This document shows, piece after piece, positions 1-64,000 of a DNA stretch of 64,000 nt. The translations under genes and the position numbers were made by a program. A model generated the notes under the pieces. It had not been told where the DNA came from. It saw only the letters and a program-made list of their open reading frames with translations, and ran no database searches. Source of the DNA: Flavobacteriales bacterium (GTDB lineage: Bacteria; Bacteroidota; Bacteroidia; Flavobacteriales_F; PHOS-HE28); the NCBI GenBank assembly GCA_024103275.1, contig JAGFIV010000100.1, positions 62,001-126,000 of the forward strand, given 5' to 3'. Position 1 is the stretch's first letter. Every line of letters starts with the position of its first letter.

Positions 1-205
1 GTGGAAAGCCGTGCAAGCCTGCTGGTCATTGCGGGATGCGGATACGAGAAAGCGTGAATTGGCAGGACTGGCCGAGGCCTGCAAGGGCCTTGGACTGAAG
101 AATGGCGTGATCATCACGGCGGATGCGACAGAGGACCTGAAGGTCGAAGGCATCAATATCCAGGTTCGGCCGTTCCGGGAGGCAGGGGTCCTGCTATCGC
201 GATAA
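1..205 (+). CDS. C-terminal end of an AAA ATPase (DUF4143-type), cut by window edge
   Basis: The reading frame is open from base 2 and ends at 205, so only about 67 C-terminal residues are present and the start lies outside the window. The segment (VQACWSLRD, TRKRELAGL, LGLKNGVIIT) resembles the end of the single-protein AAA ATPases with a C-terminal DUF4143/DUF234-like nuclease-fold region, where a conserved VQVCW strand is followed by a helix and a final strand. These proteins are common accessory genes in Bacteroidota and their role is not established. The P-loop domain is not in view, so the family call rests on the tail only. Confidence 0.55.
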   Translation, partial: WKAVQACWSLRDADTRKRELAGLAEACKGLGLKNGVIITADATEDLKVEGINIQVRPFREAGVLLSR

Positions 206-313
206 GGAAGAAGGGGCTGCGCGCCGCCCCATGTCCCAAGCGCGCCCGTGGCTCACAGGTCCCAACTCTCCGCATTCCGCCTTCCTCCCTACTTTGCCGC
301 CATTCCCAACGGC

Positions 314-1990
314 ATGGCCAGCCCCCTCTTCCGCCGGAAATCCGTGGACCGCATCCTCAGCGAGCATGCGCAGCGCGAGGCCGACGGCCACGGCGGGCTG
401 AAACGCACGCTTTCGGTGCGCGACCTCACCTTCATGGGGGTGGCGGCGGTGATCGGGGCGGGCATCTTCAGCACGGCCGGGGCGGCGGCATACGAGGGCG
501 GGCCGGGCGTGGTCTTCCTCTTCATCATCACGGCGGTGGTGTGCGGCTTCACGGCGCTGTGCTACGCGGAGTTCGCCGGGCGGGTACCGGTGAGCGGCAG
601 TGCCTACACATACAGCTATGTGGCCTTCGGCGAGTTGGTGGCCTGGGTGATCGGCTGGGCGCTGATCCTGGAGTATGCCATCGGCAACGTGGTGGTGGCC
701 ATCTCCTGGAGCAGCTATTTCACCAACATCCTGGCAGCCTTCGGCCTGCACTTGCCCGCCTGGCTGGCCGCCGACCCGCTGGGGGCCGAAGAGGCCTACG
801 AGCATGCGGTACGGATGGGCCTGCCCACCGATGGGCTGGCCTGGACCACCGCGCCGGTGATCGGCGGCTTGCATGTGATCATGAACATCCCCGCGCTGCT
901 GATCGTGGTGGCCATCACGGCATTGGTGTACATCGGCATTCGGGAAAGCAAGCGGGCGGCCAATGCCATGGTGCTTTTGAAACTGGTGCTGCTGGCGGCG
1001 GTGGCGCTGGTGGGCCTGTGGTACATCAAAGGCGCCAACTACGTGCCCTTCCTGCCCAACGGCATGGTGGGCGTGCTCAAGGGGGTCAGCGCCGTGTTCT
1101 TCGCCTACATCGGCTTTGATGCCATCAGCACCACGGCCGAGGAGTGCAAGGATCCCCAGCGCGACCTGCCCCGCGCCATGATCTACTCCCTGGTGCTCTG
1201 CACGGTCATCTACTGCGTCACCGCGCTGGTGCTCACCGGCATGGTGCCCTACACCGAATTCAAGGGCGTGATGGACCCCTTGGCCTACGTGTTCAACAAG
1301 GTGGGCCTGTCCACCTTCGGCTTCGTGATCAGCGTGGGTGCCGTGCTGGCGGCCACCAGCGTGCTGCTGGTGTTCCAGCTGGGCCAGCCGCGCATCTGGA
1401 TGAGCATGAGCCGCGACGGCCTGTTGCCCCCGCGTTTCGGGCACCTGCACCGCAAGTTCGGCACCCCCGCCTTCGCCACCGTCATCACCGGCGTGGTGGT
1501 GGGCGTCCCTGCCTTGGTGGCCCCGGCCGACATGATCACGGACCTCACGTCCATCGGCACGCTGGCCGCTTTCACCCTGGTGTGCGCCGGGGTGCTTCTG
1601 TTGCCGCGCCCGCTAAGCTTGGACCACGCAGGGCGCAAACGCTTCCGCATCCCCTATGTCAACGGCCGGTTCCTGGTCCCGCTGCTGGTGCTGGCCTACT
1701 TCCTGGTGGATCGCGAACGCATCGGCACCGCATTCACCAGCCTGCACCTGGACAGCGAAAGCATCCTGCTGACGGGCTACTCGGTGTTCGCCTTGCTTTT
1801 TGCCATCCAGGCGTTCCGCTTCCGCTGGTCCGCCATACCGGCCATCGGCACGCTGAGCTGCGCCTACCTGATGATCGAGATCCCCGCCAAGAGCTGGTTG
1901 GTCTTCCTGGGCTGGATGGCCGCCGGGCTGTGCGTATACTTCCTATACGGACGGAAGCATTCGAAGCTGGTGGGGGAGTATAGGGGATAG
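314..1990 (+). CDS. APC-family amino acid permease
   Basis: A protein of 558 residues with about a dozen hydrophobic segments. After a soluble N-terminus it has the APC superfamily signature of TM1 (GVAAVIGAGIFSTAG, unwound helix that binds the substrate amino group), then AEFAGRVPVSGSAYTYSY. This matches the cationic or broad-specificity amino acid permease group (YfnA/CAT-like). It would import amino acids through the inner membrane by proton symport or exchange. The substrate cannot be told from sequence. An upstream GTG at 248 is in frame, but the ATG at 314 fits the family N-terminus, and a -7-like TACTTTGC lies at 290-297. A hairpin (GCCGGG/CCCGGC) sits downstream near 2020-2040. Confidence 0.88.
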   Translation: MASPLFRRKSVDRILSEHAQREADGHGGLKRTLSVRDLTFMGVAAVIGAGIFSTAGAAAYEGGPGVVFLFIITAVVCGFTALCYAEFAGRVPVSGSAYTYSYVAFGELVAWVIGWALILEYAIGNVVVAISWSSYFTNILAAFGLHLPAWLAADPLGAEEAYEHAVRMGLPTDGLAWTTAPVIGGLHVIMNIPALLIVVAITALVYIGIRESKRAANAMVLLKLVLLAAVALVGLWYIKGANYVPFLPNGMVGVLKGVSAVFFAYIGFDAISTTAEECKDPQRDLPRAMIYSLVLCTVIYCVTALVLTGMVPYTEFKGVMDPLAYVFNKVGLSTFGFVISVGAVLAATSVLLVFQLGQPRIWMSMSRDGLLPPRFGHLHRKFGTPAFATVITGVVVGVPALVAPADMITDLTSIGTLAAFTLVCAGVLLLPRPLSLDHAGRKRFRIPYVNGRFLVPLLVLAYFLVDRERIGTAFTSLHLDSESILLTGYSVFALLFAIQAFRFRWSAIPAIGTLSCAYLMIEIPAKSWLVFLGWMAAGLCVYFLYGRKHSKLVGEYRG

Positions 1991-2115
1991 TGCGTGATTC
2001 GCAGTTCGCAGGGAACGCCGGGCATGGGTCACCCGGCATAAGACATTCCCCTACGGACCACGCCCAGTGAACTCCACACTTCCCACTCCAAACTTTCCTC
2101 CACCTTTGCACGCCG

Positions 2116-4152
2116 ATGGCCTTTCTCTACCCAGCCTTCCTGTGGGCGCTCACCGCGCTGGCCATCCCGATCATCATCCACCTCTTCCAGCTCCGGCGTT
2201 TCAAGCGGATCGAATTCCCGAACGTGCGCTTTTTGCAGGAGGTGACCCGGCAGACGCGGTCGCGCAAGAAGGTGCGCCATTGGCTGGTGCTGCTGGCGCG
2301 GCTGCTGGCCCTGGCATGCCTGGTGCTTGCCTTCGCACAACCCTACCTGCGGACCCATGAGGGTGCCGCGCCTGCGGGGGAGCGCGCCGTAAGCCTGTAC
2401 CTGGACGATAGCTGGAGCATGGACGGGCAGAACAGCGGCGGCCGCCTGCTGGACCAAGCGCGCACCGACGCACAGGATGCCGTGATGGCGTATGGCCCCA
2501 CCGACCGTTTCCAGGTGTTGACCAACCGGTTTGAAGGTCGGCAGCAGCTGCTGATGGGCCGCGATGAAGCGCTCGCCGCCGCCGGCCAGGTGGAGGTGGG
2601 GCCGTATGCCCGGCCCCTGTCGCAGGTGATGGAGCGCCAGCGTGAGGCCTTGTCGCGCAGCGGGGCCCCGGCGAAGTGGGCCTTCCTTTTCACCGACCTG
2701 CAGCGCACCACCACCGACGTGGCGCAGTGGACCAATGACAGCACGGTGCAAACGGTGATCGTGCCACTGGAAGCCTCCAACACGGACAACCTCGCGGTGG
2801 ACTCCGTGTGGTTCGGAAGCCCCGTACGGCGCCTGGGGCAGGTGGAGGACCTCCACGTCCGGGTGCGCAACTACGGGCGGCAGGAGCTGCTGAACGTGCC
2901 GTTGAAACTGACCATCGACGGACGGCAGCGCGCCATGGCCACCTTCGGCATCGGCCCCAATGCCGTGGTGGACACCATCCTCAACTTCACCAACGATGCC
3001 ACGGGCTGGCACCGGGGCGAAGTCGCCATCACCGACCGGCCCATCACCTTCGATGACGTGTTCCACATCGCCTGGCGCACCGCCGAAAAGCTGCACGTGC
3101 TGCTGGTAAGCGGCGGCGATGCGGCCAGTGACAAGGATGTAGCGGCGGTGTTCCAAGGCGACAGCGTGCACGCCTTCATGGCACAACCCTACCGGCAGGT
3201 GGACCTTTCCGCCCTGGGCCGCCAGGACCTGGTGGTGCTGAACGGGCTGCCCGACATCCCCAGCGGATTGGCCGGGGCGGTGAAGGAGTTCGTCGAGGGC
3301 GGGGGCAGCGCCGCCATCTTCCCGGCCGCCCGATCCGATGCGGCGGGCTACCATGCGGCATTCGCGATGTTCGGGGCGGGGTTCGGCACCCGGGACACCA
3401 CCGCCATGAAGGTGGAACGCATCGACCTGCGGGCCCCGTTCTTCCGCGACGTGTTCAGCAACATGCCCAACAACGTGGACCTGCCGCTGGTACGCACGCG
3501 CTACGCCATCACCCCGGCGCCCGCGGCCGATGTGCTGCTGCGCCTGCAAAGCGGCAGTGCCTTCCTCAGCGCCACACCCTTCGGCAAAGGCCGCGTGTAC
3601 CTGTGCGCCGCCCCCTTGGGCAACGAGGGGGGCACATTCAGCCGCCATGCGCTGTATGTCACGTCCATGCTGCGCATGGCCGAGCTGGCCCGCCCCATGG
3701 GCGCGCTGTACCACATCATCGGCGCGGAAGCCGCCATCCCCTTGGAGGGTGGCGACCTGCAAGGCGATGCGGCGCCCCACCTGAAGGGGCCGGGGGGCAT
3801 CGACGTGATCCCCGAGGTGCGGCGAACGGTGGGCGGAACGTCGCTGGTGCTGCACGACGGGGATCTGGCGCCCGGGCCATACGCGCTCACGCTTGCGGAT
3901 GACACCGTGGCCGTGCTCGCGCTGGACCTGCCACGCAGAGAAGGCGACCTCAACGCCTATTCCGCCGACGGGCTGAAGGAATTGTTGCGGCAGCACGGGC
4001 TGGGCACCATTTCCGTATTGGAGAAGGCGGGCAACGAGCTCACCGCGAGCTTGCGCAACCTGGACCAGGGCATCAAGCTGTGGAAGTGGTTCATCCTGGG
4101 GGCACTACTTTTCCTGCTGATCGAGATCCTCTTGATACGCACCATCCGATGA
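2116..4152 (+). CDS. batA: BatA/aerotolerance-type membrane protein
   Basis: 678 residues. The N-terminus is the BatA domain (aerotolerance regulator N-terminal): a TM helix at about 5-22 followed by a basic stretch (QLRRFKRIEFPNVRFLQ) and a second TM at 56-76. A von Willebrand A-like segment follows with a DxSxS metal-site motif at 97-101 (DDSWS). The C-terminus ends in a last TM helix just before the stop. Bacteroidota carry one stand-alone long BatA-like protein of this kind. Its role in the envelope or in MoxR-linked stress response is inferred from family only. The stop overlaps the start of the next gene (ATGA), so the two are translationally coupled. A CACCTTTG element at 2101-2108 ends 7 nt before the ATG. 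Confidence 0.82.
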   Translation: MAFLYPAFLWALTALAIPIIIHLFQLRRFKRIEFPNVRFLQEVTRQTRSRKKVRHWLVLLARLLALACLVLAFAQPYLRTHEGAAPAGERAVSLYLDDSWSMDGQNSGGRLLDQARTDAQDAVMAYGPTDRFQVLTNRFEGRQQLLMGRDEALAAAGQVEVGPYARPLSQVMERQREALSRSGAPAKWAFLFTDLQRTTTDVAQWTNDSTVQTVIVPLEASNTDNLAVDSVWFGSPVRRLGQVEDLHVRVRNYGRQELLNVPLKLTIDGRQRAMATFGIGPNAVVDTILNFTNDATGWHRGEVAITDRPITFDDVFHIAWRTAEKLHVLLVSGGDAASDKDVAAVFQGDSVHAFMAQPYRQVDLSALGRQDLVVLNGLPDIPSGLAGAVKEFVEGGGSAAIFPAARSDAAGYHAAFAMFGAGFGTRDTTAMKVERIDLRAPFFRDVFSNMPNNVDLPLVRTRYAITPAPAADVLLRLQSGSAFLSATPFGKGRVYLCAAPLGNEGGTFSRHALYVTSMLRMAELARPMGALYHIIGAEAAIPLEGGDLQGDAAPHLKGPGGIDVIPEVRRTVGGTSLVLHDGDLAPGPYALTLADDTVAVLALDLPRREGDLNAYSADGLKELLRQHGLGTISVLEKAGNELTASLRNLDQGIKLWKWFILGALLFLLIEILLIRTIR

Positions 4153-5420
4153 AAGACGTACTGTTGCGCCAAGTGACCGTGCTGGACCCCGGAGGGCCGT
4201 TGCACGGCTCGGTCGTTGACCTGCACATCGCGGACGGGCGCCTGGTAAAGGCGGGCGCGCGGCTGCCCAAGGGTGATGCCCAGGTGGTCGCCGTGGAAGG
4301 GCTGCACGCCTCGCCGGGCTGGGTGGACCTGCGTGCGCACTTCCGCGACCCCGGCGAGGAGTACAAGGAAGGCCTGCGCAACGGCCTGGATGCCGCCGCG
4401 GCCGGGGGCTTCACCGCCGTGGCGGTGCTGCCCAGCACACACCCGGCGGTGGATCAGGGTGCCTCGGTGGAATACCTCCTTCGCAAGGGACGGGGCCATA
4501 CGGTGCGCGTGTTGCCGTTGGGTGCGCTCACCAAGGGCAACAAGGGGGAGCAGTTGGCCGAGATGTACGATATGCAGCAGGCCGGGGCCGTGGCCTTCAC
4601 GGACGACCTGCACCCGGCCCGCAACAGCAGGCTGATGATGCTGGCCCTGCAATATGCGCAGAACTTCGACGGCCGCGTGATGGCCATGGCACAGGATGCC
4701 GACCTGGCCTTGATGGGCCAGATGCATGAGGGCGTGATGAGTACCCGCCTGGGTCTGCGCGGCATCCCCGCCATGGCGGAACCGATCCGCCTGGCGCGCG
4801 ACCTGCGCCTGCTGGAGTACACCGGCGGCCGCCTGCATGTGGACGTGGTGAGCACGGCCGAGGGGGTGGAGCTCCTGCGCCAGGCCAAGGCCCGGAAACT
4901 GCGCGTGACCGCCAGCGTGGCCGCCCACCACCTGATGTTGGACGACGGCGTGCTGCGGGGCTTCGACAGCAACTACAAGGTGATGCCGCCGCTCCGGAGC
5001 CCCGAGCACATCGAGGCGCTGCGGGAGGGTGTGAAGGACGGCACCATTGACGCCGTCGTGAGCGACCACCGGCCGGAGGACACCGAGCACAAGAAGCTTG
5101 AGTTCGGCCTGGCCGCCTTCGGCATCATCGGGCTGGAGACCTCGTATGCCGTGGCCAACACGGTGCTGCAAGGCCGTATGCCCGTGCGCAAGGTGGTGGA
5201 GCGATTCTGCCAAGGGCCCCGTGCCGCGCTGGGCCTGCCCATCCCGCACCTGGTGGAAGGGGAGCCGCTGGAGGCCACCTTCTTCAACCCCGGCCACCAG
5301 TGGATGTTCGGCGAGGCGGACATCGTAAGCCGCTCGCGCAACACGCCGTTCATCGGCCACCGCCTCACCGGCAAGGCACTGGGCATCGTGGCCAACGGGC
5401 AGGTGCGCTGGAGGGGGTGA
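4149..5420 (+). CDS. pyrC: Dihydroorotase-like protein with altered metal site
   Basis: 423 residues of the amidohydrolase superfamily, closest in layout to the multi-domain-type dihydroorotases that make dihydroorotate in pyrimidine synthesis. The start at 4149 is fixed by the ATGA overlap with batA. The first metal motif, normally DxHxH, reads DLRAHFRDPG at 60-69, so the first His is Arg62. Later elements are present: an AHH near 259-261 and SDHRPED at 305-311 with the catalytic Asp306. The strand that normally gives another His ligand reads MAMAQDADL. It may be inactive, a scaffold for aspartate carbamoyltransferase as known for non-catalytic PyrC forms, or a Bacteroidota variant with changed metal use. 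Confidence 0.8.
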   Translation: MKDVLLRQVTVLDPGGPLHGSVVDLHIADGRLVKAGARLPKGDAQVVAVEGLHASPGWVDLRAHFRDPGEEYKEGLRNGLDAAAAGGFTAVAVLPSTHPAVDQGASVEYLLRKGRGHTVRVLPLGALTKGNKGEQLAEMYDMQQAGAVAFTDDLHPARNSRLMMLALQYAQNFDGRVMAMAQDADLALMGQMHEGVMSTRLGLRGIPAMAEPIRLARDLRLLEYTGGRLHVDVVSTAEGVELLRQAKARKLRVTASVAAHHLMLDDGVLRGFDSNYKVMPPLRSPEHIEALREGVKDGTIDAVVSDHRPEDTEHKKLEFGLAAFGIIGLETSYAVANTVLQGRMPVRKVVERFCQGPRAALGLPIPHLVEGEPLEATFFNPGHQWMFGEADIVSRSRNTPFIGHRLTGKALGIVANGQVRWRG

Positions 5421-5558
5421 AGACCTGCGGGGCGCCAGGTTGACGCTTGCCTTTCACCATTCCCCCACGCCCCATGCCCCACTCCCCTTGGCCTGGGTGA
5501 TCGGAGGGAGGGGCAAGGGGCCCTGGCCATTTCAACGTTCCCCTGACTTTCCGGCCCC

Positions 5559-5566
5559 TACTTTCG
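5559..5566 (+). promoter_or_regulatory. -7 promoter element of ctaA
   Basis: TACTTTCG, a variant of the Bacteroidota -7 consensus TAnnTTTG, ends 7 nt before the ATG at 5574. The junction sequence TTCGCGGCCCCATG is identical to the one in front of hisS at 48.4 kb. The mRNA leader would be only a few nucleotides. Confidence 0.55.
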
Positions 5567-5573
5567 CGGCCCC

Positions 5574-6671
5574 ATGTCCGACACAAGTGCGCATTCCTTG
5601 CGGCCGGTGGTGAACTGGCTCGTCCTCGGTTGCATCATGATCGCGGTGATGGTGAGCATCGGCGGCATCACGCGGCTTACCGGCAGCGGCCTCAGCATCA
5701 CCGAATGGCAACCCATCCTCGGCGCCATCCCGCCCACCGATGAGGCGCAGTGGGAGGAGGCTTTTGCGAAGTACAAGCAGATCCCGCAGTACGAGCTGGT
5801 GAACGCCCACATCGGCCTGCATGAGTTCAAGGTGCTCTACTTCTGGGAGTGGCTCCACCGCAACTGGGGCCGGCTGATGGGCCTGGTGTTCTTCGTGCCG
5901 TTCGTGTGGTTCTGGCGGAAGGGCCTGCTGAAGGGCTGGCTGATGCGGCGCAGTTGGGGCATCCTCATCGGTGGGGGGCTGGTGGGCGCGCTGGGCTGGT
6001 TCATGGTGGTGAGCGGGCTGGAGCAGAACGTGCGCGTGAGCCACTTCCGGCTGGCGATCCATTTGTGCGCCGCGTTTGCCTTGTTCTGCCTGGTGCTGTG
6101 GACGGTCTTCGACATCAGGCAGGGGAGGCGCGGCTACCGCAGCGACGGCACCGCCGCGGGCAAATGGTCGCGGTGGCTGCTAGTGCTGCTGGTGCTGCAG
6201 ATCGTCTTCGGGGCGTTCACCGCAGGCCTGGATGCGGGCCGCATCTATCCCACCTGGCCGTTGATGGCGGGGCAGTTCGTGCCGGACAACCTGAAGGACC
6301 TGATCCACGATGACGGCCTGTGGTACAGCTTGGTGAACCACAAGGACGGCGTGCAGTTCTTCCACCGCAACTTCGCATGGGTGGTGGCGGCCGGCATCAC
6401 CTGGTTCGGTTATGCGAACCGGCGCAACGCGGCGCTGAAGGGAGGCGACCGCCTGCTGTTCCTGGCGGTGTTCGTGCAGATCACGTTGGGCGTGCTGGCC
6501 CTGGTGACCCAGGTGTGGATCTCCATGGGCGTGCTGCACCAATTGGGGGCGCTGCTGCTGTTAACGGCCCTGCTGAACGTGCTGCACCGCACGGGCCGTG
6601 TCCTGCCAGCGCAAGGTGCGGGCCAGGCGGCGGATGTCGTCGCGGATGCGGGCCGTGACGGGCGCCAGTGA
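5574..6671 (+). CDS. ctaA: Heme A synthase (COX15/CtaA)
   Basis: 365 residues, integral membrane protein that oxidises the C8 methyl of heme O to make heme A for cytochrome aa3 oxidase. The family marks are clear: GGITRLTGSGLSITEW in the first helix and loop, NAHIGLHEFKVLYFWEWLHR with the conserved His residues, and a second repeat with EQNVRVSHFRLAIH and HRNFAWVVA. The protein looks like the long alpha-proteobacterial/mitochondrial COX15 type rather than the short Bacillus type. The family ends at about LLNVLHR. The last 20 residues extend antisense into the 3' end of gldD, giving a convergent overlap of 111 nt. Confidence 0.93.
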   Translation: MSDTSAHSLRPVVNWLVLGCIMIAVMVSIGGITRLTGSGLSITEWQPILGAIPPTDEAQWEEAFAKYKQIPQYELVNAHIGLHEFKVLYFWEWLHRNWGRLMGLVFFVPFVWFWRKGLLKGWLMRRSWGILIGGGLVGALGWFMVVSGLEQNVRVSHFRLAIHLCAAFALFCLVLWTVFDIRQGRRGYRSDGTAAGKWSRWLLVLLVLQIVFGAFTAGLDAGRIYPTWPLMAGQFVPDNLKDLIHDDGLWYSLVNHKDGVQFFHRNFAWVVAAGITWFGYANRRNAALKGGDRLLFLAVFVQITLGVLALVTQVWISMGVLHQLGALLLLTALLNVLHRTGRVLPAQGAGQAADVVADAGRDGRQ

Positions 6672-7199
6672 GTCGGCATTGGGCCGCACATCGAAGTAAA
6701 GTGCGCCGTACAGGAAGTTGCCCGTGCTGTCGGTGAGGTAGAACACCGCCGGGCTGGCCACGTTGCCCTCCACGTCGAACAGGGTGCCGTAGACCCGCGC
6801 ACTGTCGTTGATGAAGGTCTCCGTACGGATGCGTGTGGCCAGCACCTCATGCTTGTCCTTGAACTCGTGGGCATCGTGGATCAGCTCGGGCAGGTCGCCT
6901 TGGATGCGCCGCCAGGTCATGTGGATGGCCGCACGCTGGCCGGGGAACACCAGGTCCGTCCAACAGGCCTCGCCCGTGGCGGCGGTGTTGCCGCCGCCTT
7001 TCACCAGCAGGGCATGATCCGGCACCTCGGCGGACCATGGGCAGGGGCTGTCCATGGTGTGGGCACTGTCCGGGGGCAGGTCGATGCGGAAATAGCCGTG
7101 CGGCTTGGGCACGGGGTCCTGCCCGCATGAAGCGAGCACCAGGGCCAGCCCCAGCAGGAGCGGCATGGGGCATGGGGCATGCTCAGGCAACGCCATCAT
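6561..7199 (-). CDS. gldD: Gliding motility / T9SS lipoprotein GldD
   Basis: 212 residues from the first ATG, or 201 from an internal ATG at 7166 that starts directly with the lipoprotein signal. The lipobox is LVLASC and the mature protein begins with the typical GldD motif PKPHGYFRIDLPP. GldD is an envelope lipoprotein needed for gliding and T9SS function in Flavobacterium. It lies directly downstream of gldE and overlaps its end by 17 nt if the first ATG is used, the same order as in Flavobacterium johnsoniae. Its 3' end overlaps ctaA on the other strand. A 7-bp direct repeat (ATGCCCC) at the start region makes the exact start uncertain. Confidence 0.9.
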   Translation of the reverse strand: MMALPEHAPCPMPLLLGLALVLASCGQDPVPKPHGYFRIDLPPDSAHTMDSPCPWSAEVPDHALLVKGGGNTAATGEACWTDLVFPGQRAAIHMTWRRIQGDLPELIHDAHEFKDKHEVLATRIRTETFINDSARVYGTLFDVEGNVASPAVFYLTDSTGNFLYGALYFDVRPNADSLAPVTARIRDDIRRLARTLRWQDTARAVQHVQQGR

Positions 7200-8463
7200 G
7201 CATGTGCACCTTCACCCGGCGCACCCGCTTGTTGTCCGCGCTTTCCACGGTGAAGGTGTAGTCCTTCAGGCTCACCCGTTCGCCCTTCTGCGGGATCCGG
7301 CCGGTGAGTTCGAGCACGAAGCCCCCCAGGGTTTCGCTCTCGCCCTTATGCTCCTCGAACAGCTGGCCATCGATGCCCAGGATGCGGTACATGTCCGTCA
7401 GGGGCGCCCTTCCCTCAAAGACGTAGGTGCGGTCGTCCAGCTTGCTGTAGATCAGGTCCACGTCATCGTATTCGTCGGTGATGTCGCCCACGATCTCCTC
7501 GATCACGTCCTCCAGGGTGATGATGCCGCTGGTGCCGCCGTATTCGTCCACCACCACCGCCAGGTGTACGTGCTTCCTTTGGAACTCCTTCAGCAGCTCG
7601 TCCAGCTTGATGTTCTCCGGGATGAAGTAGGCGGGGCGCAGGAGCGTCGTCCAATCGAAGGTTTCCTGGTCGATGTGCGGCAGCACGTCCTTGATGTAGA
7701 GCACGCCCACCACGCGGTCGGCGGTATCCTCATAGACCGGCACGCGCGAAAAGCCGCTGTTGACGATGGCGTCCAGCAGCTCCTTGAAGGAGATGTCGTT
7801 GCTGAAGGCGGTCATCTCCGTGCGCGGCCGCATCACCTGGCGCGCCTCGATGTTTCCGAATTTCACGATGCCCTTCAGGATGCGCTTCTCCTCCGGGGTG
7901 GTGCCCACGTCGGCGGTCAGCTCCAAGGCTTGCCCCAAGGTATCGGCGTCCACGTTCTTCGCCCGTTTCTTGTACCGCTTCTCGATGAACGAGGTGGACC
8001 CCACCAGCACTTTGGTCACCGGCGACCAGAAAAAGCGCATCGCCATCAGGATGGGGCCCAGCCTTTGTGCGGTGCGCACCGGGTGGCTGGTGGCATACAC
8101 CTTGGGCAGCACCTCGCCCAGGAACAGGATGACGGCCGTAACAGCCACCACTTGCACCACGAACAGCCAGGCCTCGCTCAGGGCGGAAAGGTTCACCACG
8201 CGGGCCACCACGATGGTGGAGAGCACGGTGATGCCCACATTGGCGAAGTTGTTGGTCACCAGGATGGTGGCCAGCAGCTTGCGCGGCCGGGCGAGCAAGT
8301 CGAGCACCTGGGCGCCCTTGTTGCCTTTCCCCTTCAGTTCGTGCAGGTGGGTGGCATTCAAGGAGAACAGGGCCACCTCGCTGGCCGAGCTGATGGCGGA
8401 CACCACCAGGAGCACGGCGATCCCGGCCAGGGCGGAAATGGTCAATGCGTCCAGGTTCCCCAT
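7183..8463 (-). CDS. gldE: GldE, CNNM/CorC-type membrane protein with CBS domains
   Basis: 426 residues from the ATG at 8463 (two GTG codons lie just upstream). Domains in order: a DUF21/CNNM membrane domain of about four helices (residues 5-190, with ASEVALFSLN and LGEVLPKVYA), a CBS pair (about 210-335, with RPRTEMTAFS and VVVDEYGGTSGIITLEDVIEEIVGD), and a C-terminal transporter-associated CorC_HlyC domain. Proteins of this fold are linked to Mg2+ transport. GldE is needed together with GldD for gliding and T9SS in flavobacteria. It sits between ssb and gldD as in that group. Confidence 0.92.
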   Translation of the reverse strand: MGNLDALTISALAGIAVLLVVSAISSASEVALFSLNATHLHELKGKGNKGAQVLDLLARPRKLLATILVTNNFANVGITVLSTIVVARVVNLSALSEAWLFVVQVVAVTAVILFLGEVLPKVYATSHPVRTAQRLGPILMAMRFFWSPVTKVLVGSTSFIEKRYKKRAKNVDADTLGQALELTADVGTTPEEKRILKGIVKFGNIEARQVMRPRTEMTAFSNDISFKELLDAIVNSGFSRVPVYEDTADRVVGVLYIKDVLPHIDQETFDWTTLLRPAYFIPENIKLDELLKEFQRKHVHLAVVVDEYGGTSGIITLEDVIEEIVGDITDEYDDVDLIYSKLDDRTYVFEGRAPLTDMYRILGIDGQLFEEHKGESETLGGFVLELTGRIPQKGERVSLKDYTFTVESADNKRVRRVKVHMHDGVA

Positions 8464-8537
8464 CACCACGTTGACCGGTCAGGGGATGCCGTGGGGGCTG
8501 CCCACGGCCCGGGATGTCGACTTCGGCCTTTCAAAGC

Positions 8538-8978
8538 TCAGAAAGGAAGGTCATCCACTTCGTCCGGTGCGGTGCCCGCCGGTTCGGGGACCGGTGCCGG
8601 TGCGGCGGCGGCCACGGGAACGGCGGCCGGTGCCGGCCCGCCCGTGGTGGGCCGGTCCAGCATGGTCAGGCTATCGGCCTGTATCTCCGTGGTGTACCGG
8701 TCGATGCCGTCCTTCTCCCACTTGCGGGTGCGCAGCTTGCCCTCCACATACACCTTGCTGCCTTTGCGCACATATTTCTCCACAACGTCCGCCAGGCCGC
8801 GCCACAACACCACGCGGTGCCACTCGGTCTGTTCACGGCGCTCGCCGGTGGTGCGGTCCTTGAAGACCTCGGTGGTGGCCAGGTTGAAATTGGCCACGGT
8901 CACGCCGTTCTCCAGGTGGCGCACTTCGGGGTCGGCGCCCAGGTTGCCGATCAGGATCACTTTGTTCACGCCGCTCAT
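8538..8978 (-). CDS. ssb: Single-stranded DNA-binding protein
   Basis: 146 residues. An N-terminal OB fold ([49 protein letters not shown]) is followed by an Ala/Pro/Gly-rich linker and the acidic tip DEVDDLPF that docks partner proteins. It coats ssDNA in replication and repair. The linker is short and Ala/Pro-rich. It is the first gene of the ssb-gldE-gldD run. A TATCTTCG element lies 19 nt before the start. Confidence 0.95.
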
Positions 8979-9042
8979 TGCTTGTGTGCTTGGGATTGCG
9001 AAGATAAGGACCGCTCGACGGAATGATCATCGCAAGGCGATC

Positions 9043-10480
9043 CTATTCGCAGAGCACCTTCACCACGCCCAATGTTCCCTTGCTTCCCAGCACTTTCACC
9101 ATATGGAGCCCCGCGGGCAATCCCGCGCGCTCCAAGGTGTAGGTGGGGCCGAGCAGCCCGCCCGCCGCCCGCCGCACCACACGGCCCAAGGCATCGCGCC
9201 AGATCACGCCTTCCGGACGGGCGGGGCCATTGAACACCAAGGCTGCACGATCGATCATGGGATTCGGCCTTATTCCGACCAAGGCCAGGGGGACAGCCCT
9301 GTGTCCGAGGCCGGTGGCCATGGGCGGACTATCGATGTACCGCTTGCACGGGGCTGGAAAGCCCCCCGGTATGGGCATATCCGGGATGGAATAATACGTC
9401 CAGCCGAAGATCAGGTCTGGATTCGGAATCGTGGCCTCCAGCAAATGCTGAAAGCCGGGTGCCCCATTTGCAGGATTGGTGGGGCGGCGGATCAAGGGCT
9501 TCCCATAGGGCGTAGTGGCAAATTGATTCCCGTACCGGTTATCATATCGCAGGGTATCGCCGGAGACGCCATTGGTCAGCACACGGGATGAGGGGATCAG
9601 GCTGTCCGGGGGGGCGTCGAGGTCATATTGAATGAACCAGGAATTGTTGGTGACGGATGACATACATGTACCGGCCGCTGAGGTCAAAATCCACCCCCTG
9701 CAGCAGGGCTTGCAAAGATCCGCTTGGTATGTTCATGCCATAACAATAAATCGCCCCGATGTCCGCCATGAACTGCAGTGCACCGGTTTGACTGTTGAAA
9801 TGGAAGAGCTCCACCTTGCTGGTGTTGATGGAGGGGCCGTTCTTGACGGCCGCAACGATGTCGCCTTGGAAATTGAAGTTCAACTGTCCGTACCAGTCAA
9901 TGTTTTCCTTCGGGGAGACGTCGGCCAGGTAGCTGGTCCCTTGGTGTGAAACAACCGGTGTGGTGTCCAACCCCTCCGCGGTAAAGTGGAAGGCCCGGAA
10001 GGCATCACCCTCCTCATCATGCTGGAGGACCCAATAGCCCGTTGAGGCGGAATCCGTGGTGGCCGTAAGTTTCGCGGTGACGTTCTCCAGGTACCAGGTG
10101 GTGCCGCCCACCACGATGCCGGCCCCATTGTTCGCATCCGTGTCCACTTGGACAAATCCGGCACGGGAACCGGGTGGTCGTTCATTGATGAAAACCCCGT
10201 ATCGGCCCTCATCTCCCTGCCATGGCAGGATGAGGTAATTGGCGGCGGGCACATTCCAGCCCAAGGCGGCCGGGGTGCCTCCCTCCAGGGTCTCGAACAG
10301 GGCATTGCGGATGCCATGGTCATCGGCGCGCAATACGAATTGACCGGAGGTGTCACTGATGCATGCGTTGCGAAGCGATACGGTGTCCGCCATGGCGATG
10401 TACACGATGGTGTCCGGAGTGAAGTGCAGCCATACTCCAGGGGCAAAGACCCAGTTGGAGTTCCGAACTTGTGCATGCAA
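9043..10480 (-). pseudogene. Frameshifted T9SS cargo protein between ssb and mutY
   Basis: Two overlapping frames form one broken gene. The upstream frame (10480 to about 9660) holds a beta-propeller-like secreted domain that reaches DLSGRYMY. The other frame continues it with SSVTNNSWFIQYDL and ends with a T9SS type A sorting domain (IRPNPMIDRAAL, LPAGLHMVKVL). The two frames differ by one base near 9660-9665. A signal peptide-like stretch (FRSLLPVTCLL...LHAQ) can be read in frame upstream to about 10540 but lacks an ATG, so the N-terminus may be eroded as well. The gene interrupts the ssb-mutY neighbourhood and is more AT-rich than its flanks. A sequencing error could also explain the frameshift. 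Confidence 0.65.
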
Positions 10481-10542
10481 AGGGACCGATGCTGACGTCA
10501 GGAGGCAGGTGACTGGCAGCAGAGACCGAAACCAAGAATGCC

Positions 10543-10911
10543 TTAACTATAGAAGCATGTCAGTCTGAATGTTGGCGGTTTGCCCTGCGTGTTGAGCCGG
10601 ACGGAGTACCCGTTCCCATCACAGTAGATGGAGGGGTTGGTCTGGTTGAACAGTCCCAAATTGGCGCAATTCCAGGAATAGAGCGGCGTGCCTGCCGATG
10701 CGGGAAAGTAGAAGTCGAGCTGGTACAGGACTTTTCCGGAAGGTGGTGTTATCGATTGCGGCGAGGTGGTGTCATCCATTACTACAGGAGATCCCGGACC
10801 GGCGGGGGTAAGAAGGCAACTCGTAGGATACAAGGTATGATTTCTACCGTACAAGGACGATCTGTACAAAAGGGGGAGCAGCCACTCGAAGACAAATGGA
10901 GAATGGATCAC
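10543..10911 (-). CDS. Unrecognised 122-residue ORF
   Basis: An ORF between mutY and the frameshifted T9SS gene, on the same strand. The N-terminus (MIHSPFVFEWLLPLLYRSSLYG) looks weakly like the HSPFV entry segment of some methyltransferases, but the rest (DDTTSPQSITPPSGKVLYQLDFYFPAS) does not follow that family. Composition is clearly more AT-rich than the neighbouring genes. It may be a remnant, a fragment of a secreted protein, or not coding. No function is assigned. Confidence 0.25.
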   Translation of the reverse strand: MIHSPFVFEWLLPLLYRSSLYGRNHTLYPTSCLLTPAGPGSPVVMDDTTSPQSITPPSGKVLYQLDFYFPASAGTPLYSWNCANLGLFNQTNPSIYCDGNGYSVRLNTQGKPPTFRLTCFYS

Positions 10912-10965
10912 GACCTTGAAGAAGCCGCAACAATTCCCCGGACATCAGTATAAAGAGGTTCAGCG

Positions 10966-12045
10966 CTACCCGGAATTTCGAGGAATGGCTGATTCGCTTT
11001 CCAACAACCTGATCCACCGTTCGATCAACCGAGGCACGGCGGATGCCTTCAGCTTCTTCAGCGGAACCAGTTCCCATTCCCCCTGTGGCGTGAACGCTTC
11101 AGGCGGAGCCACCGACCAGAACACGGCACGGATCACCTGATGGCTCAGTAGATGCCGGGGGGCCCCTTGTTTGCGGCAAATGCTCCATCCAGGCCCGAAG
11201 GCTTTGCCCAGCGCCATACTTAGACCGCGCTTTGTCAGGGGCTTTTCACTCTCGATCAGCGGAAGCTCGTACAACCCCTGCCAGATGTCCTTGCCGGTGC
11301 GCTGCCGCATATACAGGGCGCTGCCAACGGCGATGTGCAGGTAGTTGAAGTAGCGGTCGCGGGTCTTTGTCTTCCCTCGCTTCACCGGCAGGCTTGAGGC
11401 CTTTCCCGTGGCAAGGGCGATACACTTTTCCTGCAGCGGGCAATGAGGACAGTCCGGGCTTTTCGGTGTGCAGACCGTGGCCCCCAGTTCCATCACCGCC
11501 TGGTTGTGGTCGCCGGGCTGGGCCGGGTCGATCAGTTCCATGGCCAGGGCCTTGAACTGCTTCCGGCCAGCCGTGGAGTCAATGGGCGTGTCGATCCCGG
11601 CGAAGCGGGCCAGCACGCGGTACACGTTGCCGTCCACCACCGCCTCCGCCTTGCCGAAACAGATGGAGGCGATGGCACTGGCGGTGTAGTCGCCCACGCC
11701 CTTCAGCCGATGGAGTTCCTGGAAGTTGTCCGGGAATATTCCGCCGTGCTCCTGCATCACCTGCCGCGCCGCTGCCAGCAGGTTGCGTGCCCGGCTATAG
11801 TAGCCCAGGCCCTGCCACAGCTTCAGTACCTCGTGCTCCCCCGCGGCGGCCAGCCGGGCCACCGTGGGCCAGCGGTCCACGAAGCGCTCATAGTAGGCCA
11901 GTCCTTGGTCCACGCGGGTCTGTTGCAAGATCACCTCGCTGAGCCAGATCCGGTACGGGTCGCGGGTTTGGCGCCACGGCAAGGGGCGCTGGTGTTCCCG
12001 GTACCAGGGCCGGAGCTGTCGGCTGAACCACGAAGCACTTGGCAT
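10966..12045 (-). CDS. mutY: A/G-specific adenine DNA glycosylase MutY
   Basis: 359 residues. MutY removes adenine opposite 8-oxoguanine. The sequence has the N-terminal catalytic region (LSEVILQQTRVDQGLAYYERF), the helix-hairpin-helix (LKGVGDYTASAIASI), the catalytic Asp in VVDGNVYRV, and the iron-sulfur Cys array C-x6-C-x2-C-x5-C (CTPKSPDCPHCPLQEKC). The C-terminal NUDIX-like domain follows from about residue 230. It is divergent from the HU gene. A CATCTTTG element ends 7 nt before the ATG, and the intergenic gap to HU is 72 nt and carries both promoters. Confidence 0.95.
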   Translation of the reverse strand: MPSASWFSRQLRPWYREHQRPLPWRQTRDPYRIWLSEVILQQTRVDQGLAYYERFVDRWPTVARLAAAGEHEVLKLWQGLGYYSRARNLLAAARQVMQEHGGIFPDNFQELHRLKGVGDYTASAIASICFGKAEAVVDGNVYRVLARFAGIDTPIDSTAGRKQFKALAMELIDPAQPGDHNQAVMELGATVCTPKSPDCPHCPLQEKCIALATGKASSLPVKRGKTKTRDRYFNYLHIAVGSALYMRQRTGKDIWQGLYELPLIESEKPLTKRGLSMALGKAFGPGWSICRKQGAPRHLLSHQVIRAVFWSVAPPEAFTPQGEWELVPLKKLKASAVPRLIERWIRLLESESAIPRNSG

Positions 12046-12084
12046 ACAGGGACAAAGATGCGAAGGAGGTAACGGTTAAAGCAC

Positions 12085-12092
12085 TATCTTCG
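12085..12092 (+). promoter_or_regulatory. -7 promoter element of the HU-TPR-rng operon
   Basis: TATCTTCG followed by CAGCCCC. It ends 25 nt before the HU start codon at 12118, so this operon would have a leader of about 20 nt, longer than most genes in the window. Confidence 0.5.
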
Positions 12093-12117
12093 CAGCCCCA
12101 AAAACGAAAGCCGGTAC

Positions 12118-12411
12118 ATGACGAAGGCGGAATTGGTCATCAGCATCAGCAAGCGGACAGGCATCGAACGCGCGGTGGTCCTGGCCACGGTGGAGGCGTT
12201 CATGGATGAAGTGAAGAACAACCTGTCCAAGGGCGAGGACGTGCACCTGCGCGGGTTCGGCAGCTTCCTGGTGAAGCACCGGGCCCAAAAGACGGGGCGC
12301 ATCCTCAAGGACAACACCCCCATCATCATCCCGGCGCACAACATTCCCTCCTTCAAGCCCGCCGACGTGTTCGTGGACAAGGTGAAGGAAGGGACCAAGG
12401 ACAAGGTCTGA
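12118..12411 (+). CDS. hup: HU/IHF family DNA-binding protein
   Basis: 97 residues, the usual HU length. The dimerisation helices (MTKAELVISISKRTGI) are followed by the beta-arm region with LRGFGSFLVKHRAQKTGRI and a DNA-contacting tip near IIIPAHNIPSFKPA, where HU usually has R-NP. It is a nucleoid protein that bends DNA. It is first in an operon and its TGA overlaps the next ATG by one base (TGATG). HU next to mutY and RNase G is the arrangement known from flavobacteria. Confidence 0.93.
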   Translation: MTKAELVISISKRTGIERAVVLATVEAFMDEVKNNLSKGEDVHLRGFGSFLVKHRAQKTGRILKDNTPIIIPAHNIPSFKPADVFVDKVKEGTKDKV

Positions 12412-12941
12412 TGGCATTGGGTCGCCAACACTGGATGATGGTCGCCGCCGCCGCCGTGGTGACGGGCCTGCTGCTGTTGGCGCCGCGCACCCCGGCCGGG
12501 CAGGCTGAAAAGAACAGGGCGGAGGCGCAGGCCAAGGCCGGTGAGGCAGGCCACGAGCACGACAAGCCGTCGAGCCCCGATCCGAAGGTGGCGGCCATCC
12601 TGGATGAGCTGGCCCGGGGGGGTGCCCCCATGCAGGTGATCGTCAAATTGCGCGACCTGGCCGACCAGGAGCCGGACAATGTGGAGGCGCAATACCACAT
12701 GGGGTTGTTCAGCTGGCAGACCAGCCAGTACGACAAGGCCATGGAGCGCTTCCGCAAGGTGATCGCCCTGGATCCCGAGGGATATCCGGATGCGTACGCC
12801 TACCTGGGGCAGGCCTATGCCACATTGGACAGCACGGAAGAGGCCCTGGAGGCCTTGGAGAAATACAAGACGCTGGTGACCGACACCGCCCTGATCAACG
12901 GGGCGGACCGGTTCATCGCCGAGATCAAGAACAAGGATTAA
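12411..12941 (+). CDS. TPR-repeat membrane-anchored protein
   Basis: 176 residues. One N-terminal TM helix (about 8-24) is followed by a charged Ala/Glu/Lys linker (about 28-55) and at least two tetratricopeptide repeats (about 75-165; NVEAQYHMGLFSWQTSQYDKAMERF and the DAYAYLGQAY unit). It is probably anchored in the inner membrane with the TPR part outside. It lies between HU and RNase G in the conserved operon. Its partner is unknown. Confidence 0.82.
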   Translation: MALGRQHWMMVAAAAVVTGLLLLAPRTPAGQAEKNRAEAQAKAGEAGHEHDKPSSPDPKVAAILDELARGGAPMQVIVKLRDLADQEPDNVEAQYHMGLFSWQTSQYDKAMERFRKVIALDPEGYPDAYAYLGQAYATLDSTEEALEALEKYKTLVTDTALINGADRFIAEIKNKD

Positions 12942-12954
12942 CACCTGAGAGCAC

Positions 12955-13050
12955 ATGCCTTGCGGTAAGAAGAGGAAACGCCATAAGATGGCCACGCACA
13001 AGCGGAAGAAGCGCTTGCGCAAGAACCGTCACAAGAAGAAGAACCGGTAG
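12955..13050 (+). CDS. 31-residue very basic protein, AURKAIP1/COX24-type
   Basis: A 96-nt gene, MPCGKKRKRHKMATHKRKKR followed by a further Lys/Arg/Asn-rich tail. It starts 13 nt after the TPR gene and lies before RNase G. The spacing of GKKRKRHKMATHKRKKR is the conserved core of the small Bacteroidota proteins annotated as AURKAIP1/COX24 domain (PF08213, mitochondrial small ribosomal subunit mS38 homologues). More than half of its residues are Lys, Arg or His. A role on the ribosome is inferred from the family. Confidence 0.85.
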   Translation: MPCGKKRKRHKMATHKRKKRLRKNRHKKKNR

Positions 13051-13149
13051 GCACCCGGCCATGGGTGTGCCGTGCCTGCGCGTGTTGCGGGTGCGGGACG
13101 ATGCGCGCAGGCGTACGTGCCCGGCCGTTGCCCTTAGCTTCTTTTTTCC

Positions 13150-14700
13150 GTGGGCGTCGATTTGATCATACGGTCCAAGGAGGGCGCGTCCGCCATTGCC
13201 GTGGTGCGCGACAAGCTCCTGATGGAGCTGCACCGCGAGCGCAGCGAGCGCGGCTTTGCCGTGGGCGACGTGTACCTGGCCAAGGTGCGCAAGGTGGCCC
13301 CGGGCCTGAATGCGGCCTTCGTGGAGGTGGGGCATGAGAAGGATGCCTTCCTGCACTACTACGACCTTGGGCCGCAGTACCGCAACAGCTACAAGTTCGC
13401 CAAGGGGGCCGTCAGCGGCACGGTGAAATCATCCCTGCTGGACGACTGGCGGCTGGACCCCGATATCACCAAGGAGGGCAAGCTGCCGGATGTGGTGAGC
13501 GCCAGCCAGAGCATCCTGGTGCAGATCGCCAAGGAACCCATCAGCACCAAGGGGCCGCGCCTCACCGCCGAGGTCACCCTGCCGGGGCGCTACATGGTGC
13601 TGGTCCCCTTCATCAACAAGGTGAGCATCAGCAGCCGGATCACCGATGAAACCGAACGCAAGCGGCTGAAGGCGTTGATGCAGGGCATCCGCCCGAAGAA
13701 CTTCGGGATCATCATCCGCACCAACGCCGAGGGGCGGTCCACCGAGGACCTGGAGGCCGACCTGAAGTCGCTGCTGCAACGCTGGGACCAGATCTTCCGC
13801 AACCTGCGCAACGCCATCCCGCCCAAAAAGGTGCTGGGTGAGGTGGACCGCACCAGTGCGGTGCTGCGCGACGTGCTCAACAAGGAGTTCACCAGCATCG
13901 TGGTGGACGACGAGCTGGTGTATGAGGAGGTGCGCGACACCTTGGGCAAGATCGCACCCGACCGCGTGGGCATCGTCAAGTTGTACAAAGGCAAGCTCGA
14001 CATCTTCGACAATTATGGGGTCAATAAACAGATCAAGCAGGCCTTCGGCCGGCAGGTGCTGCTGCCCAGCGGGGCCTACCTGATCGTGGAGAAGACCGAG
14101 GCCATGCACGTGATCGATGTGAACAGCGGCAGCCGCAAGGGCGGGCGCAGCGACCAGGAGGAGAACGCGCTGGCGATCAACCTGGAGGCGGCCAAGGAGA
14201 TCGCCCGCCTGCTGCGCCTGCGCGACATGGGCGGCATCGTGGCCATCGACTTCATCGACCTGTATGAGCCCGAGAACCGCCGCACCCTCCACAAGGCGCT
14301 CAAGGACGCCATGGAGGATGACAAGGCCAAGCACAACGTGCTTCCGCCCAGCAAGTTCGGCGTCATCGAGCTCACCCGCCAGCGGGTGCGCCCCGAAACG
14401 GAGATCGACACCAGCGAGGCCTGCCCCACCTGTGGCGGCACCGGTGAGGTGAGCGCCCCCGTGCTCATCGTGGACGAGATCGAGAACGCACTCAACTACC
14501 TGCTCTCCGAGAAGGACATGAGCGGCGTCAGCCTGCATGTCCACCCCTTTGTGGCCGCCTACTTCACCAAGGGCCTGCCCAACATCCAATGGAAGTGGTG
14601 GTGGCGCTGGAAGAAATGGGTGAAGGTGGTGCCCCAGGGTTCCAGCCGCTACCTGGAGTTCCACATCCTGGATAGCGCCGGGAAGGAATTGGCGGTGTGA
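13150..14700 (+). CDS. rng: Ribonuclease G/E family endoribonuclease
   Basis: 516 residues with a GTG start. Order: S1-like RNA-binding domain (about 35-130, with VGDVYLAKVRKVAPGLNAAFVEVG), RNase H-like and 5'-sensor regions, and the DNase I-like catalytic core with Mg2+-binding Asp323 (HVIDVNSGS) and Asp367 (AIDFIDL). A Zn-link follows, C425-P-T-C428 in EACPTCGGTG. The short C-terminus makes it RNase G-like, with no degradosome scaffold. It processes rRNA and mRNA. TAGCTTCT at 13135-13142 could drive separate transcription within the operon. It ends 7 nt before the GTG. Confidence 0.94.
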   Translation: MGVDLIIRSKEGASAIAVVRDKLLMELHRERSERGFAVGDVYLAKVRKVAPGLNAAFVEVGHEKDAFLHYYDLGPQYRNSYKFAKGAVSGTVKSSLLDDWRLDPDITKEGKLPDVVSASQSILVQIAKEPISTKGPRLTAEVTLPGRYMVLVPFINKVSISSRITDETERKRLKALMQGIRPKNFGIIIRTNAEGRSTEDLEADLKSLLQRWDQIFRNLRNAIPPKKVLGEVDRTSAVLRDVLNKEFTSIVVDDELVYEEVRDTLGKIAPDRVGIVKLYKGKLDIFDNYGVNKQIKQAFGRQVLLPSGAYLIVEKTEAMHVIDVNSGSRKGGRSDQEENALAINLEAAKEIARLLRLRDMGGIVAIDFIDLYEPENRRTLHKALKDAMEDDKAKHNVLPPSKFGVIELTRQRVRPETEIDTSEACPTCGGTGEVSAPVLIVDEIENALNYLLSEKDMSGVSLHVHPFVAAYFTKGLPNIQWKWWWRWKKWVKVVPQGSSRYLEFHILDSAGKELAV

Positions 14701-14709
14701 TGAGTTGTT

Positions 14710-14725
14710 GAACCAAGTTTGGTTC
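14710..14725. repeat. 16-bp palindrome after rng
   Basis: GAACCAA-GT-TTGGTTC, perfect 7-bp arms, preceded by TTGTT. It is 10 nt past the rng stop and 94 nt past the hepT end, between convergent genes. It has no T-run, so it is a weak terminator at best or a protein-binding site. Confidence 0.4.
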
Positions 14726-14818
14726 CCGGTACCTGCATTTTCGAGTGGGGTTGAACGCCGATCCTCCGCTTGCCGGATAGTCAAAAATCCGTCAATGGAA
14801 GGACGGCAAGCGCCATGA

Positions 14819-15154
14819 TCACCCCAGCAATTTGTCCAGCTCGGCCACAAGTGGCGGTACGTACTTCCGGGCTATCCGCCAAAGTGTTTCGTCATCCACC
14901 CGGCGATAGTCATGGACGATTCGGTGGCGTAGTCCTGCGATCTTAAACCAATCGATCTGGGGGTTCAGCTCCTTGAAGCTGTCGCTGACCTGTTAGGCGG
15001 CTTCACCCACCACTTGGAGATTGTATGCCACTGCGTCACGCAACAAGCGGCCCCCCATGAAATCATCATGTTCCTTGCCAGCGAGGTAGGTGAGCACCTG
15101 GGTCGCGAATTCCCGCATGTCCAGCAGGTATCCGTGGTCCTTGGGTTCAGACAT
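14819..15154 (-). pseudogene. hepT: HepT-type toxin with in-frame stop at codon 54
   Basis: The 111-codon frame matches HepT/DUF86 in length and motifs: an N-terminal helix (YLLDMREFA), AVAYNLQVVGEAA, then after the break LNPQIDWFKIAGLRHRIVHDYRRVD, which carries the RNase motif R-x4-H-x-Y (RHRIVHDY). Codon 54 (14993-14995) is TAA where the family has Asn or Lys in GEAA-N/K-L/VS. A single base change would make the break. The start overlaps the mntA stop by 8 nt, the usual MntA-HepT order. As read, only the first 53 residues would be made, without the catalytic motif. It was too interrupted to be a single long frame. Confidence 0.8.
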
Positions 15155-15437
15155 AATGCAGGTCCGGTTCAATGGTCTTCATATACCACGGCCTGACCGC
15201 CCTGCGCACCACCAGGTCCACGTTCCGTTTGAGAAGGCCCTGCAACTCCTCGGCCAACTCGAGGAAGTCGTAGTCCTTGGACGTGTCAAACTCCACCATG
15301 ATGTCCACATCGCTCTCCTCACCCTCCTCCCCGCGTGCCGTGGACCCGAAGATGGCCATGGAGGTCAGGGCGTGCTTGGCGAAAAGCCGGTTCCTTTCTC
15401 CGCGCAAGGTCGATAGGATCTCTTGAAGGGTACCCAT
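15147..15437 (-). CDS. mntA: MntA-type nucleotidyltransferase antitoxin
   Basis: 96 residues from the ATG at 15437; a TTG at 15446 is also in frame. It has the minimal nucleotidyltransferase signature IFGSTARGEEGEESDVDIMVEF, with the GSxxRG and DxD metal motifs (SDVDIMV). MntA enzymes neutralise HepT by AMPylating the Tyr of its R-x4-H-x-Y motif. The downstream hepT frame is broken by a stop, so this antitoxin seems to have outlived its toxin. GAACTTTG ends 6 nt before the ATG. Confidence 0.88.
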   Translation of the reverse strand: MGTLQEILSTLRGERNRLFAKHALTSMAIFGSTARGEEGEESDVDIMVEFDTSKDYDFLELAEELQGLLKRNVDLVVRRAVRPWYMKTIEPDLHYV

Positions 15438-15499
15438 TTCCAGCAAAGTTCGGCAATGTGGGGCAGACCCGACTACTTGGATTATGTTGCCGATTGAAA

Positions 15500-15973
15500 A
15501 TGCGAAAGGAAGCTGTTCATCCCGGATTCCTCACCAAGGCCCGCGCCTGGTGCGCCCGCCAGGAGCGTTCCCAGCAGGAAGTGCGGGACAAGCTTTGCGG
15601 TTGGAAGGCCCCTGCGAAGGATATCGAGGCCATTGTGGCCCGGCTCATTGGCGAGGGATTTCTCAACGAGGCCCGCTTCGCGGAACATTTTGCCGTGAGC
15701 AAGAGCCGCCAGAAGGGCTGGGGCCGCAGGAAGATCGAACTGGCGCTGAAGGCCAAGGGCGTTTCGGACGCCTGTATCGTGGCGGGCCTGCGCGCCATCG
15801 ATGCAGGGGAGGAGGAAGAGCAGTTGCGGATCGCCGTGGCCAAGCGCTGGGAGCGGGTACAGGAGACGGATCCCTTTGCCCGCCGGGAGAAGGTGATACG
15901 CTACTTTCTGGGCAAGGGATTTGAGCGGGACAACGTAGAGCGCGCGCTCAGTACCAACGAGCTCGGGCGGTAG
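15500..15973 (+). CDS. recX: RecX family regulatory protein
   Basis: 157 residues from the ATG at 15500; the longer open frame upstream runs antisense through mntA and is not coding. Three tandem three-helix RecX modules are seen: LTKARAWCARQERSQQEVRDKL, ARLIGEGFLNEARFAEHFAVSKSRQKGWGRRKI, and a C-terminal unit ending RYFLGKGFERDNVERAL. RecX binds and limits RecA filaments. TATGTTGC lies about 9 nt before the start. It stands alone here, without recA. Confidence 0.88.
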   Translation: MRKEAVHPGFLTKARAWCARQERSQQEVRDKLCGWKAPAKDIEAIVARLIGEGFLNEARFAEHFAVSKSRQKGWGRRKIELALKAKGVSDACIVAGLRAIDAGEEEEQLRIAVAKRWERVQETDPFARREKVIRYFLGKGFERDNVERALSTNELGR

Positions 15974-16493
15974 TTTCCAATACCTCAGGGCTATCGGGTC
16001 CAATTTCTCCCGCCAGTACTGGGAATGTGCCGGAACAGCAGGCCCATCGTCCGGCGATCCTGTCCCCCCTTGTGCCCGCCGAACGGCGGGCTCAGGGCGA
16101 GGGGGCGGACCAAAGCGAGCGGCGGTCCGGGGAGCAAGGAACGCACGCTGGGCCTGCTGTTCCTACCCCTTTGCCGAAGTCATGACCGTTGATGAATTAA
16201 GACGCGATAGCCCTGGGGGAGCGGTCCTGAAGATGTGCCGGGCAACTTGGCTTCACCACGTCGGTGGCTCGTATCGCCAGCCTGCACGTGGAAGATACCT
16301 GTGGGCGCCAGGTTTCCTCCGTGTGCTTTCCGTCCGCGTGCATCAAGCAAGCAAATGCGCGGTGCAAATCAAGTGGTGCGGCACCTGGCGGCAACGCCGG
16401 GGGGCACAAGGATGGCCCTGCCCGGTTGACCTGGGGGCGACGTGGCCTGAAAGACTTCCGCTGCTTGGCACAGGCTAACGCAGGAACACCCGA
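15974..16493. other. Gene-free stretch with strong secondary structure
   Basis: About 520 nt between recX and a small convergent gene. The first part (16032-16163) is a perfect-armed inverted repeat described separately. From 16164 to 16493 there is a 98-codon plus-strand frame starting at 16182 behind a TACCCCTTTGC-like sequence, but its composition (RRDSPGGAVLK, WRQRRGAQGWP) does not look like a protein and no family is recognised. No tRNA or known RNA is seen. Confidence 0.5.
16032..16163. repeat. 132-bp inverted-repeat element with nested hairpins
   Basis: GGAACAGCAGGCCCA at 16032-16046 is the exact reverse complement of 16149-16163. Inside lie a tight hairpin CCCGCCG-AA-CGGCGGG (16075-16090), C-run/G-run pairing around it, and a second hairpin CGGACC...GGTCCG (16106-16129). 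The whole element could fold into one long branched RNA or cruciform. No transposase or target-site duplication is visible. Confidence 0.7.
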
Positions 16494-16874
16494 TCACCGC
16501 CGATTGGGTCCAACGATCTCCCCTTTTGGCCGGCCCTTCAGGAAGACGCACCGATGCTCCCGGTCGAATTCCAACCAATCACAGGGCAGGGTGGGGCCTC
16601 CGAGGAAGCTTTCCACGATGCAGAAGTCTTGCCAGTACCGCGCCCCATCCTTCTCCACGATGCCGTGCAGCCCCCGTTTCTCCCATTCTTCAATCATGCC
16701 ATCCATGCTCCTGGGGTCCATGGCCCCGGTGCGGAACAGGTGGTCGTCGTGCCAAAGCACGCCGGAGAAGCCCTGCTCATGATCCTTCTTGAACTGGGCG
16801 AAACCGCCGGGATATACGCGGTCGATGTTGGCGATCGGGATGATCAGGTCGATGAATTCACAGTGGATGGCCAT
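16494..16874 (-). CDS. Small uncharacterised cytosolic protein
   Basis: 126 residues from the ATG at 16874 (MAIHCEFIDLIIPIANIDRV). It has no signal or TM segment. The sequence is rich in Trp, Asp and His: YPGGFAQFKKDHEQGFSGVLWHDDHLFRTGAMDP, with a C-terminal part DWLEFDREHRCVFLKG. It matches the look of a recurring small bacterial family of unknown function with the opening (C/S)E(F/Y)IDIIIPI..I..VYPGG. No operon partner is evident. It is convergent to nothing and lies alone between the inverted-repeat region and the antiporter. Confidence 0.7.
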   Translation of the reverse strand: MAIHCEFIDLIIPIANIDRVYPGGFAQFKKDHEQGFSGVLWHDDHLFRTGAMDPRSMDGMIEEWEKRGLHGIVEKDGARYWQDFCIVESFLGGPTLPCDWLEFDREHRCVFLKGRPKGEIVGPNRR

Positions 16875-17131
16875 GGCTCCGGGATTATGCCGTTGGCCCG
16901 GCCAACGTAGCAAAAATGGCGGTCATTCGTTCGGGGAATTGCCGGGCCGATGACTATGGTCCGGCCTGACGCCGATGCGGTCAGGGCGGTCAGGTAGGCA
17001 GAGAAGGCTTTGTCCACACTTTCCACCCTCGCCGGATCCCCACCTCCCGCCTGGAATTGCGGGTGCGTGGCCGGCCGGTATCCGGAGGCCGTCCAGGCCG
17101 GGCTGGTAAAGATGCGGACCCGCTTTCCGGC

Positions 17132-19375
17132 TCATTCCCGCACGGCCTTCTGCCCGTCCATGAAGGCCATGATCTTTTCGCCGTTGCCCACCAGCCAAAG
17201 CACATCGCCTGCCTGCAGGACGAAACCGCCATCGGGGTTCATGATCCGGCTGTCGCCACGTTCCACCCCCGCCACCATGGCCTTGGCCTGTGTGCGGATG
17301 CCGCTGTCGTGGATCCTTTTGCCCGCCAGGGGTGACTGCGGGGTGACGCGAAAGCGGCGCAGGCGGATGTCGTCCTTGGTGGTCTCGGGCTGCACCGGCC
17401 CGGAGCGGGGGGTGTCCAGCTCTTCCTGCAAGGCCGCCAGCTGGGTGTCGGTGCCGATCACCAGCAGGTTGTCGCCCGGGAGGATGCGCACGTCGCGGTC
17501 GGGCGCGGGCAGGGTGAAACCGCTGGCGCGTTCCACCAGAGCGATGTTCACGCCGTGGCGTTCGCGCAGGGCCAGTTCCTGTAGACTGCGGCCCGCCGAG
17601 GCGGAGTCGATGGATACGCGCACCTGCGCCAGGTGCATGTCCCATGGGGCCAGGTCGGTGCGGCGTAGCTGGTATTCGCGCTGGTTGAGGTTGCGCAGGA
17701 AGCGGTCCTCCACGCGCAGGTAGAAGCGGTACAGGCGCTGGCGGAAGAGCGCGGCCACCACGACCGTGAGCGCCACCAGCACCACCAGGGCCCCGGCGGT
17801 GCTGAAAAACACGTTCACCAGCAGGGCCAGCACCAGCACGGCGGCACCCAGTCGCACCAGCTCCAGCATCACCAGGGGGCCGCGCATGTGGCGCTTGTTT
17901 ACCCAGAGCTGCCTGTATGCGCTACGGTTGATGCGGCGCAGCGACATGGCCCAGATGAAGGGCAGCACCAGCAGGAAGGTGGCCAGTCCCGCCAACGCCT
18001 TGCCCGGGATGCCCATGAACCCCGACCCGAACAGGGTGATGAAAGCAGGGCCCGCCACCAGCACCGTGGCCAGGCACAACACGGCAAATACCGCCATGTT
18101 GAGGGTGTAGGAGCGAAGCAGCTTGCGCCACGCGCTGGTCTCCTTCACCTGGTCGGTCTGGCTGGCATAGCGGTCCAGCGCCTTTTTCATCCGCGCCGGC
18201 AGCGCGCGCTCGAGCCATTCGGAGAAGGGCTTCGATGCGCGGATCATGTAGGGCGTGGTGAAGGTGGTGACCGCCGCCACCGCCACGGCCAAGGGGTAGA
18301 GGAAGGCGCTGGTGACCTTCAGGGTAAGGCCCAGGGTGGCGATGATGAAGGAGAACTCGCCGATTTGCGACAGGCTCATGCCCGTGCGCACGGCACGCTT
18401 CAGGGGCTCACCCGCCAGCAGCGCGCCCGTGAATGCCGTAAGCGGCTGGAAGAACATGACCACGAACGACAGCAACAGCACCTGCGGCCAGTGCTCCCAC
18501 AGGATGCGCGGGTCCAACATCATGCCTACCGAGACGAAGAAGATGGCCCCGAAGAGGTCCTTCACCGGGTGTACCAAATGCTCGATGCGCTCGGCCTGCA
18601 CCGTTTCCGCCAGCAGGGCCCCCATGATAAAGGCGCCCAACGCCTCGCTGAAGCCGGCGTTCACCGCCATTACCACCATGGCCAGGCACAGCGCCACGGC
18701 CACTACAAGCAAGGTCTCGTCCGTCATCAGTTTCCTGGTGCGTGCCAGGAAGGTGGGGATCAGGAAGATGCCGCCGGCGAACCACAGGATGAGGAAGAAA
18801 CCGAGCTTGCCCAGCTCCCACAGCATCTCCGTGCCGGAAAAGTGCTGGCTGACGGCAATGCTGCTCAGCAACACCAACAGCAGCACGGCCACCAGGTCCT
18901 CGATCACCAGCACGCCCACCACCACGGCGGAGAACACCTGCGTCTTCAGGCCCAGTTCCTCCAGGGCACGCGCGATGATGGTAGTGCTGGACATGGAGAT
19001 GATGGCCCCCAGGAAAAGGCTGTCCATGCGGTTCCACCCCAGCGCCTGCCCGGTAAAATAGCCGGTGGCCAGCATCAGCCCCACGGTGACCAGTGCGGTA
19101 ATGCCCGAGGTGCCCCCCACCTTCACCACCTTCTTGAAGCTGAACTCCAACCCCAGGCTGAAGAGCAGGAAGATGACGCCCAGGTCCGACCAGACCCGGA
19201 TGCTCCCTTCATCGATCACCGTGGGAAGGCCCGGCACATTGGGCCCCACCAGCACCCCCGCGATGATGTAGCCCAGCACCAGCGGCTGGTTGATCTTCTT
19301 GAAAATGAGCGTGGTGATGGCCGCCACGGCGAGGATCAGGCCGAGGTCAGCGATCAGGTTGGGAAGCAGGTCCAT
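17132..19375 (-). CDS. CPA2-family cation:proton antiporter with two RCK_C domains
   Basis: 747 residues. The N-terminal Na+/H+ exchanger domain has about 12-13 helices (residues 5-385; LGYIIAGVLVGPNVPG, ISMSSTTIIARALEELGL, SVGMMLDP, SLSQIGEFSFIIA). A second membrane block at about 430-560 links to two C-terminal TrkA-C/RCK_C domains (about 600-670 and 680-745) that bind nucleotide or ions and gate transport. It most likely exports K+ or Na+ in exchange for H+ (KefB/RosB-like). The NAD-binding RCK_N domain is absent. Start chosen at MDLLPNL, where the first helix begins. Confidence 0.88.
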   Translation of the reverse strand: MDLLPNLIADLGLILAVAAITTLIFKKINQPLVLGYIIAGVLVGPNVPGLPTVIDEGSIRVWSDLGVIFLLFSLGLEFSFKKVVKVGGTSGITALVTVGLMLATGYFTGQALGWNRMDSLFLGAIISMSSTTIIARALEELGLKTQVFSAVVVGVLVIEDLVAVLLLVLLSSIAVSQHFSGTEMLWELGKLGFFLILWFAGGIFLIPTFLARTRKLMTDETLLVVAVALCLAMVVMAVNAGFSEALGAFIMGALLAETVQAERIEHLVHPVKDLFGAIFFVSVGMMLDPRILWEHWPQVLLLSFVVMFFQPLTAFTGALLAGEPLKRAVRTGMSLSQIGEFSFIIATLGLTLKVTSAFLYPLAVAVAAVTTFTTPYMIRASKPFSEWLERALPARMKKALDRYASQTDQVKETSAWRKLLRSYTLNMAVFAVLCLATVLVAGPAFITLFGSGFMGIPGKALAGLATFLLVLPFIWAMSLRRINRSAYRQLWVNKRHMRGPLVMLELVRLGAAVLVLALLVNVFFSTAGALVVLVALTVVVAALFRQRLYRFYLRVEDRFLRNLNQREYQLRRTDLAPWDMHLAQVRVSIDSASAGRSLQELALRERHGVNIALVERASGFTLPAPDRDVRILPGDNLLVIGTDTQLAALQEELDTPRSGPVQPETTKDDIRLRRFRVTPQSPLAGKRIHDSGIRTQAKAMVAGVERGDSRIMNPDGGFVLQAGDVLWLVGNGEKIMAFMDGQKAVRE

Positions 19376-19555
19376 CGCCGGCAAACGCGGTGCCGCCAAG
19401 GTAATCCGTGGGCCTGTTCAGCGATCTTTCCCCGCCGGGCGCGGATGTGCCAAGGGAAGTTGATGCCGAAGGATCGGCCGCCACCACGGCCTCCATTTCC
19501 CGCCCAACCTGGTGCTTCGCATCTTCGCGCCCTTATCCGCGTACTTTTTTCCGGC

Positions 19556-21049
19556 ATGAAGAAACGCACCTTCAAGAAGATCCTGGTGGCCAACAGGGGC
19601 GAGATCGCCTTGCGCATCATGCGTTCGGCCAAGGAAATGGGCATCGCCACCGTGGCCGTGTATTCCGAGGCCGACCGCAACGCACCCTTCGTCCGCTTTG
19701 CCGACCAGGCCGTGTGCATCGGGCCGCCGCCCAGCAAAGAGAGCTACCTGGCAATCGACAAGCTGGTGCGGGTGTGCAAGGACCTGCACGTGGATGCCGT
19801 ACACCCGGGTTACGGGTTCCTCAGCGAGAACGGCGATTTTGCGGAGGCCCTGGCCAAGGCGGGCGTGGCCTTCATCGGCCCCTCCCCGCATGCCATGCAC
19901 GTGATGGGGGATAAACTGGCCGCCAAGGACGCCGTGCGCAAGTTCGGGGTCCCCCTGGTGCCCGGCACCGAGGGTGCCGTGAGCGGGCTGGAGGAGGCCG
20001 AGGCGGTGGCGAAGACCATCACCTTCCCGATCCTGATCAAGGCGGCCGCCGGCGGAGGCGGCAAGGGCATGCGCATCGTGGAGAAGGAAAACGACCTGCG
20101 CGAAGCCTTGGAGCGCGCCATCAGCGAGGCGCGGAACGCGTTCGGCGACGGCAGCGTGTTCATCGAGAAATTCGTCACCGGCCCGCGCCACATCGAGGTA
20201 CAGGTGCTGGCGGACACCCAGGGCAACACGGTGTACGTCTTCGAGCGCGAGTGCAGCATCCAGCGGCGCTACCAGAAGGTGATCGAGGAGGCACCCGGCG
20301 CGGTGCTCACGCCCGACCTGCGCCGCCGCATGGGCGAAGCTGCCGTGAACGTGGCCAAGAGCGTGGACTATGTGGGTGCGGGCACCGTGGAATTCCTGAT
20401 GGACAGCAGCGGCGAGTTCTATTTCATGGAGATGAACACCCGCCTGCAAGTGGAGCACCCGGTGACCGAAATGATCAGCGGGCTGGACCTGGTGAAGGAG
20501 CAGATCAAGGTGGCGCAGGGGGAGCAGTTGTCCTTTACGCAGGATGACCTGCAGATCAACGGCCATGCCATCGAGGTACGGGTGTACGCCGAGGACCCGG
20601 CCAACAATTTCCTGCCCGACATCGGTACGCTGACCACCTACCGCCCACCGCAAGGGCCCGGCGTACGCGTGGACGACGGCTTCAGCGAGGGGATGACGAT
20701 CCCCATCCACTACGACCCCATGATCGCCAAGCTGATCGTACACGGGGCCACCCGCGAGGAGGCCATTGCCCGCATGGAGCGCGCCATCGACGACTACGCC
20801 ATCAGCGGGGTGGAGACCACCTTGCCCTTCTGCCGCTTCGTGATGGGCCATCCCGCCTTCCGCAGCGGCAAGTACGACACGCTCTTCGTGCGCGACCACT
20901 TCACGCCCGCGGCGCTGGAGGGTTCGGACCCGGGGGAGATGGCCGCCGCCGCCCTGGTGGCCGCCACCCTGCTCGACGAGGCCCGCCAGGTACCTGCCAT
21001 GGGCGCGGACCCGCATCAGCCTTCCGCCTGGTGGCTGAAACGGCGCTGA
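19556..21049 (+). CDS. accC: Biotin carboxylase subunit of acetyl/propionyl-CoA carboxylase
   Basis: 497 residues. The three biotin carboxylase regions are complete: N-domain (FKKILVANRGEIALRIMRSAKEMG), ATP-grasp (KAAAGGGGKGMRIV glycine loop; FIEKFVTGPRHIEVQVLADTQG; EMNTRLQVEHPVTEM catalytic stretch), and a C-domain (HAIEVRVYAEDP, IHYDPMIAKLIVHG). It carboxylates biotin on a BCCP using ATP and bicarbonate. The protein stops without a biotinyl domain, so BCCP and carboxyltransferase must be encoded elsewhere. The ATG at 19556 is preceded by TACTTTTT; a much longer upstream frame is antisense to the antiporter. Confidence 0.93.
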   Translation: MKKRTFKKILVANRGEIALRIMRSAKEMGIATVAVYSEADRNAPFVRFADQAVCIGPPPSKESYLAIDKLVRVCKDLHVDAVHPGYGFLSENGDFAEALAKAGVAFIGPSPHAMHVMGDKLAAKDAVRKFGVPLVPGTEGAVSGLEEAEAVAKTITFPILIKAAAGGGGKGMRIVEKENDLREALERAISEARNAFGDGSVFIEKFVTGPRHIEVQVLADTQGNTVYVFERECSIQRRYQKVIEEAPGAVLTPDLRRRMGEAAVNVAKSVDYVGAGTVEFLMDSSGEFYFMEMNTRLQVEHPVTEMISGLDLVKEQIKVAQGEQLSFTQDDLQINGHAIEVRVYAEDPANNFLPDIGTLTTYRPPQGPGVRVDDGFSEGMTIPIHYDPMIAKLIVHGATREEAIARMERAIDDYAISGVETTLPFCRFVMGHPAFRSGKYDTLFVRDHFTPAALEGSDPGEMAAAALVAATLLDEARQVPAMGADPHQPSAWWLKRR

Positions 21050-21128
21050 GCCGGCGCAAAGGCGCGGCTGCCGGCCTCTTCCGGGTGCGCCGCAACAACT
21101 TGTGCGGACCTCCCCGCGTTAAAGCATT

Positions 21129-21144
21129 AACTTGGTGCCAAGTT
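21129..21144. repeat. 16-bp palindrome at the start of the DUF4294 gene
   Basis: AACTTGG-TG-CCAAGTT with perfect 7-bp arms, followed by GTTGAATTTG. It overlaps the first possible TTG start of the next gene. It could be an operator or a short terminator after accC. Confidence 0.4.
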
Positions 21145-21853
21145 GTTGAATTTGGGAAGGTTGCTTCCATATCTGGCCGGCGTGCTCTGCGCCTTGGCCT
21201 GTGCCCCGGCGGCGAGGGCCCAGCAGCAGGTTGAGCTGGTGCCCGTGGTGGTTTCCAACGGCGACACCATGCCCATGTATTTCCTGGATGCCGTGCGGAT
21301 AGAGGCCACGATGACCCGCAAGGCCCGGCGCAACGCCGTCCGCGCCGACCGGCTGACACGCTACGTACAGAAGGTGTATCCCTACGCGCGCATCACCGCC
21401 AACTTGTTGCAGGAGTACGACCACGACCTGTCGCGCATCGAAAAAGGCAGCGACCGGGAGCTGTACCTGAAGCTGGCCGAGGCGGAATTGCGCGCCGAAT
21501 TCGAGGAGGACATCAAGGGCCTGACGATGACGCAGGGACGCATCCTGGTGAAACTGATCGACCGCGAGACCGGCCATACGAGCTACGACCTGGTGAAGCA
21601 GCTGCGCGGATCGTTCCAGGCGTGGGTATGGCAGGGGGTGGCCCGGCTATTCGGGCAGGACCTCAAGGGCGAGTACGATCCCCAAGGGGATGATGCGCTG
21701 GTGGAGTCCATCGTGCGGCGCATCGAGAACGGGGAGCTGGCCGTGATGGCACGGACACCGCGGACGGAAAGGGCCACCGCACGGCTGACCAAGCGCAAGG
21801 AACGCCTCTACCGCAAGTACAAGGTGTCACCGCCGCAGGTGTCGGTGAATTGA
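21143..21853 (+). CDS. DUF4294 secreted protein
   Basis: About 236 residues. The start is uncertain: only TTG codons (21143, 21146 and later) precede the signal peptide (LLPYLAGVLCALACAPAARAQ). The mature part has the Bacteroidota DUF4294 pattern: VVVSNGDTMPMYFLDAV, RLTRYVQKVYPYARITANLL, GLTMTQGRILVKLIDRETGHTSYDLVKQLRGSFQAW. Function is unknown; the family is exported, with its conserved core in the periplasm. The C-terminus is very basic (RLTKRKERLYRKYK). Confidence 0.82.
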   Translation: MLNLGRLLPYLAGVLCALACAPAARAQQQVELVPVVVSNGDTMPMYFLDAVRIEATMTRKARRNAVRADRLTRYVQKVYPYARITANLLQEYDHDLSRIEKGSDRELYLKLAEAELRAEFEEDIKGLTMTQGRILVKLIDRETGHTSYDLVKQLRGSFQAWVWQGVARLFGQDLKGEYDPQGDDALVESIVRRIENGELAVMARTPRTERATARLTKRKERLYRKYKVSPPQVSVN

Positions 21854-21947
21854 GGGCCGTGCCTGTTGGGCCTCGGCGCGATCACGGGCTTGGGCAGGCC
21901 GGCCCGGTACCCGACCCGCCAGGGGCCGCCCCGGTCCGTGCAGGTGC

Positions 21948-22445
21948 CTAGAACACGATGGACTGCTGGCGCCCGGCGGGTACCAGGCGGGAGTCGGTCT
22001 CCACGGTCATTCCCCCTCCTTCGGCACTGAATGCAATGGAGGCCACCGGTCCCGCATAGACCAGCCCCGGCTGCTCGGCCGATGGCACGAGCACCACGCC
22101 GAAATCGATGCTGCGGGTCTTTCCCTTGTATTCACCGGCCTGTGCATGGTGGGTGTCCACCCGCACCGATTTGGTGATGTGCCCGGCCTTGCGGAAATGG
22201 ATCATGGCCACCTCGTTGGCGGGTAGCACACATTCCACGCGCCCTTCCTGGTTGGCGCGCCCCCAGCCCTTGACCCCATTGACCTCCACCTCCACGATCA
22301 CGTCGCGGGCAACACCATCGGCCACTTGCAGCCATGCCTTGAGCACCAGCTTGTCGTCGGAGGTGCGCGCGGGTGGCCCGGCCGACAAGGTGTTGAAGAT
22401 GGATGCCGAGATGAGCAGCGCGGCTGTAAGGAGGTTCCTGATCAT
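21948..22445 (-). CDS. Secreted beta-sandwich-like protein of unknown function
   Basis: 165 residues from the ATG at 22445, which begins a signal peptide (MIRNLLTAALLISASIF). The mature part has an Ig-like or carboxypeptidase-regulatory-like pattern (LKAWLQVADGVARDVIVEVEVNG, GRVECVLPANEVAMIHFRKAGH). No catalytic motif is seen. It is convergent with the DUF4294 gene, and its own upstream region is a 210-nt gap before mqo. No family name can be given. Confidence 0.6.
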   Translation of the reverse strand: MIRNLLTAALLISASIFNTLSAGPPARTSDDKLVLKAWLQVADGVARDVIVEVEVNGVKGWGRANQEGRVECVLPANEVAMIHFRKAGHITKSVRVDTHHAQAGEYKGKTRSIDFGVVLVPSAEQPGLVYAGPVASIAFSAEGGGMTVETDSRLVPAGRQQSIVF

Positions 22446-22655
22446 GGCTTGGAGAGTCTGGTGTTGGAACGAGAGTGGTTTGCAGGTTTGAAAAGCGGGC
22501 GCAAAACTATCCGCCGTTTCCATCCACGCGCGCCGTACGGAAGGCGATTGTCCACATCATTGGCTTGGCATTTCCACCACTTTGGCAAATCCTTTTCCGT
22601 CTGACCGCCCAGGTACCGCAAAACCGAGTGCATGGCACCTCCCTGTATTGGGATC

Positions 22656-24167
22656 CTATCGTCCGGAAGGCGACTTATCAACAGCTGGGGGCACCAGCCC
22701 CAAGGCGTTGTGGCTGTTCCGCCTGACCGTGTGGAGCAGCTCCGCATCCTCCGACAGATGCCTCCCATAGGAGGGGACCATGCGCCGGAGCCCTTGCTGC
22801 CAGGCGGCATCGGCCGCTTTTTCGGGGAAACAGCGCGGGATCAGGTCCAGCATGATGGCCACCGCCGTGCTGGCGCCGGGTGAAGCCCCCAGCAGCGCCG
22901 CCAGGCTGCCGTCCGCCGCCGCCACCAGCTCGGTGCCAAATTCGAGGATGCCGCCTTCCTTCGGGTCTTTCTTGATCACCTGCACGCGCTGGCCGGCGAT
23001 GGCCAGTTCCCAATCGGCCATCCGCGCCGAGGGCATGAAGGCCTTGAGTTCCTCCAGCCTTTCCTCGGGCTTCAGCCGCACCTGGTCGATCAGGTATTTC
23101 GTCAGGTCCAGGTTCTTCCATCCGGCCTGCATGATGGGCACGATGTTCTCCCATTCCAGCGAGGAGGGCAGGTCCAGCCACGACCCGTGCTTGAGGAACT
23201 TGGTGGAGAACCCGGCAAAGGGCCCGAACAGCAGGGCCTGCTCGGTGCCGATGGTGCGCCGGTCCAAGTGCGGCACCGACATGGGCGGGCTGCCGCTCTT
23301 GGCTTTGCCGTACACCTTGGCATGATGCTGCATGATCACCTTGGGGTTCAGGCAGCGCAGCCATTCCCCGCTTACTGGGAAACCGCCGTAACCGGCAGCT
23401 TCGGGGATCTTGCTCTTTTCCAACAGGGGCAGGGCGCCACCGCCCGCACCGATGAAGACGAATGGGGCCAGGAAGACCTTTTTCTCATTCCGCGCCAGCT
23501 CGCGCACCTCCAGCTGCCAGCGTCCATCATCCAGCCGTTCCAGGTCGCGCACCTCATGGCCCATGCACAGCGTGGTGTCCGGCAGGTGGTACAGGTCGGC
23601 GAAGAGCATGCGCGTGAGGCCCCCGTAATTCACGTCGGTGCCCAGCAGCGAGCGCGTGGCCGAGTACATGCCGTCATCGTGCCGGTCCTGCATCAGCAGG
23701 GGTGCCCACTCCGCGATCACCTCCCGGTCGATCGTGAACTCCATGCCCCTGAACATCGGATGGGCCGCCATCGCCGCGTGACGTTTGCGCAGGAACTCCC
23801 TGTTCTCGGCCCCTTCCACGAAACTCATGTGCGGTATGCTGTGGATGAAGCGCTGCGGGTCCAACCGGCCTTGGCCGGCCAACCAGCTCCAGAACTGCTT
23901 GCTCCGCTCGAACTCCTCGTCCACCTTCAGCGCCTTGGCGAGGTCGATGCTGCCGTCCGCCCGCTCGGGGGTATAGTTCAGCTCGCAAAGCCCCGCGTGA
24001 CCGGTGCCCGCGTTGTTCCAAGCATCGGAGCTTTCACCTGCGATCTCCGTCAACCGCTCCAGGACGTGGATCTTCAGCTTCGGGTCCAATTCCTTCAGCA
24101 TCACGCCCAGCGTGGCGCTCATGATGCCCGCGCCGATCAGGACCACGTCGGTTTCAATTTGTTCCAT
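22656..24167 (-). CDS. mqo: Malate:quinone oxidoreductase
   Basis: 503 residues. The FAD-binding motif is near the N-terminus (VVLIGAGIMSATLGVML), followed by the Mqo hallmark AWNNAGTGHAGLCELNYTPE. Later marks are IGAGGGALPLLEKSKIPEA, GYGGFPVSGEWLRC and the C-terminal LGASPGASTAVAIMLDLIPRCFP. It oxidises malate to oxaloacetate at the inner face of the membrane and passes electrons to the quinone pool, replacing NAD-malate dehydrogenase. The start at 24167 is set by the family; the frame stays open upstream for another 448 codons but that part is antisense noise from GC-rich DNA. Confidence 0.95.
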   Translation of the reverse strand: MEQIETDVVLIGAGIMSATLGVMLKELDPKLKIHVLERLTEIAGESSDAWNNAGTGHAGLCELNYTPERADGSIDLAKALKVDEEFERSKQFWSWLAGQGRLDPQRFIHSIPHMSFVEGAENREFLRKRHAAMAAHPMFRGMEFTIDREVIAEWAPLLMQDRHDDGMYSATRSLLGTDVNYGGLTRMLFADLYHLPDTTLCMGHEVRDLERLDDGRWQLEVRELARNEKKVFLAPFVFIGAGGGALPLLEKSKIPEAAGYGGFPVSGEWLRCLNPKVIMQHHAKVYGKAKSGSPPMSVPHLDRRTIGTEQALLFGPFAGFSTKFLKHGSWLDLPSSLEWENIVPIMQAGWKNLDLTKYLIDQVRLKPEERLEELKAFMPSARMADWELAIAGQRVQVIKKDPKEGGILEFGTELVAAADGSLAALLGASPGASTAVAIMLDLIPRCFPEKAADAAWQQGLRRMVPSYGRHLSEDAELLHTVRRNSHNALGLVPPAVDKSPSGR

Positions 24168-24250
24168 GGTTGTCCGCTTCGTACTTCTACACAACAGTTC
24201 ACCACCTGAAAAGGTCGCATGCCCGGCTGTTTTCCCCCGGCATGGCCCCT

Positions 24251-25258
24251 TTATGCCGGGCCCTCCAAGAGGATCGCGGCCAGTGACAACAGGCTGATCA
24301 GCAGCCAGAGCAGCACCCCAAGCACCATCGGCTTGATGCCCACCGCGCGCATGGTGGCCAGGGACAGGCTGGCGCCGATGAGGAACAGGGTGAGGGTGAG
24401 GCCCCGCTTGGCCGCAAAGGAGAGGGCGGCATAGGCATCGGCGTACTGGGGGAAGTGATGGCTGGCCACCATGGCAAGCATGAACAGGCCGATGAACCAG
24501 GGGATCTTTACCCGGCTCCCGCCGGTCTTCATCAATACCGCCGTGCCCAGCGACAACGGAATGATCCACAAGGCCCGTTGCAGCTTCACCGTGGTGGCCA
24601 TTTGGAGCGCCTGCTCGCCGTATGCCGCGCCGGCCCCCACCACCGAACTGGTGTCGTGGATGGCAATGGCGCACCACAGGCCGAACTGGTGCTGGCTCAT
24701 GCCGAACAGGTGGCCCGCCAGCGGGAATACGAGCAAGGCCACAGAATTGAGGATGAATACCGTGCCCAAGGCCACGGTCATCTGGCGGCGGTCGGCGTTC
24801 ACGATGGGGGAAACGGCAGCTATGGCACTGCCCCCGCAGATGGCCGTCCCGCTGGAGATGAGAAAGGCGGAGATGCGTTCCACGCCCAGGCGCCGCCCCA
24901 GGTACCGCCCGGCCAACAGGGTAACGCCGATGCTGGCCACCGTGAAGAGCAGCCCTTCGCGGCCGGCGGTCAGCGCCTGCTCCAGGTTCATGCCGAACCC
25001 CAGGCCCACCACCGATGCTTTTAGCAACCAGTTGGTGGCGCGTTGGTTGAAGGAAGGGAAGGGGTCTCCGATCGTCAGCGCCAGCACCAGCCCGAGCAAC
25101 AGCGCCTGCGGAGCCCCCATGGCGGGGCTCAGGCACAGCAGCATCGCCAGCAGGAACAGCCCCTTGCGCGCCTTCGGGCCCACTTGTGCCGACGCGGCGC
25201 CTCCTTGCTGCGCCCCCGGTTCGGTCGGGTTTGGGGAGGGAACCTCTTCGGACATCAT
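24251..25258 (-). CDS. YeiH/UPF0324 family membrane protein
   Basis: 335 residues from the first of two ATGs (MMSEEV). About 9-10 TM helices with the YeiH family motifs: LLKASVVGLGFGMNL, ISSGTAICGGSAIAAVSPIV, CAIAIHDTSSVVGAGAAYG and a C-terminal LTLTLFLIGASLS. Some members are proposed sulfate or thiosulfate exporters. It lies 83 nt downstream of mqo on the same strand. The N-terminal 30 residues are polar and unusual for the family. Confidence 0.85.
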   Translation of the reverse strand: MMSEEVPSPNPTEPGAQQGGAASAQVGPKARKGLFLLAMLLCLSPAMGAPQALLLGLVLALTIGDPFPSFNQRATNWLLKASVVGLGFGMNLEQALTAGREGLLFTVASIGVTLLAGRYLGRRLGVERISAFLISSGTAICGGSAIAAVSPIVNADRRQMTVALGTVFILNSVALLVFPLAGHLFGMSQHQFGLWCAIAIHDTSSVVGAGAAYGEQALQMATTVKLQRALWIIPLSLGTAVLMKTGGSRVKIPWFIGLFMLAMVASHHFPQYADAYAALSFAAKRGLTLTLFLIGASLSLATMRAVGIKPMVLGVLLWLLISLLSLAAILLEGPA

Positions 25259-25501
25259 GATCCGGGGCGATGGATTGCGGGCCTCGGTGTCCTTCGCCCC
25301 GCACGGGCATCGCCCCAAATGTCCGCATAAGCAGGGCGATCTTGTTCCCGCATGGTGCCGGATGCCATGGGTGCCCGCCGTAGGGCGAGGTGCCAGCCCA
25401 TCGTCCGGGTGCGGCACGGACCAAGGCGCGACAAGGGGAAAACAAGCAAGCGGCACCGACGGTGGGGCGCGGGCCGGCCATGGCAGGAAGCCGGCGATGG
25501 G

Positions 25502-25930
25502 TCAGGGGCATTCCACCTCGGGGACCAAGGCCCCGAAGTGCACCCGGCCCCGGTCCTTGAACAAGGTGATGCCATCGATGGTGACCCTTTCGCCATCGGC
25601 CGGCTGCAACCCCCCGGCCACGGGCCTGAGCACCACCTCCAGCTTCTTCTGCTCCCCGCCGCTTTCATACTTGTACAACACCACGAAGACACCTCCCTCC
25701 AAGGCACCGGTGAAGGTGCCGTTCACCCGTTCCCCATCGGGGGAGGGCCCTTCCATCACCCCGTTCACCAGGTCGCCGATGCGGTCCAGGCGGATGGAAA
25801 GGCCGTCCGCGTGGCGCAGGTAACAATGTGTCGATCTTGGGTCCTCCTCCGGCACATCGGTCCGGTCCGGTTTCCCGGAGCAGGCCGCCAGCAGCACAAG
25901 CGCACCGGCAAATAGGAGCCGGCCGGGCAT
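25502..25930 (-). CDS. Small lipoprotein of unknown function
   Basis: 142 residues with a lipoprotein signal (LVLLAACSGK). The mature part is beta-rich with a repeated ADGxxxxIDGI-like pattern and three further Cys-poor strands. It starts 2 nt after the end of the hbd gene, so the two are probably co-transcribed. No family is recognised. Confidence 0.65.
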   Translation of the reverse strand: MPGRLLFAGALVLLAACSGKPDRTDVPEEDPRSTHCYLRHADGLSIRLDRIGDLVNGVMEGPSPDGERVNGTFTGALEGGVFVVLYKYESGGEQKKLEVVLRPVAGGLQPADGERVTIDGITLFKDRGRVHFGALVPEVECP

Positions 25931-25932
25931 GC

Positions 25933-26820
25933 TCAGGAGGCGAATGCGGGTGCCACCTTCAGCTCCTTGGTGCCAGCGGTGTAGCTGTAGAAGCCTTCGC
26001 CGCTCTTCACGCCCAGCTTGCCGGCCGTCACCATCTGCACCAGCAGCGGGCAGGGCGCGTACTTGGGCTGGCCGAAGCCATCGTGCAGCACGCGCAGGAT
26101 GGCCAGGCAGGTGTCCAACCCGATGAAATCCGCCAGTTGCAGGGGCCCCATGGGGTGTGCCATCCCCAGCTTCATCACCGTATCGATCTCCTCCACGCCG
26201 CCCACGCCCTGGAACAGCGTTTCGATGGCCTCGTTGATCATGGGCATCAGCACCCGGTTGCTCACGAAGCCCGCATAGTCGCGCACTTCCACGGGCACCT
26301 TGCCGATGGCCCGGCTAAGGTCCATGATCGCCCGGGTAACGGCATCGCTGGTGTCGTAGCCGCGGATCACCTCCACCAGCTTCATCACCGGCACGGGGTT
26401 CATGAAGTGCATGCCGATCACCTGTTCCGGCCGCTTGGTGGCCGCCGCGATCTTGGTGATGCTGATGCTGCTGGTGTTGGTGGCCAGGATGCATCCCTCG
26501 GGCGCGTGGCCGTCGATGTCCCTGAAGATCTTCAGCTTCAGGTCCGTGTTTTCCGTGGCGGCCTCCACCACCAGCCCGGCCTCCTTCACCCCGGCAGCGG
26601 TGTCGGTCAGGGTGGTGATGCGCTTCAACGCGGCAGTCTTGTCGGCCTCAGCCAGGGTACCCTTGGCCACCTGGCGGTCCATGTTCCTGGTGATGGTGGC
26701 CAGTGCCTTGTCCAAGCTGGCCTGGGCAATGTCCACCAAGGTTACCTGGTGGCCGCCCTGGGCGAATACGTGCGCGATGCCGTTGCCCATCTGGCCAGCG
26801 CCCACTACGGTGATCTTCAT
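25933..26820 (-). CDS. hbd: 3-hydroxybutyryl-CoA dehydrogenase
   Basis: 295 residues. The Rossmann motif VVGAGQMGNGIAHVFAQ, catalytic His in IGMHFMNPVPVMKLVEVI, and the C-terminal helical domain (DYAGFVSNRVLMPMINEAIETL, MGPLQLADFIGLDTCL) are all complete. It interconverts acetoacetyl-CoA and 3-hydroxybutyryl-CoA with NAD(P). It is the single-domain type without an enoyl-CoA hydratase. It has its own promoter element 4 nt before the ATG. Confidence 0.94.
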   Translation of the reverse strand: MKITVVGAGQMGNGIAHVFAQGGHQVTLVDIAQASLDKALATITRNMDRQVAKGTLAEADKTAALKRITTLTDTAAGVKEAGLVVEAATENTDLKLKIFRDIDGHAPEGCILATNTSSISITKIAAATKRPEQVIGMHFMNPVPVMKLVEVIRGYDTSDAVTRAIMDLSRAIGKVPVEVRDYAGFVSNRVLMPMINEAIETLFQGVGGVEEIDTVMKLGMAHPMGPLQLADFIGLDTCLAILRVLHDGFGQPKYAPCPLLVQMVTAGKLGVKSGEGFYSYTAGTKELKVAPAFAS

Positions 26821-26824
26821 GGCG

Positions 26825-26832
26825 CGAAGGTA
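26825..26832 (-). promoter_or_regulatory. -7 element 4 nt before hbd
   Basis: On the minus strand TACCTTCG-CGCC-ATG. The 8-nt element ends exactly 4 nt before the start codon, the same register as at fsa, nnr, the LLM gene and the Gre-family gene. Confidence 0.6.
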
Positions 26833-26841
26833 GGAGGCCGG

Positions 26842-28263
26842 CTATTTCCCGGCGCCCCGCAGGATGATGAGCACGGTGTACGCCAGGATCTTCAGGTCCA
26901 CCCCCAGGCTCATGTTCTCGATGTACAGGATGTCGTACTTCAGCCGGCGCACCATCTGGTCCACGTTCTCCGCGTAGCCGAATTTCACCTGACCCCAGCT
27001 GGTGATGCCCGGGCGCACCTTATGCAGATGGCGGTAGTGGGGGGCCACCTGCATGATCCGGTCGATGAAGTACTGCCGCTCAGGGCGGGGGCCTACCAGG
27101 CTCATGTCGCCCACCAACACATTCCAGAACTGGGGCAGCTCGTCCATGCGCGTACGCCGCAGCCAGCGCCCCACGCGTGTGATCCGCGGGTCGGTACGGC
27201 TGCTCAGCTGGGGTCCGTTGCGCTCGGCATCGGTATGCATGGTGCGGAACTTGATGATCCGGAAGGGCCGGCCGTATTTCCCGATGCGCTCCTGCGTGAA
27301 GAACACCGGGCCGGGGCTGGACAGCTTCACCATCAACGCGATCAAGAGCAGGACGGGGGAGAGCACCACCAGGGCCAACGCGCTGAACAGGATGTCGAAG
27401 GCGCGTTTGAGCGAGAACTGCCACGCGGGCATGATCCGCGGGTTCACCTCGATCAGCGGTGCGCCGAAGATGCTCGTCATCTTCACGCTGCCCGCCAGGA
27501 TGTCGTACATGTCCGGGATGATCTTGATGCGTACCGGCGTGCCGTCCAGCTCGCTCAGGATCTTGCTGATGTGGGCGTGCTCGCTGCTTTCCACCGCGAT
27601 GATGGCCTCCTCCACCTGGTACTGGGGGATCAGCTTGCGCAATTGGTCCCAACGGCCCAGCAGGGGTAGGCCCGCCTCCTCCAGATGGTGGTCGCATCCG
27701 TTCACGCTCACGAAGCCCACGAAGCGGTTGCCCGGCGACTTGGGCAGCCCTTCGATCTCCTGGTGGATGGCAAAGGCCCGTTCGTTGCCGCCCACCAGCA
27801 ATGTGTTGAAGCCGAACCGGCGGTCGTGTACCCGCCGCACCGTGCGGCTGGTGAGCACGAAGCGGAAGGCGAAGAGCAGGAGGAAGTTCAGCCCGAACAG
27901 CACGCCGAAGTTGTAGTAGTAGTAGGCGGGCGTGGCCAGGGTGTCATCCAGCAATAGGGCAAAGAAGATGATGATGGACCCGATGAAGGCGATCAGCGCG
28001 GTCTGTTCCAGCTCCTTGGTGCGGAAGCGGCGGAAGATGTCGGTGTAGCCCCCGAAGGCCACGAACAGGAGCACCCAAAAGATCGGGATGGCCACCAGCC
28101 CCTGGAAGTAGCGGTGGTCCAAATGCACCTCCACCGGGTGGTGGAACTTCAGCGGCTCCAGGTAGACCTTTCGGAAGATGAAGAACAGGGTCCACGCCAG
28201 CGCCGTGGCCATCAGGTCGGCCACCACGTACAGCGCGGTCTGTTTCTTCCGGTCCATGGTCAT
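26842..28263 (-). CDS. Undecaprenyl-phosphate sugar-1-phosphate transferase (WbaP/WcaJ type)
   Basis: 473 residues. Four N-terminal TM helices and a nucleotide-binding-like CoA-binding_3 region (to about 270) lead to the C-terminal bacterial sugar transferase domain (about 285-473): RAFDILFSALALVVLSP, FRIIKFRTMH, WLRRTRMDELPQFWNVLVGDMSLVGPRPE, and the final YDILYIENMSLGVDLKILAYT. It would start exopolysaccharide or O-antigen repeat synthesis by moving a sugar phosphate to undecaprenyl phosphate. Its ATG overlaps the stop of the preceding lipoprotein gene (ATGA), so they are coupled. No glycosyltransferase cluster is nearby. Confidence 0.92.
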   Translation of the reverse strand: MTMDRKKQTALYVVADLMATALAWTLFFIFRKVYLEPLKFHHPVEVHLDHRYFQGLVAIPIFWVLLFVAFGGYTDIFRRFRTKELEQTALIAFIGSIIIFFALLLDDTLATPAYYYYNFGVLFGLNFLLLFAFRFVLTSRTVRRVHDRRFGFNTLLVGGNERAFAIHQEIEGLPKSPGNRFVGFVSVNGCDHHLEEAGLPLLGRWDQLRKLIPQYQVEEAIIAVESSEHAHISKILSELDGTPVRIKIIPDMYDILAGSVKMTSIFGAPLIEVNPRIMPAWQFSLKRAFDILFSALALVVLSPVLLLIALMVKLSSPGPVFFTQERIGKYGRPFRIIKFRTMHTDAERNGPQLSSRTDPRITRVGRWLRRTRMDELPQFWNVLVGDMSLVGPRPERQYFIDRIMQVAPHYRHLHKVRPGITSWGQVKFGYAENVDQMVRRLKYDILYIENMSLGVDLKILAYTVLIILRGAGK

Positions 28264-29108
28264 CTGCGCACCAGCTTGATGTTGTCGACATCCACGGTGC
28301 CGGAGGTGGCGCCGTTCTCCAGCGCGGCCTTCAGGAAGAAGCGCTTGTCAACGGCAGCGGACACGGCCCAGGGCTCGGAGAGGTCGATGTAGATCTTGTT
28401 CCAGGGCATGCTGCCGTCGGAGGCCTTCGTCGGCTTAAGGTAGACGTGCCCCACCTGCTGTTGCACCCCCATCAGCTGGTAGCGCACGCCCACCAGCACC
28501 CGGGTGTCGCTGCGGTAGTCCATTTCCAGGAAGACGGGGCTCCCGGTGCCGGTGAAGGCATCCCCGCTGCTCACGCCCAGGTAGCTGTCGTGCCCCGGGC
28601 CCAGGCTGATGCGGCCGTATTGGCTCCCCTGGTCCACCAAGGTGCTGTCCGAGGGCAGGAGCACCAGGGTGGCGGTGCATTGCACGGTATCAAACCGGGA
28701 ACCCGAATTGAAATCGGCCAGCCAAGTGTCCAGGCCATCAAAGTATCGGACCTGCGGGTCCACGGTGGCCACTTGCCCTTTCACCAGGGAGACCTGTTGC
28801 TGCCAAGTGGAATAGAACGGATATTGGACCCGGTCGTCCACCAGGCCGTTGCGGCGTATCCCCGCGACCAGCTTCACCTCGGCCATACCTTCGGCGATGA
28901 CGGGGATCCGGCGCTGCGGCTCCCAAACGCCCACCGGCTTGTCGTCCACATAAACCCATAGGTCGGTGATCTTCGAGGAGACCGGATGGCCCGAGGCATC
29001 CACCACCACCGGCGTGGAGAACAGGATATAGGAAGGAATGGCGCCGTCCTTTTTACAGGCGGTGGCGAACAACAGGGACAGGCCTACCAAGGGCAGGACA
29101 CGGGTCAT
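28260..29108 (-). CDS. Lipoprotein of unknown function coupled to the sugar transferase
   Basis: 282 residues from the ATG at 29108 (MTRVLPLVGLSLLFATACKKDG, lipobox FATAC). The mature part is beta-rich (VVVDASGHPVSSKITDLWVYVDDKPVGVW), and the C-terminal half looks like a jelly-roll or concanavalin-like domain ending in VDVDNIKLVRR. The ATGA overlap with the sugar transferase suggests a link to surface polysaccharide. No known family is claimed. Confidence 0.7.
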   Translation of the reverse strand: MTRVLPLVGLSLLFATACKKDGAIPSYILFSTPVVVDASGHPVSSKITDLWVYVDDKPVGVWEPQRRIPVIAEGMAEVKLVAGIRRNGLVDDRVQYPFYSTWQQQVSLVKGQVATVDPQVRYFDGLDTWLADFNSGSRFDTVQCTATLVLLPSDSTLVDQGSQYGRISLGPGHDSYLGVSSGDAFTGTGSPVFLEMDYRSDTRVLVGVRYQLMGVQQQVGHVYLKPTKASDGSMPWNKIYIDLSEPWAVSAAVDKRFFLKAALENGATSGTVDVDNIKLVRR

Positions 29109-29156
29109 GAGGCTCCTGTGCGGGTAACGCATCGGGACAGGGATCAGTATGGGCGG

Positions 29157-30140
29157 TCAGGTCCTGCGGATGTCCATGGCCGCCAGCACGCGGTGGGCCA
29201 GTTCCAGCGCGGCCAGCCCGTCGGCAGCCGTTACCGCCGGGGTACCTCCCGCGCGGATGGCCTTGGCAAAGGAGCGCAGTTCCTCGCGGATCGCATTGGT
29301 GGCAGGTATCGCCGGCTTATCGAAGGAAATCTCCCGAAGGCCCTTCCCTGGGCCCAGGTCCAAGGTGACGGCAAAGGGATCGGCCTCCGCCACGGTCCGC
29401 ATCCGCATGATCTCGGCCTCCTTCTTCAACATGTCCACCGCGATGTAGGCATCCTTCTGGAAGAAGCGGCTCTTGCGCATCTTTTTCATGCTGATGCGGC
29501 TGGCCGTCAGGTTGGCCACGCACCCGTTGGAAAAGGAGATCCGTGCATTGGAAATGTCCGGTGTATCGCTCACCACCGCCACCCCGCTGGCATGCACCTC
29601 CTCCACCGGGGCGTCCACCACGTCGAGGATGATGTCCAGGTCGTGGATCATCAGGTCCAGCACCACGCTCACGTCGGTGCCCCGCGGATCGAACTGGGCC
29701 AGGCGGTGTGTCTCAATGAACATGGGGGAATCCAGCATGGGCCGGGCGGCGAGGAAGGCCGGGTTGAAACGTTCCACGTGTCCCACCTGCACCAGGCGGC
29801 CCACGGCGGCGGAGCGTTCCACCAGCTCGCGGGCCTGGTCGAGGGTTTGGGCGATGGGCTTTTCTATGAACACATGGCGGCCGGCACCCAATGCCTGCAT
29901 GGCGCATGCGTGGTGGGCCACGGTGGGGGTCACCACGTCCACCACCTCGCTGGCCGCGATCAGTGCGGCCATGTCGTCCAACACGGGGACGCCGAATTCG
30001 GCCTGGACGCCCCCGGCCTTTTCGGGATGCGGATCATGGATGCCCACGATCTCGTAGTCCGTCAGTTCCTTCAATTGTTGCACATGGATCCGGCCCAGAT
30101 GGCCCGCGCCCAGCACACCGATACGAAGAGGCTTTTCCAT
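29157..30140 (-). CDS. Gfo/Idh/MocA family NAD(P)-dependent oxidoreductase
   Basis: 327 residues from the ATG at 30140. Rossmann motif IGVLGAGHLGRIHVQQLKEL; EKPIAQTLDQARELVERS with the EKP motif that binds nicotinamide; and the C-terminal domain with SVVLDLMIHDLDIILDVV, which holds the catalytic His/Asp pair. Members act on sugars or nucleotide sugars. Together with the sugar transferase just downstream this hints at surface sugar metabolism, but the substrate is open. Confidence 0.9.
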   Translation of the reverse strand: MEKPLRIGVLGAGHLGRIHVQQLKELTDYEIVGIHDPHPEKAGGVQAEFGVPVLDDMAALIAASEVVDVVTPTVAHHACAMQALGAGRHVFIEKPIAQTLDQARELVERSAAVGRLVQVGHVERFNPAFLAARPMLDSPMFIETHRLAQFDPRGTDVSVVLDLMIHDLDIILDVVDAPVEEVHASGVAVVSDTPDISNARISFSNGCVANLTASRISMKKMRKSRFFQKDAYIAVDMLKKEAEIMRMRTVAEADPFAVTLDLGPGKGLREISFDKPAIPATNAIREELRSFAKAIRAGGTPAVTAADGLAALELAHRVLAAMDIRRT

Positions 30141-30149
30141 GGAGGCGGG

Positions 30150-30157
30150 CAAAAGTA
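30150..30157 (-). promoter_or_regulatory. -7 element of the Gfo/Idh/MocA gene
   Basis: Minus-strand TACTTTTG, an exact match to TAnnTTTG, ending 9 nt before the ATG at 30140. Divergent from the pcm promoter. Confidence 0.55.
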
Positions 30158-30202
30158 GAGCGATCGGCGGACCGGCCGGGACAGGGGCCTGCCCGTGCGG
30201 GT

Positions 30203-30210
30203 TAGCTTTG
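30203..30210 (+). promoter_or_regulatory. -7 element of pcm
   Basis: TAGCTTTG, an exact TAnnTTTG, ending 10 nt before the ATG at 30221. Confidence 0.55.
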
Positions 30211-30220
30211 CGCGCCGATC

Positions 30221-30865
30221 ATGCAACAGGATGATTTTCGCCACCAAGGCATGCGCCGCAAGCTGGTGGAGGAGTTGGCGCGCAAGGGGATCACGGATGA
30301 CAAGGTGCTCAAGGCCATCGGCAAGGTGCCCCGGCACCTATTCATAGATGATACCGCGTTCGAACGGTTTGCCTATGTGGACCAGGCCTTCCCGATCGGG
30401 TGCGGCCAGACCATCTCGCAGCCGTACACCGTGGCCGTGCAAAGCGCGTTGCTGGCCGTGCGGCCGGGCGAGAAGGTGCTGGAGATAGGCACCGGATGCG
30501 GCTACCAGACCGCCGTGCTGTGCGAGCTGGGCGCCAAGGTGCACAGCATTGAACGGCACCGCCCCTTGTACCTGGCCACCAAGGCCCGGCTGGAGGCCAT
30601 GGGCTACAGGGCGCGCTTGGTGCATGGCGACGGATACAAGGGCTTGCCCGCCGATGCGCCGTTCGACAAGATCATCGTGACCTGCGGGGCCCCCGAACTG
30701 CCTTCGGCCCTGGTGGACCAGCTTGCCCCGGGCGGCATCCTGGTGATACCCCTGGGCGGTGAAGACGGCCAAACGATGTACACCATCACCAAGACCGCCG
30801 GGGGCATTACGCGCCGCGCGCATGGGGCCTTCAGCTTCGTGCCCATGCTGGGGAATAAAAAATGA
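30221..30865 (+). CDS. pcm: Protein-L-isoaspartate O-methyltransferase
   Basis: 214 residues. The entry motif (KVPRHLFIDD), substrate loop (YVDQAFPIGCGQTISQPYTVA), SAM site (VLEIGTGCGYQTAVL), and post motifs (FDKIIVTCGAPELPSALVDQL, PGGILVIPLG) are all as in the family. It repairs L-isoaspartyl residues in aged proteins. It is short and complete at the C-terminus. Confidence 0.95.
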   Translation: MQQDDFRHQGMRRKLVEELARKGITDDKVLKAIGKVPRHLFIDDTAFERFAYVDQAFPIGCGQTISQPYTVAVQSALLAVRPGEKVLEIGTGCGYQTAVLCELGAKVHSIERHRPLYLATKARLEAMGYRARLVHGDGYKGLPADAPFDKIIVTCGAPELPSALVDQLAPGGILVIPLGGEDGQTMYTITKTAGGITRRAHGAFSFVPMLGNKK

Positions 30866-31002
30866 TCCACCCTACGGGATTTAACGGACTGTGCTACATT
30901 CGCCCCCGATTTCGGCCAGATGGTCTATCGCGGCAGGGCAAGTGCATGGACAGAACGATCGGTGATCAACAAAAAATAGTTGATATGTCGATCGGATGTT
31001 TA

Positions 31003-31010
31003 TAAGTTTG
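31003..31010 (+). promoter_or_regulatory. Strong promoter of the 31 kb outer membrane-type gene
   Basis: TAAGTTTG, an exact -7 element, with a TTG -33 element at 30980-30982 (20 nt spacer) in an AT-rich stretch. The leader to the ATG at 31086 is about 70 nt, much longer than for other genes here, which suits a highly expressed and possibly post-transcriptionally controlled gene. Confidence 0.65.
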
Positions 31011-31085
31011 CGCCGCCGATCAGGTAGATTTGATCGACCAAGCAGAACCAACCTCAAACCAAAGCACACGAAAAACCAAAAAGTC

Positions 31086-31928
31086 ATGAAGAAGACTGTA
31101 CTGTTCACCGCCGCGCTCGTTGCCGTATCGGCCGTTAGCGCGCAAACCGGTGAGATCACCAGCAACCGCGGCGAGAACTGGTTGTCGCAGGATGGGGACT
31201 GGGGTCTGACCTTCGAGGCAACCCCCCTGCTTAACTATGCCGGCAACCTGTTCAACAACGGGAACAACACCGGTGTGATGTCCATGAACAACCTGTTCAG
31301 CAGCGCTGGTGCTGCCGGTATCAAGGGCAACCAAGTTGTCATCGGTGCCAAGAAGCTGATCGATGCCAACACGGCCTACCGCGGCCGTGTTCGTTTGGGC
31401 TTCGGCAGCGAAAAGGAGACCGCAAAAGTGGCGGACCTGAGCGCCGGGGCAGCAGCTGATGCAAAGGTGGATAACGTGACCAAGAACGGCTTCATGGGCA
31501 TCGACCTCGGCTTCGGCCTGGAGAAGCGCGTGGGCAGCACCCGCGTCGTGGGTGTCTATGGCGCCATGTTGAACGTGGGCTTCGGCAGCAGCAAGACCAC
31601 GTACGAGTACGGCAACGCCATTACGGCTACCAACGCTGGTCCTCGCGATACCGAGGTCAAGAACGGCTCTACCATGGCCATCGGCTTGCAAGCCTTCGGT
31701 GGTGTGGAATGGTTCTGCGCCCCCAAGATCTCCCTCAGCGGTGAGTACACCTGGGGCCTTGCGCTGAGCAGCACCGGCTTCGGCTCCTCAACCTCTGAAG
31801 AGTGGGATGCGGCCAACAGCAACATCAAGACCACGACTACGGAAGGTACGACCAACAAGAAGAACGCGTTCAGCCTTGACACCGGCGTGAGCGGTGCTTC
31901 CATCGGTGTTAACTTCTACTTCCAATAA
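31086..31928 (+). CDS. Abundant outer-membrane beta-barrel-like protein
   Basis: 280 residues. A clean signal peptide (MKKTVLFTAALVAVSAVSAQ) is followed by alternating strands with Gly and aromatic residues (WGLTFEATPLLNYAGNLF, GRVRLGFGSEKE, GIDLGFGLEKRVGSTRVVGVYGAML, ISLSGEYTWGLAL) and a final strand ending in Phe (SIGVNFYFQ), the usual sign of an outer membrane barrel recognised by BamA. It could be a small porin or a structural barrel. It has its own strong promoter and terminator, so it is a single-gene, probably highly expressed unit. Confidence 0.8.
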   Translation: MKKTVLFTAALVAVSAVSAQTGEITSNRGENWLSQDGDWGLTFEATPLLNYAGNLFNNGNNTGVMSMNNLFSSAGAAGIKGNQVVIGAKKLIDANTAYRGRVRLGFGSEKETAKVADLSAGAAADAKVDNVTKNGFMGIDLGFGLEKRVGSTRVVGVYGAMLNVGFGSSKTTYEYGNAITATNAGPRDTEVKNGSTMAIGLQAFGGVEWFCAPKISLSGEYTWGLALSSTGFGSSTSEEWDAANSNIKTTTTEGTTNKKNAFSLDTGVSGASIGVNFYFQ

Positions 31929-31951
31929 GAGCGGTTCCCGCTTTGGTCCTG

Positions 31952-31984
31952 AAAGCCCCCGGAAACGGGGGCTTTCTCGTTTTA
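31952..31984 (+). terminator. Rho-independent terminator
   Basis: Perfect 11-bp stem GAAAGCCCCCG / CGGGGGCTTTC with a GAAA (GNRA) tetraloop at 31952-31977, then TCGTTTT. It ends the 31 kb barrel gene. Confidence 0.9.
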
Positions 31985-32071
31985 TGGGCCGGAACCAATG
32001 GAGTTCCTGATCAACAACCGGCCTACCTGTCGGACCACCCCTCCCGGCCTTCCGGGGAAGCGCTTGCCGGG

Positions 32072-32079
32072 TACCTTCG
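32072..32079 (+). promoter_or_regulatory. -7 element 4 nt before nnr
   Basis: TACCTTCG-TGGC-ATG. The element ends exactly 4 nt before the start codon at 32084. Confidence 0.55.
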
Positions 32080-32083
32080 TGGC

Positions 32084-33601
32084 ATGATACCCATCCTGTC
32101 CGCTGAGCAGATCCGCCAGGCAGACGCCCACACCATCGCCCGTGGACCCATCGCCTCCATCGACCTGATGGAGCGGGCGGCAATGGCTTGCACCAACCGC
32201 CTGACGGAACTGTTGCCGCCGGAAATACCGCTATGTGTGCTGGCCGGCATGGGCAACAATGGAGGGGACGGACTGGCCATCGCCCGCCTGTTGAAAAAAG
32301 CAGGGAGGACCGTGCAGGTGGTGATCGCGGGCTGGAAAAAGGAAGGAAGCCCCGATTTTGAGGTGAACCGCAAACGGGCAGAAGAAGCCCAAGTGCCCGT
32401 CCAAGTGCTGGGGGAAGGCGCACCCCTGCCCCCGGTGGAGCCGGGCACCGTCGTGGTCGATGCGCTCTTCGGCACCGGCCTGCAACGCCCCGTCTCCGGT
32501 TGGGTGAAGGAAGTGGTGCGTGAACTGAATGCACGCCCCGGACGGGTGATCGCGATCGACCTGCCCTCGGGCCTCTTTGCGGACGACAACGCCACGAATG
32601 ATCCCGAAGCCATCGTGCGCGCGGAGCGGACCCTCACGCTGGAATTGCCCAAGCGGGCCCTGCTGATGGCGGACCACTACCGCTTTGCCGGGGAGTGGGA
32701 GGTGCTGCCCATCGGCCTGGACCGGGCATTCATTGCGGAACAGCCCGCCGGGGCGATGATCCCCGAAGGGCCCGACCTGGCCGCCCTGCTGCCACGGCGC
32801 AGCCGGGTCTCCCACAAGGGCGACCATGGGCACGCCTGGCTGCTGGCGGGGGGACCCGGCAAAATGGGCGCTGCCGTCATGGCTGCCCGGGCCTGCCTGC
32901 GCTCGGGCTGCGGCTTGCTCACGGTGCGGGTGCCACGGGAACAGGCACCGGTGGTCCACGCCGCGGTGCCCGAGGCCATGGTCTCCACGGACCAGGAGGA
33001 ATGGCTGGCCACCCTTCCCAAATTCGGCCGTGTATCCGCCGTCGGCACGGGGCCGGGAATGGGCACCCACGATGCCAGTGCCCGCATGCTGAAACACCTG
33101 GTCCAGGAGGCACCGGCGCCGCTGGTGATGGATGCCGATGCCCTCAACATCCTTGCGGAGAACAGGACCTGGCTTTCTTTCCTGCCGGCCGGCACCATCC
33201 TCACGCCCCACCCCAAGGAGCTGGAGCGCCTGGCGGGCAGGGCCGGCAGCGACGAGGAGCGCTTGGCACAGGCGCGGGAGCTGGCCCGCAAGCACCGCGC
33301 AGTGGTGGTGCTCAAAGGTGCCTACACCGCCGTATGCAGCCCGGACGGCCGCTTGTTCTTCAATGGCACGGGCAACGCAGGAATGGCCAAGGGCGGCAGC
33401 GGCGACGTGCTTACCGGCATCATCACCGGGTTGCGGGCACAAGGGCTGGACCCGTTGTCCGCAGCCTTGGTGGGCGTGCATGTACATGGCAAGGCGGGCG
33501 ACTTGGCGGCGGCGGACCTGGGGATGGACGGCATGCTGCCCACCGACCTGATCGACCGGTTGCCGCAAGCATGGATGGATTTACGCCGCCTGCACGGGTA
33601 G
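32084..33601 (+). CDS. nnr: Bifunctional NAD(P)HX epimerase/dehydratase
   Basis: 505 residues. The N-terminal YjeF_N epimerase half has VLAGMGNNGGDGLAIARLL and VVVDALFGTGLQRPVSG. The C-terminal ribokinase-like ADP/ATP-dependent dehydratase half has HAWLLAGGPGKMGAAVMAARACLRSG, LVMDADALNIL, TPHPKELERLAG and GTGNAGMAKGGSGDVLTGII. It repairs hydrated NADH and NADPH. The two-domain length is normal for bacteria. Confidence 0.94.
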   Translation: MIPILSAEQIRQADAHTIARGPIASIDLMERAAMACTNRLTELLPPEIPLCVLAGMGNNGGDGLAIARLLKKAGRTVQVVIAGWKKEGSPDFEVNRKRAEEAQVPVQVLGEGAPLPPVEPGTVVVDALFGTGLQRPVSGWVKEVVRELNARPGRVIAIDLPSGLFADDNATNDPEAIVRAERTLTLELPKRALLMADHYRFAGEWEVLPIGLDRAFIAEQPAGAMIPEGPDLAALLPRRSRVSHKGDHGHAWLLAGGPGKMGAAVMAARACLRSGCGLLTVRVPREQAPVVHAAVPEAMVSTDQEEWLATLPKFGRVSAVGTGPGMGTHDASARMLKHLVQEAPAPLVMDADALNILAENRTWLSFLPAGTILTPHPKELERLAGRAGSDEERLAQARELARKHRAVVVLKGAYTAVCSPDGRLFFNGTGNAGMAKGGSGDVLTGIITGLRAQGLDPLSAALVGVHVHGKAGDLAAADLGMDGMLPTDLIDRLPQAWMDLRRLHG

Positions 33602-33627
33602 GCCCATGGGCTGGGGCCCGCAGGTCA

Positions 33628-34248
33628 TCATAGCAGGCCTTCCACCGCCCCCTTGCCCTCGCGGAGCACCACCGGGCCGGCACCGGTGATGTCGATCACG
33701 GTGGAACCGAGCAGGCCACCCGGCCCGCCATCGATCACCAGGTCCACTTGGTGGCCGATGCGTTCGTGGATCAGTTCCGGGTCCGCCGTGTGCTCCAGCA
33801 ACTCATCCTCGTCATGCACGCTGGTGACCACCAGGGCATGGCCCAGGGCTTCCACCAAGGCTACCGGGATGGGGTGGTCCGGGACGCGTATCCCCACGGT
33901 GTGCTTCTTGTTCTTGAACAGGTTGGGGATCTCGCTGCTGGCCGGAACGATGAACGTGTACGGGCCGGGGAGTGCTTTTTTCATCACCCGGAAGCTGGGC
34001 GTGCTGATGGCCCTGGCATACATGCTCAACTGGCTGAGGTCCTTGCAGATCAACGAAAGGTTCGTCTTCTGCGTCCGGGTGCCCTTCAACCGTGCGATGG
34101 CCTCGATGCCCCGCGGCTGATGGGCGCTGCAGGCGAAGGCATACACCGTGTCGGTGGGGCACACCACCACCGCACCCTTGTTCAACCGCTCCACCACGTG
34201 CGCCACCTTGCGGGGCTCCGGGTTCTTCGGATGGATGGACAACAGCAT
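33628..34248 (-). CDS. tsaC: L-threonylcarbamoyladenylate synthase
   Basis: 206 residues of the Sua5/YciO/YrdC/YwlC fold: VVVCPTDTVYAFACSA, ARLKGTRTQKTNLSLICKDLSQLS, LPGPYTFIVPAS, VGIRVPDHPI. It makes the threonylcarbamoyl-AMP used for t6A in tRNAs. The opening motif is PTDTVY as in TsaC. It lacks the Sua5 C-terminal domain, and details (KGTRTQK, YARAI) are closer to the YciO-like branch, so activity on tRNA is probable but not certain. Confidence 0.82.
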   Translation of the reverse strand: MLLSIHPKNPEPRKVAHVVERLNKGAVVVCPTDTVYAFACSAHQPRGIEAIARLKGTRTQKTNLSLICKDLSQLSMYARAISTPSFRVMKKALPGPYTFIVPASSEIPNLFKNKKHTVGIRVPDHPIPVALVEALGHALVVTSVHDEDELLEHTADPELIHERIGHQVDLVIDGGPGGLLGSTVIDITGAGPVVLREGKGAVEGLL

Positions 34249-34249
34249 G

Positions 34250-34924
34250 CTACTTGGCCGGGGCGTGCTGCTTGGCGGCCTTCTTGTGGTCGGCCAGGAA
34301 CTTCTCCAGCCCGATGTCCGTGAGCGGGTGGTTGAACAGGGCCAGGATGGCGCTGAGCGGACAGGTGGCCACGTCCGCACCGATCTCCGCGCACTGCACG
34401 ATGTGCATCGGATGGCGGATGCTGGCCGCCAGGATCTGCGTTTCGAATTGGTAGTTGTCGTAGATCCCCCGGATCTGCTCGATCAGTTGCAGGCCGTCGG
34501 TGCTCACGTCGTCCAGCCGCCCCACGAAGGGCGATACGTACTTGGCGCCCGCCTTGGCCGCCAGCAGGGCCTGCCCGGCGCTGAACACCAGCGTGCAGTT
34601 GGTCTTGATGCCCTTGCCGTGGAAATGCTTGATCGCCTTGATGCCGTCGCGGGTCATGGGCAGCTTCACCGTGATGTTGGGGTGCAGGGCGGCCAAGTTC
34701 TCCCCTTCGCGCACCATCCCTTCATAGTCAGTGGAGATCACCTCCGCGCTTACGTCGCCGTCCACGATGTTGCAGATGTCCACGTAGTGTTTCATCACCC
34801 GGTCCGTGCCGGTGATGCCTTCCTTGGCCATCAGCGACGGGTTGGTGGTGACGCCGTCCAGGATCCCCAGTTCCTGGGCTTCCTTGATCTGGGCGAGGCT
34901 GGCGGTATCGATGAAGAATTTCAT
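34250..34924 (-). CDS. fsa: Transaldolase / fructose-6-phosphate aldolase family
   Basis: 224 residues, the short transaldolase subfamily. [31 protein letters not shown], the Schiff-base Lys in [41 protein letters not shown], and the C-terminal [14 protein letters not shown]. It moves a dihydroxyacetone unit in the pentose phosphate pathway. It lies 1 nt upstream of tsaC on the same strand, so both are one operon. Confidence 0.92.
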
Positions 34925-34928
34925 GCCG

Positions 34929-34936
34929 CAAAGGTA
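34929..34936 (-). promoter_or_regulatory. -7 element 4 nt before fsa
   Basis: Minus-strand TACCTTTG-CGGC-ATG: an exact TAnnTTTG that ends 4 nt before the start codon at 34924. Confidence 0.65.
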
Positions 34937-34992
34937 TGCAGCGGCCACCCCTTGCGGAATGGCCCGCCGTGCATGATGCTCCGGCGACGGGC

Positions 34993-36651
34993 CTATTTCA
35001 CCCAGCGCAACGCACGGCCGGGGCCACCACCCTGCACGCGGATCGCATACACACCGGACGGAAGATCGCCCAACGGCAATTCCACCCTTTCGGAGGCTGC
35101 CGGGAGCACCATGCCGAACAGCTGCCTGCCCTGCATGTCGAACACCGCCAAGCGGCCCCTGGCCAGTCCGGCGGGCAACAGCACCACCGGGGTTGCCGAT
35201 GGATTCTGCTCCAGGCGTAAGTCCGCTTGGTCGGCAAGCGGACCCGCCACGGTGGTGCCGATGTCCAGGTCGGGGATGTTCTGCGCATAAATGCCGGCCG
35301 GGCTGCGCCCATCCTGCCATGCGGCGACCATCTGGCCGTCCTGCAGGCCCGAAAGTTGCATGTCGTCCTTGCCGCTGCCCAGGGTGCAGATGTCCCGCTG
35401 TGCCGGTTCCCACGCAGGGGTGCCGTCCAAGGCCACGCGGGTGGCCGCAAGCGTCACCTGGTCGAAACCGCCGGTGGCGTGCAGGACCACCGCCCCGTCG
35501 CCCGTGGCCGAGATGTCCCACGGCTGTACGCTTTGTGCGCTTACAGGGATCACGGTGACGGCCTGGTCGCCCAATTGCCGCACCCCGGCCGTATCCAGGC
35601 GCTGCACCGACACGCCCGATTGGTTCTGTCCGATGTCGGTGACCTGCAGGGCCACCATCAGGCCGTCATCGTCGTTGATCAACGCCACGCCCCTGCCACC
35701 TGAAAACTTCTGCGTGCTGTTGCCATCGTCCAAGCGGGTGCCCTCGGCCGACCAGGTGCTTCCATCCCCACGCACCCGCTGCACGTACACGTCCGTTATG
35801 CCGGGATTGACCGGATTGCCGGTATTGAAGGCCACATAGAAGCCATCATGCCCGTCCGGCACGGCATGGGGAAAGTGGAAGAAGGGGATCTGCTTGGTGG
35901 AGACCTGGACCGGGTGGGCCCAAACTGCGTTGCCGTCGACATCATAGCGCTGGGCGTACAGCACCCACGGCGGCAGGCCGAACCCGCCCGCACTGACCCC
36001 ATGGAAGAGGATGAAACCGCCGTCGGAAGTGGCCACGGGCATCAGGTTGACCATGTTCACCGCCGCCGAGACCACGATGGGAGAGGCCAGGAGCACCTCA
36101 CCTGACGGCCCCACCAACTGCACGCCGACCGTGCGCGGGTCCGAGTTCATGTTCCAGGAGATGGCCACATTGCCGTTGGTGAGCGGTGCCACCGCGGGGG
36201 CCATGCCGGTGGTGCCCGGTGAAGGCAACTCCACGCCGTCCGGCCCCCAGAGGAAGCTGCCATCAGGGCTGATCTTGTACGCCACGATGTCCAGCTGGCC
36301 GGTCCGTTCATCCTGGAAGGCCACCACCGCATTGCCGTCCTTGTCGGCCTTCAGGTCGTACCGGTAGACGGCGCTGTTCTGGGGATGGGCGCTCACCACC
36401 AGGCCCGTGTCCGGCCACAACCGGTTGCCTCCGGCATCCAGTCGCTGCATGCGCAATTGATAGGCGCCGCCGCCATTCTCGAACCAGCTGAAGTAGGTGC
36501 TGCCGTCCGGCCCGTCCGCCACTAATGGCACCGATGCTTCCCCTGCTTGGACCGTGCGCACCGGCGTGTTCACCGATACGTCCGTGGTCCACTGGGCATG
36601 CAGGGCGGACAGCGGTGCAAGGCTGAGCAAGGTGAGTAGCGTTGTTTTCAT
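34993..36651 (-). CDS. T9SS-secreted cargo with beta-propeller-like body
   Basis: 552 residues. Signal peptide ([20 protein letters not shown]); a body with repeated units [37 protein letters not shown] and similar ([23 protein letters not shown]), typical of secreted proteins that read out as propeller blades; and a C-terminal T9SS type A sorting domain (about 470-552) ending [23 protein letters not shown]. It would cross the outer membrane through the T9SS. Function otherwise unknown. TACCTTCA lies about 20 nt before the ATG. Confidence 0.82.
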
Positions 36652-36765
36652 CTCCCGTCCGATTTGTACAATGAAGGTAGCGTCCCGCGAAAGCGTGGGC
36701 CGCTTGTTCGATCTATTTCACCTTGGCCGTGCCGGCAGGCTGTCCTTGCGCCTTGGGGCCTGCGC

Positions 36766-37569
36766 TCAGCGGTATTCCTTCATCATCAACCGCTGGAACA
36801 GGCCGGCGGGCAGGACCTTTTTCAGCAGGACGGCCAAGCGCTGCTTGCCATGTGCGGCGTAATACACCCCCACGGGGTTGCGCTTGGCCATGATGCGCAG
36901 CACCAATCGGCCCACCTCGTCCGGGTCGCGGCTGTAGTGCAGGCTGCCGCCCAGGATCTCCATCGCCTTTTGATAGCCTGGCCTGTATGGCTCGCTCACC
37001 GCCGCCGGTCGGATGCGGTTGTCCCCGATGTTGGACCTGTACTCGCCGGGCTGCAAGGTGACGGCATGGATGCCGAAGGGCCGCACCTCCATGGCCAAGG
37101 TTTCCGTGTAGCGCTCCAGCGCCGCCTTGCTCGCGCTGTAAAAGCCGCGGTAGGGCAGGCCGAAGTTGGCGGCCAGGCTGGTGATGTTGATGATCAACCC
37201 GTGGTGGCGTTCGCGCATGTGGGGCAGCACGGCCAGGCAGACGCGGTGGGCGCCCAGCACATTGGTGTCCAGCAGGGAGGCTGCCTGCGCCGCGGTCAAG
37301 TCCTCGGTGGCGCCTTGGATGCCCAGGCCGGCGTTGTTCACCACCACGTCGATCCGGCCTTCGGCGGCCAGCACTTCCGCCACGGCCTGCCCCACGGTGC
37401 TGCCGTCATTCAGGTCCATGGCCACCATGCGGTAACCGTCGGATGGAGCCTGCGGCCTGCGCGAGGTGCCGTACACCAGATGCCCCTCGGCCGCCAATCG
37501 CGTGCACACGGCCTTGCCGATGCCGCTGGAGCCGCCGGTGACCAGTACAACCTTGGGTGCGTCGCGCAT
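36766..37569 (-). CDS. Short-chain dehydrogenase/reductase
   Basis: 267 residues. VVLVTGGSSGIGKAVCTRLAAEG (cofactor motif), VVNNAGLG, ITSLAANFGLPYRGFYSASKAALERYTE with the Ser-Tyr-Lys catalytic set, and a C-terminal part typical of SDRs acting on lipids or ketones (PAGLFQRLMMKEYR). The substrate is not known. It begins 18 nt past the SRP RNA 3' end, on the same strand. Confidence 0.9.
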   Translation of the reverse strand: MRDAPKVVLVTGGSSGIGKAVCTRLAAEGHLVYGTSRRPQAPSDGYRMVAMDLNDGSTVGQAVAEVLAAEGRIDVVVNNAGLGIQGATEDLTAAQAASLLDTNVLGAHRVCLAVLPHMRERHHGLIINITSLAANFGLPYRGFYSASKAALERYTETLAMEVRPFGIHAVTLQPGEYRSNIGDNRIRPAAVSEPYRPGYQKAMEILGGSLHYSRDPDEVGRLVLRIMAKRNPVGVYYAAHGKQRLAVLLKKVLPAGLFQRLMMKEYR

Positions 37570-37580
37570 CGCCTGGGGCC

Positions 37581-37586
37581 AAAAAA
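37581..37586 (-). terminator. T-run terminating SRP RNA
   Basis: TTTTTT directly after the closing stem of the SRP RNA on the minus strand. The RNA's own terminal helix acts as the terminator hairpin. Confidence 0.75.
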
Positions 37587-37688
37587 GCGGGGCAAGCTCC
37601 TCGCATCGCTCCGCTACGACCGCCTACCCTTGCTGCCTTCCGGCCCTGGGGGGTTCAGCGGGAGCTGGACGTACGAGACTTGCCCCGC
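37587..37688 (-). ncRNA. ffs: Signal recognition particle RNA (4.5S/SRP small bacterial type)
   Basis: A 102-nt minus-strand RNA closed by the perfect 10-bp stem GCGGGGCAAG / CTTGCCCCGC. The apical region carries the conserved SRP motif around AGGGCCGGAAGGCAGCAAGG, which forms the GGAA-capped tip and the symmetric and asymmetric loops bound by Ffh. It is followed by a run of six T. It is the small type without an Alu domain. It guides inner membrane and secreted proteins to the Sec translocon. Confidence 0.93.
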
Positions 37689-37690
37689 GC

Positions 37691-37698
37691 CAAAGGTA
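37691..37698 (-). promoter_or_regulatory. -7 element of the SRP RNA gene
   Basis: TACCTTTG, exact TAnnTTTG, ending 2 nt before the closing stem of the SRP RNA. This places the start point 2-4 nt after the element if the RNA is not processed at its 5' end. Confidence 0.7.
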
Positions 37699-37712
37699 AT
37701 CAGCTTCCGCGA

Positions 37713-38528
37713 TCAAAGCAGGAGCAGGCGTATCCCCACCACCAGCAAGGCGGCCGCCAACACGCGCACGATCCCTTCCGCCTTGGTGCGGTGCGAGATC
37801 CACGCGCCCAGCTGGGCGCCGGCCACCACCCCGGCACCGATGGACAGCACCACGGGCCACGTGCTGTCCAGGTTGCCCTGCGCCAGGTGTGCCCCCGTGC
37901 CCGCCAGCGACATGATGGCCAGGATGAAGTGCGAGGTGGCCGTGGCGATGGGGACGGGGAAGTGCAGCAGCGCGGTGAGCACCGGCACGTGGATGATGCC
38001 GCCGCCGATGCCCAACAGGCTGGAAAGGAAGCCCACCAGGAAACTGATGGAGATGCCGGTGACCATGTTGTAGGACCAACTGTACCGGGTGCCCTCGCTG
38101 TCGGTGAGCTTACGCAGCACGCGATATTCGCGGGTGATCAGCGCCCTGGCCTGGTAGTTGGGCCGCAGGAACAGGAACAGCCCGATGCAGATCAACAGCA
38201 CGCCCAGCAGGATGTCGAACGAATTCCGCGGGACATATTGCGTGGTGTATGCGCCGATGATGGCGCCGGGCAGCGAGGCCAGGGCGAAGGCCAGCCCCGA
38301 AGGGTAGTCGATCCGCTTCAGCTTGGCGTAGGCTGCCGAGCCCGACAGGGAGTTGATGAACACCACGGCCAGCGAGATGCTGGTGAGCTGCTCCGGGCTT
38401 TTGTCGGGATAGAGCAGCAGCAGCACCGGCAATAGGATGAAGCCCCCGCCGGCACCGATCAACGTGCCGATGCAGCCCACCCCGAAGCCCAACAGGACAA
38501 AGCCGGACAGTTGGAGGTAGTCCATCAC
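37713..38528 (-). CDS. TauE/SafE family sulfite/anion exporter
   Basis: 271 residues with about eight TM helices in two related halves. Each half opens with a glycine-rich motif: GCIGTLIGAGGGFILLPVLL and GFLSSLLGIGGGIIHVPVLTALL. The family moves sulfite, sulfoacetate or other organosulfur anions through the inner membrane. The substrate is not known. Upstream of the SRP RNA with 24 nt between. Confidence 0.9.
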   Translation of the reverse strand: MMDYLQLSGFVLLGFGVGCIGTLIGAGGGFILLPVLLLLYPDKSPEQLTSISLAVVFINSLSGSAAYAKLKRIDYPSGLAFALASLPGAIIGAYTTQYVPRNSFDILLGVLLICIGLFLFLRPNYQARALITREYRVLRKLTDSEGTRYSWSYNMVTGISISFLVGFLSSLLGIGGGIIHVPVLTALLHFPVPIATATSHFILAIMSLAGTGAHLAQGNLDSTWPVVLSIGAGVVAGAQLGAWISHRTKAEGIVRVLAAALLVVGIRLLLL

Positions 38529-38572
38529 TGGTTCCCGGAGGAGCCGGGTGTTCCGGCCTCAAGCCTCCGGCC

Positions 38573-40948
38573 TCACCGCATGAACCGGCCCATGTATTGG
38601 CGGCCGGTACCGATGATCCGCACGGTCCACAGGCCAGCCGGCAAGGCGCTCACGTTCAACGTGGCCGACCGGTCGGTGCGTTGGATCGTTTGGGCCCTGT
38701 ACAAACGGCCGTCCGCGGCCACCAGCTCAATGCGACCGTTCGGAACGTCCTCGGGAAGGGCAACCTGTACGTGATCCGTGGCCGGATTGGGCCATACACC
38801 GGCCGTGCCGTCGGCGTCCACCATGCCGGTGGTGCCGCCGGGCCAGGCATCCACATCTTCCGGACATTCAAACACGTTCACGGTAACTACCGCCGTGTAC
38901 ACCGTCCCATTGGGCCCGGTGACCGTGTACGTGTAATCACCGGCCGCATCGCTCGCGGGGTCGAACCAGCCCGAGGCCTGCGGGTTCGCGAGGTTGGACC
39001 AGGTGCCATCGGGGCACGGATCGCCGCCGAGGAAGTCGAAAAGGTTGAAGGCCGGATCGGTGTAGCAGACCGTGATGGCCGCATCGGTGCCGGCACCCTC
39101 GCATGCAGCCGGGCATTCCACCACGTTCACGGTTACCGTGGCGGTGTCCATGGCACCGTTGGGCCCGGGCACGGTATAGGTGTACACCCCGGCCGTGCTG
39201 GTCGCCGGGTCGAACACGCCATTCTCCACTTGGGCGGAAGGCGAGGTCCAAATGCCTTCGGGGCAGGCCGTTTCGCCCAGCAGCGGGAACAGGGGGAATT
39301 CCGGGTCCGTCAGGCACACCGTAATGGTGGTGTCCGTGCCCGCATCACAAGGTGGCGCACATGCTTCCACCGTGAAGGCGGCCCCCAGCACATCCAGGCC
39401 GGCACAAAGCGATCCGCCTCCTTGCACCAGTTGGCCGTTGAGGTCCAGTATCGTGGTGGTGCCCCAGTCAAGGGCATCCAGGTCCATCGTCGCAGGGTCG
39501 TGGACAAAGGCGTGGATGCGGAAGCCGCCTTCATGGTCCACCACGAAGGAAGCCTCGTCATTCCATGCCTGCAGCACCATTCCCGGGCCTTCGGAAAGCA
39601 GGTACACCAGGTCGAAGCCGGGCGGGACCAGCGTGTCCCCGAACGAAGCCGCGGCCAGCGTGGCCAGGCCACCCTCCAGGCAGACCGGTCCCCCGCCCAC
39701 CATGGCCCCGGCATCCGCCTCGCAGGAAGGCGTGCAGTCCGTTACCTCGAACAGGGCACCGGGCAGGCCCAGGCTGGCGCAGATCGCTTCCGCTCCCTGT
39801 CCGATCAGGCTGGCCACTTCATCCACCGTGGTCTCACCTGCCGCCACGGAAGTGATGTCGAAGGTGCCCGGGTCATATACGAATGCAACGATCCGGTATT
39901 CGCCGATGGAGGCGATCGGGAAGGAAGGGTCCTCACCCATGGCGATGATCATCCCGTCCTGTGCGAGGAAATAGACCAGCTCGGAACCGCCCGGCACCTG
40001 GGTGCTTCCGTCCGGCACCGCCGTGGCCGTGGCCATGCCGTCGATCAGGCACAGGTCCGGATGCACCGGGCTCAGGCCGCCAGCCTCCGCCTCGCAGTCC
40101 TTCTTGCATTCCCCGGTCTTCACAAAGGCCCCGTTCATCTGCAGGTTCGCGCAGATCGTTCCGCCACCTTGGACCAGTTGGGGATAGATGTCGTAGATGC
40201 TCGTTTCCCCAAGCACGATGGAACCCAGGTCGAAGGTGGAGGGATCGTAAACAAAGGAGTGGATGCGCCAGGCATCCATGGCGTTCACCGTGAAGCTGGG
40301 CGCGTCCGCGACCTGCTCAATGATCAGCCCGTTGGTGCGGCTCAGGAGGTAGCGCACCGCGTAACCGTCCGGGACCACGTGGGTGCCGTCCAGCTGGGCC
40401 GTCAGCGTGGCCTGTCCTTCCACCAGGCAGACCGTGGTGGTATCCATGGTGACCGGCGCGGCGAATGCCTCGCACGGTTCATTGCAATCCACCGTCTTCG
40501 ACCCATACACCGTGAAGCTGATGGCGGCGCAGATCGGACCGCCCGTTTGGGTGAACTGGGCGGCCACGTCATAGGCGGAGGCCACGCCGAAATCGATGTC
40601 CGATGGATTGAAGGTCTGCGGGTCGAAGACCAAGGTGTGGATGCGCCACACGTCCGCCGTGCCCACTTGGAAATAGGGGGTGGGACCGACTTGTTCCACG
40701 ATCAATGCGTTGGTGCGGGACAGCAGGAAGGCCGTGGTGAAGCCCTCTGGTACCACCGCATCGCCGTTGGGGGTGCCGGAGATGATGGCATGGCCGCCCT
40801 CCAGGCATTCCGGACCGTAGGCCATCAGCGTGCTTCCGGCATAGGCCCCGCATTCGCCGCCGTACTGCGCGTTGGCCGCAGGGGCTGAAAATGCCGTCAA
40901 CGTGAATAAAAGAAGTCCATTCCGGAACAGGGTAAGCTTGCGGGTCAT
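38573..40948 (-). CDS. T9SS-secreted protein with four 125-residue repeats
   Basis: 791 residues from the ATG at 40948. Signal peptide (about 1-27), then four tandem repeats of 124-126 residues (33-158, 159-284, 285-408, 409-533). Each opens with C-x-A or CEA, has a second Cys in a CLxxGxA unit, a central VPxGxxxxxLLSRTN-like strand, a DxWRIHxFVYDPxTFD block, and a QGGGxICA segment. Each contains several Cys in conserved register, probably disulfides. Two shorter modules (534-about 705) with ITVCxTDPxFxLF and YTYTVxGPNG follow, then a T9SS sorting domain with VWPNPATDHVQV. It looks like a surface adhesin or matrix protein. No catalytic site is seen. Confidence 0.82.
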   Translation of the reverse strand: MTRKLTLFRNGLLLFTLTAFSAPAANAQYGGECGAYAGSTLMAYGPECLEGGHAIISGTPNGDAVVPEGFTTAFLLSRTNALIVEQVGPTPYFQVGTADVWRIHTLVFDPQTFNPSDIDFGVASAYDVAAQFTQTGGPICAAISFTVYGSKTVDCNEPCEAFAAPVTMDTTTVCLVEGQATLTAQLDGTHVVPDGYAVRYLLSRTNGLIIEQVADAPSFTVNAMDAWRIHSFVYDPSTFDLGSIVLGETSIYDIYPQLVQGGGTICANLQMNGAFVKTGECKKDCEAEAGGLSPVHPDLCLIDGMATATAVPDGSTQVPGGSELVYFLAQDGMIIAMGEDPSFPIASIGEYRIVAFVYDPGTFDITSVAAGETTVDEVASLIGQGAEAICASLGLPGALFEVTDCTPSCEADAGAMVGGGPVCLEGGLATLAAASFGDTLVPPGFDLVYLLSEGPGMVLQAWNDEASFVVDHEGGFRIHAFVHDPATMDLDALDWGTTTILDLNGQLVQGGGSLCAGLDVLGAAFTVEACAPPCDAGTDTTITVCLTDPEFPLFPLLGETACPEGIWTSPSAQVENGVFDPATSTAGVYTYTVPGPNGAMDTATVTVNVVECPAACEGAGTDAAITVCYTDPAFNLFDFLGGDPCPDGTWSNLANPQASGWFDPASDAAGDYTYTVTGPNGTVYTAVVTVNVFECPEDVDAWPGGTTGMVDADGTAGVWPNPATDHVQVALPEDVPNGRIELVAADGRLYRAQTIQRTDRSATLNVSALPAGLWTVRIIGTGRQYMGRFMR

Positions 40949-41002
40949 GGTCGAAGGATTCAGGGAAAGGGCGCTCAAGGTAAAAAATGGGAGGGATGAT
41001 GT

Positions 41003-41509
41003 TCACGTGACGGCCTTTACCAACAAGGCCTGCACCTGCGTGCCCAGCCGGAATTCCGCAAGCTGTCCGGCTTTCTTGCCCATCAACGCCTGGGCCACGG
41101 GCGCGGTGAAGGCAATGCGGCCTTCGGCCACCTTGGCCTCATCCACGCCCACCAGGGTGAAGGTGCGCCGGGCGCCTTGTTGCGGTCCTGCGCTGATCAC
41201 GAAGGTCACCGTGCTGCCGAAGCGCACCTCGCCGTCCGATCCCTGGCGGGGTTCCACCACACGGGCGCTGGCGATCCGCTCGGCGAGCAGGGCCAGGCGG
41301 CCATTGATCTCGGCCAGCTCCCGTCGGCGGGCCGGGCCGTCCGGCAGGTCCACCTCCGCCCGTTGCCGCTCCAGTTCCACGCGCTCCGCGTGAAGCAGTT
41401 CCAGGCCGCGCGGTGTCACCAGGTTGTCGTATCCCGTTGGCAAGGGTGCCCGCGGCGGGATGAACACCGGTTCCTCCTGGTCCCCTTCACGCACAAAGCC
41501 GCGGCTCAT
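41003..41509 (-). CDS. GreA/GreB-family factor without the acidic tip
   Basis: 168 residues from the ATG at 41509. The N-terminal coiled-coil (about 25-85; GYDNLVTPRGLELLHAERVELER) and the C-terminal FKBP-like domain (about 90-168; VRFGSTVTFVIS, VAQALMGKKAGQ) follow Gre factors. The loop between the two coiled-coil helices, where GreA carries D-x-x-E for RNA cleavage, reads DLPDGPARRRELAEING, so the usual GDLSENAEY motif is missing. It belongs to the Bacteroidota MSRGFVKE-type proteins. A non-cleaving, competing (Gfh- or Rnk-like) role is possible. Confidence 0.82.
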   Translation of the reverse strand: MSRGFVREGDQEEPVFIPPRAPLPTGYDNLVTPRGLELLHAERVELERQRAEVDLPDGPARRRELAEINGRLALLAERIASARVVEPRQGSDGEVRFGSTVTFVISAGPQQGARRTFTLVGVDEAKVAEGRIAFTAPVAQALMGKKAGQLAEFRLGTQVQALLVKAVT

Positions 41510-41513
41510 GCCG

Positions 41514-41521
41514 GTAAGATA
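41514..41521 (-). promoter_or_regulatory. -7 element 4 nt before the Gre-family gene
   Basis: Minus-strand TATCTTAC-CGGC-ATG. It ends 4 nt before the start codon at 41509. Confidence 0.5.
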
Positions 41522-41583
41522 ACGGCCCCATGCCGGCTCGGCCCGCACGGTGCTTGCAGGGTTGCGCCGGGCCGGGGGCTTTC

Positions 41584-43584
41584 CTATTCCTTGATGAATT
41601 TTCCGGAAAGCGTCCCGGTCGGGGCCTGCGCCCTCAGGATGTACAGGCCCCCGGCCAAGCGGCTGATGTCGATGGTCTGGCCCACCAAGGTGGTCGTGGC
41701 CACTACCTTGCCCGCCAGGTCCGTGATGCGGATGAGGCTGCCATGAAGGTCGCGGGCCGCCGTCAGCGTCAGCGTGGAATGCGCCGGGGAAGGGAAGAGC
41801 CCCAGTTCGGCCAGCACCGGCCTTTCGATGCCGGTGGAAACGTCGTTGGCCTCATCCTCCACCACGGTGATGGTGGTGTTGATGTCCGGGTTGTTCACCA
41901 CGTTCACGATGCCCGAGGGCCAGCGCACGGTGATCTTCCCGATCTCCGTGTCGGCCCCGATGCCGAACATGGCGGTCAGCGTGCTCATGTACCGGAAGCC
42001 ATCCCCGCTCACGATATCGCGGATCTGATTCCCGCTCGGGGTCTCTATTTCCACACGGGCACCGATGCCGTTGGCATTGCTCAAGGTTCCCTTCGTGACC
42101 ACCTTCACCCAGTTGTTGGCATTGCCTGCATTGAAGTACACCGTGTTGCCGTTCTGCACGTCCACGAAGCCGTCGTTGTTCAGGTCTCCCGTGGGACCAT
42201 TGTTGAAGGGCACCTGCATCAGCGTGAAGGTCATGTCGCCGTTGTTGTGCAACAGCTCCCCGGCCCCCAGCACGTCCACGTACCCGTCGTTGTCGAAATC
42301 ACGCGCGATGAACTCGATGTCAAGGCCGTTGAACAGGTCGAAGCCCGACCCGGTGGTGACGTTGGTGAACTGGTCGTTGCCGTCATTGCGCAACAGCTTG
42401 TGGCCGCCGCCGCTGAAGGAACTGGCACCGATCAGCACGTCCAGGTCGCCGTCGTTGTCGTAATCGGCCCAGGCCGACGACCAGCTCTGGTGGAAATCCG
42501 CCAGGAAGTTGGCCGCGGAGGCCACGTTGGTGAAGGTGCCGTCTCCATTGTTGCGCCAAAGCTCATCGATGCTTGCCGGGCTTCCCGCGCCACGGCATTT
42601 GGCAATGAACAGGTCCACGTTGCCGTCGTTGTTGTAATCGATCCAAATGGAGCCGTAGTTGCCGCCGTCCGGCTGGTCCCCCAGGCCGCCCTGGTGCCAG
42701 GTGAACGTGCCGTCGCCGTTGTTCAGGTAATACACGTTGGGTTGCACGTCATGGCAAACGAACAAGTCCAGCTCGCCGTCGTTGTTGATGTCCACCATGT
42801 TGGACCGCTGGCAGAAGATGTACTGCGGCTGGGAGAGCTCGGTGAACCCGAGGCCATCGTCGTTGGCGAGCATGAACGTGACCCCACTGCCGGCATACAC
42901 CAGGTCCGTGTAGCCGTTGCCGTCCAGGTCGCCCGCGCAAAGGCTCCAGTTGGGCATGTAGTCGGCATCGGTGGTGGTGCGGGTCACGTTGGTGAAACCG
43001 CCGCCGGCCTGTTGGTAATTGATGGTGATGGAGGTGGCCGTCACCGAGACCGCGTCATCCAGGCCGTCGCCGTCCATGTCCACCACGCAATAGGACACCC
43101 CGTTGGTGTTGATGTATTGGGAGGTGAAGCTTGCGGTCGGCGGTGGCGCGGCCGCATATTTCACCTCGAAGGTGAACCCCAGCCCGGTCCAGCGGTCGTC
43201 AAATGCGATGTAGTAGCTGGTGCCGGCGGTGACCTCGAAGGTGACCACCGCCGTATAGCCGGTGCCCGAATCGTCATCCCCGGCGTAGCAGGCCAGGTTG
43301 GCGCAGGTGCCGGTGTAAATGTGCACCCGGGTATCGCGGCCATTGTTCTGCGGCAGGTCCGTGTTCACGGTGATGGCCGTGTCCATGTCGGCCGTGTACA
43401 CGTACCACCGGCCCATGGTGGCCGCGCCTCCGCCGGTGCATATCGGGCTGGGGGCCTGGCTCCCGTCGATCTGGGCCACGTAATAGGTGGCCAAGGTGAC
43501 GGGGACCGCCGTGGCGCACGTGCCTTGGGCCTGTGCCTGAAGGGTGCAGCCGGCGATGGCGAGGAGGAGTAACGGTCGTTGCAT
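41584..43584 (-). CDS. T9SS-secreted FG-GAP/ASPIC protein
   Basis: 666 residues from the ATG at 43584, which starts a signal peptide (MQRPLLLLAIAGCTLQAQAQ). An N-terminal jelly-roll (about 20-150) precedes FG-GAP/VCBS repeats with calcium-binding DxDxDG loops (VDMDGDGLDDAV, GDLDGNGYTDLVY, VDINNDGELDLFV, ADYDNDGDLDVLIG, RDFDNDGYVDVLG). An ASPIC/UnbV domain (about 490-560; GIGARVEIETPSGNQIRDIVSGDGF, ITVRWPSG) and a T9SS sorting domain follow. It is a surface-exposed calcium-stabilised propeller, likely an adhesin or binding protein. Confidence 0.88.
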   Translation of the reverse strand: MQRPLLLLAIAGCTLQAQAQGTCATAVPVTLATYYVAQIDGSQAPSPICTGGGAATMGRWYVYTADMDTAITVNTDLPQNNGRDTRVHIYTGTCANLACYAGDDDSGTGYTAVVTFEVTAGTSYYIAFDDRWTGLGFTFEVKYAAAPPPTASFTSQYINTNGVSYCVVDMDGDGLDDAVSVTATSITINYQQAGGGFTNVTRTTTDADYMPNWSLCAGDLDGNGYTDLVYAGSGVTFMLANDDGLGFTELSQPQYIFCQRSNMVDINNDGELDLFVCHDVQPNVYYLNNGDGTFTWHQGGLGDQPDGGNYGSIWIDYNNDGNVDLFIAKCRGAGSPASIDELWRNNGDGTFTNVASAANFLADFHQSWSSAWADYDNDGDLDVLIGASSFSGGGHKLLRNDGNDQFTNVTTGSGFDLFNGLDIEFIARDFDNDGYVDVLGAGELLHNNGDMTFTLMQVPFNNGPTGDLNNDGFVDVQNGNTVYFNAGNANNWVKVVTKGTLSNANGIGARVEIETPSGNQIRDIVSGDGFRYMSTLTAMFGIGADTEIGKITVRWPSGIVNVVNNPDINTTITVVEDEANDVSTGIERPVLAELGLFPSPAHSTLTLTAARDLHGSLIRITDLAGKVVATTTLVGQTIDISRLAGGLYILRAQAPTGTLSGKFIKE

Positions 43585-43606
43585 GGCTCTGGGTTTGTGG
43601 TTCGTC

Positions 43607-44707
43607 TCAGGGACAGGAGGGTGGCATGGAATTGATCCATTCGGCCACCAGTTGGATGGCTTCCTCATGCCGCACCGTGCGCTCGAGCAGCGGCATGCGC
43701 ACCGATTCGTCGGTGGAGCCCAAGCGGTAGTAAAGCATGGAGCGGTCGGCGTTCCCGGCGTTCACGATGTAGTCCACGCCGGGGTCCAAAGGGATCTGTG
43801 GCGGCACGCAGATGCCCAAATGCGCCGGGTCAGCGGACTCGTCCCACGCAAAACGGATCGGCCGGTAGCCGCAGAACCCCCCTTCGTTGTGGCAGTGCGA
43901 GCAGTTGATGTCCAGGTAGCCGCGCACACGCCGCTCCAAAGTCTCGGCCGGGTCGTCCCACCGGGCCACCGTCTCGATGTGCGTGGGGTAATTCCCGTCC
44001 AAGTAACCGATCGAGGCCCACTTGGCCAGTTGGTTCATCGGCCCTTCGGGGTAGTTGAAAAGGGTGTTCAGGTTCTGCGGCTTCGGGCTGATCGCTATCC
44101 GCTCGTCGTATTGCTTGTGGCAGGCCATGCACTCGCCTTCGGAAGGGACGCGGAAAACCTCGTCGTGCGGCTGCCCGGCATCATCCACCCAGGTCACCGG
44201 CACATTGCGGCCCGACAGGTCCAGGAAGGCCTCCGTCTGCTCCTCGTTCCAGATGTATTCGGCGAACACCCAATCCCCGTTCTTCCGGATCAGCAGGCGG
44301 GTGTCCATGTTGCGCTGGCGCATCCCCGGCAAGGTGCGCGGGTAGTACGGGGTCTTGGCCAGCACCGTGCCTTCCGGGAAGTCCAGCGCCCGGTTGTCCG
44401 CCACGTAGGATGCCTTGCTTCCCGCCGGCATCCATACAAAGCGGAGCTTTTCGGTATAGTCGCCGAAAGCCCCGTTGATGACGGTATAGGGCACCACGCC
44501 AGCGGCAGGCTGCAACGCGGCCAGGTTGCCGGTGAAGAAGCCGTACTGCGACAGTTTGGGGTAGGGAATGCTGTCCAGGTCGATCACCACGTTGTTCGCC
44601 CCCGATCCCCCGGGTGTGGCCACGGGCTGCACCTCATCCTTGCGGCAGGCCATAAACGCCGCGACCACCACGGATATGCCTGCTAGCGCGATGTGCTTGG
44701 CCGTCAT
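43607..44707 (-). CDS. Diheme c-type cytochrome lipoprotein (HNE_0200/SO2930-like)
   Basis: 366 residues. Lipoprotein signal (VVAAFMAC, position about 21). Two heme c sites are present: C193-MA-C196-H197 and C269-SH-C272-H273. The layout (PYPKLSQYGFFTG, NRALDFPEGTVLAKTPYYP, GECMACHKQ, ISPKPQNLNTLFNYPEG, DINCSHCHNEGG) fits the conserved HNE_0200 family, which is often found with a parallel beta-helix partner. It would be an outer-membrane- or periplasm-facing electron carrier. The gene lies 22 nt upstream of the T9SS FG-GAP gene on the same strand, so the two may be one unit. Confidence 0.82.
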   Translation of the reverse strand: MTAKHIALAGISVVVAAFMACRKDEVQPVATPGGSGANNVVIDLDSIPYPKLSQYGFFTGNLAALQPAAGVVPYTVINGAFGDYTEKLRFVWMPAGSKASYVADNRALDFPEGTVLAKTPYYPRTLPGMRQRNMDTRLLIRKNGDWVFAEYIWNEEQTEAFLDLSGRNVPVTWVDDAGQPHDEVFRVPSEGECMACHKQYDERIAISPKPQNLNTLFNYPEGPMNQLAKWASIGYLDGNYPTHIETVARWDDPAETLERRVRGYLDINCSHCHNEGGFCGYRPIRFAWDESADPAHLGICVPPQIPLDPGVDYIVNAGNADRSMLYYRLGSTDESVRMPLLERTVRHEEAIQLVAEWINSMPPSCP

Positions 44708-44795
44708 TTTCCTCCAACAAGTTTACGACACCTTGGCCGGGTGATGACGGCGGGCGGGTCCACCACGTTGTCCCACGGCGGGGTGCCGGGACGGA

Positions 44796-46253
44796 TCAAC
44801 GACGGACCGCGGGACCCCGGCTTGCGGCCCAAAGGCCGATCATGGTGAGGCCCGCCACCACCAGCAGCACCTCGAAGCCCATTTTGTATCCGTTGAAGAG
44901 TTGCTCGGAGTAGCGGCGCAGGAAGAAGGTGAGGACGGGGGCGGCCACACAGATCCACGGTACCCGGTTTTCAGCCGGCCTTCCCTTGAAGAGGATGCCG
45001 AAGGCGAACAGCCCCAGCAGCGGCCCGTAGGTGAAGCCCGCGATGTCGAAGAGGGTCTTGATCACCGTGGGGGTGGCCAGCCAATGGAAGTAGAGGATGA
45101 ACGCCAGGAAGAGTACGGCCATGCCCAGGTGTACACGCTGCCTCACGCGCCTCTGCGCCGCTTCGCCCCAGCCCCGGTCGCGGATGCCGATCAGGTCGAT
45201 GCAGGTGCTGGCGGTGAGTGCCGTGAGCGCGCCGTCCGCGCTGGGGAAGAGCGCGCTGATGAGGCCGATGATGAACAGCAGGCCCAGCCACGGCGGGAAG
45301 TGTTGCAACGCCAAAGTGGGGAACACGTCGTCGGAATGGTCCGGCACGGCCAGGCCATGGCGCTGGATGTACAGGTAGAGCAGCGAGCCCAGCAGCAGGA
45401 AGAGCAGGTTCACGCCCAGCAGGATCACGCTGAACACGCGCATGTTCTTCTTGGAGCCCTCCACGGTGGAGACGCTCAGGTTCTTCTGCATCATCTCCTG
45501 GTCCAGGCCGGTCATGGCGATGGTGATGAAGATGCCGGCCAGCACCTGCTTCAGGAAAAAACTGTCGCTGCGCCAGTCCAGGTCCAGGATGCGCATGCCG
45601 CCACTGGCCTTTAGTTCCGGCAGCCAGCCGGCCATCCCCGGCTGTTGCGTGATGTACGCCACGGTACCGGTCAGCGCGCCCAGCATGAAGAGCGTTTGCA
45701 ACGTGTCGGTCCACACGATGGTCTTCACGCCGCCCTTCAAGGTGTACAGCACGATCAGCAGCATCACCAGGGCGGCGGTCACCTCGAAGCTGATGCCCAT
45801 CGCATCCAGCACGAAGAGGTGGATCACGTTGAGCACCACGAAGATCCGGATGGTGGCCCCGGCCAGGCGGCTGAGGATGAAGAACGACGCGCCGGTGCGG
45901 TAGCTGTGCAGGCCGAAGCGTTCGCGCAGGTAGCCGTATATGCTGGTGAGCTTCATCCGGTAATACAGCGGGATCAGCACCCCTGCCACGATCCAGTACC
46001 CGATGGCGAAGCCGAACACGAGCTGGAAATAGGTCCAGGCCTTGGCATCCACATAGCCCGGCACGCTGATGAACGTGACCCCGCTGAGCGAGGTGCCGAC
46101 CATGCCGAAGGCCACCACGTACCACAGGCTCTTGCGGTCGCCGCTGTAAAAGCTGTGCTCGCCAGCCCCGCGCGAGGTATACCACGCGATGGCCAGCAAG
46201 ACCAGGAAGTAGCCGAAGACGATGGTGAGCAGAAGGCCGGGACTCATGGGCAT
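44796..46253 (-). CDS. Sodium:solute symporter
   Basis: 485 residues, about 13 TM helices of the SSS family. Marks: FYSGDRKSLWYVVAFGMVGTSLSGVTFISVPG in the substrate and Na+ region, YLRERFGLHSYRTGA, GGVKTIVWTDTLQTLFMLGA and SALFPSADGALTALTA. It imports a solute with Na+; the solute cannot be told. Start at the Met of MPMSPG, just before the first helix. Confidence 0.9.
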   Translation of the reverse strand: MPMSPGLLLTIVFGYFLVLLAIAWYTSRGAGEHSFYSGDRKSLWYVVAFGMVGTSLSGVTFISVPGYVDAKAWTYFQLVFGFAIGYWIVAGVLIPLYYRMKLTSIYGYLRERFGLHSYRTGASFFILSRLAGATIRIFVVLNVIHLFVLDAMGISFEVTAALVMLLIVLYTLKGGVKTIVWTDTLQTLFMLGALTGTVAYITQQPGMAGWLPELKASGGMRILDLDWRSDSFFLKQVLAGIFITIAMTGLDQEMMQKNLSVSTVEGSKKNMRVFSVILLGVNLLFLLLGSLLYLYIQRHGLAVPDHSDDVFPTLALQHFPPWLGLLFIIGLISALFPSADGALTALTASTCIDLIGIRDRGWGEAAQRRVRQRVHLGMAVLFLAFILYFHWLATPTVIKTLFDIAGFTYGPLLGLFAFGILFKGRPAENRVPWICVAAPVLTFFLRRYSEQLFNGYKMGFEVLLVVAGLTMIGLWAASRGPAVRR

Positions 46254-46483
46254 CGAATGCGGCGCAAGGTGCAACGGCGAGGGCCCGGCACCACGGCCCG
46301 GGACGGCCAGTTTTCAACGGAGGGAGGGGGAGGGGTTGGGGACGGGGACTTCGAGGGCCCCGGCCTCCGGTATCCATTGGTCCAAGGCCCTGCCTGCCGA
46401 TCGTCAGCGCCGGGGTTGACCGTTGCCAACTTCCCTGAAGGGCGGTCGCCTTAGCTTTATCCAAATCCAAAAACCGAACTGTA

Positions 46484-47284
46484 ATGAGCAAGGAAACCGT
46501 CTTGATCACCGGCGGAGCCGGTGGATTGGGGACAAGCTGCGCCCATGCCCTGAAAGGCCATCGGTTGGTGATCACCGACTACGCCCAGGGGCCCGTGGAC
46601 CGTGCGGTGGCCGACCTGAAAGCCAAAGGCTTTGATGCCGTGGGCATGGCCTGCGACATCACCGATGCCGCCGCGGTGCGGAAGCTGAAGGATTTCACGG
46701 CGCAACAAGGCACCTTCAAAGGGTTGGTGCACACCGCCGGGGTAAGCGGTACGGTGGGTGATCCCCGGAAAGTGTTCGACATCAACCTGGCCGCCACGGC
46801 CATCATCGTGGATGAGTTCCTGGAGTTGGCCGGGCCTGGGACCGCTTTCGTGCTGTTCGGCTCCATGATGGGCCATACCGTACCGCCCGATCCGCGCTAT
46901 GACACCGCATTGCGCGACCCGCTCAAGGAAGGTGCATACGCCGTCATCGAGCCTTTTGTCCAAGGCAACGCGGACACCATGTACAACTTCACCAAGCGCG
47001 GCGTGCTGCTGATCTGCAAGGACAACGCCATGCGCTACGGCAAGCGTGGTGCGCGCGTCGTCACCGTGTCGCCGGGCGTGATCATGACCGCGATGGCCAA
47101 GAAGGCACTGGAGGAACATCCGGCGGTGATGAAGCAAACGTTGGACATGACGCCGGTGGGACGCTATGGGCAGCCTGAGGACGTGGCCAACGCGGTGAAA
47201 TTCCTGCTCAGCGCAGAGGCCGGCTTCATCACCGGCACCGATGTGGCCGTGGATGGCGGGGTGCTTTCGCAGATCCTGAAGTAG
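46484..47284 (+). CDS. SDR family oxidoreductase
   Basis: 266 residues. Cofactor motif VLITGGAGGLGTSCAHAL; the NNAG position is replaced by HTAGVSG; catalytic FGSMMGHT and YNFTKRG give Ser and Y-x3-K; C-terminal QPEDVANAVKFLLSAEAGFITGTDVAVDGGV is classical. Substrate unknown. TAGCTTTA at 46452-46459 would give a leader of about 20 nt. Confidence 0.9.
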   Translation: MSKETVLITGGAGGLGTSCAHALKGHRLVITDYAQGPVDRAVADLKAKGFDAVGMACDITDAAAVRKLKDFTAQQGTFKGLVHTAGVSGTVGDPRKVFDINLAATAIIVDEFLELAGPGTAFVLFGSMMGHTVPPDPRYDTALRDPLKEGAYAVIEPFVQGNADTMYNFTKRGVLLICKDNAMRYGKRGARVVTVSPGVIMTAMAKKALEEHPAVMKQTLDMTPVGRYGQPEDVANAVKFLLSAEAGFITGTDVAVDGGVLSQILK

Positions 47285-47305
47285 GGAGGGAGGGGCCAAG
47301 GCCGG

Positions 47306-47313
47306 TACCTTAG
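47306..47313 (+). promoter_or_regulatory. -7 element 4 nt before the LLM flavoenzyme gene
   Basis: TACCTTAG-CGCC-ATG. It ends 4 nt before the start codon at 47318. Confidence 0.5.
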
Positions 47314-47317
47314 CGCC

Positions 47318-48352
47318 ATGGTGAGGATGATCGAACTGGGGCTGGACACCTTCGGGGATGTCACGCTGGATGAGGCTGGCAATCCCCTGCCGCAGCATGC
47401 GGTGATCCGCAACGTGGTGGAAGAGGCCGTGCTGGCCGACCAGCTTGGACTGAACTTCTTCGGCGTGGGCGAGCACCACCGCGCCGATTTCGCCGTGCCC
47501 GCGCCGGACATGGTGCTGGCGGCCATCGCCGCGCGCACCAAGCACATCCGCCTGGGCAGCGCGGTCACCGTGCTCAGCAGCGACGACCCCGTGCGCGTGT
47601 ACGAGCGCTTCGCCACATTGGACGCGCTTAGCAACGGCCGCGCCGAGGTCATCGTGGGCCGCGGTTCCTTCATCGAATCGTTCCCGCTCTTCGGCTTCAA
47701 CCTCCAGGACTACGACCTGCTTTTCGAGGAGCGCCTACACCTCTTTGTGGAATTGCTGAAGGAAAAGCCCGTGACCTGGAGCGGCCAGACACGTGCGCCG
47801 CTGAAGGCGCAGGAGGTGTACCCACGCACTGCGGACGGCATCCGGACGTGGGTGGCCGTGGGCGGCACGCCGCAGAGCGTGGTGCGGGCCGCCCACTACG
47901 GCCTCCCGCTGATGCTGGCCATCATCGGCGGCAGCGCCGACCGTTTCGCGCCGCTGGCCAACCTGTACCGACAGGCTTTGGCCGATGGTGGCAAGCCCGC
48001 CATGCCCGTGGGCATCCATTCGCCCGGCCATGTGGCCGGGACCGATGAGCAGGCCCGCGAGGAACTGTTCCCGTACTACGAGGTGATGCACAACCGCATC
48101 GGCGGCGAGCGGGGCTGGCCACCGCTCACGCGGCAAGGCTTCGAGCAGATGACAGGCCCCCATGGTGCGCTCTGCGTGGGCAGCCCTGCCACGGTGGCCG
48201 CCAAGATCGCACGGGCCATGATCGTTCTCGGCGCCGAACGTTTCGACCTCAAGTACAGCAACGGCGCCATGCCGCACGCCCTGCTGATGAAGAGCATCCG
48301 GCTGTACGGCGAGGAAGTGGTGCCCCGCGTGCGGGAGTTGCTGAAGGCCTAA
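47318..48352 (+). CDS. LLM-class flavin-dependent oxidoreductase
   Basis: 344 residues, luciferase-like TIM barrel: FGVGEHHRADFAVPAPDMVLAAIAART, IRLGSAVTVLSSDDPVRVYERFATLDALSNGRAEVIVGRG, and a C-terminal CVGSPATVAAKIARAMIVLGAERFDLKYS. It uses FMNH2 or F420-like flavin; typical Bacteroidota members are of unknown substrate. It is close behind the SDR gene (33 nt) but has its own promoter element. Confidence 0.9.
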   Translation: MVRMIELGLDTFGDVTLDEAGNPLPQHAVIRNVVEEAVLADQLGLNFFGVGEHHRADFAVPAPDMVLAAIAARTKHIRLGSAVTVLSSDDPVRVYERFATLDALSNGRAEVIVGRGSFIESFPLFGFNLQDYDLLFEERLHLFVELLKEKPVTWSGQTRAPLKAQEVYPRTADGIRTWVAVGGTPQSVVRAAHYGLPLMLAIIGGSADRFAPLANLYRQALADGGKPAMPVGIHSPGHVAGTDEQAREELFPYYEVMHNRIGGERGWPPLTRQGFEQMTGPHGALCVGSPATVAAKIARAMIVLGAERFDLKYSNGAMPHALLMKSIRLYGEEVVPRVRELLKA

Positions 48353-48370
48353 TGGCCCCGGCGCCCGCGC

Positions 48371-48378
48371 TACCTTCG
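48371..48378 (+). promoter_or_regulatory. -7 element of hisS
   Basis: TACCTTCG ending 7 nt before the ATG at 48386. The junction TTCGCGGCCCCATG is the same as for ctaA. Confidence 0.55.
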
Positions 48379-48385
48379 CGGCCCC

Positions 48386-49765
48386 ATGGCCACCAAGCCC
48401 TCCATTCCCAAGGGAACGCGCGACTTCTCCCCGCAGGAGATGCTCCGCCGCAAGTACATCTTCCAGACCATCGAATCGGTGTTCCGCAAGTACGGCTTCC
48501 TGCCGCTGGAAACACCCGCGATGGAGAACCTCGCCACGCTCACCGGCAAGTACGGCGAGGAAGGCGACCGGCTGATCTTCAAGGTGCTCAACAGCGGCGA
48601 TGCCTGGAAGGAAGTGGCCCCGGAAGTGAAGGAAAAACTGGCGAAGGGGGAGGAGGTACACCCCGGAAGGCTCGCCGCCGAGCTTAGCGACAAGGCCTTG
48701 CGCTACGACCTCACCGTGCCCTTTGCGCGCTACGTGGTGCAGCACCAGAACGAGCTGTCGTTTCCGTTCAAGCGCTACCAGATCCAGCCCGTGTGGCGCG
48801 CCGACCGCCCGCAGAAAGGCCGCTACCGCGAGTTCTACCAGTGCGATGCCGATGTGATCGGCAGCAAGAGCCTGCTGAATGAGGTCGAGCTGGTACAGCT
48901 GATCGATGAAGTATATGCCGGCCTGGGCTTGCGCGTGGCCATCAAGGTGAATGACCGAAAGCTGCTCACGGCCATGGCCCAGATCAGCGGTCAGCCGGAG
49001 AAGGTGGTGGACATGGTGACGGCCATCGACAAGCTGGACAAGATCGGACAGGACAAAGTGGAGGAAGAGATGCGTGCCAAGGGCGTCACCGATACCGCGA
49101 TCGCGAGCATTGCGCCGCTGTTCAGGCTCAGTGGAACTTGGGCGGAGCAGAAGGAAAAACTGGAGCGATGGCTCGGCAGCTTACCGGTGGCACAGGAGGG
49201 CTTGAAGAACCTGTCCGCCATTTTCGATGCAACCGGAAGCCTGGGATCAGCGGTGCTTGAATTCGATCCCACGCTGGCCCGCGGCCTGGACTACTACACC
49301 GGCGCCATCTTCGAGGTGAAGGCCGCCGAGGGCAGCCTGCAGAGCAGCATCAGCGGCGGTGGCCGCTACGACGACCTCACCGGCATCTTCGGCCTCAAGG
49401 GCATGAGCGGCGTGGGCATCAGCTTCGGGGCCGACCGCATCTACGACGTGCTGCTGGAGACCGGGAAATTCCCGGCGGAGCTGGGCAGCAGCACCCGCCT
49501 GCTCTTCACCAACTTCGGCGAGGCCGAGGCCCTGCACAGCCTGGCCCTGCTGCGCGAGGTGCGCAAGGCCGGCATCGCCGCCGAGCTCTATCCCGACGCG
49601 GTGAAGATGGCCAAGCAGTTCAAGTACGCCGACGACAAGGGCATCCCCTTCGTGGCCATCATCGGCGAGCAGGAAATGAAGGACGGCACCATCACCGTGA
49701 AGGACATGAAGCGTGGCGAGCAGCGGGCGGTGAAGGCAACCGAGCTGATCGCCGCCATTTCTTGA
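48386..49765 (+). CDS. hisS: Histidyl-tRNA synthetase
   Basis: 459 residues, class II synthetase. Motif 1 region GTRDFSPQEMLRRKYIFQTIESVFRKYGF; motif 2 RYDLTVPFARYV and FKRYQIQPVWRADRPQKGRYREFYQCDADVIG; HisA motif ARGLDYYTGAIFEV; motif 3 near GGRYDDLTGIFGLKGMSGVGISFGADRI; C-terminal anticodon-binding domain (about 370-459). It charges tRNA-His. It is 20 residues longer than the Escherichia coli enzyme, mainly by an insert in the first third. Confidence 0.97.
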   Translation: MATKPSIPKGTRDFSPQEMLRRKYIFQTIESVFRKYGFLPLETPAMENLATLTGKYGEEGDRLIFKVLNSGDAWKEVAPEVKEKLAKGEEVHPGRLAAELSDKALRYDLTVPFARYVVQHQNELSFPFKRYQIQPVWRADRPQKGRYREFYQCDADVIGSKSLLNEVELVQLIDEVYAGLGLRVAIKVNDRKLLTAMAQISGQPEKVVDMVTAIDKLDKIGQDKVEEEMRAKGVTDTAIASIAPLFRLSGTWAEQKEKLERWLGSLPVAQEGLKNLSAIFDATGSLGSAVLEFDPTLARGLDYYTGAIFEVKAAEGSLQSSISGGGRYDDLTGIFGLKGMSGVGISFGADRIYDVLLETGKFPAELGSSTRLLFTNFGEAEALHSLALLREVRKAGIAAELYPDAVKMAKQFKYADDKGIPFVAIIGEQEMKDGTITVKDMKRGEQRAVKATELIAAIS

Positions 49766-49868
49766 TTATCGAGGTACCGTCAATCGATTACAGTCGGCCC
49801 GTCAAGTCGACCATTACCAGTTGATCACCATGCAGGGTTGGAAATTGGGCATGCGCTGCTGGCGAGGG

Positions 49869-49887
49869 TGTTACCAATTTGGTAACA
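49869..49887. promoter_or_regulatory. Operator of higBA
   Basis: TGTTACCAA-T-TTGGTAACA: a perfect 9-bp palindrome with a single central base. It lies just upstream of the -7 element, in the -33/-7 spacer of the higBA promoter, where HigA-HigB binding would block RNA polymerase. Confidence 0.75.
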
Positions 49888-49892
49888 ATTGT

Positions 49893-49900
49893 TAGATTTG
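49893..49900 (+). promoter_or_regulatory. -7 element of higBA
   Basis: TAGATTTG, exact TAnnTTTG, 5 nt downstream of the operator and 18 nt before the GTG of higB. Confidence 0.65.
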
Positions 49901-49918
49901 AAGCCAAATCCATCGATC

Positions 49919-50212
49919 GTGCGGATCATAGCCAAGCGCACACTTCGGGAGTTTTGGGCCAAGCATGCCGATTGTGAGCAACAATTGAAGGCGTGGTTCC
50001 GGGAGACGGAACAAGCTGATTGGCGCAACGTTCATGATTTGAAGTCTGACCATCCAAGCGCCAGTATTCTCCAGGGAAGCCGCATTGTCTTCAACATCAA
50101 AGGCAACAAGTACAGACTGATCGTCCGATTCAATTTCGATTACCAGGTTGGATGGATACGATTCATCGGTACGCATGCCGCATACGACAAGATCGACGCT
50201 AACACGATTTGA
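49919..50212 (+). CDS. higB: HigB-family mRNA interferase toxin
   Basis: 97 residues from the GTG at 49919 (MRIIAKRTLREFW), which matches the family length; a TTG at 49889 is less likely because it lies before the promoter element. Features of the HigB_toxin family (PF09907): HADCEQQLKAWFRETEQADW, SASILQGSRIVFNIKGNKYRLIVRFNFDYQVGWIRFIGTHAAYDKIDA. It is a ribosome-dependent mRNA endonuclease. Composition is clearly more AT-rich than the hisS and hutH genes on each side, a sign of transfer. Confidence 0.93.
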   Translation: MRIIAKRTLREFWAKHADCEQQLKAWFRETEQADWRNVHDLKSDHPSASILQGSRIVFNIKGNKYRLIVRFNFDYQVGWIRFIGTHAAYDKIDANTI

Positions 50213-50213
50213 A

Positions 50214-50570
50214 ATGACCATCAAACCGATCCGTAACGAGAATGACTACCAACGGGCGCTTGCCCGGTTGGAGCAGATCTTCGATGCCCGGAGAGGCACC
50301 AAGGAGGGAGATGAACTGGAGGTGCTTTCCATCCTGGTGGATGCCTACGAGCAGGCGCGTTTCCCCATCGGCATGCCGGACCCGATCGAAGCCATCAAGT
50401 ACCGCATGGAGCAAATGGGTATGCGACAGAAGGACTTGGCGGAAGCGATGGGGTTCAAGAGCCGGGTCAGTGAAGTACTCAACCGGAAGAGGAAGCTCAC
50501 CTTGGAGATGATCCGGAAGCTCAACGAAGTCCTGCGGATCCCGACTGAAGTGCTGGTTCAGAAGTATTGA
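50214..50570 (+). CDS. higA: HigA antitoxin, Xre-type HTH
   Basis: 118 residues. It starts 1 nt after the higB stop. The C-terminal half is a helix-turn-helix domain (YRMEQMGMRQKDLAEAMGFKSRVSEVLNRKRKLTLEMIRKLNEVL). It binds the operator and HigB. The toxin-first order is the HigBA hallmark. Confidence 0.93.
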   Translation: MTIKPIRNENDYQRALARLEQIFDARRGTKEGDELEVLSILVDAYEQARFPIGMPDPIEAIKYRMEQMGMRQKDLAEAMGFKSRVSEVLNRKRKLTLEMIRKLNEVLRIPTEVLVQKY

Positions 50571-50582
50571 AGCTGTTGCAGA

Positions 50583-52076
50583 ATGCCGCGATCCCACCAT
50601 CCCATCACCACCATCGGCCTGAAGCTCGATGAACTGGAGGCCATCCTGCGCGAGCAACGGCCCATTACCCTCGCCAAGGATGCCCAGCAGGCCGTGAAGC
50701 GCAGCCACGCATATCTACGCGAGCGCCTGAAGCGCAGCGATGCGCCGATCTACGGCATCAACACCGGCTTCGGCTCGCTGGCCGATACCTCCATCCCCAA
50801 GGACAAGCTGGCGCAACTGCAGCGTAACCTGGTGATGAGCCATGCCTGCGGCACCGGCGATCCGGTGGATGCGGAAGTGGTGCGCGCCATGCTGGTGCTG
50901 AAGGTGCAGAACATGGCCTTCGGCCACAGCGCCGTGGCTCCGGCCACCGTGCAGCGCTACATCGACATGTACAATGCCGACATGCTGCCGGTGGTGTATG
51001 AGCGCGGCTCGTTGGGTGCCAGCGGCGACCTCGCCCCGTTGGCGCACCTGGCCCTGCCCTTGCTGGGCCTGGGTGAAGTGGTGCTGAAGGGTAAGCGGGT
51101 GGCCACCGCGAAAGCCTTGAGACAGCTGGGCTGGACCCCGCTGGAACTGGGCCCCAAGGAAGGTCTCGCCCTGCTGAACGGCACGCAGTTCATGTGCGCG
51201 TTCGCGGCGTTGCTCAGCATCAAGGCGGCGCGGCTGGCCGACCTGGCCGATGCCATCGCCGCCATGTCGCTGGATGCCTACGACGGCCGCAGGGAGCCGT
51301 TCACCGCCTCGGTGCATGCCGTGCGCCCGCATCCCGGACAGGCCGTGGTGGCTGCGCGCATGCGCGAACTGCTTAAAGGCAGCGCCATCGCCAAGCACGC
51401 CAAGAAGCATGTGCAGGACCCGTATTCCTTCCGCTGCATCCCGCAGGTGCACGGCGCCAGCCGCGATGCCTTCGCTTACGTGGAGCGCGTGACGGAGCGC
51501 GAGATGGAGAGCGTCACCGACAACCCCACCGTGTTCGAGGATGAGGACCTGATCGTGAGCGCGGGCAACTTCCACGGCCAGCCCTTGGCCCTGGCGCTGG
51601 ATTTCCTGGCCATCGCGTTGGCGGAGCTGGGCAGCATCAGCGAGCGCCGCACCTACAAGCTCATCGGCGGCCAGCGCGGATTGCCCGCGTACCTGGTGGC
51701 CGAGCCGGGCATCAACAGCGGCTTCATGATCCCGCAGTATGCCGCCGCAGCGCTGGTGAGCGCCAACAAGCAGCGCTGCATGCCCAACAGCGTGGATACC
51801 ATCGACAGCAGCAACGGGCAGGAGGACCATGTGAGCATGGGCGCCGCGGCGGCCATCAAGGCCTGGCACGTGGCCGCCGACGTGGAGCGCATCCTGGCCA
51901 TCGAACTGCTCAACGCCGCGCAGGCCCTGGATTTCCGTCGACCGTTGAAGAGCTCCCCGGCCGTGGAAGACCTGCACGCCGCCTTCCGCCGCCATGTGCC
52001 CTTCGTGAAAGCCGATGTGGTGATGCACGATCTGATGGAGAAGTCCCTTGCCTTCATCCGTTCCTCCCGCATCTGA
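50583..52076 (+). CDS. hutH: Histidine ammonia-lyase
   Basis: 497 residues. The MIO cofactor triad Ala146-Ser147-Gly148 is in SLGASGDLAPLAHLALPLLG. Other family segments are YGINTGFGSLADT, QDPYSFRCIPQVHGA, and EDHVSMGAAAA. It turns histidine into urocanate and ammonia. It starts 12 nt after higA with no separate -7 element visible, so it may be read from the higBA promoter. No other hut gene is nearby. Its TGA is the first part of an 8-bp tandem repeat. Confidence 0.95.
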   Translation: MPRSHHPITTIGLKLDELEAILREQRPITLAKDAQQAVKRSHAYLRERLKRSDAPIYGINTGFGSLADTSIPKDKLAQLQRNLVMSHACGTGDPVDAEVVRAMLVLKVQNMAFGHSAVAPATVQRYIDMYNADMLPVVYERGSLGASGDLAPLAHLALPLLGLGEVVLKGKRVATAKALRQLGWTPLELGPKEGLALLNGTQFMCAFAALLSIKAARLADLADAIAAMSLDAYDGRREPFTASVHAVRPHPGQAVVAARMRELLKGSAIAKHAKKHVQDPYSFRCIPQVHGASRDAFAYVERVTEREMESVTDNPTVFEDEDLIVSAGNFHGQPLALALDFLAIALAELGSISERRTYKLIGGQRGLPAYLVAEPGINSGFMIPQYAAAALVSANKQRCMPNSVDTIDSSNGQEDHVSMGAAAAIKAWHVAADVERILAIELLNAAQALDFRRPLKSSPAVEDLHAAFRRHVPFVKADVVMHDLMEKSLAFIRSSRI

Positions 52077-52174
52077 TCATCCAATTTCCTGATCCCCTGA
52101 TCATCTGATTTTCTGATCATCTGATTTTCTGATCCTCTGATCCTCTGATCTTCTGATCTTCTGATCTTCTGATC
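52075..52174. repeat. GATC-rich 8-bp tandem repeat, 12.5 copies
   Basis: Twelve consecutive units of consensus GATCnTCT (variants GATCATCT, GATTTTCT, GATCCTCT, GATCTTCT) plus a final GATC, from inside the hutH stop to 5 nt before the ATG of the next gene. It has ten GATC sites in 100 bp. The last three full units are identical, as expected from recent expansion. Confidence 0.95.
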
Positions 52175-52178
52175 GCCC

Positions 52179-52823
52179 ATGACCCTCTACCTCCTTCCCG
52201 GCGTGGGCTGCGATCATCGGCTCTTCGGCCGGCTGGAGCTTGCGGGCATGGATGTGCGCTACCTGGAATGGCCAGCCTTCCCCAAGGGATGCACCTTGGC
52301 TGAGTTGGCGCAGGCCATGCGTCCACAGGTGGATGCCGACCGTCCACACATCCTCGGTGGCGTGAGCATGGGCGGCATGGTGGCGCAGGAACTCGCCCTG
52401 TTGACCCATCCCCGCAAGGTGGTCCTGATCTCCACGTGGAAAGGCCCGCAAGAGTTCACGCCATTCGTGCGGATGGCCAAGGCCTTGGGCTTGTCCGTGC
52501 TCATCCGCGGGTTCACCATGCGCGCCACCTGGCCGCTGAAGCGCATCCTTGGCCAACGCGACCGGGCCACGGATCGACTGCTGTTCGACATGGCCAAGGT
52601 GCAAACCGCAGCAAAGATCCGCCATGGCGTGCAGGCCGTTTTGCGTTGGCGAGGCTCGCGCTGGACGGGGCCCGTGGCGCGCATCCATGGCAGCGCGGAC
52701 CACGTGATCCCCTTGCGCTTCCCCGCCGACCATGTGGTGCCGGGCGGGGCGCACATCATGGTGCTTACCCGTGCTGCCGAGGTATCGAAATGGGTGAAGG
52801 CCGCCGTGCTTGAGCAGGCCTGA
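52179..52823 (+). CDS. Alpha/beta hydrolase
   Basis: 214 residues. Nucleophile elbow GVSMGG with Ser63, oxyanion-side LYLLPGVGCDHRLF near the start, and the later Asp and His in HGSADHVIPLRF and PGGAHIMVLTRA. No lid domain is seen beyond a short helical insert (about 95-150). Substrate unknown. Translation starts only 5 nt after the GATC repeat, so repeat length would set the upstream region of this gene. Confidence 0.85.
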   Translation: MTLYLLPGVGCDHRLFGRLELAGMDVRYLEWPAFPKGCTLAELAQAMRPQVDADRPHILGGVSMGGMVAQELALLTHPRKVVLISTWKGPQEFTPFVRMAKALGLSVLIRGFTMRATWPLKRILGQRDRATDRLLFDMAKVQTAAKIRHGVQAVLRWRGSRWTGPVARIHGSADHVIPLRFPADHVVPGGAHIMVLTRAAEVSKWVKAAVLEQA

Positions 52824-52849
52824 TCGCCGGGGCCAGGCTCATTCGCGGC

Positions 52850-53449
52850 CTATTCGCTGGCCGGAGCCGGGCGGAAGATGTAGCAGCCGGCCTCCGAAGG
52901 ATGATCGAGCACCATGGCGTTTGGGTCCTCCTTCCAGATCAGTCTGATGATCAGAAAATCGCCCATGGCGGCAATGGTGAAGATGATGCCGAAGGCCAAC
53001 AGGCCCTTGCTGCCGGTGATGATCGCCACTACACCGGGCACAAGCCCAAGCACGATCGCCGGGGCAATGGCCCCGAGCATGTAGTGCTTCACGCGCAACG
53101 GTTCCTTGCAATGGCAATACGGTGTCAGCAACTTCCACATCACCCCGAAGCGGATGGAGCGAAAGCCACGCTTGGCGAAGAGCGACCACACCAGGCCATG
53201 GACCAGTTCATGGGCGACGATCCCCAGGACCAAGGCCAGAAGGCGCATGGCAAGGGGGCGCCATCCGGACCCCTGGCCAGATGCCCCGGTCTCCAGGCCC
53301 GATTGACCGTGCCAGATGAGGAAGAAGGGAATGGCATAGGCCAATGCGATGGGCAAGGACCAAAGCAGCGCCACGCGACTGGCCTGCACAATATCGATGG
53401 TCAACTTCTCCTTGCGGTAACCTTCCCGTTCCATGGGCGCTTGGCTCAC
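52850..53449 (-). CDS. DUF3267 membrane protein with HExxH motif
   Basis: 199 residues with four to five TM helices. The zinc-protease-like motif H80-E-L-V-H84 (GIVAHELVHGLVWSLF) lies in the second hydrophobic block, and KLLTPYCHCKEPLRVKHYMLGAIAPAIVLG follows as in DUF3267. It may be a site-2-protease-like enzyme or a membrane factor with a degenerated site. It overlaps the DUF4159 stop by 4 nt (ATGA), so the pair is coupled. Confidence 0.87.
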   Translation of the reverse strand: MSQAPMEREGYRKEKLTIDIVQASRVALLWSLPIALAYAIPFFLIWHGQSGLETGASGQGSGWRPLAMRLLALVLGIVAHELVHGLVWSLFAKRGFRSIRFGVMWKLLTPYCHCKEPLRVKHYMLGAIAPAIVLGLVPGVVAIITGSKGLLAFGIIFTIAAMGDFLIIRLIWKEDPNAMVLDHPSEAGCYIFRPAPASE

Positions 53450-54105
53450 TGCTCCGCCCCGCCGAACACGTACTGCACCATGTTGGCCCCCATTTCCAGT
53501 GCCTTGCGGTGCAGCTCGGGCGGATCATTGTGTACATCGGGGTCTTCCCAGCCGTCGCCCAGGTCGCACTGGTAATCATAGAAGCAGATCAGCCGGCCTT
53601 CCCAGATCAGGCCGAAGCCCTGTGCCGGCTTGCCGTCGTGCTCGTGGATCTTCGGCAAGCCCCTCGGGAAGTCAAATTTCTGGTGGTAGATGGGGTGGGA
53701 GAAAGGCAGTTCCACCAGGTCGAGCTCGGGGAAGACCAGCTTCAGCGCGGGCCGCAGGAACTGGTCGATGCCGTAGTTGTCGCTCACGTGCAGGAAGCCG
53801 CCGCCGATCAGGTAATTGCGCAGGTTCTGCGCCTCCTGCGGGCTGAAGGTGATGTTGCCGTGGCCCGTCACGTCCAGCCAGGGGTAGTTGAAGATGTCCG
53901 GGCTGCCCACCTCCACGAAGGGCACTTCGGGATTGATGTTCATGCCCAGCTGCTGGTTGCAGAACTTCACCAGGTTGGGCACGGCGGTGGGGTTGGCGTA
54001 CCAGTCTCCTCCGCCATTGTACTTCAGCACGGCCAGCTGGAAGGTTCCTTGCGGAAAGGCCCGGCCGGACAGGCAGAGGGCCAACAGGATGATCAAGCTG
54101 CGCAT
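53446..54105 (-). CDS. DUF4159 secreted protein
   Basis: 219 residues from the ATG at 54105 with a signal peptide (MRSLIILLALCLSGRAF). Family marks: FQLAVLKYNGGGDWYANPTAVPNLVKFCNQQLGM, LTGGGFLHVSDNYGIDQFLRP-like (here YLIGGGFLHVSDNYGIDQFLRP), HPIYHQKFDFPRGLPKIHEHDG. It is the glutamine amidotransferase-like fold seen in Bacteroidota. Function unknown. GAACTTTG-CACC-ATG shows the 4-nt register once more. Confidence 0.9.
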   Translation of the reverse strand: MRSLIILLALCLSGRAFPQGTFQLAVLKYNGGGDWYANPTAVPNLVKFCNQQLGMNINPEVPFVEVGSPDIFNYPWLDVTGHGNITFSPQEAQNLRNYLIGGGFLHVSDNYGIDQFLRPALKLVFPELDLVELPFSHPIYHQKFDFPRGLPKIHEHDGKPAQGFGLIWEGRLICFYDYQCDLGDGWEDPDVHNDPPELHRKALEMGANMVQYVFGGAEQ

Positions 54106-54119
54106 GGTGCAAAGTTCGG

Positions 54120-54815
54120 CTACCCTTGCTGTGCGAAGTTCATCCATGTGCAGGCCGCCAAGGCTGCCGTTTCCGTGCGCAGCCGCGCCTGCCCCAGGCC
54201 CACCGCATGAAAGCCCTGTGCGGCCAGTGCTTCCGCCTCTTCCGGGGTGAGGTCACCCTCGGGGCCGATCACCATCAAGGCGCTTTGATGCGGATCGTAC
54301 AGGGAGGTGAACGCGGCTTGCTTCCCCGCGCACCAGCCGAAGAACTTTTGCGCGGCATCGCTCCCCAGGTCGACCAACTTCGTCAGCCCGTCCAACCGGG
54401 GAAGCCAGCGCCGTTGGCTCTGTTTCATGGCACCGACCAGCACCTTTTCCAGGCGGTCGTGCCGCAGCCTGTCCCGCCCGGTGCGCTGTGTCAGGATGGG
54501 CGTGATCCGGTCCACGCCCACCTCGGTGGCTTTTTCCAGGAACCATTCGAAGCGCTCGACCTGTTTTGTCGGGGCCACCGCCAAGTGAATGCGTGCGCGG
54601 CGTTCGGGCGGGTCCTGTGTCCGCGCCAAGATCCGGGCCGTGCAGCCCCGCTTGCCCACTTGCGCCAGTTCCGCTTGGGCGAACCCGCCCATTCCGTCCA
54701 GCAGGCCGATGGTGTCGCCTGGTTTCAATCGCAGCACATGCACGGCGTGGTGGGCTTCCTCCGGTGGGAGCCCCACTTCGGCTTCATCCAAGGCCGGGCA
54801 GTGGAACAGGTGCAT
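54120..54815 (-). CDS. rsmE: 16S rRNA m3U1498 methyltransferase
   Basis: 231 residues, SPOUT fold. PUA-like N-domain with HHAVHVLRLKPGDTIGLLDG; catalytic SAM-binding knot with KATEVGVDRITPILTQRT, SQRRWLPRL, IGPEGDLTPEEAEAL and LRTETAALAA. It methylates U1498 of 16S rRNA. Its start overlaps the stop of the serine hydrolase gene by one base. Confidence 0.94.
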   Translation of the reverse strand: MHLFHCPALDEAEVGLPPEEAHHAVHVLRLKPGDTIGLLDGMGGFAQAELAQVGKRGCTARILARTQDPPERRARIHLAVAPTKQVERFEWFLEKATEVGVDRITPILTQRTGRDRLRHDRLEKVLVGAMKQSQRRWLPRLDGLTKLVDLGSDAAQKFFGWCAGKQAAFTSLYDPHQSALMVIGPEGDLTPEEAEALAAQGFHAVGLGQARLRTETAALAACTWMNFAQQG

Positions 54816-56320
54816 CAGGGCCGCTTGAAGTCCAGCTTGTGGAAATGGAAGTCGGGGCTGTGCAGGTCAATCTTGAACCCGGTGACCCGGTGGTCGGTAT
54901 CGAAGGAGAAGGTGATGTAGCCCGGCTCCAGGAAGGGGTCGTTGTGATGCCATTGCCACGTGTCGTGGTGCCAGTGGGAGAGGGGCCCGCTGAAAAGCCC
55001 GGCCGCGGGCACCAGCGTGAGCGTGGCCTTGCCGTCCTGCACAGCGATGCGTGCATCGCCGTAGATCTTGTCGGTGTACGTCGCCGCCAGGGAGTCCAAC
55101 GGGACGGAAGGCTTGGTCTTCGCCTGCCGTGCCTTGGCCCGGTCGGCCCTGCGCAGTGCGTCCTCCTGTTCCAGTTCCTGGATCCGCGGGATCATCCGGC
55201 CCACCGGGTCGGCGGTGCCGTCCCCCAGGTACAGGTCGAGCACTTTGTTGGTGACGGCGAACACCGCGTAGCTATCGCCATTGCCCAAGGCGATCACGGC
55301 AAGGTCCTTGTCGGGCACCACCGCATGGTTGAGGATGAAGCCGGGCATGCCCCCGCTGTGGGTGATCACCGTGTTGCCGTTGAAGTCCTCGATGAACCAG
55401 CCCAGTGCCGCACCCTCGCGCCGCCCGCCCATGGGCAGGTGGTTGGCGGTGAGCATGCGGTACGTGGCGGGGCTGATGAAGGGCTTGCCATTGGCCTTGC
55501 CCTCGTCGGCCCACATGGCGTCCCACTTGGCCAGGTCCTCCACGCAGCTGTTGATGCCCGTGGCCCCGTCGGCCCCCGGGAGGTCCTGGTAAGGCATGCT
55601 TTTTTGCGGCGCCGCCGGGTCCTGTCCCTTTCGCACGTGGGGGAGCGCCACGTCCGTGAAGCGGGCAAGGCTGGGAACATCCACGGTGGTGCGGGCCATG
55701 CCCAGTGGTTGAAGGATGCGTTCGGTGATGAATGCGTTCCAGGTCTTGCCGCTTACCCGCTCGATCAGCTGCGCGGCCGCGATGTACATCAGGTTGCTGT
55801 AGCCGAATTGCGTGCGGAACTCGTAGGTGAGCGGCATGCCGGCATGGCGTGCCATGATCTCCGGCTGCGTGTAACGGGTGCCATACCACAGCAGGTCGTC
55901 GTCGAAGGTGAGGTAGCCTGCGCGGTGGCACAGCAGGTCGGTCACCGTCATGTGCGCGCTCACATAGGGGTCGGCGGTGGCGAACTCGGGCATGTGCTGC
56001 TGCACGTGGTCGTCCCAGCCCAGTTTGCCGTCGTCCACCAGCAGGCCGATGGCGGTGGCGGTGAAGGCCTTGCTGATGCTGGCCAGGTGGAAAATGCTTT
56101 GCGGCGTCACCGGGTCCGGCTTGGCGAGGTCCAGCTTACCGTAGCCCTTGCTCCACACCAGCGCGCCATCCTTTACGATGCCCACGGCCAGGCCGGGCTG
56201 GTCGAACTGCACCACGGCATCGGCGAGGTAGCGGTCCAGGGAATCGAGGGCGGGCGCGGTGGCCTGTCCGTGCAACAAGCCGGCCAGCACAAGGCCGGGG
56301 ATGATCAGTGGGAGGCGCAT
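54815..56320 (-). CDS. Secreted serine hydrolase (beta-lactamase class C fold, DUF3471 tail)
   Basis: 501 residues with a signal peptide (MRLPLIIPGLVLAGLLHGQ). The active-site motifs are S81-I-S-K84, Y174-S-N176 and HSGG near 325. The C-terminal domain (about 400-501) is beta-rich as in DUF3471. It may be a peptidase, esterase or amidase in the periplasm; class C beta-lactamase activity is unlikely. One operon with rsmE, and probably with DUF4159 and DUF3267. Confidence 0.9.
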   Translation of the reverse strand: MRLPLIIPGLVLAGLLHGQATAPALDSLDRYLADAVVQFDQPGLAVGIVKDGALVWSKGYGKLDLAKPDPVTPQSIFHLASISKAFTATAIGLLVDDGKLGWDDHVQQHMPEFATADPYVSAHMTVTDLLCHRAGYLTFDDDLLWYGTRYTQPEIMARHAGMPLTYEFRTQFGYSNLMYIAAAQLIERVSGKTWNAFITERILQPLGMARTTVDVPSLARFTDVALPHVRKGQDPAAPQKSMPYQDLPGADGATGINSCVEDLAKWDAMWADEGKANGKPFISPATYRMLTANHLPMGGRREGAALGWFIEDFNGNTVITHSGGMPGFILNHAVVPDKDLAVIALGNGDSYAVFAVTNKVLDLYLGDGTADPVGRMIPRIQELEQEDALRRADRAKARQAKTKPSVPLDSLAATYTDKIYGDARIAVQDGKATLTLVPAAGLFSGPLSHWHHDTWQWHHNDPFLEPGYITFSFDTDHRVTGFKIDLHSPDFHFHKLDFKRP

Positions 56321-56356
56321 GTCAGGTTCGTATCGCGGGGCGCAAGATGCACGATC

Positions 56357-57466
56357 TTACGGCTTGCCCCATTCGCCCTCCACCTTCATCGCGCCCTTCA
56401 CCGTGGTGGTGTCCGTGATGCCGCCGAGCACTTCGATGTTCACACCGTCGCTCAGGCCGGTCTTCACATACGTGCGGTCCCAGGCCTTCTTGTCCCTGAC
56501 CTCCACGAAGGCGCTGTCGCCCTTGTTGCTGAACGTGATCACGCTTTCAGGGATACTGAGCACGCTGTCGCGCCGGTCCAGGACAATGTCGGCGTTGGCG
56601 CTGTAGCCGGCGCGCAGGGTCTGCCCCGGCTTCACCGCCACGGCGGCGCGGATCTCGAATTGGATGGCACCGTTGCTTTCCACCCCCTTGGGTGCGATGT
56701 ATTCCAGGTTGGCGTCCCAGCTTGCGCTGTCCACCGCCCCCACGGTGATCACCACGGGCATGCCCGGCTTTACCTTGCCCACTTCACTTTCGTCCACGTT
56801 GCCTTTGAAGATCAGGTCGTTCATGTCCGCCACGGTGGCGATGGTGGTGCCCTCATTGAAGTTGTTGCGCTCGATCACGCTGCTGCCCACCTTCACGGGC
56901 ACATCGAGCACCATGCCGGTGATGGTGCTGCGCACGAGGGTGTTGGTGGCCCCCTTGCTGCTCTTGCTGATGCCGTCGCGCACCAGCTGCAGGGCGTCCT
57001 GTGCGGCGCTTTGCTCCTGCCGGGCGTTGCGCAGCGCGATGTCGTAGGTCTGCATCTCGCTGGCCGCGATCACGCCCTTGTCGGCCAAAGGCTTGTTGCG
57101 GTCGTAGTTCATCTGGGCGTTGGCCACCGCGATGGCCGCGCTGTTCACCCGGCTTTCAGCCTGGCTCAGCGACAGCATGTCGGGCACGATCTGGATCACC
57201 GCCAGCTTGTCGCCTTCCTTCACCTGCTGGCCCGCCTCCACCAGCAGCTCGCGGATCACCCCGCTCACCACGGGCTTGATGTCGATCTCCTGCCGCGGCT
57301 CGATGGTGCCGTTGGCCACCGTCTTCTTGATGATGGTGGTCACCTTGGGTTTGACCAGGTTGTATGCAGGCTCCTTCTTGGCGTTCTTCCGGTAAAGGAA
57401 CCAAAGGGTCCACAGGAACAACAGGCCGAGCAGGATGAGCACGAGGTATTTGAGGATGCGTTTCAT
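56357..57466 (-). CDS. macA: Periplasmic adaptor subunit of a MacAB-type pump
   Basis: 369 residues. One N-terminal TM helix (KYLVLILLGLLFLWTLWFLY), then the HlyD/RND adaptor plan: lipoyl-like half motif IKPVVSGVIRELLVEAGQQVKEGDKLAVI, a coiled-coil hairpin (about 105-175), second lipoyl half STITGMVLDVPVKVGSSVIE, and beta-barrel domains. It links the inner membrane pump to an outer membrane channel. No TolC-like gene is in the window. Confidence 0.9.
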   Translation of the reverse strand: MKRILKYLVLILLGLLFLWTLWFLYRKNAKKEPAYNLVKPKVTTIIKKTVANGTIEPRQEIDIKPVVSGVIRELLVEAGQQVKEGDKLAVIQIVPDMLSLSQAESRVNSAAIAVANAQMNYDRNKPLADKGVIAASEMQTYDIALRNARQEQSAAQDALQLVRDGISKSSKGATNTLVRSTITGMVLDVPVKVGSSVIERNNFNEGTTIATVADMNDLIFKGNVDESEVGKVKPGMPVVITVGAVDSASWDANLEYIAPKGVESNGAIQFEIRAAVAVKPGQTLRAGYSANADIVLDRRDSVLSIPESVITFSNKGDSAFVEVRDKKAWDRTYVKTGLSDGVNIEVLGGITDTTTVKGAMKVEGEWGKP

Positions 57467-57505
57467 GGTGGGTATCGGTGCGTGTGGTGCGGGTCTGATG
57501 CTTGG

Positions 57506-58750
57506 TTATTCGGCCCTCAAGGCGTCCACGGGCTTGATGCTGAGGGCGCGTCGGGCGGGCAGGTAGCCGGCGATGAGCCCGCTGATGATCAGCACGGCCA
57601 ACGCGGCAAGGGCCACGCCGAGGTCCACTTCCGGATCGTTGAAGAACCGGCCGTTCATGCCGGCGGAATTGATGGCCTGCAGCACGCCGATGCCGGCCAG
57701 CAGGCCGAAGTAACCGGCGATGAAGGTGAGGGCGCTGGCCTCCTGGATGATCTGCCCGGCGATGTTGGAGGGCCGTGCGCCGATGCTGCGCCGGATGCCG
57801 ATTTCCTTGGTGCGCTCCTTCACGATCACCAGCATGATGTTGCCGATGCCGATCACCCCGGCGATCAGCGTGAGGATGCCCACCGTCCAGCTCAGCGCGT
57901 TGATGGCGATGAAGAGCATGTTCATCTTGTCGTACATGTCCTGCAGGTTGAAGCCGCCGAAGGCCAGCGGGTCGTCCGGCGAAACCTTGTGGCGCCGTGC
58001 CATCTCCCTGCGCACGCGCTTTTCCAGGTCCGCCGCCTTCACGCCGGGCTTGGCGCTGATGCTGAACCAGTGTACCAGGTTCATGCTGTTGAAGGCCTTC
58101 TGGAAGGTGCTGAACGGGATGTAGATCGTGCTGCCTTCGCCCTCGGACCCCATGGACGTGGCCTTGGATGAATACAGGCCCACCACCTGGAAGTACACGC
58201 CTTGGATGCGGATGTATTTGCCCATGGGATCCTCCGTGCCGAAGAGGGTCTTCACCACATCCGGGCCGATCACGCACACCTTCCGCTCCTCCCGGATGTC
58301 CTTGGGATTGAGGAAGCGCCCCTGGTCGATGGAGGCGGCCTGGAAATTGAGCACCGAGGGCATGTCCCCGTTCACGCTGAAGCCGCCGTACTTGTCCTTG
58401 TAGTTCACGTTGTTGGCGCCGCGGTAGCCGCCCAACTGCAGGCGTGGCGCCACTTGGTCCACTCCGGGCATGGCCTGGATGGCGGCGATGTCGGCGTTGT
58501 CGAAATTGAAGTGGCGGCCGCGCTTGAAGCCCGCATAGGGCACCGAGGTGGACTGGGTCCACATAAAGAAGCTGTTGGTGGCCCAGCCGCTGAAGCCGCC
58601 CATGACGCCGTTGCTCAGGCCGCGGCCCATGCCCAGCATGATCACCAGCATGAAGATGCCCCAGAACACGCCGAACATGGTGAGGCCGCTGCGCAGCTTG
58701 TTGCGGCTCAGCGTGGCCCAGATCTCGCTCCAGCGTTCGCTGTCAAACAT
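57506..58750 (-). CDS. MacB-type ABC permease, copy 2
   Basis: 414 residues. N-terminal TM (about 20-40; KLRSGLTMFGVFWGIFMLVIMLGMG), a large periplasmic MacB_PCD domain (about 45-265), and three C-terminal FtsX helices with GVIGIGNIMLVIVKERTKEIGIRRSIGARPSNI. It lacks its own ATPase domain. It is a clear paralogue of the permease at 58.8 kb (MFDSERWSEIW vs MFDHEKWAEIF). Confidence 0.92.
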   Translation of the reverse strand: MFDSERWSEIWATLSRNKLRSGLTMFGVFWGIFMLVIMLGMGRGLSNGVMGGFSGWATNSFFMWTQSTSVPYAGFKRGRHFNFDNADIAAIQAMPGVDQVAPRLQLGGYRGANNVNYKDKYGGFSVNGDMPSVLNFQAASIDQGRFLNPKDIREERKVCVIGPDVVKTLFGTEDPMGKYIRIQGVYFQVVGLYSSKATSMGSEGEGSTIYIPFSTFQKAFNSMNLVHWFSISAKPGVKAADLEKRVRREMARRHKVSPDDPLAFGGFNLQDMYDKMNMLFIAINALSWTVGILTLIAGVIGIGNIMLVIVKERTKEIGIRRSIGARPSNIAGQIIQEASALTFIAGYFGLLAGIGVLQAINSAGMNGRFFNDPEVDLGVALAALAVLIISGLIAGYLPARRALSIKPVDALRAE

Positions 58751-58795
58751 GGGGCTTGCCTTGCATGGGATCAGGGTGGATGTGATGGTCCGTGC

Positions 58796-60040
58796 TCATT
58801 CGTCGCGCAAGGCTTCAATGGGCCGGATGGCGGCGGCGCGCCTGGCGGGGATCAGCCCGGCCAGCCCCCCCGCCACCACCAGCACCACGGTGGCCACCAA
58901 GGCCGTGCCCAGCTTGATCGACGGGTCGCGGAACATATCGGTGCCGGGTACGTGCGAGGAAATGAACTCCAGCAGCCCCACGCCGCAAACCAGCCCGCAA
59001 TAGCCGGCCATGGCGCTCACGAACACCGCCTCCATGATCACCTGCCCCACCACGTTGGCGGGGGTGGCGCCCAGGGCCTTGCGGATGCCGATCTCCCGGG
59101 TGCGCTCCTTCACGGTGATCAGCATGATGTTGCTCACCCCCACGATGCCCGCCACGATGGTGCCGATGCCGATGACCCACAGAAAGGCATTGATGCCGCC
59201 GAAGATCTGCCCGAAGAGCGCGGCGTTCGCCACGTTGTTGTTGACATAGACCGCGCGTTCGTCCGTGGGGTCGAACCGGTGGCGCTGGGCCAGTACCGCC
59301 ACGGCGCGCTGTGCGGCCTGTTCCGCACCGGCCATGGAGCCGTCGCTGAAGCTGAAGGTGATCTTGTCCACGTCCTGCTTGGCGTTGAACACGCGCTGCA
59401 CCACGCTCAGGGGGATGAACACCTGGCTGCTCTGGTTCATGCCGCGCCCGCTGCTTTCAAACCGGTAGATGCCCACCACCTGGAACGGGATGTTGTTCAC
59501 CTGCACCCACTGGTCGATCGGGTCGTCTCCCTTGAACAGGGCGTCGCGCGAGTCCTCGGCCAGGACGATCACCTTGCGCGCCCCGGCCTGGTCCATGGCA
59601 TTGATGAAGCGCCCCTGAAGGATCTGCTGGTCCTGCAAAGCGGTGAACTCCGGGGTCACCCCGCTGATGGTGAAGTTGCCGTAGTTCTTGCCCCGGCTCA
59701 GCTGGCTTTGCCCGCGCCACACCCGCAGGTTGCCGGTGATGTGCTGCAGTCCCGGGATGGCATGGCGGAGGGCTTCCACGTCGCGCGTGTCCAGTTGGAT
59801 GTCGCGGTCCACCGCCAATCCCTGCCACGGTTTGGTGGTCTGACCGCCCCACAGGTCGATGGTGTTCTTGGCCGTGTTGCGGAAGTTGTAGCTGAAGCCG
59901 TTGCTCAACCCGTTGCCCGTGCCCAGCAGGATGATGAGCATGAAGATGCCCCAGAACACGCTGAAGCCGGTGAGCACCGTCCGCAACTTGTTCTTGCCGA
60001 TGGTGTCGAAGATCTCCGCCCACTTCTCATGGTCGAACAT
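58796..60040 (-). CDS. MacB-type ABC permease, copy 1
   Basis: 414 residues with the same plan as the neighbouring permease: N-terminal TM, MacB_PCD, and FtsX with GIVGVSNIMLITVKERTREIGIRKALGATPANVVGQ. Exactly equal length and aligned motifs show tandem duplication and later divergence, so the pump may be a heterodimer. Its start overlaps the ATPase gene by 14 nt. Confidence 0.92.
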   Translation of the reverse strand: MFDHEKWAEIFDTIGKNKLRTVLTGFSVFWGIFMLIILLGTGNGLSNGFSYNFRNTAKNTIDLWGGQTTKPWQGLAVDRDIQLDTRDVEALRHAIPGLQHITGNLRVWRGQSQLSRGKNYGNFTISGVTPEFTALQDQQILQGRFINAMDQAGARKVIVLAEDSRDALFKGDDPIDQWVQVNNIPFQVVGIYRFESSGRGMNQSSQVFIPLSVVQRVFNAKQDVDKITFSFSDGSMAGAEQAAQRAVAVLAQRHRFDPTDERAVYVNNNVANAALFGQIFGGINAFLWVIGIGTIVAGIVGVSNIMLITVKERTREIGIRKALGATPANVVGQVIMEAVFVSAMAGYCGLVCGVGLLEFISSHVPGTDMFRDPSIKLGTALVATVVLVVAGGLAGLIPARRAAAIRPIEALRDE

Positions 60041-60734
60041 GGGCCGCCTCGGTTAACGGTTCGCCGTTGTGGCTTTCGATCATGCCGTCCTTCAGGCGGA
60101 TCACCCGCTGGGTCATCCGCGCCACCTCCGGCTCGTGCGTCACGATCACCAGGGTGATGCCCCGTTCCCGGTTCACCTTCAGCAACAGGTCCATCACCTC
60201 GCGGCTGGTGGTGCTGTCCAACGCGCCGGTGGGCTCGTCCGCCAGGATCACCTTCGGGTCCGCGATCAGGGCCCGGGCGATGGCCACGCGCTGCTTCTGC
60301 CCCCCGCTCATCTCGTTGGGCATGTGGTGTGCCCAGTCCCTTAGGCCTACATTGGCCAGCATCTCCAGGGCCCGCTCGTTCCGCTTGCGGCTCGAAACAC
60401 CTTGGTAGTACAGCGGCAGCGCCACATTCTCCACGGCGTTCTTGAAACCGATCAGGTTGAAGCTCTGGAACACGAAGCCCAGGTATTTGCTCCGCAGCCC
60501 GGCCGCCCGTGTTTCGCTCAAGCCACTGATGGGCATGCCATCCAGCAGGTATTCCCCGCTGTCCGCATTGTCCAGCAGGCCGATGATGTTCAACAAGGTG
60601 CTTTTGCCCGAGCCCGATGAGCCCATGATGCTCACCACCTCCCCGCGGGCGATGTGCAGGTCGATCCCCTTCAACACATGCAGCACATTGCTGCCCATGT
60701 GGTAGGATTTGTGAATGTTGGCCAAGCGGATCAT
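60027..60734 (-). CDS. ABC transporter ATP-binding protein (MacB/LolD type)
   Basis: 235 residues from the ATG at 60734. Walker A GSSGSGKST (38-46), Q-loop FVFQSFNLIGFKNAVENV, signature MSGGQKQR, Walker B VILADEPTGALDS, and H-switch VTHEPEVA. First gene of the pump operon ATPase-permease-permease-adaptor. It energises export of an envelope substrate, such as a peptide, macrolide or lipid. Confidence 0.95.
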   Translation of the reverse strand: MIRLANIHKSYHMGSNVLHVLKGIDLHIARGEVVSIMGSSGSGKSTLLNIIGLLDNADSGEYLLDGMPISGLSETRAAGLRSKYLGFVFQSFNLIGFKNAVENVALPLYYQGVSSRKRNERALEMLANVGLRDWAHHMPNEMSGGQKQRVAIARALIADPKVILADEPTGALDSTTSREVMDLLLKVNRERGITLVIVTHEPEVARMTQRVIRLKDGMIESHNGEPLTEAAHVRP

Positions 60735-60902
60735 GGAAAGTTCGCGGGTGCCGAAATTACCCGGAAGGCCGTGGGGCGCGAAGGCGGATCCATGAGCGGT
60801 CCGTGGCATGGGCAAACGGGACCGGACAGGCTTTCCCGCTTTGGCACACCCCTTGCCTATGGCCCTGCCAAATTACATTCGCAAACCAAAACCTGAACCC
60901 CC

Positions 60903-61889
60903 ATGGCACGGCTTTACACCTTCCTTCTTGCCGGTATCGGATTCCTCGGCACCATACAGGCCCAGACCAGCGATATCGTTGTCTTCTCGGATGAAGGAGA
61001 CAAGTTCACCCTGCTGGTGGACGGAGAGGTGAAGAACGACATCCCCGCTGCCCGCGTGGTGGCCCGGGGCATCAAAAATGCCACGCCCTTGGTGGTGATC
61101 AATTTCGCGGACAAGCAAATTCCGTCCATCAAGCAGAATGGTTGGATGGAACCCGGCCTGGAATACACCTTGCGGATCACCACCAACAAGAAGGGCGCGA
61201 AGGTGCTGCGCATGCAGGGCCAGGCGCCCTTGGGCACCACCGCCGATGTCCCGGCGGAAAAACCGGCCCCGGCGGATTTCAAGGACGATGCCCCGGCACC
61301 ACACGCCACGCAGGAAGTGATCGCCACCGATGCGCCGGGCGGGGTGCGGTCCACCACCACCACCACGGTTACCGAAGGGACCGGCACGGGAGGCGTGAAC
61401 ATGTCCGTAGGTGTCAATGGCCTGGGCGTGAATGTGACGGTGAACGATGGCACCGGTGGGACGGTGACCCACACCACCACCACGACCACAACGACCACGA
61501 CCACCACCACGGGCAATCCGGACGGCGCGACTTGGGAGCAGAACACCACGTACCAGGAACAAGCTCCCGTGGAACCGGCACCGGTGAAGGAAGGATGCAC
61601 GCTGCCGATGTCCGGTTCCGATTTCTCAGCGGCCAAGGCCAGCATCGACAACCAGGGCTTCGATGAGACCAAGCTGAAACTGGCCAAGCAGATCGCGGGC
61701 AGCAATTGCCTTTCCACGGACCAGGTGAAGACCGTGATGGGCCTGTTCGGCTTCGAGGACAGCAAGCTCGATTTCGCCAGGTTCGCGTATGACCATGTGA
61801 CGGACCGCAACAATTACTTCAAGGTCAACGATGCGTTCGGCTTCTCCAGCTCGGTGGACGCCCTGAACGAATACATCCAAAGCCGCTGA
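60903..61889 (+). CDS. Secreted DUF4476 protein with poly-Thr linker
   Basis: 328 residues. Signal peptide (MARLYTFLLAGIGFLGTIQAQ); an N-terminal beta-rich part (about 22-115); a Gly/Thr/Val-rich linker with a run of 13 Thr near residues 191-203; and a C-terminal DUF4476 domain (about 240-328; FSAAKASIDNQGFDETKLKLAKQIA, LSTDQVKTVMGLFGFEDSKLDFARFAYDHV). DUF4476 is Bacteroidota-specific and of unknown function. A TACATTCG element lies about 20 nt before the ATG. It is divergent from the ABC operon. Confidence 0.87.
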   Translation: MARLYTFLLAGIGFLGTIQAQTSDIVVFSDEGDKFTLLVDGEVKNDIPAARVVARGIKNATPLVVINFADKQIPSIKQNGWMEPGLEYTLRITTNKKGAKVLRMQGQAPLGTTADVPAEKPAPADFKDDAPAPHATQEVIATDAPGGVRSTTTTTVTEGTGTGGVNMSVGVNGLGVNVTVNDGTGGTVTHTTTTTTTTTTTTTGNPDGATWEQNTTYQEQAPVEPAPVKEGCTLPMSGSDFSAAKASIDNQGFDETKLKLAKQIAGSNCLSTDQVKTVMGLFGFEDSKLDFARFAYDHVTDRNNYFKVNDAFGFSSSVDALNEYIQSR

Positions 61890-61924
61890 ACGCCACGGGT
61901 GGCCTTGATCCATCACCCTGAACG

Positions 61925-63307
61925 ATGAAACTCCCCTTGACAGCCGGTGCCATTCTCGCGATGGTGGTGATGGCCGCCTGCTCGGGATCCAAGTCCTTGA
62001 GCAAGAAGGCGACCAAGCTGGACCAGGGGGGGCTTTATGCCGAGGCGGCTGACATGTACCTGCAAAGCGCCTTGCGCAACCCGCGGAACGTGGATGCGAA
62101 GATCGGCCTGAAGAAGACCGGCCAAATGCTGCTGAACGACAAGCTCAGCACCTTCTTCAAGGCCTTCAGCGTGGGTGGGGACAAGGAGGCGGCGGTGGAT
62201 GCCTTCCTGGCGGCCAAGGACTATCAGCAGCGGGTGCAGCGCGCGGGGGTCGTGTTGGAGATCCCGGACCACTACGCAGCGGATTTCAAACAGGTGAAGG
62301 GTGAGTATCTCCTGCAGGTGTATACCGAAGGCCAGGACCTGTTGGCCAAGGGCGAGTATGCCAAGGCCGAGGAGGCCTTCGCCAAGATCGGCAAGCTGGA
62401 ACCGGGATACAAGGATGCGGGCAGCCTGCAGGACGTGGCCTTCCTGGAGCCGCTGTACCTCTCCGGCAAGGCCGCCTTGCAGGCCGGGCAATACAGAAAG
62501 GCCTATGCCGACCTGGGCCGGGTGGTGGAGCGCAGTTCAACCTACAAGGACGCCATGGCGCTGCGCCAGCAGGCCGTGGAAAAAGGACGGTACCCCATCG
62601 CGGTGCTGCCGTTCGACCAGGCCGGTAGCAAGGCGCAGTCCCCGCAGGCCGCCGCCATGCAGGCGTATGTGATCAGCGCGCTCACCAACCTGAACGATCC
62701 CTTCATCAGCGTGGTGGACCGGGACAACATCCAGAAGATCCTCGATGAGCAACGGCTGGGCATGACGGGCGTGGTGGATGAGTCCAGCGCGGTGAGCGCG
62801 GGCAAGCTGCTGGGCGCACATGCGGTGATCATGGGCACGCTCACCTCCTTCCAGGAGATTCCCGGGAGCCTGCGCAAAAGCACCAAGGAGGGCTACGAAA
62901 GCTATGAGGTGAAACAGCTGAACGCCGAGACCGGCCAGTACGCCATGGTCACCCGCTTCAGGCCGACGAATTACACCGAATTCTTCAAGGAGAACAAGGC
63001 CACCGTGTCCTTCAGCTTCAAGGTGGTCTCCCTGGAGACCGGCCAGGTGTTGCTGAGCAAGGTGATCGATCGCGATGCCACCGACCATGCCTACTACGCC
63101 ACCTATAGCGGCAATGCCCGGCAGCTGTATCCCAAGTGGAACGGCAATGTGGATACACGGGGCAGCGCCCGCCGTGAGCTCTCCGCCCTGTTGTCCGCCC
63201 CGAGGGAGGTGAAGAGCACAGCGGACCTGGGCAACGAATTGTTGCGCGGCACGGCCGCCGGCGTGGCCTCCAGCATCGCGCAACAACTCGCAGCGCAATT
63301 GCCATGA
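61925..63307 (+). CDS. TPR-CsgG-type envelope lipoprotein
   Basis: 460 residues. Lipobox VVMAACSGSK. Residues about 25-215 are helical TPR-like repeats (YAEAADMYLQSALRNP, GEYAKAEEAFAKIGKLEPGYKDA, GQYRKAYADLGRVVERSSTYKDA), followed by a CsgG/FlgO-like domain (about 220-400; IAVLPFDQAGS, LNDPFISVVDRDNIQKILDEQRLG, AGKLLGAHAVIMGTLTSF). CsgG-like domains form or assist outer membrane pores. Its stop overlaps the start of the LPP20 gene (ATGA). Confidence 0.85.
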   Translation: MKLPLTAGAILAMVVMAACSGSKSLSKKATKLDQGGLYAEAADMYLQSALRNPRNVDAKIGLKKTGQMLLNDKLSTFFKAFSVGGDKEAAVDAFLAAKDYQQRVQRAGVVLEIPDHYAADFKQVKGEYLLQVYTEGQDLLAKGEYAKAEEAFAKIGKLEPGYKDAGSLQDVAFLEPLYLSGKAALQAGQYRKAYADLGRVVERSSTYKDAMALRQQAVEKGRYPIAVLPFDQAGSKAQSPQAAAMQAYVISALTNLNDPFISVVDRDNIQKILDEQRLGMTGVVDESSAVSAGKLLGAHAVIMGTLTSFQEIPGSLRKSTKEGYESYEVKQLNAETGQYAMVTRFRPTNYTEFFKENKATVSFSFKVVSLETGQVLLSKVIDRDATDHAYYATYSGNARQLYPKWNGNVDTRGSARRELSALLSAPREVKSTADLGNELLRGTAAGVASSIAQQLAAQLP

Positions 63308-64000
63308 GGGAAAGACCTTTGGGGGCGGGCAGTTGCCGGGTCATGACCACGGCATCCGGGTTGCTGCTCGCCGCGATCCTGTTGCTGGCCTCCTGCAAGG
63401 CCAAGCAACCCGTGGCACCGGTTGAGGTGCAGGCCAACACCCAGGTGTCGGCACCCGCATGGGTATCCGCCCGGCCGGTGAGCAGTGCCGACTACATCGG
63501 CATCGGCGTGGCGCCCAAAAGCCGCCCCGACTATCAGGAGGCCGCCAAGAAAAACGCGTTGAACGACCTGGCCAGTGAAATCAGCGTCACCGTGGAGGGC
63601 AACAGCCTGCTGTACACCTTGGACCGCAAGTACAAGTTCGACGAGGAGTTCACCAGCACCATTTCCACGCGCACCAAGGAACACCTGGAGGGATACCGGC
63701 TGGTGGACAGTTATGAGGGCCCCACGGACTATTGGACCTATTACCGGCTGGACAAGGCCGAGTATGCACGCATCAAGGCCGACCGCAAGCAAAAGGCGCT
63801 GGCGCAGGCGGCAGACCTGTACGGCAGGGCCGTGGCGGGCCTGGGCAGGGGCGACCTGCGCGGGGCATTCGACGCGGACATCCGGGCCCTGATGGCCATC
63901 AGGGACTACTGGGGCGAGAATGACCAGGTGGAGGTGGACGGGCGTGCCGTGCCCTTGGCCAATGAGCTGTTCAGCCACTTGCAGGCCATGGCCAGCGGTG
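63304..64000 (+). CDS. LPP20-type lipoprotein, 3' end outside window
   Basis: At least 232 residues. Lipoprotein signal LLLAAILLLASCKAK, then the LPP20 domain: PAWVSARPVSSADYIGIGVAP, DYQEAAKKNALNDLASEISVTVEG, FTSTISTRTKEHLEGYRLVDSYEG, YWTYYRLDKAEYARIKADRKQKA. FlgP of flagella and Helicobacter LPP20 share this fold. Coupled to the CsgG-type lipoprotein by an ATGA overlap. The C-terminus is cut by the window end. Confidence 0.87.
   Translation, partial: MRERPLGAGSCRVMTTASGLLLAAILLLASCKAKQPVAPVEVQANTQVSAPAWVSARPVSSADYIGIGVAPKSRPDYQEAAKKNALNDLASEISVTVEGNSLLYTLDRKYKFDEEFTSTISTRTKEHLEGYRLVDSYEGPTDYWTYYRLDKAEYARIKADRKQKALAQAADLYGRAVAGLGRGDLRGAFDADIRALMAIRDYWGENDQVEVDGRAVPLANELFSHLQAMASG

Follow-up and report, generated by a model that had tools for sequence, protein, structure and literature searches.

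A palindromic repeat that is very probably a miniature mobile element with ISAs1-type ends, at a doubtful junction in a Flavobacteriales draft genome

The locus and the limits of the repeat

The window, which is the whole stretch of 64,000 nucleotides analysed here, comes from the draft genome of a Flavobacteriales bacterium, and near position 16,000 it carries a palindromic segment with recX on its left and an antiporter gene (17132-19399) on its right. Between the segment and the antiporter gene lies a 139-aa reading frame on the minus strand (16494-16913) for which no Pfam match was found at E 0.001, and a search of 38 other genomes of the genus with the DNA of 16217-16930 gave nothing at E 1e-5. 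At gathering score, a search of the whole window against Rfam returned nothing besides a Bacteroidales small SRP RNA, located far from the segment (37586-37692, minus strand, 103 bits).

A sequence-only reading of the window had described a 132-bp inverted repeat with exact 15-bp arms at 16032-16163. The repeat was borne out, with limits that turn out to be too narrow: it is the core of a larger element of 230 bp (15986-16215), whose true ends were located through the finding of a second, outer inverted repeat, and similarity stops at just these positions across the alignment of the 20 copies in the genome. The terminal inverted repeats are about 17 bp long and of the CAGGGCTATCGCGTCTT type. 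The left one, CAGGGCTATCGGGTCCA (15986-16002, plus strand), agrees with the ISAs1 end CAGGGCTATCGCGTCTT except at 3 of its 17 positions, while the right one, AAGACGCGATAGCCCTG (16199-16215, minus strand), belongs to a stretch of 20 bp identical to the right end of a 1216-bp ISAs1 element in the sister genome G004.

Inside these ends, the left arm of the inner repeat (16032-16053, plus strand) pairs with the right arm (16142-16163, minus strand). The exact 15-bp arms are GGAACAGCAGGCCCA (16032-16046) and TGGGCCTGCTGTTCC (16149-16163); extended to 22 bp, the arms show 91% complementarity with two mismatches, and the majority consensus built from the 13 long copies pairs at all 22. The nested hairpin with a 2-nt loop that had been reported is present at 16074-16091 as GCCCGCCG-AA-CGGCGGGC, with a stem of 8 bp instead of the 7 bp first given. 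The GC content of the element is 65%, and one plus-strand frame (frame 1) is open across its whole length. We judge this frame and the ORFs that overlap the element to be chance frames of high-GC DNA; the earlier statement that nothing codes here is consistent with the element's frames, although one of them stays open throughout.

Copies of the element in the source genome

The source genome (3.58 Mb in 137 contigs, with completeness given as 100%) was searched with the 251-bp region, and the matches were read together with their flanks. There are 20 copies on 16 contigs, so that the element is not single copy. Thirteen are long copies of 228-230 bp, the window's included, and the others comprise L051 with 224 bp, a damaged copy that sits at a contig end (L052), four 101-bp forms (L053-L056) and an 86-bp copy that has decayed (L057). 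The start CAGGGCTATCG occurs in all 20 copies and the end CGATAGCCCTG in all 19 that have two ends, each with at most two differences. Pairwise identity among the 13 long copies is 90-98%, with a mean of 95%, and 7 alignment columns separate the window copy from their consensus. L051 (G000:C90:97551-97774) is peculiar in that its core reads inverted relative to its own ends, and it is flanked by a perfect 10-bp duplication, AAAGGCACAA.

The 101-bp copies are deletion forms in which 128 bp are missing between two CTGGG words. Three of the four are flanked by a duplication of their own (10, 9 and 10 of 10 positions), and the fourth, L055, has a right flank equal to the left flank of the window copy. 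The deletion may have arisen once, in a form that then moved, or it may have happened repeatedly in copies already inserted; were the former true, movement would not require the inner hairpin. Independent dispersal of that hairpin within the source genome was also tested and is ruled out, since 13 of the 14 genomic sites of the central hairpin sequence GCCCGCCNNNNGGCGGGC fall inside copies of the 230-bp element.

Target duplications

The 10 bp on either side match at 9 or more positions in 11 of the 19 two-ended copies, a level of agreement that two 10-mers drawn at random from the window reach with P = 0.00014. Eight copies fail this test. One of them, L050, agrees at only 2 of 10 positions but at 8 of 9 with a 9-bp spacing, as judged by eye, and is thus a possible twelfth duplication that would reduce the failures to seven: L038 (the window copy), L039, L044, L045, L049, L055 and L057. 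In five of these at least one flank pairs exactly with the flank of another copy, the exceptions being L039 and L057. The exact 10/10 matches join L038 left to L055 right, L052 left to L038 right, L044 left to L045 right, and L045 left to L049 right; looser resemblances are seen between the right flanks of L039 and L044 and between the left flanks of L043 and L049.

Flanking direct repeats, which had been proposed as a check on the mobile-element idea, are found as 10-bp duplications in the majority of copies, but the two flanks of the window copy agree at only 2 of 10 positions and form no target duplication. Its left flank TCCAATACCT (15976-15985) is half of a duplication whose partner, matching at 10/10, is the right flank of L055 on contig C26, and its right flank GGGGAGCGGT (16216-16225) is half of another duplication whose partner, again at 10/10, is the left flank of L052 on contig C106.

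The junction at the window copy

The flanks of the window copy stem from separate insertions, so the assembly most likely passed out of one copy and into a second within the repeat, and the junction at 15986-16215 is probably a chimera. The gene order of relatives bears on the two sides separately. On the left, recX and about 10 kb either side were read in 8 of the 27 relatives with a match. In five of the eight (G010, G022, G016, G060 and G061) recX is followed by the gene from contig C26, with 51-120 bp between the matched parts. This gene encodes PCRF and RF-1 domains, hence a peptide chain release factor, and is most likely prfB. In G002 (G002:C7, L118) 4.9 kb separate recX from the release-factor gene, which was not found in the stretches read from G004 and G019. 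None of the eight recX stretches contains genes from the window's right side.

On the right, the surroundings of the antiporter gene were read in 10 of the 24 relatives with a match. In four of the ten (G031, G004, G002 and G028), the corresponding side of the antiporter gene carries the gene at 43702-44463 of contig C106, which in G031 adjoins the antiporter gene and is followed by two more C106 genes in order. That side holds only a 33-34% match of an ABC-transporter frame in G061, G020 and G059, the last of which also shows, on the opposite side of the antiporter gene, a match of 44%, and no C106 gene was found near the antiporter gene in G022, G013 and G032. Genes of the recX side or of C26 are absent from all ten antiporter stretches.

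A rearrangement in the living cell could produce the same picture, by recombination between two copies of an element that would still be a MITE. With some 95% identity over 230 bp, the copies have the potential to recombine, and the core of L051, inverted relative to its ends, may record an event of this general sort. A single exchange, however, requires directly repeated copies and removes the segment between them, yet C26 and C106 are both still in the assembly. Moreover, 126 bp of C26 precede its copy, C106 breaks off in garbled sequence about 100 bp beyond its own, and two other mispaired copies also lie near contig ends (L044 within 140 bp and L049 within 50 bp). A true rearrangement is thus improbable, and a misassembly is favoured because a single exchange would have excised the intervening segment. 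The placement of the repeat between recX and a small protein gene, on which the first description relied, is accordingly unsafe, being probably an assembly junction whose two sides belong with the C26 and C106 copies, and conclusions from gene order should not be drawn across position 16000, since the two halves of the window may well not adjoin in the living cell. Like labels carried by each insertion, the target duplications reveal where the joins of a draft genome are doubtful, one such join being in the window.

Mismatched or exchanged duplications were likewise observed at L039, L044, L045 and L049, and because of these, further wrong joins or rearrangements in the draft genome are likely. 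According to the cited portions of the literature on such repeats, repeats including MITEs break or misjoin Bacteroidia assemblies (a set of papers that includes PMC10969869, PMC5771137, PMC9208149 and PMC3281130).

ISAs1-family elements in sister species

The 251-bp region was also used to search 58 genomes, comprising the source genome and others of the same genus and the same class. Outside the source genome, the matches listed span at most 51 bases and often coincide with the element's end. Among the matches listed, the inner arms are not conserved in relatives, whereas the outer ends do occur in them. The sister genome G004 (record JAMLHB01, Flavobacteriales bacterium) contains three 1216-bp elements with the ends of the miniature element. 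Two of the three are identical and the third differs by 1 base, and all are flanked by perfect 10-bp duplications. They encode a 368-aa protein with the Pfam domains DDE_Tnp_1 and DDE_Tnp_1_assoc, which scores 371 bits against the NCBIfam profile NF033564 transpos_ISAs1 (cut-off 70). Insertion sequences of the ISAs1 family make target duplications of about 8-10 bp. In a second sister genome, G066, an element of 1218 bp shares these ends and is 73% identical to the G004 element; no matching duplication was found at its flanks (4/10).

The sequence shared with the 1216-bp insertion sequence amounts to 18 bp at the left end of one long copy, L046, to be set beside the 20 bp at the right end of the window copy. 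Only these ends, of about 20 bp, align. An origin of the interior from the 1216-bp element by simple internal deletion was therefore rejected. Among 45 genomes of the genus, the window's included, an ISAs1 transposase exceeds the cut-off in three (G004, G066 and G032), and a match in G016 falls below it. No ISAs1 transposase was found in the source draft genome; a 1.2-kb repeat could be missing from an assembly of 137 contigs.

Sister miniature elements and their interiors

When pairs of CAGGG-type ends 80-420 bp apart were collected from loci of the source and sister genomes, 18 distinct short elements of 149-306 bp were found outside the source genome. These have other interiors, and 14 of the 18 are flanked by duplications matching at 9 or more of 10 positions. 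A looser scan added elements in G021 (270 bp), G003 (229 bp), G032 (262 bp), G015 (347 bp) and G028 (236 bp), with a duplication visible by eye in some of them only. The interiors that were folded fall into six groups (the window's own; G004/G006/G028; G021; G003; G032; G015), which show no similarity to one another beyond the ends at E 0.01 among the matches listed.

These interiors tend to fold strongly. With the 18-bp ends removed, all 13 long elements reach z <= -2.3 and 10 of the 13 reach z <= -4.6; in a control of 300 stretches of 193 bases taken at random from the window, 14 reach -2.3 and none reaches -4.6. The short forms do not reach these values (z -1.3 and +1.2). The 13 folded elements lack mutual independence, the control was drawn from a single window, and the collection of elements is not an unbiased survey; strongly folding interiors are therefore a pattern worth testing and not a result. 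In addition, the G004-type interior was found inside the end variants CAGGGCTATCGCGTC, CAGGGCTATCGGGTC and CAGGGCAAACGCATC; of the ISAs1 element in G032 a single end is visible, and it is CAGGGCAAACGCATC too. A wider reading of these observations, which we regard as speculative and on the whole unlikely, is that across the genus ISAs1-type ends came to enclose six or more unrelated, strongly palindromic interiors (most of the elements measuring 220-350 bp in total), that a nested hairpin interior is selected or repeatedly generated, and that interiors switch between parent transposons. Were it true, a nested hairpin interior might help the ends to find each other or keep the insert harmless. 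Miniature elements with exchangeable interiors form a natural series in this genus, in which their origin can be studied.

A palindromic core made of hairpin units like GTGCGACACCCTTCGGGGTCGA is also seen dispersed in part of the genus (L172-L191 and other loci of G004, G006, G028, G019, G031 and G032). Twenty stretches with the G004-type core were read, and with up to 3 mismatches to one end type allowed, 10 are bounded by ends left and right, 4 have a single end, and 6 have none (L177, L178, L180, L181, L184 and L191). The last of these lies in the source genome itself, at C53. A dispersal of the G004-type interior without ends, as partial matches had suggested, has been largely withdrawn, given that 14 of the 20 stretches have at least one ISAs1-type end.

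Structured RNA and REP-like repeats as alternatives

The sequence-only reading had offered three identities for the hairpin, namely a miniature mobile element, a REP-like repeat and a structured RNA. As a structured RNA, the element would be the gene of an sRNA or a regulatory leader that is repeated by coincidence. The fold is indeed very stable: for 15975-16225 it has z = -4.7, with none of 200 shuffles as good, and the other strand reaches z = -4.2, likewise beyond all 200 shuffles. That both strands fold well is, however, expected of palindromic DNA. Transcripts of MITEs, as described in the cited portions of several papers taken together, fold stably (PMC10969869, PMC2229807, PMC5771137, PMC9769881, PMC3733652, PMC9208149, PMC3281130, PMC5756416). 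Covariation gave nothing positive in the window's own family. In the alignment of the long copies (A1, with 13 of 20 copies kept and L051-L057 dropped), two-sided changes occur in 0 of 46 pairs of the outer, inner and central helices, where 95% identity leaves low power, and the pairing in these copies equals the mean with shuffled partners. The G004-type interior, unrelated in sequence, behaves differently, with two-sided changes in 8 of 40 pairs, a number reached by none of 500 shuffles. The alignment behind this figure (A2) holds 17 G004-type elements selected as nearly complete in length, two of which (L022 and L160) have extrapolated outer limits, and leaves out L161, L165, L175, L176, L179, L182, L183, L187, L188, L190 and shorter matches. 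Two-sided changes are also expected from relatedness or from DNA-level correction between palindrome arms; slid controls in this sister family gave 1 to 5 such pairs, and the RNAalifold covariation term is small (-0.56). No Rfam family reaches its gathering score in the element region: a search of 15900-16500 with E up to 10 yielded five weak matches, all below gathering scores, with a best E of 0.3. A sigma-70 type scan of the same interval, which may not fit Bacteroidota promoters, found no promoter- or terminator-like site. A structured RNA is thus very unlikely to account for the element.

A REP- or REPIN-like palindrome moved by a RAYT (IS200-like) enzyme is less credible still, to the point that we give it hardly any weight. 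The element is short, palindromic, dispersed and non-coding, as such repeats are. Against this, it measures 230 bp and has terminal inverted repeats and 10-bp target duplications, and its inner hairpin is not dispersed alone, as the hairpin counts given above show. REP palindromes are 20-40 bp long, as stated in the cited part of PMC3733652, versus a unit of 230 bp in the window.

Identity and proposed movement of the element

Of the three identities, the miniature mobile element was the right one. The window feature is very probably a copy of a non-autonomous MITE with the ends of an ISAs1-family insertion sequence, because it is multicopy, has terminal inverted repeats and is flanked across its family by 10-bp duplications, and because a matching autonomous insertion sequence exists in a sister species. 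With 230 bp it has no room for a transposase, and it has its ends in common with the larger G004 and G066 elements. Insertion sequences of the ISAs1 family carry the transposase inside the element, for which this one, being non-coding, is too short. With only its ends and duplication length in common with ISAs1, it is not classed as an insertion sequence.

Judging from the sequences, the element was probably mobilised by an enzyme that a larger transposon encodes. An ISAs1 transposase made by another element would act in trans, recognising the 17-18-bp ends and either cutting the element free or copying it, and insertion at a target with a 10-bp stagger would then give rise to the 10-bp duplication. 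The nested hairpins would be a passenger interior. They are probably not needed for movement, because the 101-bp forms lack most of the interior and sit between duplications, unless each was deleted in place. An anonymous hairpin has in this way been settled as a mobile element and tied to a likely kind of parent transposon.

Comparison with known systems

The kind of element is already known and is an ordinary one, and the member itself is new. Plasmid and phage collections gave no match to the element, and one exact 30-base pattern had none in viral contigs. Among open-access papers, judged by their titles and abstract openings, we met no ISAs1-type miniature elements in Flavobacteriales. 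Three MITEs are reported from Aeromonas in the cited part of PMC5756416, which does not give their family. MITEs are typically AT-rich, according to the part cited of a review (PMC10969869), versus the 65% GC of the window element.

The closest comparison is with the ISAs1-family insertion sequence represented by the 1216-bp G004 element. It resembles the window element in its ends and in its 10-bp duplication; the window element differs in having no transposase gene and in an interior that is unrelated beyond the ends at the sensitivity used. The IS982-derived MITE of Cardinium, as far as the cited part of PMC9769881 describes it, is likewise gene-free and multicopy and has its ends in common with an insertion sequence. 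The two differ in the family of that insertion sequence, and for the window element no parent was found in the source genome. The RUP element of pneumococcus, which in the cited part of PMC2229807 is of IS630 type, uses a TA target and is 107 bp long, differs in these respects but is again a small repeat tied to an insertion sequence by its terminal repeats.
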